From a virus: 23,030 nucleotides of DNA. The translations under genes and the position numbers were made by a program. Numbering within the stretch: position 1 is the stretch's first letter; each line of letters begins with the position of its first letter. The notes beneath the pieces were generated by a model. It saw only the letters and a program-made list of their open reading frames with translations, had not been told where the DNA came from and did no database searches. The DNA lies in the IMG/VR virus record IMGVR_UViG_3300045016_000365, positions 1-23,030 of that record; one strand, given 5' to 3'. Shown here in pieces: positions 1 through 23,030 of this stretch.

Positions 1-1
1 C

Positions 2-832
2 CTGGTGGGATCCATCGGGGTGGCGGCGACGCACTATGACCGGTCCGGGGCCGATGCGCAGCGGGGTGTGAAACGCACTGTCATTTCCTCGGGGAAGTTC
101 AAACGCCTGGCCAGCGATACCGAACCGTTAAGCGCCGAGGGTCTGCAATATCTGCAGGAAATCTCGGACACCTACTACCAGATATTTCTGGAGGCGGTGG
201 GCCGGCAGCGGGGCGGTATCACGGCGCTGCAGGTGCACGAGCACATGGCGGATGGGCGGGAGTTTGTAGGCCGGCAGGCTCTGGATAAAGGATTGCTGGA
301 CGGCATCGGCACGAAAGCCCAAGCGATCGCGAAGGCGCGCCGGCTGGGCCGGAAAAACCAAACAGGAGGAAAAGATATGGATTTGAAAACCTTACAGGCG
401 CAGCATCCGGAGGTATTCGAGGAGATCAAGGCCCTGGGCGCGTCTGAAGCGGCTGAGGTCCTGCGGGCTGAAGGCTGGCAGAACGGCCTGGAGGCCGAAC
501 GGATCCGGGTGTTGAAGATTTTGCGGGCCGGGGGCAAGGCTGACCTGACCTTGGCCGCCGTGGAGCAGGGTGACGCGCCGGAAGCGGCCCTGGAAAAATT
601 TCTCCAGGCCGAACGCGACAACCGAAATCTGGAGCTGGAGAAAATGAAACAGGCGGCGCCCGGCAGCATGGGCCAGCAGGCTATGGGCGGCAGCGAAACT
701 TTTGAAACTAGAGTGGCGGGATTGTTGGCTCAAGGCCAAGCCAAAACCCGGGGCGAGGCCATCCGGATAGTGGCCCGCCAATGGCCGGAACTGCATCAGG
801 ACTATATCGACCGTCAAAATTCGGTTAAATAA
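2..832 (+). CDS. S49 (SppA-like) prohead protease, 5' end outside window
   Basis: C-terminal part of a serine peptidase of family S49, the kind that phages use to mature the prohead, comparable to lambda C. The reading frame is open to the left edge, so the GTG at 5 is not the true start and the nucleophilic Ser lies outside. The visible start is the family motif VGSIGV, which follows the Ser region in SppA proteins. SSGKFKRLASD about 30 residues later matches the segment that carries the catalytic Lys in single-domain SppA enzymes; the second Lys (Lys33 counted from the GTG at 5) is the candidate. The protease-like part ends around residue 110. The last about 150 residues are charged and helical and form a scaffold-like domain with its own start. 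It is followed by decoration and capsid genes, the usual order. Family assignment is firm; the maturation role is inferred from position. Confidence 0.85.
   Translation: MVGSIGVAATHYDRSGADAQRGVKRTVISSGKFKRLASDTEPLSAEGLQYLQEISDTYYQIFLEAVGRQRGGITALQVHEHMADGREFVGRQALDKGLLDGIGTKAQAIAKARRLGRKNQTGGKDMDLKTLQAQHPEVFEEIKALGASEAAEVLRAEGWQNGLEAERIRVLKILRAGGKADLTLAAVEQGDAPEAALEKFLQAERDNRNLELEKMKQAAPGSMGQQAMGGSETFETRVAGLLAQGQAKTRGEAIRIVARQWPELHQDYIDRQNSVK
364..370 (+). promoter_or_regulatory. Strong internal ribosome binding site inside the protease gene
   Basis: AGGAGGA lies 6 nt before an ATG (377) that is in frame with the protease. A near-perfect Shine-Dalgarno sequence at ideal spacing within a coding region is unlikely to be chance and marks a second translation start. 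Confidence 0.8.
377..832 (+). CDS. Nested scaffolding protein (Nu3-like), in frame with the protease
   Basis: A 151-residue product starting MDLKTLQAQHPEVF and sharing its frame and stop with the protease. It would assemble the capsid shell as an internal scaffold and then be degraded by the protease. Visible support is the strong ribosome site at 364-370 and a sequence that changes character exactly here. It is rich in Glu, Lys, Ala and Leu, predicted helical (for example LEAERIRVLKIL near residue 36, and a charged stretch around residues 60-90), then a flexible Gly/Met/Gln linker and a short helical tail ending in WPELHQDYIDRQNSVK. Lambda C/Nu3 is the established precedent for a scaffold made from an in-frame internal start of the protease gene. 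Function is inferred from that arrangement, not from sequence identity. Confidence 0.7.
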   Translation: MDLKTLQAQHPEVFEEIKALGASEAAEVLRAEGWQNGLEAERIRVLKILRAGGKADLTLAAVEQGDAPEAALEKFLQAERDNRNLELEKMKQAAPGSMGQQAMGGSETFETRVAGLLAQGQAKTRGEAIRIVARQWPELHQDYIDRQNSVK

Positions 833-860
833 CCGGCGGTCAAGAAAATAGGAGGAAATT

Positions 861-1844
861 ATGTGGACTGAGGATGTTAGAACTTTTACGGCCAACGGGG
901 CTCTGGCGGCTAACCGGCGGGTGAAGGTGTCCGGGGCCACCACCACCACCCCGCCCCAGGTGGAATATGCCGGCGCTGCGGAATATGGCGTGGGGATTAC
1001 TCTCCATGCCGCCGCGGATGGAGCGGCGGTAGCCGTCAAACTGTGGAACAGTTCCGGTACTTTCCAAATTGAGGCCAATGGAGGGATCGCTAAAGCCGCC
1101 AGTCTGTACGGCACCGCCAATGGCCGGGTGGATGACGCCGGCACTGGCACCATTCAGTTTATCGCGCTGCAGGCGGCCAGCGGCGCCGGCTCTGTGATTG
1201 AGTGCGCCATCAATCCCTATCTGGCTACGGCGGCGGGATCAGTATCCATTACCGATGCCGGCAGCCTGATCACGGCCACGGAGGTGGAGGGCGCTTTGGC
1301 GGAAATCATGACCGGCATTAAGACCGCGCAATATACTATCCCTCCAGTGGCAATGCGCCTGGAAACCGGCGCTGCCATTGCGGCTTTTTCCGACGGCGTG
1401 GCTGACGGTTGGACGCAACTGTCTAACAAAACCATGGCCCTGCGTTGGAATAACGGCGGCACCCCCACTGACCTGATGGCGGTGTTTGTATTGCCTCAGG
1501 ACCTAGATGATGCGGCCGATGTGGTGGTGCATCTCCTGGGGGCCATTGTCAAGGCTGGCGGCGCGGAGGTGGATTCGCCAGTATTCACGGTGGAAGCTTA
1601 TTTTGAAACAGCTGGGGCGAATCCGGCAGCGGATACCGACTGCGGTGGCGAATCCGGCGAATTTCTGACGGCGGCAGCGGCGGTCTGGCAGGAAAAAACC
1701 CTGGCCATTGCGGGGGCGGATGTACCGGCGGCGCCCACAGCTTTAACCCTGGTTTTCCATCCCAAGGATGGGCAGTTGGACACGGACGATTTCGTCCTGA
1801 TGCCTCCCTGGCTGGAAATTACCCGGCAATGCCTAACCTCTTAA
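861..1844 (+). CDS. Capsid decoration-like protein (DUF2190-type N-terminus) with extra C-terminal domain
   Basis: 327 residues, ATG preceded by AGGAGG (852-857). The first about 115 residues are short beta strands rich in Ala, Gly, Val and Thr, with ANRRVKVSG, AAEYGVGITLHAA and a Gly-rich close. This resembles DUF2190 or other capsid cement proteins that sit on the outer head surface next to the major capsid gene. A linker with SITDAGSLITATEVEGALAEI leads to a second domain of about 190 residues, also beta rich (SDGVADGWTQLSNKTMALRW, TALTLVFHPKDGQLDTDDF). The second domain looks like a jelly roll or carbohydrate-binding fold, but I cannot name it. Decoration proteins of this type are usually near 110 residues, so the second domain is an addition that would be exposed on the capsid. 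It lies between scaffold and major capsid genes, which supports a head role. Confidence 0.6.
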   Translation: MWTEDVRTFTANGALAANRRVKVSGATTTTPPQVEYAGAAEYGVGITLHAAADGAAVAVKLWNSSGTFQIEANGGIAKAASLYGTANGRVDDAGTGTIQFIALQAASGAGSVIECAINPYLATAAGSVSITDAGSLITATEVEGALAEIMTGIKTAQYTIPPVAMRLETGAAIAAFSDGVADGWTQLSNKTMALRWNNGGTPTDLMAVFVLPQDLDDAADVVVHLLGAIVKAGGAEVDSPVFTVEAYFETAGANPAADTDCGGESGEFLTAAAAVWQEKTLAIAGADVPAAPTALTLVFHPKDGQLDTDDFVLMPPWLEITRQCLTS

Positions 1845-1872
1845 CCAGCTCTGAGCAAAAGGAGGATTGATC

Positions 1873-2841
1873 ATGCCCAGACCGTCTTCGTCAACTACCA
1901 TCCAGCGCCCGGATTTAGGGGAGCTGGCCTATGAAGCCATCATGGGCGCCGGGGCCCAGGGATTTGTTGCGGATGAAGTGCTGCCGGTGTTTGAGACCGT
2001 GGAGCAATCCGGCGATTATCCGAAGATCAAAGTGGAGCAGTTCCTGAAGGTGCAGGATACGAAACGAGCGCCCCGGGCTGGGTATCCCCGGGATGACTAT
2101 GAATTCGATACCGGCACCTATTCCTGCCAGGATCACGGCTACGAGGAGCCGCTGGATGACGTGGAAGCCCGGATGTACCGGCGCTTTTTCGACGCCGAGG
2201 AAGTGGCGGTGATACGCGCCACCGATAAAATTCTGCGCGCCCGGGAGGCCCGGGTGGCCGCGGCGGTGTTCGATCCGAGCGTGATTACCCTGACTTCCGC
2301 GGTGGCTACGGAATGGAGCACGCTGGCCACTTGCACGCCCAAGGCCGATATCAAAACCGCCCTTGACGGGTTGCGGTCCGGGCGGGGAATTATGCCCAAT
2401 GCCGCGGTGATGTCCTGGAAGGTTTTTCAGAACGTGCTCATGAGCGCCGAGCTGAAAAGCTATCTGCAATATACCTCACCGCATCTGATTGAAACCGAGC
2501 AGGCCCAGAAAGACATGCTGGCTAAATATTTCGGGGTGGATCGGATCGTTGTGGGCGGCGCCATTTACGATTCGGCCAACAAGGGCCAGGCGGCCAGCCT
2601 GACGGAAATCTGGGACGATGAATATGTCCTGGTGGCCCGTCTGGCGGTCCGGGCCCGGGATTTACGGGAACCGTGCCTGGGCCGGACGTTTCTATGGACC
2701 GGCGATTCGCCGCAGATGCTGGTGACCGAACAATACCGGGAGGAGCAGAGCCGAAGCAATATCTACCGGGTGCGCCATAACGTGGCAGAGGCCTTTGTTT
2801 TCACCGGCGCCGGGTATTTGCTGAGCAATATCACGGCGTAA
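1873..2841 (+). CDS. Major capsid protein (HK97-fold type)
   Basis: 322 residues. The ATG at 1873 is chosen because GGAGG (1861-1865) lies 7 nt upstream; a TTG at 1867 in the same frame is too close to it. The protein has the size and feel of phage major capsid proteins: an N-terminal segment RPDLGELAYEAIMG, a charged middle (EARMYRRFFDAEEVAVIRATDKILRA is the helical spine-like region near residues 96-120), a long substrate-like central part with PNAAVMSWKVFQNVLMS, and a C-terminal strand region with EQSRSNIYRVRHNVAEAFV. Its place right after protease, scaffold and decoration genes is the standard capsid order. There is no large N-terminal delta domain, in keeping with a separate scaffold. 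The exact capsid subfamily is not certain. Confidence 0.78.
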   Translation: MPRPSSSTTIQRPDLGELAYEAIMGAGAQGFVADEVLPVFETVEQSGDYPKIKVEQFLKVQDTKRAPRAGYPRDDYEFDTGTYSCQDHGYEEPLDDVEARMYRRFFDAEEVAVIRATDKILRAREARVAAAVFDPSVITLTSAVATEWSTLATCTPKADIKTALDGLRSGRGIMPNAAVMSWKVFQNVLMSAELKSYLQYTSPHLIETEQAQKDMLAKYFGVDRIVVGGAIYDSANKGQAASLTEIWDDEYVLVARLAVRARDLREPCLGRTFLWTGDSPQMLVTEQYREEQSRSNIYRVRHNVAEAFVFTGAGYLLSNITA

Positions 2842-2863
2842 TCGGCCACCAGGGAGTCAGAAT

Positions 2864-3190
2864 ATGAGTTCCTTCGGTGATCAAGGCGTTCTTGGCCTGT
2901 CCGCACTGGTCCCCAGAAATTTTGAGAAGTTGACGGTTTATGATGTTCCTGTGGGGATCAGTGAGGACAAATATTTTTCCAGAGGAATAAGCATGGCGAC
3001 TATTAAAATCAGTAAACTAAGTAAAGTCGGTGACCTGCTGATCGCAGAAGGCACTGTGAACGATGTGCCCGTCAAGTCTGAGGGCTGGATGAGCGCCATG
3101 ACCGGGAAAACCAAGCCCCAGAAAACCACCTATGTGGAGTCGCTGCTCTCCGGGGCGGCGCCGCCGGAGCCGGTGGACGTGGTGTTGTAG
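2864..3190 (+). CDS. Small hypothetical protein between capsid and connector genes
   Basis: 108 residues if the ATG at 2864 is used (weak AGGGAG upstream). A second in-frame ATG at 2993 has AGAGGAA about 8 nt upstream and would give a 65-residue protein beginning MATIKISKLSKVGDLL. That shorter form has a simple beta-rich look (VGDLLIAEGTVNDVPVKSEGW) and ends in a Pro-rich tail APPEPVDVV. I do not recognise the family. The position between the major capsid protein and the FII-like protein is where head completion or connector proteins are usually encoded. The next gene begins 4 nt after the stop. The start is the main uncertainty: the shorter start is the better supported by its ribosome site, and the longer by the lack of another gene in the gap. 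Confidence 0.55.
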   Translation: MSSFGDQGVLGLSALVPRNFEKLTVYDVPVGISEDKYFSRGISMATIKISKLSKVGDLLIAEGTVNDVPVKSEGWMSAMTGKTKPQKTTYVESLLSGAAPPEPVDVVL

Positions 3191-3194
3191 GGAT

Positions 3195-3539
3195 ATGACT
3201 TTACGCGACCAGATTCTGCTGGATGCCGACTATGCCTGGTTTGACCTGGACGGCCTGGCCCAGGAGGTGGTCTATACCGTGGCGGCCACTGGCGCCTCCC
3301 AGACTATTGCGGCGCTCGTAACCTACGGGGAAGCCCCCAGCGCAGACCGGGTGGCCTCCCATTTCGTCCGGGACGGCCTTACTGCCATTGTCCAGGCCGC
3401 GGACGTGGCCTCCCCGGCGCCGGGGGATACGGTGATGGTGGATGGTCAGGATTGGAAAGTGCGGCGGCGGGCAGGCAACGGCTTCCATTGGGTTTTGGAT
3501 TGTTACCGGCAGCCCAGAGTCAAGGTGCACAGCACATGA
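3195..3539 (+). CDS. Head-tail connector protein, FII-like
   Basis: 114 residues starting MTLRDQILLDADYAWFDLDGLAQEVVY. The ATG at 3195 follows the previous stop by 4 nt with AGGGAT just upstream; the open frame continues leftward but only in the shadow of the preceding gene. The family of lambda gpFII-like proteins joins head and tail, binds the head's portal end and forms the docking surface for the tail. Supporting features are the small size, the opening helix with aspartates followed by beta strands, the strand-rich ending PAPGDTVMVDGQDWKVRRR, and the position between capsid and minor tail genes. The stop TGA overlaps the ATG of the next gene (ATGA), so the two are translationally coupled. 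Assignment rests on order and general look more than on a diagnostic motif. Confidence 0.5.
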   Translation: MTLRDQILLDADYAWFDLDGLAQEVVYTVAATGASQTIAALVTYGEAPSADRVASHFVRDGLTAIVQAADVASPAPGDTVMVDGQDWKVRRRAGNGFHWVLDCYRQPRVKVHST

Positions 3540-4165
3540 AAATTGAACTGGACGACCGGGCCACGCCGTTTCTCATAAAGACCGGCAAACTAGTGCCCAA
3601 AGCCACGGCCGGGGGCATCAAGGCCGCGGCCTTTCAACTGCGCCAGCGCATCAAAGAGGGTATGCTGGCCGAAGCCCCGGGCGGCCAGCGCTGGCCGTCT
3701 CTGCATCCCTGGACGAAATACAAGGTTTTCCAACAGGCCGCCAAAAAGCGGTTTGCGGCCCTGGCCAAGGGGCGCACAGTGAAACCCATGACGAAATTCT
3801 CCATCATAGGCGGCAAGGAGAGCGCTTTGCGGCGTTTGGCCTACGCGGCCAGATACAAATTTTACCAGGATACCTTTGAGAGCGGTGCGGCTCAGAGCAA
3901 GGCCCGCATCGGCTTTTTAACGCCGTCGGCCCGGCGCCTGGCGGAGTACCACGCCGCGGGGCCGCATCAGGTGGCCGTCACCGCCAAAATGCGGCGCAAG
4001 ATTTTTGCCGTGGGGCTGGGTATCCGGGCCGCGGCCATCCGCATTCCCCAACGGGCCCACGTGGAGCTCGTATATCGGGCCAACGAATGGCGGGTGGTGA
4101 AATTTTTGCGTTCCCGGATTTATGCGGCCATCGCCGGGCAGGATCCCAAGCAGGTGGAATTTTAG
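3536..4165 (+). CDS. Minor tail / tail completion protein (gpZ- or HK97 gp10-like)
   Basis: 209 residues, beginning MKIELDDRATPFLIK at an ATG that overlaps the previous stop by 4 nt. It is very basic (many Lys and Arg, with RYKFYQDTFESG and RRLAEYHAAGPHQ) and contains the pattern of short Ala/Lys helices seen in tail completion proteins of the Z or gp10 type. Those proteins add to the tail terminator and allow head-tail joining. The central motif GGQRWPSLHPWTKYKV resembles the 'W-x-L-x-x-x-T' segment of phage virion morphogenesis proteins. The neighbours (connector before, terminator after) fit that role. Only 3 nt separate it from the next start. Confidence 0.55.
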   Translation: MKIELDDRATPFLIKTGKLVPKATAGGIKAAAFQLRQRIKEGMLAEAPGGQRWPSLHPWTKYKVFQQAAKKRFAALAKGRTVKPMTKFSIIGGKESALRRLAYAARYKFYQDTFESGAAQSKARIGFLTPSARRLAEYHAAGPHQVAVTAKMRRKIFAVGLGIRAAAIRIPQRAHVELVYRANEWRVVKFLRSRIYAAIAGQDPKQVEF

Positions 4166-4168
4166 GCC

Positions 4169-4618
4169 GTGAATTACACCTTTGGCGATTACGAACAGGC
4201 GCTGCTCCGGAGCCTGGCCCCCATGCTGGCGGCCAACGGCGGCGTGCTCCAGGAGTTAGCCGGCTACTCCGGCCAGTTTGAAGAGGACGAGGCGTTTCAA
4301 TTCTGGTTGGCGCAGTTTCCCGCCGCGGCTGTGGCCATCACCGCCGCGGCTTATCCGGAGGAGGGCCGCACCACGCAGTTTTGGCGACAGGATATCACGG
4401 CCTTGATTTACCTGGGAGCCAATGGCTGGCGAGATGAAAATGGCGTGTACCAGCTCATGGACCAGGCCCGGCGGCTGCTCCTGGGGAAGGACGCGGGGTT
4501 GGAAATTCGGCCCATTGACATTGTGGGCGAGGAAATTATTTATGAGGAGTTCGAGGCGGTGGTGGCCATCCAGGAATACCGCCTGATCAACGACCGCATC
4601 AGTGAGGTCATGGCCTAG
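4169..4618 (+). CDS. DUF1834 / Mu gp37-like protein, probable tail terminator
   Basis: 149 residues from a GTG at 4169, 3 nt after the previous stop and without a good Shine-Dalgarno, so probably translated by coupling. The N-terminus NYTFGDYEQALLRSLAPMLA is a helix of the kind found in DUF1834 proteins. The middle has the 'lPAv' type strand (QFPAAAVAITAA) and an aromatic segment RQDITALIYLGANGWRDENGVYQ. The C-terminus has strand-helix features (EEFEAVVAIQEYRLINDR). In siphophages a protein of this type and place ends the growing tail tube. It precedes the tube region by one gene. The name is from pattern recognition and order; a profile search would settle it. Confidence 0.55.
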   Translation: MNYTFGDYEQALLRSLAPMLAANGGVLQELAGYSGQFEEDEAFQFWLAQFPAAAVAITAAAYPEEGRTTQFWRQDITALIYLGANGWRDENGVYQLMDQARRLLLGKDAGLEIRPIDIVGEEIIYEEFEAVVAIQEYRLINDRISEVMA

Positions 4619-4630
4619 AAGGAGGAGGAT

Positions 4631-5128
4631 ATGCCAACGAATCTGACCGCCAAGGTGCAACTGGCGCTCTACCACAAACTTACGAATCCCGTGGATTTGA
4701 CCACGCCGGTGGATGAGCTGTCCTACGCGCCGCAAAAAAATTATGCCAACGGCACCGGTTCCGGCCAGGCGGACCTGGTCTGGCACGACAAAATCACCGT
4801 GGCCGGCAGCGGCTCCCAAGACATCGATCTGTCCGGCACCTTGACGAATGCCTTGGGGGTATCTTGCGTATTCGCCAAGGTGAAGGAAATCTTCATCGAA
4901 AATTTGAGCGCCACCAAGACCCTGACGATCTTTGGCGACGCCAACAGCGTCGGTATTCTGGGGGCGGCGGTCCAGACCCTGATTCTGAAGCCATCTGGGA
5001 AATTATATCTGAGCGCGCCTTTGGATGGCTATACGGTGACGGCCGCCACCGGCGATATTTTGCAGATCGCCAATGAAGCCGGGGCCAGCGCTGATGTGAA
5101 CGTCTGGATTGTCGGCACCAGCACTTAA
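4631..5128 (+). CDS. Beta-rich structural protein of unknown function
   Basis: 165 residues, with the best ribosome site of the region (AAGGAGGAGG before ATG at 4631). The N-terminal part TNLTAKVQLALYHKL is followed by a Gly/Ser/Ala-rich beta region. The second half reads like a jelly-roll repeat unit: VKEIFIENLSATKTLTIFGD, then LILKPSGKLYLSAPLDGYTV, then ILQIANEAGASADVNVWIVG. Similar small beta-sandwich proteins are common next to the tail tube gene in siphophages, but I do not know an assigned role. A run of seven A's (4734-4740) forms a slippery heptamer, which I consider accidental. Its strong ribosome site and place between terminator and tube genes suggest a protein made in many copies, perhaps a tail decoration. 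Confidence 0.6.
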   Translation: MPTNLTAKVQLALYHKLTNPVDLTTPVDELSYAPQKNYANGTGSGQADLVWHDKITVAGSGSQDIDLSGTLTNALGVSCVFAKVKEIFIENLSATKTLTIFGDANSVGILGAAVQTLILKPSGKLYLSAPLDGYTVTAATGDILQIANEAGASADVNVWIVGTST

Positions 5129-5142
5129 CAGGGGGAATGACC

Positions 5143-6081
5143 ATGCCTTTACCTCTCCTGACCCGCAAGATCGGCCTGCTGGCCGAAATCGAAGGGACCT
5201 ACGGGGTGGATCCCGTGCCGACGGGTACGGACAACGCCGTGTTGGCGCAGAACCTGGTGGTGGGTCCGACTTATGACGTGATCGAGCGCCGGAATGTGGC
5301 CCTGCCGGACCTGTCACTGTTGCCGCACCTGATCGGGCGCTACTGGTGCGAGATAACCTTTGATGTGGAGCTCAAGGGCGCGGCCGGGGATCCGGATGAC
5401 CCGCCGGACTTCGGGCCGCTGCTCCGGGCCTGCTCCATGAGCCAGACCATCAACGGCGGCACCAGCGTGGTGTATGCTCCGGAGAGCAGCACGCAGGAAT
5501 CCGTGACCATCTATGCCAACCGGGACGGAATTCTGCATAAACTGGTGGGCTGCATGGGCGACTGGAGTCTGGCCGGGGCAGTAGGTCAGCCGGCTTTGTT
5601 CAGCTTCTCGTTCAAAGGCAAGTTGGCCGGCGTTCTGGACACCGCCATGCCCGCCATGACCTATCTCAATCTGAATCCGCCCCTGATCCTGAGCGCCGGC
5701 TTTTTATATGATTCCTGGGACGTGCCGGTAAGCAAATTCACTATAGCTCTCAAAAACGAGGTGGCCGAACGGGAGGACGTGCGGGAGGCCAGCGGGCTGC
5801 TGGGATTTTTCATCGGCAGCCGGGCGCCGGAGGCCTCCTGGGATCCTGAAGTCCAGACCCTGGCCAGCCGGGATGTCTGGGCCAACCTGGCTGCGGCCAA
5901 TGAAGGCGCCCTGGCCGTCACTATCGGCAGCGTGGCCGGTAACCAGGTGGCCATCGCCGCGCCTAAATGCGTCAAGAAAAAAGCAGCTTATGGTGACCGG
6001 GGCGGCAAGCTGATTTATGACCTGGATTTCGGTCTATACCGCACCAGTGGGAATGATGAAATCACCCTGACCTTTTCGTGA
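5143..6081 (+). CDS. Tail tube (major tail) protein
   Basis: 312 residues from the ATG at 5143, which lies 7 nt after GGGGG. An in-frame ATG at 5137 is only 1 nt from that run and is unlikely. Tail tube proteins of the siphophage Phage_tube family stack as hexameric rings. Here the N-terminus has the typical LLTRKIGLLAEIEGTYG and 'G-t-D-a-v-la' segment (VPTGTDNAVLAQNLVV). The middle has strand-loop motifs ESVTIYANRDGILHKLVGCMGDWSL and FSFSFKGKLAG, and the C-terminus has IALKNEVAEREDVR and closing strands LIYDLDFGLYR. A 7-nt gap separates it from the chaperone pair, and the tape measure follows, which is the normal order. Regular size for the family. This is one of the firmer tail calls. Confidence 0.75.
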   Translation: MPLPLLTRKIGLLAEIEGTYGVDPVPTGTDNAVLAQNLVVGPTYDVIERRNVALPDLSLLPHLIGRYWCEITFDVELKGAAGDPDDPPDFGPLLRACSMSQTINGGTSVVYAPESSTQESVTIYANRDGILHKLVGCMGDWSLAGAVGQPALFSFSFKGKLAGVLDTAMPAMTYLNLNPPLILSAGFLYDSWDVPVSKFTIALKNEVAEREDVREASGLLGFFIGSRAPEASWDPEVQTLASRDVWANLAAANEGALAVTIGSVAGNQVAIAAPKCVKKKAAYGDRGGKLIYDLDFGLYRTSGNDEITLTFS

Positions 6082-6087
6082 GGAATC

Positions 6088-6357
6088 ATGATCCGTAAAG
6101 AAATTCAGACGCCGGATGGCCCTATCATGATCAGGGGCTTGAAACATGGGGAGATCAAGCGGCTGCGGGCGGAGGGCATCGATCTCAGCCAGCAGCTTGA
6201 GGGCGAGGCCCTGGAGCGGGCCACGGAAAGGGTGGTGGGCTTGGTGTTGGACGTCACTCCCGAGCAGGTGGATGAGCTGATTGCCGGCACCCTGCTGATG
6301 GCATTCGGCGAAACCGTGAATCTGACCTACCTGCGGGAGGAGTCCGCAAAAAACTGA
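6088..6357 (+). CDS. Tail assembly chaperone, G-like
   Basis: 89 residues, MIRKEIQTPDGPIMIRGLKHGEIKRLRAEG to LREESAKN. This is the short product of the two-part tail assembly chaperone, corresponding to lambda gpG. It binds the tape measure and helps the tube polymerise around it. The sequence is small, acidic in its second half (LEGEALERATERVVGLVLDVTPEQVDELIAG), and ends just before a slippery heptamer, A AAA AAC at 6348-6354, so some ribosomes continue in the -1 frame to make a longer protein. It directly precedes the tape measure gene, where this pair is always found. The evidence for its chaperone role is the position and the frameshift; the family profile itself is not diagnostic to the eye. 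Confidence 0.75.
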   Translation: MIRKEIQTPDGPIMIRGLKHGEIKRLRAEGIDLSQQLEGEALERATERVVGLVLDVTPEQVDELIAGTLLMAFGETVNLTYLREESAKN

Positions 6358-6698
6358 GGCTGGCGGTGGGGCTGTGGCAGGCGGAAGCCCTGCACAACTG
6401 CCGCCACTGCCGGGCCCAGGGCCTGCAACAGCACCGGGGCTGCCCGGAATTGGGGGCGGCGCATCCGGGTCACGAATACCTGCTGGACGGCGAGATCGTC
6501 CGGCACTGTCTGGTTTCCAGGGTGACGCCGGCTTCCCTGGAATGGCTTAATCTTTACAGCTACGTGAACGTCGGGCTGCTCCCTGAGACCGGGGGGCTGA
6601 ATGATCAATATGAAATCGACTTGATGGCGTTCATGGTGATCGGCGGGGAAATGGCCGCGCTGCAGGCGGCCCAACGAGAGAGGAAGCATGGCCGATAA
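6088..6698 (+). CDS. Tail assembly chaperone G-T fusion by -1 frameshift
   Basis: A 203-residue fusion of the G-like protein with a second frame that lacks a convincing start of its own. The -1 frame is open from the slippery site (6348-6354) to the TAA at 6696-6698, continuing K-K-L-R-L-A-V-G-L-W. Without frameshifting this 114-residue tail would be orphaned: its only early start would be a GTG at 6366 without a ribosome site. The T-like part contains C-x2-C and a third Cys (HNCRHCRAQGLQQHRGCP), the helical SLEWLNLYSYVNVGLLPE segment, and a C-terminal helix EMAALQAAQRERKHG that overlaps the tape measure start by 11 nt. Lambda gpGT made by -1 frameshifting is the precedent. The extent of frameshifting is unknown. 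Confidence 0.75.
6348..6406 (+). promoter_or_regulatory. -1 ribosomal frameshift signal (slippery site plus stem)
   Basis: The zero frame reads GCA AAA AAC TGA, so A AAA AAC (6348-6354) is set exactly for -1 slippage. A 6-nt spacer follows, then a stem with TGGCGG (6361-6366) pairing to CCGCCA (6401-6406). A smaller stem GGGCT (6369-6373) with AGCCC (6386-6390) lies inside. The spacer length is in the normal range for a frameshift stimulator. Confidence 0.78.
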
Positions 6699-9036
6699 CC
6701 GGGTGGAAATTCTGCTCAAGGCCAAGGATGAGCTGACCCGCAGTCTCAACCAGGCCACCGCGGAGTTGAAAAAAATGCGGGAGGCCACGGCCCAGGCCGG
6801 CAAAGTAGTGGAGGAGGCCGGGGCCGCCCATGAGTCCCTGGGATCGTCTCTGGCCAAAACTATCGGGGTTTATGCCCTGCTGACCGCCGCGGCCTATAAG
6901 GCCGGGCAGGCCATGGTATTCGGTTTCAAAGAGGCTATCAAGGCCAACGAAGAGTTTGAGATGCAGAGCATTAAGATCGGCGTGGGGCTGACTAACATGA
7001 CGGAGGGCCACGGCGGTCTGTGGAAAGACGTTTTTGAGGCCAACCGCCAGTATGCCGGGGAGATGTACGAGGCCATCCGCCGGGAGGATGAGAAAGCAGC
7101 TTCCTCCGCCCAGGACATGATGGGGGTCTATAACGCCCTGGTGCAGCAGGGTTATGCCGTGCGCCTGGATGAGGTGGCGGCCCTGCGAATCATTACTGAC
7201 AAAATCTGGATGGCCACCCAGGGACAAAATTTTCAGGTGCAACAGAACCAGGAGATCCGGGCCTTGATGCAGGGCCAGGCCGATGCTCATTCGGCCATTG
7301 CCATGGAATTGAAAACCCGCCTGGGGCCGGCCTGGGCCGAAATTGTTCAGGAACATAAAAAAGCCGGGGATCTGCTGAAATGGATGGCGGAGCTCTGGCC
7401 GGGAATTGAAGTGGCGTCAGAGCGCGTGAGCCAGACCCTCCAGGCGCAGACCACCACATTGCAGGGAAATTTAAAATATCTGGCCCAGGAGGGCATGAAG
7501 GGGGCGTATGACGATATCGTCGGCCTGGTCAAAAGCATCAATGACTATTTGCGAGAGCATGCCGAAGAGTTGGCCGTGAAGCTCCGGAATGCCTGGGCCG
7601 ATATCCGGGAGATCTTGGGCGGAATTTACGCGGCCCTGCAGGGTATCAATGATCTGCTGACGGTGATGCTGGCCCCCATGCGAGCCTTGGTGGAAGCGGC
7701 CAAGGAATTATCCCGGGCCCTGCAGATTGACGAGCAGAATTTCCAAATGCTTAGGGCATTTTTACGTGGCGACCTGGCCAAGGCCCAGGCCTCGGCCGCA
7801 GAGCGCTACCGTCTGGAGCACGGGGGGCGGGGATTGAGCCCCTTTATGGATGAGCGGGGCCGGATCCGGATCACTCCGGAAATCCTGGCTGGCCGTTATG
7901 CTGAGAATTTGCCGAAACTGACCATTCCGGGGTTGTCTTTGGAGCAGTTGCGGGAATCTCTGGGGTTGAAGACCAGGCAACCGCCGGGGCCGGAAAAGCC
8001 GGAGGGCGCCGGCGCCGGAGTGGATGTTGATAAAGAGTTGGAGGATGCCCGCCAGGAAACGGAAAAAGCCCGCCTGGAGGCGCTCAGGGCGGCAAATGAA
8101 GCCTTTCGGACCATCTGGGATGTGCAGCGGGAAATCAACAAATTTTATGAAGACATGCAGAAAATGGAGGCTGAAGCCGTGGCCAAATCCGCCCATTTGT
8201 GGCAGGAGGCTATGGAACAGGAAAAGCTCTCCTACCAGGAGCGCCTGAACGCCGCGGAGCAGTTCCGCCAGGCCCGCCTTCAGACAATTGAAAAGGAAAT
8301 TGAGGATTTACGCCGGCAATACCGGGGGCGCATCCCGGAGGCGGCCCTGGAAGCTTACCGCCGGGCCCAGACCGAGGCCATGGACAAGAAAATCTCCCAG
8401 GCGACTCAGCCCGCCGTGCTTGACTGGGAAGCCGCCTGGAAGAGGGCGGCGGAGAACGTCCAAGACGCCTTGGCGAACACCATTTACAATTTGGTCACCC
8501 AGACAAAGACTGCCGGGGACGTACTGAAAAATCTTCTTAATGGCATCCTTCAAATTATGAGCCAGATGGCGGCCCAGGCTGTAATGAACATGGTCAAGGG
8601 AGCTATGGCCGGAAAGAGTATGGGTGGCATGTTTGGCGGTAGTGGAGGGTCAATGGGCGGTTCCTTGTCTGGGCTTGGAAGCATGGGTTTTGATTTTTTG
8701 AATTGGATTGGCCTGGGAGAACTGGGTTGGGGCTTGGCCGGGTCTTCCGGGATTGGTGCCCTCTCTATTGCTGAAAACATGCTGGCCGTGGTGCCGTTCC
8801 AGCACGGCGGGATTGTTACCAAACCCACTCTGGCCATGATCGGTGAGGCCGGACCCGAAGCGGTGATCCCTCTGTCGAAGTCAGGAAGTAAGACAGATGC
8901 CGGTGTGACCCACCAATATAATATAACCATTAAGGCAATGGATGGGGCAGATGTACAGCGGGTGCTGGAAAAGCATGGCGACGTGCTTTTCCGGGTGGCT
9001 GAAAATAGAGCCAAGAATTACCGGCGGGTGCTGTGA
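6688..9036 (+). CDS. Tape measure protein
   Basis: 782 residues; sets tail length and sits inside the tube until DNA ejection. At about 0.15 nm per residue this predicts a tail near 117 nm. Residues 5-45 form a charged coiled coil (LLKAKDELTRSLNQATAELK). A hydrophobic segment lies near residues 53-78 (IGVYALLTAAAYKAGQAMV). Residues 440-570 are long charged helices with Lys/Glu/Arg patterns. The C-terminal part is rich in Gly, Met and Ser (residues 640-670). It ends with the hallmark HGGIVTKPTLAMIGEAGPEA near residue 705, followed by VIPL, which is shared by many tape measures. It starts inside the end of the GT frame and its stop overlaps the next start. No lytic domain was recognised. Moderate size for the family. 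Confidence 0.93.
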   Translation: MADNRVEILLKAKDELTRSLNQATAELKKMREATAQAGKVVEEAGAAHESLGSSLAKTIGVYALLTAAAYKAGQAMVFGFKEAIKANEEFEMQSIKIGVGLTNMTEGHGGLWKDVFEANRQYAGEMYEAIRREDEKAASSAQDMMGVYNALVQQGYAVRLDEVAALRIITDKIWMATQGQNFQVQQNQEIRALMQGQADAHSAIAMELKTRLGPAWAEIVQEHKKAGDLLKWMAELWPGIEVASERVSQTLQAQTTTLQGNLKYLAQEGMKGAYDDIVGLVKSINDYLREHAEELAVKLRNAWADIREILGGIYAALQGINDLLTVMLAPMRALVEAAKELSRALQIDEQNFQMLRAFLRGDLAKAQASAAERYRLEHGGRGLSPFMDERGRIRITPEILAGRYAENLPKLTIPGLSLEQLRESLGLKTRQPPGPEKPEGAGAGVDVDKELEDARQETEKARLEALRAANEAFRTIWDVQREINKFYEDMQKMEAEAVAKSAHLWQEAMEQEKLSYQERLNAAEQFRQARLQTIEKEIEDLRRQYRGRIPEAALEAYRRAQTEAMDKKISQATQPAVLDWEAAWKRAAENVQDALANTIYNLVTQTKTAGDVLKNLLNGILQIMSQMAAQAVMNMVKGAMAGKSMGGMFGGSGGSMGGSLSGLGSMGFDFLNWIGLGELGWGLAGSSGIGALSIAENMLAVVPFQHGGIVTKPTLAMIGEAGPEAVIPLSKSGSKTDAGVTHQYNITIKAMDGADVQRVLEKHGDVLFRVAENRAKNYRRVL

Positions 9037-9701
9037 TGAATGTCTTCCCTTGGGAACTGAACGTCAACTATGACCTGATTGAGGGATACGAATGGATCGT
9101 GGCTCAGGTGCTAGGTGCGTCTGGAAAAGAGTGGCGGGGCACTCCCTGGTCATTGCCACGGCGACGTTACACCTTGAGTTACTCCTATCTCTCGCCGGAT
9201 GACATGGAGAGCCTGGTTGGATTTTATCTGCAACAAAAGTCCCTGGCCTCTCCGTTTTTCTATGCGCCGATTCTGCGGCCGGGACAATCACACCAAATAG
9301 CCAATCAGTCTCTGGGAACGGGGGACGGCTCGGAAACGGATTTCCAGATCATCCGTTCCTGGGGTGGTTATTATGACGAGACCATACAATACTTGAATCC
9401 TTATCCGCCTTATTTTGGCTGGGGAGAAGGCGGTTGGGGTGAGGGGTTCTGGGGAGGCGGCGGCATCACCGGCTTTGCCGAGCCGCCATATGTCTATCTG
9501 GATGGCGTGCTGCAATACTCCGGGTATTCTATCGGCACCGATTCGGTCATTACGTTCGACGCGCCACCCGGAGTCGGGGTGGAAGTGACAGTGGATTTCA
9601 GCTTTTTTGTTCGGTGCCGGTTTGAGGAAGCCTTGGGTGGTCAACTGGTGTTTTATAATCTTTACAATTTCAAGGAAGTGTCACTGGTGGAAGTGAAATG
9701 A
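9036..9701 (+). CDS. Distal tail protein, DUF2460 (GTA-type)
   Basis: 221 residues from an ATG that overlaps the tape measure stop TGA by one base. DUF2460 proteins form the ring at the tail tip (distal tail protein) in siphophages and GTA. Supporting features are MNVFPWELNVNYDLIEGYEW at the start, the 'R-R-R-Y-T-L-S-Y' strand near residue 45, DDMESLVGFYLQQKSLASPF as the ring-contact helix and strand, and a C-terminal half with VDFSFFVRCRFEEAL. An unusual Gly/Trp-rich loop, FGWGEGGWGEGFWGGGG, lies in the middle. It is part of the set DUF2460-DUF2163-NlpC-J that always occurs together. The family call is good; the loop is specific to this phage or its relatives. Confidence 0.8.
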   Translation: MNVFPWELNVNYDLIEGYEWIVAQVLGASGKEWRGTPWSLPRRRYTLSYSYLSPDDMESLVGFYLQQKSLASPFFYAPILRPGQSHQIANQSLGTGDGSETDFQIIRSWGGYYDETIQYLNPYPPYFGWGEGGWGEGFWGGGGITGFAEPPYVYLDGVLQYSGYSIGTDSVITFDAPPGVGVEVTVDFSFFVRCRFEEALGGQLVFYNLYNFKEVSLVEVK

Positions 9702-10582
9702 TCAGTGTGGACGCTACAGTACAGACCCTCCTGGAGACCGCCGACGAGGTTCTGATGGCGGACCTCTACACTTTCACCCTGGTCAATGGCACGGTGCTGC
9801 GCTTTACCACCTCCGACAGAGACATAAGCTATGGCGACAACACCTTTTCCAGTTCCGGGCCGGTGATTAAACGGTCACATCTCAAGATCGCCCGGGGGCT
9901 GGAGGTGGATGATTTAAAATTGGAGATATCCCCTAAAGTTTACCCATATTCCTGCGACAGTTCAGGCGAGCAGGATAATATCGGTTCGCTGTCCTGGCCC
10001 CAGGCCATCAATGCCGGATTGCTGGCCGACGCCACGGTGCAACTTGACCTGGCCGTGTTCTCCTCCTGGGAGTCCGGGCCGGTGGGGATCGTGCCGCTGT
10101 TCATCGGCAACATCGGCAAGCTGGAGATGAAGTTCCAAAAGATTGAGGCGGAAGTTAAGTGCGTTTTACAAAAGCTCATTACGAAACTGCCCCGGCGCCT
10201 GGTGCAGCCGGGTTGCACCAATAAACTTTACGACAATGCCTGTGGTCTGGATCGTGTTGTCTGGCGGTTGTCCAGCGAGATTGAGGCTGGGAGCTCTTCT
10301 TCCTCTTTGATTATTAACTCCGGCATGGATGATAATTACTATACATTCGGGTATTTGGAGATTGTCACCGGCGCCAACGCTGGACAAAGCCGCCTGATCA
10401 AATCCCAGATTGGAAGCCTGGTGACAGTTCTGCCTCCATTGTTGTCTCTGCCGGCGGAAGGGGATGAAGTTTACTTATACCCCGGCTGCGATAAAAAGAA
10501 GGCGACTTGTGAGGATAAATTTGACAATCTCGCGAATTTCATTGGCTTCCCCTACGTGCCAGAGCCGGAGGTAATATTGTGA
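9698..10582 (+). CDS. Tail tip hub protein, DUF2163 / BR0599 (gpL-like)
   Basis: 294 residues, ATG overlapping the previous stop by 4 nt. DUF2163 N-terminal and BR0599 C-terminal domains belong to the tail tip hub, equivalent to lambda gpL and GTA gp13. The N-terminus VDATVQTLLETADEVLMADLYTF and strands FTTSDRDISYGDNTFSS match the family's beta-rich ring. The C-terminal domain holds four cysteines: Cys173 and Cys182 in VQPGCTNKLYDNACGLD and Cys264 and Cys271 in YPGCDKKKATCEDKFDN, with the family ending NLANFIGFPYVPEPEV. In lambda gpL and GTA the corresponding cysteines bind an iron-sulfur cluster; that this protein does so is inference. Coupled by GTGA to the NlpC/P60 gene. Confidence 0.85.
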   Translation: MISVDATVQTLLETADEVLMADLYTFTLVNGTVLRFTTSDRDISYGDNTFSSSGPVIKRSHLKIARGLEVDDLKLEISPKVYPYSCDSSGEQDNIGSLSWPQAINAGLLADATVQLDLAVFSSWESGPVGIVPLFIGNIGKLEMKFQKIEAEVKCVLQKLITKLPRRLVQPGCTNKLYDNACGLDRVVWRLSSEIEAGSSSSSLIINSGMDDNYYTFGYLEIVTGANAGQSRLIKSQIGSLVTVLPPLLSLPAEGDEVYLYPGCDKKKATCEDKFDNLANFIGFPYVPEPEVIL

Positions 10583-11031
10583 TTGAATCTTGGCGGGAAC
10601 TGGTGGTCAGGGAAGCAAAATCCTGGGTAGGCACGCCGTACCACCACCGGGGGCGGTCAAAGCGGGCGGGGGTGGATTGCTCCACGTTTGTTCTGGAAGT
10701 CTTTATCCAATGCGGGCTGGTAAGGCCGGATATTTCCCTGCCCCGTTATTCGCATCAATGGCACTTGAATCTTCGAGAGGAAAGATTGCTGGGGGTATTA
10801 AGGCGGTATGCGGATGAGGTTGGCGATCCTATGCCCGGCGATGTAGCGGCGTTTCGTTTCGCTCATGCCTTTGCTCACCCCGCTATAATAATGGACTGGC
10901 CGAGCATTATCCATGCTACGGTGCATGGGGTGGAGTGGGCTGATGGGAAAAGATTAACCTGGATTATCAGGCGTCAACCCAGACCGCCGGCCGAGACCAG
11001 GTTTTACCGTTATCGAGGAGGAGTGGTTTAA
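10579..11031 (+). CDS. NlpC/P60 tail tip peptidase (gpK / GTA gp14-like)
   Basis: 150 residues, GTG start overlapping the hub stop. The enzyme is a papain-like cysteine peptidase of the NlpC/P60 type that cuts peptidoglycan peptide bonds or helps the tail cross the cell wall. The motif GVDCSTFVLEVF gives Cys34 as nucleophile, FAHAFAHPAIIM gives His100, and SIIHATVHGVEW supplies a third polar residue (His112). The start REAKSWVGTPYHHRGRSKRAG is typical of the family. The location between hub and J-like genes marks it as a virion enzyme rather than the lytic endolysin. Its last codon overlaps the start of the next gene (TAATG), coupling the two. Family call is strong. Confidence 0.9.
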   Translation: MIESWRELVVREAKSWVGTPYHHRGRSKRAGVDCSTFVLEVFIQCGLVRPDISLPRYSHQWHLNLREERLLGVLRRYADEVGDPMPGDVAAFRFAHAFAHPAIIMDWPSIIHATVHGVEWADGKRLTWIIRRQPRPPAETRFYRYRGGVV

Positions 11032-13772
11032 TGCCTCCTCTGGCCGCGGCCGCTCCCTATTTGATGGCCATCGCCGCCATTATATCGATTGGTAGTTTTA
11101 TTTACCGGCTGGCGATGGGAGGCGGGGGCAAATCGCAATCGGCCCATGCCATGGAGCAAGCAGCGGCTGCCATGCGACTTACTGGGACACAGTATGGAGT
11201 TCCAGTGCCGCTCGCCTATGGAAAGTCTCGGTTGGGCTCTACGATGATATGGTATGGGGACTTCGCCGCCATTCCCCATACGCACACTCAGGTAACTCAA
11301 GGTGGTGGGGGTGGTGGGGGTAGCCTGGGCGGGGGCGGCGGCACCTATACTCAGAGCTATACGGATTACACTTATGCCGCCTCGTTTTTACTGGCTTTGT
11401 GTCAGGGGCCGATTTCTGCGGTGACCACCGGTACGGTGTGGATCGACAAGGGAAAGGCCACGGGGTACACCCTGTATCAGGGCACCTATCCACAATCAGC
11501 CTGGCCTCACTTAGTCTCTAACTATCCGGATCAGGCCCTGGGATATAACGGTGTGGTCTTGGTGCCATTGCAGGGGTTCGATCTGGGCCCGACCCCCTCT
11601 ATGCCCCTTATTAGTTTTGAAGTCGAAGCTCTAGCTTACGATGCGGCTTTAGAGCACGCTGCCGCCAGGGATGTCATAGAGGATATTCTAACCAACGTCA
11701 ATCACGGCGTCGGCTTGGCAGCGTCATATCTGGACAGCACCAGTTTTGACGACTACGAGACTTATTGCGAGGGGTTAGGGGTCCATGTGGACCCGGTTTA
11801 TACGGCCCAGGCTCCGGCTCGAGAGATTATCGATAAGCTCCTCTCCCTAACCAACAGTGATTGTGTGTGGTCAGGGAACAAGCTAAAGCTGCATCCCCTG
11901 GGGGATGAAACCCTGCTGGATGGCGAAACTGTTCTTTGGGAACCGGATTTGACCCCAAAATATGCGCTTACTGATGATGATTTTATTGTCAGCGACGCAG
12001 ATGACCCTCCAGTTACGGTGATTCGCCGGGCCGAAAACGATATTGCCAACCGGTTTGCCCTGTCCTATCGCAACCGAAACAATGATTACAATGAGGAAAC
12101 CATTGAAGTTGAGGATATCCTGAGCATCGATACTTACGGGCTGAAGCCGGGCGCCAATATCGACGCATCTGAAATCACCTTGCCCGAAATAGCAACTAAG
12201 GTGGCTCACCTAATTAAACAGCGACATTTGTACGTCCGAGCTCAGTATCAATTCACTCTTCCCTGGAAATACATGCTGCTGGAGCCAGTGGTGGATATGG
12301 TGACTCTGACTCACGCCCCATTAGGCCTCTCGGCTAAACTTGTGCGAATCCTGGAAAAGCAGGAGGAGGGGGATGGCCTCTGGTCGTTTGTTGCGGAAGA
12401 GGTTGTAACAGGTGCTGGACACTGCCCTGACTATCCGTATCCTGAATCTGAGCGACAAGATGTAGATACCAATGCTGACCCCGGGGATGTCACGGAGCCG
12501 GTATTTTTCATGCCGCCCGGTACTTTGACCTTGTATATGGCGGCGTCCGGCGGAGAGGACTGGGGAGGATGCGAGGTTTGGGCCTCTGAAACCGGCGAAA
12601 CTTACCGAAAAATTGGTGTCCTGAAAGGGAAAAGCCGTTACGGGACGCTTTCTGCTGAGTTGGCCGCCCCGTCCGAGAACCCGGATGTCGCCAATACCCT
12701 GTCGGTTGACCTGACAGTGAGCGGTGGCGCCCTGGCGGATGCCACTGAAGATGACGCCAGTTCTTTGCAGACTCTGTGCTATGTGGATGGCGAATATCTT
12801 GCGTTCGCCTATGCCTCATTGACCGATCCCTACGAATATGATTTGACCTACCTGGTGCGGGGAGTGTACGGCTCGGAAATGACCAGTCACGGAATTGGCA
12901 CAGATTTTGTTAGGGTGGATGAGGCGGTGTTTTCATACCCAGTAGAATCGAATATGGTGGGGAAGTCCTTCTATGTCAAGCTGTTGTCCTTTAATGTTTT
13001 TCAGGCGGCCCGGCAAAACCTGGACGATGTTGACCCGTATGAGGTTACCATAACCCCCACTGGGGTTAGTGTAGTGCGCCCGGTGGAGGGCCTGGTTATC
13101 ACCAACACCACCGGCAGCCCGGAGGATCATCTTGACTTGACCTGTACCTCGGTGGATGTGCTCAATGCCGATGGCCTGGTGGAAACTTTGGCTGATGTGA
13201 GTGTGACCATTGACCTTACCACTACTGGCGCCAACGGCATGGATACCGGCTCCCTGGCTGCTGATACCCTGTACTATATCTGGACTATCATGCACGGCCT
13301 CACCCGGGCTGCGGCTGGACTGGTCAGCCTGAGCAATTCCGCTCCCACCATGCCCGACGGCTACACTTATAAGAGGTTGGTGGGAGTTTGTTACACGGAT
13401 GCCTCGGCGGACCTCAAAGAGTTTACCCAAACCGGCAATGAGTGGTTCTATGGCAGCATGGAGGAGATTTCTACGGGCACCACCGCTCAGGCGTGGACGG
13501 ATCAGGATGCCTCGGCTTACCTGCCGCCGGAAGCCGGCTCAGGGTGGTTCATTATTTTGGTGGAAGCCGACGTGGACAACGTCACCATGAAGCTGCGCAA
13601 AAACGGCGCCGTGGGCACCGGCGGCCAGCTAAACGGTTTTGTGCTGGCGGGGACTGCGGGCAACGTGGTGGGCTGGTGCCTGGCAGATGCCAGTCAGTTG
13701 GTGGAACTTTACACTGACGAGGATGCCGTCGGTTGGACTCTGTATGTGGGCGGCTTCAAATTGAGTTTGTAG
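11031..13772 (+). CDS. Central tail fibre / tip attachment protein (J- and GTA gp15-like)
   Basis: 913 residues; ATG at 11031 with GAGGAGGAG (11015-11023) 7 nt upstream. Residues 1-30 contain a hydrophobic stretch (YLMAIAAIISIGSFIYRLAMG), a feature seen at the start of many tip proteins of this type. Next come the VPVPLAYGKSRLGSTMIW strand, a Gly-rich loop (GGGGGGGSLGGGGGTY, near residues 90-105), and the DVIEDILTNVNHGVGL and IIDKLLSLTNSDCVWSGNKL segments of the Phage-tail_3 type domain. Residues 723-913, beginning VSVTIDLTTTGANGMDTGS, are a separate module with Gly/Asn/Tyr patterns common in phage fibre ends and look like a receptor-binding domain. It follows the NlpC gene and precedes the tailspike gene, so it probably carries the host-contact function at the tip. 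Confidence 0.85.
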   Translation: MPPLAAAAPYLMAIAAIISIGSFIYRLAMGGGGKSQSAHAMEQAAAAMRLTGTQYGVPVPLAYGKSRLGSTMIWYGDFAAIPHTHTQVTQGGGGGGGSLGGGGGTYTQSYTDYTYAASFLLALCQGPISAVTTGTVWIDKGKATGYTLYQGTYPQSAWPHLVSNYPDQALGYNGVVLVPLQGFDLGPTPSMPLISFEVEALAYDAALEHAAARDVIEDILTNVNHGVGLAASYLDSTSFDDYETYCEGLGVHVDPVYTAQAPAREIIDKLLSLTNSDCVWSGNKLKLHPLGDETLLDGETVLWEPDLTPKYALTDDDFIVSDADDPPVTVIRRAENDIANRFALSYRNRNNDYNEETIEVEDILSIDTYGLKPGANIDASEITLPEIATKVAHLIKQRHLYVRAQYQFTLPWKYMLLEPVVDMVTLTHAPLGLSAKLVRILEKQEEGDGLWSFVAEEVVTGAGHCPDYPYPESERQDVDTNADPGDVTEPVFFMPPGTLTLYMAASGGEDWGGCEVWASETGETYRKIGVLKGKSRYGTLSAELAAPSENPDVANTLSVDLTVSGGALADATEDDASSLQTLCYVDGEYLAFAYASLTDPYEYDLTYLVRGVYGSEMTSHGIGTDFVRVDEAVFSYPVESNMVGKSFYVKLLSFNVFQAARQNLDDVDPYEVTITPTGVSVVRPVEGLVITNTTGSPEDHLDLTCTSVDVLNADGLVETLADVSVTIDLTTTGANGMDTGSLAADTLYYIWTIMHGLTRAAAGLVSLSNSAPTMPDGYTYKRLVGVCYTDASADLKEFTQTGNEWFYGSMEEISTGTTAQAWTDQDASAYLPPEAGSGWFIILVEADVDNVTMKLRKNGAVGTGGQLNGFVLAGTAGNVVGWCLADASQLVELYTDEDAVGWTLYVGGFKLSL

Positions 13773-13783
13773 GAGTGCAAAAA

Positions 13784-16432
13784 ATGAGCGATCGCTACCA
13801 GTCAATTAGCTACCATCAGCAGTTGTGGCATGTTCCGGCCAACGCCAATTTTTCGGCGATTGGCGATGATGTTGACGCCCTGTACACATCCCAATCAAGT
13901 CTGAACGCCTTAGTGACCAACTGGGCAGTGGTAGAAAACATTATGCTGGCTATCGCTACGGCGCCCACCTATAGCGATGCTGACACTTTCACCTTGCCTG
14001 GAAACTGGACTGACTATTTTGGGGTTAATAAGTTGGTAGTAGGTTACTGTGGCACTGATGGCGTCAAGGCCTCGACGGTTTTGAGCAGTTCTTATGGTGC
14101 CGGCATCACTACCATCAACCTTAACGACGCTGTATTAACCGCCAACCTGGAGCGGGTTAGTGTGGAGGCAGTGCGAGATGGACTTTGGCCGCATGGAACC
14201 GGGGTGGTTAATGCGTTGGATTATAAGCAGGCTGGGTACACCGGCCGAGAGACCCTGGAAGATGCCATTGCTGCCATCGGCGTCCTTAATCGTATCCTGA
14301 CTGTTGCTCCAGACCCTGATGGCGATTGGGAAATCGACGATGATTTGGAATTTCCTCAGAATGTAACTCCCAAAATATTGCGGGGGGCTGTTCTTGAGGT
14401 AGCCGATACGAAGAGCTTAACCTTCAACGCTGCCATTGACGCCGGCCCATATCACTGGTTGACCCTCGTCGGTTCTGCGACCGTAACGATGGAAAATCAG
14501 GCGGAAGCCTGGCTAAACTGGCTTTGTGATGGTGGGATTGGCACCTCGGGTAATCCTTGGGCGTCGTTTGATGATACCGCTGGTATCAGTTCTCTTTTGG
14601 ACGCCGGGGTTGGTAAGTTGCGGATGGTTGAAGGGTATTACTTGGTAGAACCGTTTTCAAAATCAAGCGTCAATAACTTCTGCCTGTCGGGGGCCGGACG
14701 GGGTAGGTCATATCTAACCTATACCGCTTCAACCGGGGATGTAATAGACCTGGATTGTCTTGGAGTGTACCTGGATAATTTCTCCATCTTGGGGCCGGGC
14801 ACTACGGGCGACGAAGTGGCGTTGAATTTCCAGACCCCCCCAGACAGCGGCTACCACTATTTCGACAATTTAGGTGCTGACGACGTCGGTGGCAGCGTCA
14901 TAACCACCAAGGCTTTCATCGTCCGCCTGGAGAACTCGGTATTACACAACAGCGGTGGCAACTTACTGCACTTCGTCAATTCCGGCGGATTCCTGTCGGT
15001 GGAAGGCTGCTACCTTACCACGGCGGGCACTCATGGCATTGAGATGGGCGGCTCGTTGATCGAGGGCAAGGCTTCTCACACTGATGGCAGCCCCACCATC
15101 CACCTAATTAAGGCCAACTATAACTTTTCGGCGGCGGGCGCGAGCATTGGCAACACAGTTTACAACTTGACCCAGAACGCCACCGGCACCATTTCGGGAT
15201 TTCTTAACCACACCGGCACTAACGACCTGGTGGTTCATAGTGCCCTGTCCGGCGGCAAGTCGTGGGCGGTTGGGGATGTGTTCACCATTGCTGATGTAAG
15301 CGGAGGCCTTACTCATGTGTCGGTGTCCAATAGCAACATCGAAAGCTGCGAGTTATGGGGCATCTATTCGGCCAATAGTGGGGCTTACGTTCTCAACCTG
15401 GACCAGGTGCATTTTGAGTACAACGGCACCATCGAACCGGGTCTAGTCGGGGGCATTCTGGGCGATGTGCGAATCGGCACTTATACCAAGTCCATGACCG
15501 CCAGGGCGTGCCGCTTCGGTAGCAGCATCACCGGGACCGCCACTCATATTGACGGCAGCCCCACCCTACACCTAATCAAGTCCGGGTACGACTTCGCTGC
15601 GGCTGGCGTCAAGGCCGGGCACAAGGTGTTCAACATTGTGGGGGGCGTGATCATTGCGACTGCCACTGTGTCGTCCGTTACCGACTATACCCCAGGCGGC
15701 AACGACATGGTGGTGCACGACGCCCTGACCGGTGGAAACTCCTGGGCCGTCGGCGAAACCTTCTACATCAGCGTGGGAGGGATCCCTATCTACGCCGCCG
15801 GTGCTGCCTATAATCACCTGGTGCTGGACTCCAACACGTTTAACGGTGGAGATCTTGACAACGTCATCGACACCGGCAGCGGCATCGGCTCTATAGCCTT
15901 CCTTGGGAACAACATATCCCCAAGGGGCGTTTCGTTCAACGAAACAATGATCGATAACGGGGCCACGTCTACCCCACTAACATTTGTTAAGAATCTGCCG
16001 ATAAGCTCGTCTGGCGATATCACGCCCAGGCATGTGCGGGCCACCGGGTCTATCGAACATGGCCTTGATAAGTTTAAGTCCTTTGCGGTTTACAAAGCTG
16101 TTCCGAATAATACCGCTCAGAACTTCATGACCATAACAGCCGCGTCAGCTTTGTCAGTAAGTGGCATCGCTACGGTGTCCGCCAAAAGTAATTCTGGTGA
16201 GCACGCGACGCATATCTACGCCTTTAAGGCAATGCAAGCCGTGTCCCCAGCGGTGCTCACCGAATTGGGTACTGGGTATAATAGTCTAGCAGCCATAACC
16301 CTGTCCGGCACGGTGGCCGGTAACACCCTAACACTGACGGCTACCACAGATGCAAACTGGGCGGCCACGGCTGCCGTCACGGTCAGTGTGATTATTACGG
16401 CCCCAACCGGGATTACGATAGTTGAGGTATAA
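13784..16432 (+). CDS. Beta-helix tailspike (pectate-lyase-like), with duplicated inserted domain
   Basis: 882 residues; ATG at 13784 with TAGGAG upstream (the open frame extends farther left only inside the previous gene). The N-terminus MSDRYQSISYHQQLWHVPANANFSAIGDD is a short attachment domain. A right-handed beta-helix of the pectate-lyase type follows (residues about 200-780), with repeated short strands such as NFCLSGAGRGRSYLTYTAS, YLDNFSILGPG, SNIESCELWGIY and YNHLVLDSNTFNGGD. Two similar domains of about 80 residues (430-508 and 586-666) are inserted between coils. The last about 100 residues form a Thr/Ala/Val beta domain, probably for trimer closure. Tailspikes bind and often cleave surface polysaccharide; no catalytic residues could be identified by eye. 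Its place after the J-like gene is standard. Confidence 0.8.
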   Translation: MSDRYQSISYHQQLWHVPANANFSAIGDDVDALYTSQSSLNALVTNWAVVENIMLAIATAPTYSDADTFTLPGNWTDYFGVNKLVVGYCGTDGVKASTVLSSSYGAGITTINLNDAVLTANLERVSVEAVRDGLWPHGTGVVNALDYKQAGYTGRETLEDAIAAIGVLNRILTVAPDPDGDWEIDDDLEFPQNVTPKILRGAVLEVADTKSLTFNAAIDAGPYHWLTLVGSATVTMENQAEAWLNWLCDGGIGTSGNPWASFDDTAGISSLLDAGVGKLRMVEGYYLVEPFSKSSVNNFCLSGAGRGRSYLTYTASTGDVIDLDCLGVYLDNFSILGPGTTGDEVALNFQTPPDSGYHYFDNLGADDVGGSVITTKAFIVRLENSVLHNSGGNLLHFVNSGGFLSVEGCYLTTAGTHGIEMGGSLIEGKASHTDGSPTIHLIKANYNFSAAGASIGNTVYNLTQNATGTISGFLNHTGTNDLVVHSALSGGKSWAVGDVFTIADVSGGLTHVSVSNSNIESCELWGIYSANSGAYVLNLDQVHFEYNGTIEPGLVGGILGDVRIGTYTKSMTARACRFGSSITGTATHIDGSPTLHLIKSGYDFAAAGVKAGHKVFNIVGGVIIATATVSSVTDYTPGGNDMVVHDALTGGNSWAVGETFYISVGGIPIYAAGAAYNHLVLDSNTFNGGDLDNVIDTGSGIGSIAFLGNNISPRGVSFNETMIDNGATSTPLTFVKNLPISSSGDITPRHVRATGSIEHGLDKFKSFAVYKAVPNNTAQNFMTITAASALSVSGIATVSAKSNSGEHATHIYAFKAMQAVSPAVLTELGTGYNSLAAITLSGTVAGNTLTLTATTDANWAATAAVTVSVIITAPTGITIVEV
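15071..15307 (+). repeat. Tailspike inserted domain, copy 1
   Basis: Codes residues 430-508 of the tailspike, from ASHTDGSPTIHLIK to FTIADVSGG. Copy 2 lies at 15539-15781. The copies share DGSPT-x-HLIK near the start and GG-x-SWAVG-x-x-F-x-I near the end, and about 36 of 79 positions agree by eye. The divergence shows an old duplication. Confidence 0.8.
15539..15781 (+). repeat. Tailspike inserted domain, copy 2
   Basis: Codes residues 586-666 from ATHIDGSPTLHLIK to TFYISVGG. Two residues longer than copy 1, the difference falling in the central loop (TDYTPGGND). It keeps the same order of conserved segments, so the whole domain was copied. Confidence 0.8.
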
Positions 16433-16434
16433 AC

Positions 16435-16650
16435 ATGTTAGAGAGACTTGTGCGTGATGTGGAATCCGGCAAGGCGGTTGTAAAGTCTGTCAAGAAAGAT
16501 GGCGACTTGATAACCATAACGGTCGTTCGCGAGGAGACCTATGAGCTTTATGGGCTGGACGTGGACGCCAAAGTCGAAATACTGACGCAGCGGGCCGACC
16601 GAATTCGCAACTTTGTGTCGGCCCAGAAAGACGCCGCACGCTTAGGCTAG
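16435..16650 (+). CDS. Small hypothetical protein following the tailspike
   Basis: 71 residues, ATG at 16435 two bases after the tailspike stop, with GAGGT inside that gene's end as ribosome site. It is charged: MLERLVRDVESGKAVVKSVKKDGDLITITVVREETYELYGLDVDAKVEIL, then a helix RADRIRNFVSAQKDAARLG. It looks like a small beta-hairpin plus helix. I do not recognise it. The tight spacing makes it a partner of the tailspike or fibre genes, for example a small chaperone, but that is a guess from position. The next gene starts 10 nt later. Confidence 0.6.
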   Translation: MLERLVRDVESGKAVVKSVKKDGDLITITVVREETYELYGLDVDAKVEILTQRADRIRNFVSAQKDAARLG

Positions 16651-16660
16651 GAACGTATGG

Positions 16661-17059
16661 ATGCCACAGACACAGACCCCGCTCGGCTCCACCATGCAGG
16701 TGATGGGCTTCATGCTGGCGGCCCCGGTGCCAGAGCCGGATCGGTGCGAACTGATTCTGCGGGGCCTGGTAGAGCACGTTGGTATGAGAACCGGGGGACT
16801 GAAGGCACAGGTGTGGTTGTACCCGACTCCGGATGGTGGTGGGGGGCAGGGGGCGACGGTGGTACAGCCTCTGCTAGAGAGTTTTGCGGTCTTTACAGGC
16901 ATAGATACCTGGCCGTGCATCGGCCACTGGTATCTGTTCTTGTGCACCTGTCGGCCAGTGGCGATCGACTTTGTAAGTTCCTTCCTGACAGAGGAACTGG
17001 GGTTTGGGCTACTGGCCAGCGGCGAGTTTAGACTGTCTGAAGCTGAGAAGGAACCCTGA
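16661..17059 (+). CDS. SpeD-like (AdoMet decarboxylase fold) protein, copy A
   Basis: 132 residues. The second of two overlapping ATGs (16657, 16661) is used: AGGA (16649-16652) is 8 nt upstream and this frame alone gives a plausible protein. The segment VQPLLESFAVFTGIDTW then PCIGHWYLFLCTC resembles the core of S-adenosylmethionine decarboxylase, ESHxxIHTWPE...C. Glu73-Ser74 matches the self-cleavage pair, Asp82 replaces the catalytic His of HTW, and Cys97 is 13 residues after the Trp, the spacing of the SpeD catalytic Cys. It has an early IGM-like turn (HVGM, residues 39-42). Alike gene copy B at 18693. Loss of the His argues against normal decarboxylation of AdoMet. The fold assignment is from pattern and remains tentative. 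Confidence 0.45.
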   Translation: MPQTQTPLGSTMQVMGFMLAAPVPEPDRCELILRGLVEHVGMRTGGLKAQVWLYPTPDGGGGQGATVVQPLLESFAVFTGIDTWPCIGHWYLFLCTCRPVAIDFVSSFLTEELGFGLLASGEFRLSEAEKEP

Positions 17060-17075
17060 CGGGGCTTTGGCGACT

Positions 17076-17192
17076 ATGGATGAGTTTAGAATATTTGCGG
17101 AGAGTCTTCTGCTAATTATTAGTACTGGATGGGCGGTATTTGGTCTATTGTGCTTAGTGGCCGGTTCTCTTATGAACCCGCCTCCTTGGTAA
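17076..17192 (+). CDS. Small membrane protein, 38 residues
   Basis: MDEFRIFAESLLLIISTGWA then VFGLLCLVAGSLMNPPPW. One hydrophobic segment of about 22 residues (10-31) between an acidic N-terminus and a Pro-rich end. ATG at 17076 lies 14 nt after the previous stop; the ribosome site is weak. The frame is open further upstream to a GTG at 17004 but that part is in the shadow of the previous gene. Not long enough to identify. It may be a small membrane effector of the accessory region, or simply unneeded. Moderate support because a clean membrane segment is unlikely by chance. Confidence 0.5.
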   Translation: MDEFRIFAESLLLIISTGWAVFGLLCLVAGSLMNPPPW

Positions 17193-17236
17193 AGGTTGAG
17201 TATGGCATTATATACTGAAAGTCGGATGAGGTTCTA

Positions 17237-17422
17237 GTGAACTCTATATCATTTGGTTTGTGTCCTGTTAAAAGTCTTGACAGGGATATTGTAGTCCGTA
17301 AGCGTGGGGAAGTTTTGTTAAAGATTCCCTATGACGTTGGCAAAGAAAAGCGGCGTTCTGAAAATACTGAACTAAACAGACCGCAGCCAAGTTGTTTTAC
17401 TGGCGATGAGGTTGGTTGGTAG
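17237..17422 (+). CDS. Small hypothetical protein, basic
   Basis: 61 residues from a GTG at 17237, with GAGG (17228-17231) 5 nt upstream. It reads MNSISFGLCPVKSLDRDIVV then RKRGEVLLKIPYDVGKEKRR and a Pro/Ser-rich tail. Basic, with no clear domain. The end overlaps the next open frame by 17 nt. The local GC content is lower than in the tail genes, which suggests a different origin for this stretch. I do not recognise it. Confidence 0.4.
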   Translation: MNSISFGLCPVKSLDRDIVVRKRGEVLLKIPYDVGKEKRRSENTELNRPQPSCFTGDEVGW

Positions 17423-17591
17423 CGTTATGGGTGACCTCATCCCTTCACGGCGGTTGATTGATAAGCAGGTAGAAAGGGACGAGATTAAGTATATGAAGGA
17501 ACTGTGCCGCCGTACGGCTAACTGGGCGGACCCGGAGCCGCCAACGCCGGAGCAGCGGCAGATGCAGGAAGAAGGGGCGATGGAATTATGA
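17406..17591 (+). CDS. Small hypothetical protein, charged
   Basis: 61 residues if the first ATG is used; a second ATG at 17427 gives MGDLIPSRRLIDKQVERDEI and 54 residues. Neither has a strong ribosome site. A helical charged middle (KQVERDEIKYMKELCRRT) is followed by a Pro/Glu-rich end. Its TGA overlaps the ATG of the next gene (ATGA), which supports it as part of a coupled series. No family is recognised. The shorter start is preferable by sense of the protein but I cannot decide. Confidence 0.45.
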   Translation: MRLVGSVMGDLIPSRRLIDKQVERDEIKYMKELCRRTANWADPEPPTPEQRQMQEEGAMEL

Positions 17592-17875
17592 ACTTACGGG
17601 AGACAAAGGAAATGTATGGCATCGACATGTATTGTCCTGTGGAAAACTGTAAGAGTAAGAAGGAAAAGGGAGGCGAAGCATTGGCGATGCTTCTGGAAAA
17701 GTTTGTGCTCCCTGTTTGCCGCTCGTGCTTGCACGACTGGAAGGAATGTAAGCACGAAGCATTTGCCAGGCTTAGAAGAGGCGAGTGTCGATTCTTTGCG
17801 CCTCTTAATCCAAGAGTTGAGAGTACAAAAGTTGACGATGTTGGCAGCCATTTATCACGTCCTATTAAGGACTGA
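17588..17875 (+). CDS. Small cysteine-rich protein, probable zinc-binding
   Basis: 95 residues, ATG overlapping the previous stop. It has CPVENC near residue 16, CRSCLHDWKEC near residue 45, and RRGECRFF further on, which makes a C-x4-C ... C-x2-C-x6-C pattern with flanking His. This is a likely metal-binding fold of a small regulator or nucleic-acid binder. It ends in VESTKVDDVGSHLSRPIKD; the same VDDV-x2-HLSR ending is found in the gene at 18257. First and most complete of four tiny cysteine-rich genes in this stretch. No named family. The next gene starts 22 nt on. Confidence 0.55.
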   Translation: MNLRETKEMYGIDMYCPVENCKSKKEKGGEALAMLLEKFVLPVCRSCLHDWKECKHEAFARLRRGECRFFAPLNPRVESTKVDDVGSHLSRPIKD

Positions 17876-17896
17876 AGTAGTTGGGAAGGAGAAGGT

Positions 17897-18085
17897 ATGA
17901 CAAATAAGCGCTGTTTCACCTGCACCTTCCTTTTCCGGGACTTTTCGGGCCGACCACGCAACTACTGCGAGTTTTGGCATAAGTGGGTATGGAACTGGCG
18001 GACGTGCCCAAAGTGGTTGGGTGAGCGCCTATCATTCAGGAAAAACAAGGCAGAGCATGACCTTTTTAAACAAGACTTGTGTTAA
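17897..18085 (+). CDS. Small cysteine-rich protein with CxxC, aromatic
   Basis: 62 residues from an ATG with GGAGAAGG just before it. The N-terminus MTNKRCFTCTFLFRDFSGRP carries C-x2-C, followed by NYCEFWHKWVWNWRTCPKW with two more cysteines and many Trp. That gives a CxxC...C...C set suitable for one zinc ion. The C-terminus RKNKAEHDLFKQDLC is charged. Overlaps the next gene by 29 nt. Aromatic Cys-rich mini-proteins like this are often nucleic-acid or ribosome-associated, but I have no evidence here. Confidence 0.6.
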   Translation: MTNKRCFTCTFLFRDFSGRPRNYCEFWHKWVWNWRTCPKWLGERLSFRKNKAEHDLFKQDLC

Positions 18086-18260
18086 CTGTGGTGATAAGTT
18101 TCATTATTGCAGATACCGTGATATCAACTGGAGTTCTGCGTGGCTCGCATATGGCTTCTGCTCTGAAGAGTGCGCCAGGGGTAGTAATTGGGTGGATCCC
18201 TGGGCTGATGAGATACTTGAGCCAGGTATAGTGCAGGGCGAGTACGGGGGTGAGGTATGA
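18057..18260 (+). CDS. Small zinc-ribbon-like protein
   Basis: 67 residues from the ATG at 18057, inside the end of the previous gene in another frame. The pattern is CVNCGDKFHYC near the start and YGFCSEECARG about 20 residues later, giving C-x2-C-x6-C and C-x3-C. This is like the treble-clef or zinc-ribbon folds. The last third is acidic (WVDPWADEILEPG). It ends in TGA overlapping the ATG of the next gene. No known family is recognised. Confidence 0.55.
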   Translation: MTFLNKTCVNCGDKFHYCRYRDINWSSAWLAYGFCSEECARGSNWVDPWADEILEPGIVQGEYGGEV

Positions 18261-18454
18261 GAAGACCGTGGCTCCTGACGACAAAAGAAAGAAAAGAAAG
18301 GGAGGAGCTACTTTGCAAGGTCTATCTCGCAAGGGAGTTTTTCTTGAAACCCGGTGTCATACGGCCCCGAGGCGGCTTAGCGAGAATCGGAAGCGAGAAA
18401 GTAGAGGTTGATGATGTGGCACACCATTTATCCCGAACCGCCGCTGTGGATTGA
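18257..18454 (+). CDS. Small basic hypothetical protein
   Basis: 65 residues, ATG overlapping the previous stop by 4 nt. The N-terminus MRRPWLLTTKERKEREELLC is basic and helical, then VYLAREFFLKPGVIRPRGG, then KVEVDDVAHHLSRTAAVD. The ending has VDDV-x2-HLSR like the gene at 17588. It overlaps by 44 nt a small zinc-ribbon gene in another frame (18411). The overlap of two coding frames here is suggestive: the DNA under VDDVAHHLSR is also the start of the next protein. Confidence 0.45.
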   Translation: MRRPWLLTTKERKEREELLCKVYLAREFFLKPGVIRPRGGLARIGSEKVEVDDVAHHLSRTAAVD

Positions 18455-18554
18455 AAAGCGCTATGTCGCTAACTACGGCTGGGAGTGCCCCAAGTGTGGC
18501 ACGGTGTACGCGCCTTTTATCCAGGAGTGCAAGAATTGCCGTAAAAGAGCTTAA
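18411..18554 (+). CDS. Zinc-ribbon mini-protein, 47 residues
   Basis: Starts at ATG ATG (18411 and 18414) after GAGG, a good ribosome site. It reads MMWHTIYPEPPLWIEKRYVA and then NYGWECPKCGTVYAPFIQEC, then KNCRKRA. The two CxxC pairs (Cys26, Cys29, and Cys40, Cys43) with the W-E-C-P-K-C-G start are the classic zinc ribbon, as in rubredoxin-like and transcription-related ribbons. Complete and specific enough to be real despite its size, below the usual cut-off for gene finders. It overlaps the end of the gene at 18257 in another frame, and the following small gene begins 7 nt later. Confidence 0.7.
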   Translation: MMWHTIYPEPPLWIEKRYVANYGWECPKCGTVYAPFIQECKNCRKRA

Positions 18555-18561
18555 AGTTTGT

Positions 18562-18672
18562 ATGCTGGCATCCCAGAAGGAGATCAACCAGATCGTGGTC
18601 ACCGTTACGGGCGCCGCTGATAACAACATCACCTGGCACGTCACCGCTCAGGTGATGAAGCTGTCATCCTGA
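18562..18672 (+). CDS. Possible 36-residue protein
   Basis: MLASQKEINQIVVTVTGAAD then NNITWHVTAQVMKLSS, from an ATG 7 nt after the zinc-ribbon stop. The second half looks like a beta hairpin (IVVTVTGAADNNITWHVTAQVM). There is no clear ribosome site; translation would depend on coupling. The frame is open farther left but only in the shadow of the zinc-ribbon gene. Could be a real mini-gene or noise, and I place it as weakly supported. Confidence 0.35.
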   Translation: MLASQKEINQIVVTVTGAADNNITWHVTAQVMKLSS

Positions 18673-18692
18673 TAAGCAAGGAGGGTCTATGG

Positions 18693-19103
18693 ATGCCGGT
18701 GCCGAATCAGCTCGGGAAGGAACTCATCACTCTGGTGGTCATGGTTGAAGGGCCTCTAATGCCTGCCCAGGCCGGAAAATACGCTCAGGAGATTATTGCA
18801 AAGATCGGCATGACTTTGTTGGGTGAGCCGGTTTACCGGGAAGTGCGAGGTGAGGCCGGGTGGGGCTTCACTTACTTTCAACAACTAAAAGAATCAGCTT
18901 TGCTCATCGACACTTGGGAATATCCGGACGAACCTGGCGATCCGGGGCATTGGTATCTGACCGTGCAATCGTGCCGGCGGTTTGCCTGCTGGCTGATATT
19001 ACGTTATTTGCGAAAAAAACATCATGCCATATTGGCTTATGATGCTACCTATCTGCCTCGATTAACCCGTTGGCAGCGGTTGCGATTATGGTTCGGATTC
19101 TGA
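18693..19103 (+). CDS. SpeD-like (AdoMet decarboxylase fold) protein, copy B
   Basis: 136 residues. AAGGAGGG (18678-18685) is 7 nt before the ATG at 18693; an ATG at 18689 in another frame stops after 19 codons. FQQLKESALLIDTW matches the SpeD motif ESHxxIHTW position by position: Glu67-Ser68, four residues, then Asp73-Thr-Trp75, with Ala for the first His and Asp for the second. After an insert (PDEPGDP) come GHWYLTVQSCRRF, aligned with GHWYLFLCTCRP of copy A, and Cys94 as the possible catalytic Cys. An IGM turn (38-40) is also shared. The C-terminus is basic and aromatic (TRWQRLRLWFGF). Homology to copy A is clear; kinship to SpeD is an inference. Confidence 0.5.
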   Translation: MPVPNQLGKELITLVVMVEGPLMPAQAGKYAQEIIAKIGMTLLGEPVYREVRGEAGWGFTYFQQLKESALLIDTWEYPDEPGDPGHWYLTVQSCRRFACWLILRYLRKKHHAILAYDATYLPRLTRWQRLRLWFGF

Positions 19104-19110
19104 GGAGGAA

Positions 19111-19290
19111 ATGGGTATCCTGGCAAATATCCTGGAACATCTGGTATTGTTGCCGGAAATGATGCGTAAGCTGGAAGCCGTGCATGACCGGTTGGCCCGG
19201 CTGGAGCATATCCTGCGGGCTCATGGCGGCCTTTTGGTGAGCCTGGATGAGCCGGCAAAATATACCGTCCGGGATGATATGAAAAAGTGA
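19111..19290 (+). CDS. Small coiled-coil protein, 59 residues
   Basis: Perfect ribosome site GAGGAGGAA before ATG at 19111. The protein starts MGILANILEHLVLLPEMMRK and continues LEAVHDRLARLEHILRAHGG, a heptad-like coiled coil, then a short tail with LVSLDEPAKYTVRDDMKK. It is just under 60 residues, so easily missed. It lies 7 nt after the SpeD-like copy B. The coiled coil followed by a membrane protein gene suggests a membrane-associated accessory or lysis control protein, but this is a guess. Confidence 0.7.
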   Translation: MGILANILEHLVLLPEMMRKLEAVHDRLARLEHILRAHGGLLVSLDEPAKYTVRDDMKK

Positions 19291-19307
19291 CCGTCGGAGA
19301 TCTCCAG

Positions 19308-19583
19308 ATGCAGGACTTAGTCGAACACGTTGACACCCTGGCCTCCCTGATAGCTACCGCTGGGGGTATCATCGGCCTGCTGATCTGGCGTCTCCTGAAC
19401 CGCATGGAAAAAAAATTGGAGGAGCTCTGCCATCATCATCATCAATGCCGAGAGAAATTGCCCGAACGGTTTGTGAACCGGCCGGAATTCGAGAATTGGA
19501 AAAAATCCCGGGGCGAGCTCTGGAAACGCATCAACCGCCACCGGCATGATGACAATGGCGCGGTGGTGATTACTGAGGGTTGA
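19308..19583 (+). CDS. Membrane protein with one transmembrane helix
   Basis: 91 residues from ATG at 19308, with GGAGA (19296-19300) 7 nt upstream. A GTG at 19287, overlapping the previous stop, would add 7 residues and lacks a ribosome site. The transmembrane helix is LIATAGGIIGLLIWRLL (residues 13-30). Then comes a charged cytoplasmic part with RMEKKLEEL, CHHHHQC, FVNRPEFENWKKSRGELW and a basic end RINRHRHDDN. The Cys/His cluster could bind a metal. Domain architecture of a small phage membrane protein; a role in lysis timing or membrane attachment is possible, as it lies upstream of the holin-like gene. Confidence 0.6.
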   Translation: MQDLVEHVDTLASLIATAGGIIGLLIWRLLNRMEKKLEELCHHHHQCREKLPERFVNRPEFENWKKSRGELWKRINRHRHDDNGAVVITEG

Positions 19584-19584
19584 T

Positions 19585-19803
19585 ATGCCGGATTTGCCCC
19601 TGGTGCACGTTCTGACCCTGCATCACCCCGATTATGGAGTCTGGGGGGATCTGCGCCTCTGCCGTCAGCGCTGGACTGACTGGCAGGCCGCGGAGTTGGC
19701 GGATTTGCTCAAGGACGTGCTGGAGACGTTTTACAACTGCCACCATGGACAGATTGAGGATTTGCGGCGGATCTTCCACCCGACGGAAGGCGGTCATGAG
19801 TGA
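19585..19803 (+). CDS. Small hypothetical protein with His and Trp
   Basis: 72 residues; ATG at 19585 one base after the previous stop. It begins MPDLPLVHVLTLHHPDYGVWGDL, with RQRWTDWQAAELADLLKDV as a helix and a C-terminus FYNCHHGQIEDLRRIFHPTEG. Small soluble protein with several His. No family recognised. It overlaps the next gene by 8 nt in another frame, and the stop codon lies inside the start of that gene, so they are coupled. Confidence 0.5.
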   Translation: MPDLPLVHVLTLHHPDYGVWGDLRLCRQRWTDWQAAELADLLKDVLETFYNCHHGQIEDLRRIFHPTEGGHE

Positions 19804-20041
19804 GGAAAAATGTTTGCTGTGCGGCCAGATTAACGCGCCGGTTTGGGTCAGCCAGTTCCACCTGGCAGCCCCGGGAATAGCCCTTCTGGTGGTTGCCAAA
19901 CAGGAGTTGCTCAACCTGGCGGCTTTTAAGGATCTGTGTCAGGAATTGTTCCGGACCGGGGTTAATTTTCTAAGGGTTGAAGCCGGGTTGGAATTGACCG
20001 GACAGGAGGTGGAGGGGCCGAAACTCCACCTGGTCAAATAA
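19796..20041 (+). CDS. Small hypothetical protein, N-terminal CxxC
   Basis: 81 residues from ATG at 19796, after GGAAGG. It begins MSEEKCLLCGQINAPVWVSQ with one CxxC, then a hydrophobic helical region FHLAAPGIALLVVAKQELLN and LAAFKDLCQELFRTGVNFLR. It ends VEGPKLHLVK. The lone CxxC would need partners to bind zinc. No family recognised. It is followed 11 nt later by the holin-like gene. Confidence 0.5.
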   Translation: MSEEKCLLCGQINAPVWVSQFHLAAPGIALLVVAKQELLNLAAFKDLCQELFRTGVNFLRVEAGLELTGQEVEGPKLHLVK

Positions 20042-20052
20042 CCGGGGGCAAT

Positions 20053-20274
20053 ATGTGGCGGGAGATATTTTCTGAGGATAACGGGCGATTGTCGGCCATG
20101 CGGCTGTTTGCCGGGCTGATCATTTTTGTGGTTTTGGTCAACTGGACCATGGTCTGCTGGCGCAACGGCAACCTGGCACCATTGGATTGGGGGGCGGTGA
20201 TTGTGCTTCTGGGCGCCCTGGGAGGCAAGATCGCTCAGAAGTTCGCCGAGAATCGCCCCACGGAGCCATCATGA
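20053..20274 (+). CDS. Holin-like membrane protein
   Basis: 73 residues, ATG at 20053 after GGGGG. Two transmembrane helices: AMRLFAGLIIFVVLVNWTMV (15-34) and LDWGAVIVLLGALGGKIAQ (44-62), separated by a short loop CWRNGNLAP, with a charged N-terminus and a polar C-terminus. This is the layout of small class II holins that make the membrane lesion releasing or activating the endolysin. The coupling by ATGA to the Rz-like spanin gene supports a lysis role. No endolysin lies between holin and spanin as is usual in lambda-type cassettes. Confidence 0.6.
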   Translation: MWREIFSEDNGRLSAMRLFAGLIIFVVLVNWTMVCWRNGNLAPLDWGAVIVLLGALGGKIAQKFAENRPTEPS

Positions 20275-20561
20275 TTGCCTGGCTGTTGACCACTACTTTG
20301 GGCCGGGGACTCGCTGGAGGGGTGCTGCTGCTCCTTTTGGCCGGCGGTGGCTGGTGGTATATTTCGCACCTGCGCGCCCAAAACCAGGCCCTGCAGGACC
20401 AAGTGCGGCAAAAAGAGCGGGCCGCGGAGATTTATCGCCATGACCGGGAGGTGGATCGTGATACGCAAACACAGCAGGATCGCCTGGATCGGGCTGGCCC
20501 TGACGAGCTCAATGCTGAGTTTGAGCGCCTGCGGCGCAAAGCCCGGGGCGGTCAGGACTGA
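20271..20561 (+). CDS. Inner-membrane spanin, Rz-like
   Basis: 96 residues; ATG overlaps the holin stop by 4 nt. A single N-terminal transmembrane helix (GLAGGVLLLLLAGGGWWYI, residues 13-31) is followed by a long coiled coil (HLRAQNQALQDQVRQKERAAE) and a charged C-terminus with RLDRAGPDELNAEFERLRRK. This is the structure of Rz-type i-spanins, which span the periplasm and join the lipoprotein partner to fuse the inner and outer membrane in the last step of lysis. The o-spanin gene begins inside it in the +1 frame. Confidence 0.8.
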   Translation: MIAWLLTTTLGRGLAGGVLLLLLAGGGWWYISHLRAQNQALQDQVRQKERAAEIYRHDREVDRDTQTQQDRLDRAGPDELNAEFERLRRKARGGQD

Positions 20562-20700
20562 ATTGCCGGTCCGCCCGATAATTTCTTCGGGTTTTGAAAC
20601 CCTGTTGAAAAATGCCGGGCCAGAAACTGAACGAGCTGCCCTGCAGCACGAATGGGACTGGCATGGCTGGGCTGATAAAATGACCGAGCGCCTCCGATAA
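20458..20700 (+). CDS. Outer-membrane spanin lipoprotein, Rz1-like, embedded start
   Basis: 80 residues from the GTG at 20458, in another frame inside the Rz-like gene. GGGAGG (20446-20451) lies 6 nt upstream and selects this start over the ATG at 20440. The signal peptide IAWIGLALTSSMLSLSAC has a lipobox LSAC with Cys25 as the lipidated residue. The mature part of 56 residues is VRTELPVRPIISSGFETLL to EWDWHGWADKMTERLR; the Pro near the start is normal for Rz1. It extends 139 nt past the end of the i-spanin gene. Embedded or overlapping starts are the known spanin pattern. Shows that the host has an outer membrane. Confidence 0.85.
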   Translation: MIRKHSRIAWIGLALTSSMLSLSACGAKPGAVRTELPVRPIISSGFETLLKNAGPETERAALQHEWDWHGWADKMTERLR

Positions 20701-20710
20701 TCCCACAAAT

Positions 20711-20744
20711 ATTTGCCGCGAATTTGCCGCGATGACGCGGCAAA
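20711..20744. repeat. ATTTGCCGCGA tandem repeat and inverted copy
   Basis: ATTTGCCGCGA occurs twice in a row (20711-20721 and 20722-20732), and the inverse CGCGGCAAA follows (20736-20744), so the second copy and the inverse form a 9-bp hairpin with loop ATGA. TTTGCCGC recurs at 20923-20930 beyond the tRNA half. Such repeats flanking the core are typical of integrase arm-type sites. Confidence 0.65.
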
Positions 20745-20756
20745 ACTGCCCCAAAA

Positions 20757-20774
20757 TGAGCAATTTTGAGCAAT
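20757..20774. repeat. TGAGCAAT direct repeat with 10-bp period
   Basis: TGAGCAAT at 20757-20764 and 20767-20774, centred 10 bp apart, that is, on the same face of the DNA. It may bind an excision factor or another DNA-bending protein at attP. The role is inferred from spacing and location only. Confidence 0.4.
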
Positions 20775-20784
20775 CGTGAAACCC

Positions 20785-20813
20785 TTGACGAATCCCCGCA
20801 AACGTAGTATCTA
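20785..20813 (+). promoter_or_regulatory. Possible promoter ahead of the tRNA half
   Basis: TTGACG (-35), 17 nt, then TATCTA (-10), ending about 19 nt before the tRNA 5' end. The -10 box matches the consensus at three of six bases only. If functional, it would express the tRNA reconstituted after integration. Confidence 0.35.
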
Positions 20814-20831
20814 TAGGCATTATTCGCCTTT

Positions 20832-20873
20832 GCGCCTGTAGCTCAGGTGGACAGAGCATCTGACTTCTAATCA
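20832..20873 (+). tRNA. 5' half of a tRNA-Arg(TCT) gene, truncated
   Basis: The sequence folds as the first part of a tRNA: acceptor strand GCGCCTG (20832-20838), TA, D arm GCTC-AGGTGGACA-GAGC, A, anticodon stem TCTGA, loop CTTCTAA with anticodon TCT at 20866-20868 and the first three bases TCA of the 3' strand. After 20873 it diverges and no T arm or acceptor 3' strand follows. The gene is not functional as it stands. The break inside the anticodon stem-loop fits integration at the anticodon sublocation. Confidence 0.85.
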
Positions 20874-20893
20874 TAAGTGAATATCAATAAAAT

Positions 20894-20914
20894 AAGGGGC
20901 TTAAGTAGCCCCTT
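20894..20914. terminator. Hairpin, possible terminator
   Basis: AAGGGGCT (20894-20901), loop TAAGT, AGCCCCTT (20907-20914); an 8-bp perfect stem. On the + strand a T run (20921-20925) follows after 6 nt, which is further than usual, so termination is uncertain. It lies just inside the right arm of attP and between convergent transcripts, where a terminator is expected. Confidence 0.5.
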
Positions 20915-20960
20915 GTCGCATTTTTGCCGCAGTGCTTATTTAATTTGCAGTGAAGTCTGG

Positions 20961-21179
20961 TCAGTGCGTAGTTGCATCCAGACAACTAATAAATTTAATC
21001 GCCCATTCGGGTACCGGGCTCTCAGCCTGCTCCCAGGCTTCAATGCGCCTGACGTTCACTCCCAACAGTTCAGCCAGGGCCTTTTGCGTGAGGCCCTGGC
21101 TCTGCCGGTATTGTTTCAGCCAATCAGATTTGTTCTGTAAGTCCGGCTTCATCGAATATTTGGCTGATTTGCATCTCAA
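20961..21179 (-). CDS. Small XRE-family HTH regulator
   Basis: 72 residues from the ATG at 21179, or 63 from the internal ATG at 21152. No clear ribosome site is found for either, so translation is probably coupled to the upstream gene, whose end it overlaps. SDWLKQYRQSQGLTQKAL and AELLGVNVRRIEAWEQ form a complete HTH: TQKALAELLGVNVRRIEAWE is the recognised pattern of Cro/CI- and HigA-type regulators. The C-terminal part PVPEWAIKFISCLDATTH is short. The gene lies last in a three-gene operon that starts at a palindromic promoter, so it may be an autorepressor, an antitoxin or an early-gene regulator. Confidence 0.8.
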   Translation of the reverse strand: MRCKSAKYSMKPDLQNKSDWLKQYRQSQGLTQKALAELLGVNVRRIEAWEQAESPVPEWAIKFISCLDATTH

Positions 21180-21519
21180 ACCGGCGCCGGATCCAATTAA
21201 TTAAATTAGCCTGGCGTTCCTGGTATTGAGGATGAGGCGGAAAACCCATGATATGCTCGGTCGGTTCATAGTAAGATAGCTGATCTTTGAGCTCCTCGAT
21301 ATTGTCGGCAACCCCAGCCCAATAATTATCCAATTCGCCCTCCCAAATTGTTTTATATTCGATGGCCAAAAGGTATTTTCCTTCTGCGGTTTGGAAGAGC
21401 CTGAGATTATGCCAGCGGTTCTGCTCCTTGCCGCTGGCCCATTTGCCGTCAGATTCGGCCAACAATTCTCCTTCAAAACGCAAGCCTGGTTGTCCGGTGC
21501 GCTTGACGATTTGTTCCAT
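21124..21519 (-). CDS. Hypothetical protein upstream of XRE regulator
   Basis: 131 residues. AGGAGACAAGACT just before the ATG supplies a ribosome site. It begins MEQIVKRTGQPGLRFEGELL and continues ASGKEQNRWHNLRLFQTAEG, YLLAIEYKTIWEGELDNYW, ADNIEELKDQLSYYEPTEH and a C-terminus with INWIRRRFEMQISQIFDEAG. It looks like a small alpha/beta protein and I do not recognise it. Two clues on its role: it overlaps an XRE gene (the order of HigB-HigA-type toxin-antitoxin operons) and has the same leader as the upstream gene. A toxin-like role is possible but not shown. Confidence 0.65.
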   Translation of the reverse strand: MEQIVKRTGQPGLRFEGELLAESDGKWASGKEQNRWHNLRLFQTAEGKYLLAIEYKTIWEGELDNYWAGVADNIEELKDQLSYYEPTEHIMGFPPHPQYQERQANLINWIRRRFEMQISQIFDEAGLTEQI

Positions 21520-21552
21520 AGTCTTGTCTCCTCTCCTGTCTCTGTATTTTAT

Positions 21553-21577
21553 GGGGCCACCTGTGATGGGTGGCCCC
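21553..21577. other. GC-rich hairpin between two minus-strand genes
   Basis: GGGGCCACC (21553-21561), 7-nt loop, GGTGGCCCC (21569-21577); a perfect 9-bp stem. No U tract follows on either strand, so it is not a normal terminator. It could moderate transcription into or stabilise the mRNA of the downstream gene at 21519. Confidence 0.5.
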
Positions 21578-21589
21578 GATTTGCCCTAT

Positions 21590-22147
21590 CTAAAACCCAG
21601 CTTCCCGCAGTTCCAGGGCGATGGCTCCCAGGGGGCGGCCGACAAATTTTGCCAGTTCCGGATGGGCAGCGACTCCGGCCTGGGTAATTTCTTCAGTGGA
21701 ATCTGCCACCAATTCAAGATTTTGCGCCTTGATTTTCTGGTAACCATATTCCAGGTCAATTTGGGCGCCATTTTTTACTCTGGCCAGGAGATATAGATCG
21801 GTTCTGTTCTTCCAGCTCCCGCCCCGTCCGCAAATCACCAGGAAATTCCCCTCCGGCAGAGCACCTTCATAGCGATACGTGTCGGTTTTGGGTTTAGGCC
21901 CGGCGGAATCCCGCCAGAAATCTCCCAGCAGGGCATAGCCATTGGTTTTGGTTAGATCAAGACCAGTAAGGCGTTTAGCCCAGGCTTTAGCCCCGGCGCG
22001 GGTATTGCCGGGGATGATTGTGGCCGCAAAACAGATAGGGGCTGCTGCGATTTGACGGTTGGCGATCTCGGCTATAACTGAGGCCTTGATCTCTTCAAGA
22101 TCCTGAATGGATAATTCAGGCAGGCTGGTGAGGATTTGTTTTTTCAT
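21590..22147 (-). CDS. Hypothetical protein, first gene of the operon
   Basis: 185 residues from the ATG at 22147, chosen for the AGGAGA about 8 nt upstream (an ATG at 22168 would add 7 residues). It begins MKKQILTSLPELSIQDLEEI with a helix up to residue 32 and then a compact core: TRAGAKAWAKRLTGLDLTKT, GYALLGDFWRDSAGPKPKTD, EGNFLVICGRGGSWKNRTDL, YLLARVKNGAQIDLEYGYQK. It ends with ELAKFVGRPLGAIALELREA and GF. Not recognised. It shares with the 131-residue protein a 'NR-x-x-L-x-L ... G ... EY' order and an ADSTEEI/ADNIEEL segment, which suggests distant relationship. It follows the palindromic promoter. Confidence 0.65.
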   Translation of the reverse strand: MKKQILTSLPELSIQDLEEIKASVIAEIANRQIAAAPICFAATIIPGNTRAGAKAWAKRLTGLDLTKTNGYALLGDFWRDSAGPKPKTDTYRYEGALPEGNFLVICGRGGSWKNRTDLYLLARVKNGAQIDLEYGYQKIKAQNLELVADSTEEITQAGVAAHPELAKFVGRPLGAIALELREAGF

Positions 22148-22175
22148 GTCTCTTGTCTCCTGTCTCATTAAGTTG

Positions 22176-22209
22176 ATTATAATTTAATCCCGATTTTCGG
22201 GAATGTCAA
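22176..22209 (-). promoter_or_regulatory. Promoter with palindromic operator in the spacer
   Basis: On the minus strand TTGACA (22209-22204), a 17-nt spacer and TAAATT (22186-22181) form a promoter; a perfect TATAAT lies at 22181-22176 but 22 nt from the -35. The spacer contains TCCCGA-TTT-TCGGGA (22188-22202), an exact palindrome. A repressor bound there would block polymerase. The start of the operon at 22147 lies about 30 nt downstream. Confidence 0.65.
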
Positions 22210-22252
22210 GAAAAAAATGCATAAAAAATAAAAAAAAATGTTGATCCTGTTT

Positions 22253-23029
22253 TTATATTTTTAGTTTTCCGGCAGCTTCTCTTAGGTGGCTTTCGGAGAG
22301 ATGGGCATAAATCTGAGTGGCTTTGATATCCTCGTGGCCCAGGAGGGCCTGGATGGTCTGCAGGGCGACGCCGGCCATGGCCAGGTGGGAGGCGAAGGTG
22401 TGGCGCAGATCATGGAGGCGGACGTGGGCGAGGCCGGCCCGCCGGGCGATTTTGGCGAACCGGTGGGAAGCGGCATCGGGCTGCCAGGGCCAGAGGCGCC
22501 CTACCTGGGGCAGGTCCCGGAGCAGTTCGGCCAGGGCTGAGGTGATGGGGAGCAGCTTTTCCCGGCGGGCTTTAGTGCGGCGGACATGGATCACCTGGCG
22601 GGGCCAGTCGATATCCCGGGCCTGGAGCTGCAGGGCCTCAGAGCGGCGGCAGCCGGTGAGGACCAGGAAACGCCACAACCGGGCATAACGGGGATCGGTT
22701 TCGGCGGCCAGGAGGCGCTGGATGTCCTCCCGCTCCAGGTAGCGGGGGAGGTGGCGGTGGTCTTTGATCTGCTTGAGGCCCTGGCCGGGATTGCTCCTGA
22801 GATAGCCCCAGGCCACAGCCCGGGCGAAGGCGGCTTTGAGGTGGCGCAGATAGGTGTTCCGGGAAATAATGCTGACCGGCAGATCGGCCAGGAAGATTTC
22901 CAAGGTGCGCCGGTCGATCTGGGCGAGGCGGGCCCGGGCCCCCAGGACCGTCAGGAGATGACCTAGAGCGGTGCGGTTATTTTGCCAGGTGGAGCGGGCC
23001 TGGGTCTTGCGGGAGAATTCCAGATATTC
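22253..23029 (-). CDS. Tyrosine recombinase (phage integrase), N-terminus outside window
   Basis: 258 residues are visible and the frame is open to the right edge, so the true start is outside (a TTG at 22903 is internal). The N-terminal SAM-like core-binding domain covers EYLEFSRKTQARSTWQNNRT to LRSNPGQGLKQ. The catalytic domain has all key residues: Arg128 in LTGCRRSEAL, Lys153 in RRTKARREK, His206 and Arg209 in HDLRHTFASHL, His232 in LLGHEDI and nucleophile Tyr241 in QIYAHLSE, numbered from the window edge. The AT-rich gap after the stop separates it from the next operon. It probably acts on the attP region 1.4 kb away, where its 3' end points. Confidence 0.95.
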   Translation of the reverse strand, partial: EYLEFSRKTQARSTWQNNRTALGHLLTVLGARARLAQIDRRTLEIFLADLPVSIISRNTYLRHLKAAFARAVAWGYLRSNPGQGLKQIKDHRHLPRYLEREDIQRLLAAETDPRYARLWRFLVLTGCRRSEALQLQARDIDWPRQVIHVRRTKARREKLLPITSALAELLRDLPQVGRLWPWQPDAASHRFAKIARRAGLAHVRLHDLRHTFASHLAMAGVALQTIQALLGHEDIKATQIYAHLSESHLREAAGKLKI

Positions 23030-23030
23030 C

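Follow-up and report, generated by a model that had tools for sequence, protein, structure and literature searches.

Why should a phage genome carry the 5′ half of a tRNA gene? The window, by which we mean the whole 23,030-nt stretch of DNA analysed here, is an IMG/VR virus record (IMGVR_UViG_3300045016_000365). Its positions 20832–20873 on the plus strand are nucleotides 1–42 of a tRNA-Arg(TCT), reading GCGCCTG TA GCTC AGGTGGACA GAGC A TCTGA CTTCTAA TCA. The half covers the whole anticodon loop (20864–20870, with the anticodon TCT at 20866–20868) and stops after 3 nt of the stem's 3′ strand, and the sequence that follows 20873 (TAAGTGAATATC...) is unrelated to a tRNA. Direct reading thus confirmed the first-pass annotation, which had described a tRNA-Arg(TCT) half ending at this point. 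The assignment is secure, because intact tRNA-Arg(TCT) genes in the phylum of a Desulfuromonadales MAG (G011) match the 42-mer with 3 mismatches. An Rfam RF00005 match runs from 20832 to 20920 at 29.3 bits against a cut-off of 29. We rejected this full-length call as spurious in its 3′ part, where a terminator hairpin is read as the 3′ half; the match is barely over the cut-off, and automatic annotation could misname the region as a complete tRNA. The features of the locus are as follows.

20711–20732, plus strand: left (P) arm, tandem 11-bp direct repeat, two copies of ATTTGCCGCGA, lag-11 match 8/8
20737–20744: inverted copy GCGGCAAA of the left-arm repeat
20785–20813, plus strand: promoter-like TTGACG, 17 nt, TATCTA, lying 18 nt before the tRNA half; weak alone
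20832–20873, plus strand: 5′ half of tRNA-Arg(TCT), from nt 1 through the anticodon loop plus 3 nt of the 3′ stem
20864–20870, plus strand: anticodon loop CTTCTAA, the presumed 7-bp strand-exchange overlap; loop entire in 5/5 halves
20892–20925, plus strand: predicted intrinsic terminator, 10-bp stem, 5-nt loop, TTTTT, z −3.7
20913–20934, plus strand: right (P′) arm, imperfect 11-bp direct repeat TTGTCGCATTT TTGCCGCAGTG, 7/8 at lag 11
20961–21179, minus strand: small HTH (XRE-like) protein, candidate regulator, between the putative attP and the integrase gene
22253–23030, minus strand: tyrosine integrase (PF00589), N-terminus cut by the window end

Phage late genes (head and tail) lie to the left of the half, and the HTH gene and the tyrosine integrase gene, both on the minus strand, lie to its right. 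The locus could be read as a prophage end (attL), with the half being a 5′ half displaced from the host gene and with chromosomal DNA to its left, or as part of a chimaeric contig, and an integrated relative (G397, described below) does have a displaced host half beside its integrase gene in exactly such a position. However, the left-hand DNA holds head and tail genes, and contigs from other assemblies join the window into a circle. One of them, G001, shares 9,885 bp with the window, including the half, which it has at 100% identity, and extends 12.8 kb (12,812 bp) beyond the right end. Two others, L008 and L015, the latter from another metagenome, each bridge the right end of G001 to window position 1 over an identical 2,327-bp gap, giving a circle of 23,030 + 12,812 + 2,327 = 38,169 bp (about 38.2 kb). 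Along this circle, assemblies from different metagenomes agree at about 99.5% or more. Given that the window, G001, L008, and L015 form one circle, the prophage-end or chimaera explanation is exceedingly improbable. The phage is contiguous through the tRNA half in two assemblies, and continuous phage DNA across the half therefore represents an excised, circular or circularly permuted form. Because the circle closes through the tRNA half, the site is best taken as an attP and not a chromosome junction. Both the attP and the circular, excised or tandem form had been proposed in the first-pass annotation, which had left room for chromosomal DNA to the right of 20873; by way of the circle, this DNA came out as phage DNA. 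No overlap was found between the window's own two ends, and a blastn search of a phage database with the window phage gave no match. Among the tail genes, the product of 9033–9698 matches PHROG 2913 'glycoside hydrolase' (E 8.3e-31).

The integrase gene adjoining the site matches PF00589 with an E value of 9.4e-30, and the full protein is 342 aa long (L002:5749-6777). The end of the half (20873) and the end of the integrase gene (22253) are 1.4 kb apart, with the HTH gene and further ORFs between them. A tblastn search against phages and plasmids revealed that all matches were below 60% identity, the best among the matches listed being about 28–34%. Apart from the phage itself, the three best integrase relatives in IMG/VR were L047 (48%), L048 (46%), and L049 (38%), and the best in 395 genomes of one phylum was G397 (46% by search, 44% by BLAST). 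In all four, a tRNA 5′ half lies beyond the 3′ end of the integrase gene, on the other strand, from tRNA-Lys(CTT) in L047 and L048, tRNA-Thr(TGT) in L049, and tRNA-Arg(CCT) in G397. Each of the five halves keeps the whole anticodon loop (CTTCTAA in the window, CTCTTAA in L047 and L048, TTTGTAA in L049, and TTCCTAA in G397, with T next in each), and identity to the tRNA stops 1–4 nt past the loop; from where it ends, we infer that strand exchange takes place in the anticodon loop. L047 has the same layout as the window, with an endolysin gene to the left of the half and the integrase gene to the right. The L048 contig has a 127-bp terminal repeat and is a closed genome of about 40.3 kb, with the half internal. 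No tRNA half was visible to the scan in another relative, L035/L041 (about 40%), or in L050 (35%), and when more phages with such a half were sought by pattern, the search returned only the window phage and L047. An orphan tRNA-Arg(TCT) 5′ half ending ...CTTCTAATCATAA, as in the window, was found at L029 1501–1542 (G025 C139:21080-21121), with 11-bp repeats (TTTGGGCAGAATTTGGGCAAAA) about 110 bp further on, in a chromosome contig with no related integrase; this is probably a decayed element of the window's type.

The recurrence of the half in related phages bears on a second explanation, that it is left over from the decay of a complete tRNA gene, phage-borne or captured, and plays no part in integration. 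In favour of this, tRNA genes do occur in phages, and the searches turned up no intact host locus for the window phage. Against it, the half has the same position and orientation, and nearly the same cut point, beside four related integrases and comes from different tRNA genes; arm repeats stand at similar distances in the relatives, and an integrated relative uses the half as its attachment site. A decayed remnant is thus very unlikely. The attP explanation, in turn, is supported by the fact that the nearest integrases found share the geometry of the window at three further tRNA genes.

The sequence TTTGCCGC occurs at 20712–20719, 20723–20730, and 20923–20930 and, inverted, at 20737–20744, so the repeats noticed on both sides of the half at first reading were found again at left and right. 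They fit candidate integrase arm-type sites. The left-arm repeat (8/8 at lag 11, p 0.008 by shuffling) begins 121 bp before tRNA nt 1, and the right-arm repeat (7/8 at lag 11, p 0.046 by shuffling) lies about 40 bp past the core. In all five sites (the window, L047, L048, L049, and G397), 11-bp tandem repeats stand at −119 to −131 from tRNA nt 1 and again at +34 to +41 past the core. The repeat sequences vary from phage to phage, yet recur within each site, a pattern expected of arm-type integrase sites. Individual p-values range from 0.002 to 0.29 across the sites and are modest for L047 and L048, and cross-arm 9-mer similarity, taken alone, was not significant.

Between the left arm and the half, the promoter-like pair of the window is within the chance range (p 0.186 vs shuffles), and a strong promoter in the window was accordingly dropped. 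The pairs of the four relatives gave p 0.081, <0.001, 0.074, and 0.011, all with a 17-nt spacer. As a set, the promoter-like pairs upstream of the five halves are suggestive, that of the window alone being a weak candidate. Downstream of the half, the predicted terminator at 20892–20925 would stop transcription coming from the half. Terminators were found in the window, L047, and L048. At L048 5965–6015 and L047 5020–5062 (minus strand), the anticodon stem pairs with phage sequence and a T run follows, which makes a predicted intrinsic terminator hairpin.

The same arrangement stands integrated in G397. Its intact tRNA-Arg(CCT) occupies C4:82717-82791(-). Another copy of the 5′ half, 42 nt long and identical, sits at C4:94951-94992(-), adjoining the integrase gene and 12.2 kb from the intact tRNA; the two bracket the element in the correct order and orientation. 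Outside it are chromosomal genes: a pgsA-like gene 55 bp past the tRNA and, beyond the displaced half, genes for tRNA-Thr, a lipoprotein, and lysA. The element (L039 7792-19950, 12.2 kb) has phage-like replication genes (O-like), RusA, and methyltransferase genes, and no structural gene was found among the ten element proteins scanned; it may be a satellite or a remnant. A tandem repeat, TGCAAGCAAACTGCAAGC, precedes the intact tRNA by about 119 bp and recurs about 39 bp past the displaced half; these arm repeats match between the two flanks (GGTGCAAGCAAACTGCAAGC), one reading GGGTGCAAGC... and the other TGGTGCAAGC... Because arm repeats stand both upstream of the intact tRNA and beyond the displaced half, the 5′ flank of this tRNA is element DNA, and it contains the promoter-like TTGAAG-17-TAAGAT. 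The first-pass annotation had predicted an intact tRNA with its 5′ half, and perhaps its promoter, supplied by the element, and G397 bears this out at the sequence level. A search for the empty site in the family of G397 returned lipoprotein homologues with no neighbouring tRNA and no empty site.

Taken together, 20711–20934 is very probably the attP of a temperate phage whose tyrosine integrase restores tRNA-Arg(TCT) from the 5′ side. The integrase would recognize the anticodon stem-loop of tRNA-Arg(TCT) and would bind the 11-bp tandem arm sites on both flanks, while the attP would bring a putative promoter, tRNA nt 1–42, and a terminator. Strand exchange in the anticodon loop would put the 3′ half of the host gene behind the promoter and 5′ half of the phage, with the restored tRNA at the integrase-distal end of the prophage. 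At the integrase end, the host promoter and the host's own 5′ half would come to lie next to the phage terminator, and the terminator may bar the displaced host promoter from running antisense into the HTH and integrase genes. The window phage would integrate at tRNA-Arg(TCT). The exact 42-mer was absent from the genome contigs searched. Allowing up to 3 mismatches, a search of 395 genomes of the phylum of G011 gave seven genomes, none closer than 3 mismatches, and a denser search within one order added one more, again with 3 mismatches; the genomes searched yielded neither a host nor a lysogen of this phage.

The orientation of the core separates these sites from those of more distant integrases. 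L042, L044, L054, L073, and L077 have tRNA 3′ halves on the same strand as the integrase gene. In both the 5′ and the 3′ types, the tRNA half and the integrase gene lie on opposite sides of the core, and the core alone is turned round. In L073, of the 3′ type, TGCGGTACATC occurs twice at both flanks and the core has the opposite direction; arm repeats were not clearly visible at the other 3′-type loci. Since L073 shares this type of arm repeat, it looks as if the core is inverted against arms that are fixed. On a labelled integrase tree, one change of orientation is enough, with the window, L047, and L048 forming a clade (support 97/96), and a single 5′-type clade including L049 is not rejected (AU p 0.167). 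A sub-question, compatible with the attP explanation, is whether the flip arose repeatedly in independent cases with no 5′-type clade. L049 (Thr) is not firmly grouped with the other 5′-type integrases, as repeated flips would have it, but the tree needs just one change, one clade is compatible with the AU result, and sampling is thin; repeated origin is possible but somewhat doubtful. We give an about even chance to the fuller proposal that, within one integrase lineage, a quasi-palindromic anticodon core was inverted against fixed arm sites, switching donation of a 3′ half to donation of a promoter and 5′ half, so that lysogens would express the host tRNA from a phage promoter while a phage terminator would silence the displaced host promoter. 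Relatives with about 59% identity in the capsid protein (G007 and G008; L018 2120-2160 and L019) have a tRNA 3′ half, apparently of tRNA-Pro, beside a different integrase, and the integration module has therefore been exchanged between structural relatives.

The 5′-half principle itself is already known. In Islander, islands with a 5′ tDNA fragment are rare, 159 of 3,919 (PMC4383910); the first-pass annotation had called replacement of the 3′ part the usual situation. The tRNA gene fragment in the window attP likewise takes in the 5′ end, the Islander elements also use a tyrosine integrase and carry the 5′ part of the target tRNA gene, and an anticodon-centred attP (site A) is one of the two Islander site classes. 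However, Islander merely counts such islands, whereas here a free phage attP has promoter-like sequence, a terminator, and arm repeats, and related integrases share their orientation at four different tRNA genes. In Thermococcus pTN3 (PMC5495485, PMC8371274), att is also a tRNA 5′ half and the restored tRNA is parted from its original promoter, but that element is archaeal, and its attP falls within the integrase gene, so that integration disrupts this gene; the window attP lies outside the integrase gene, 1.4 kb away, unlike that of a suicidal integrase. A review describes a tRNA detached from its promoter through use of the 5′ half as 'seldomly encountered in bacteria' (PMC8371274). Usual 3′-half integration (Boilgate, PMC10865867; here L073, L054, and L044) likewise has an anticodon-loop core, and L073 shares the kind of 11-bp tandem arm repeats found in the window, but 3′-half phages give a 3′ half, the tRNA keeps its host promoter, and the core is opposite relative to the integrase gene and arms. 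Fionnbharth, with tRNA-dependent lysogeny (PMC10865867), also integrates into an essential tRNA gene and provides for the tRNA. Phages of this type disrupt the tRNA, with a core of about 10 bp, and supply a complete tRNA gene of their own, whereas the long half of the window would restore the gene; ARAGORN detected no tRNA, and hence no phage-encoded tRNA of the broken isotype, in the window or in the contigs making up the rest of the circle. In the limited, open-access literature searched, we found no description of a group of related phage integrases with fixed arms, an inverted core, promoter-like sequence, and a terminator.

Restoration of a tRNA gene from its 5′ side would let the phage control how a host tRNA is expressed, in this case a tRNA reading AGA. 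The presence of related integrases at Arg, Lys, and Thr tRNA genes, together with relatives of the usual orientation that have similar arms, makes the change of core direction testable, as well as the question of whether prophages tune host translation.
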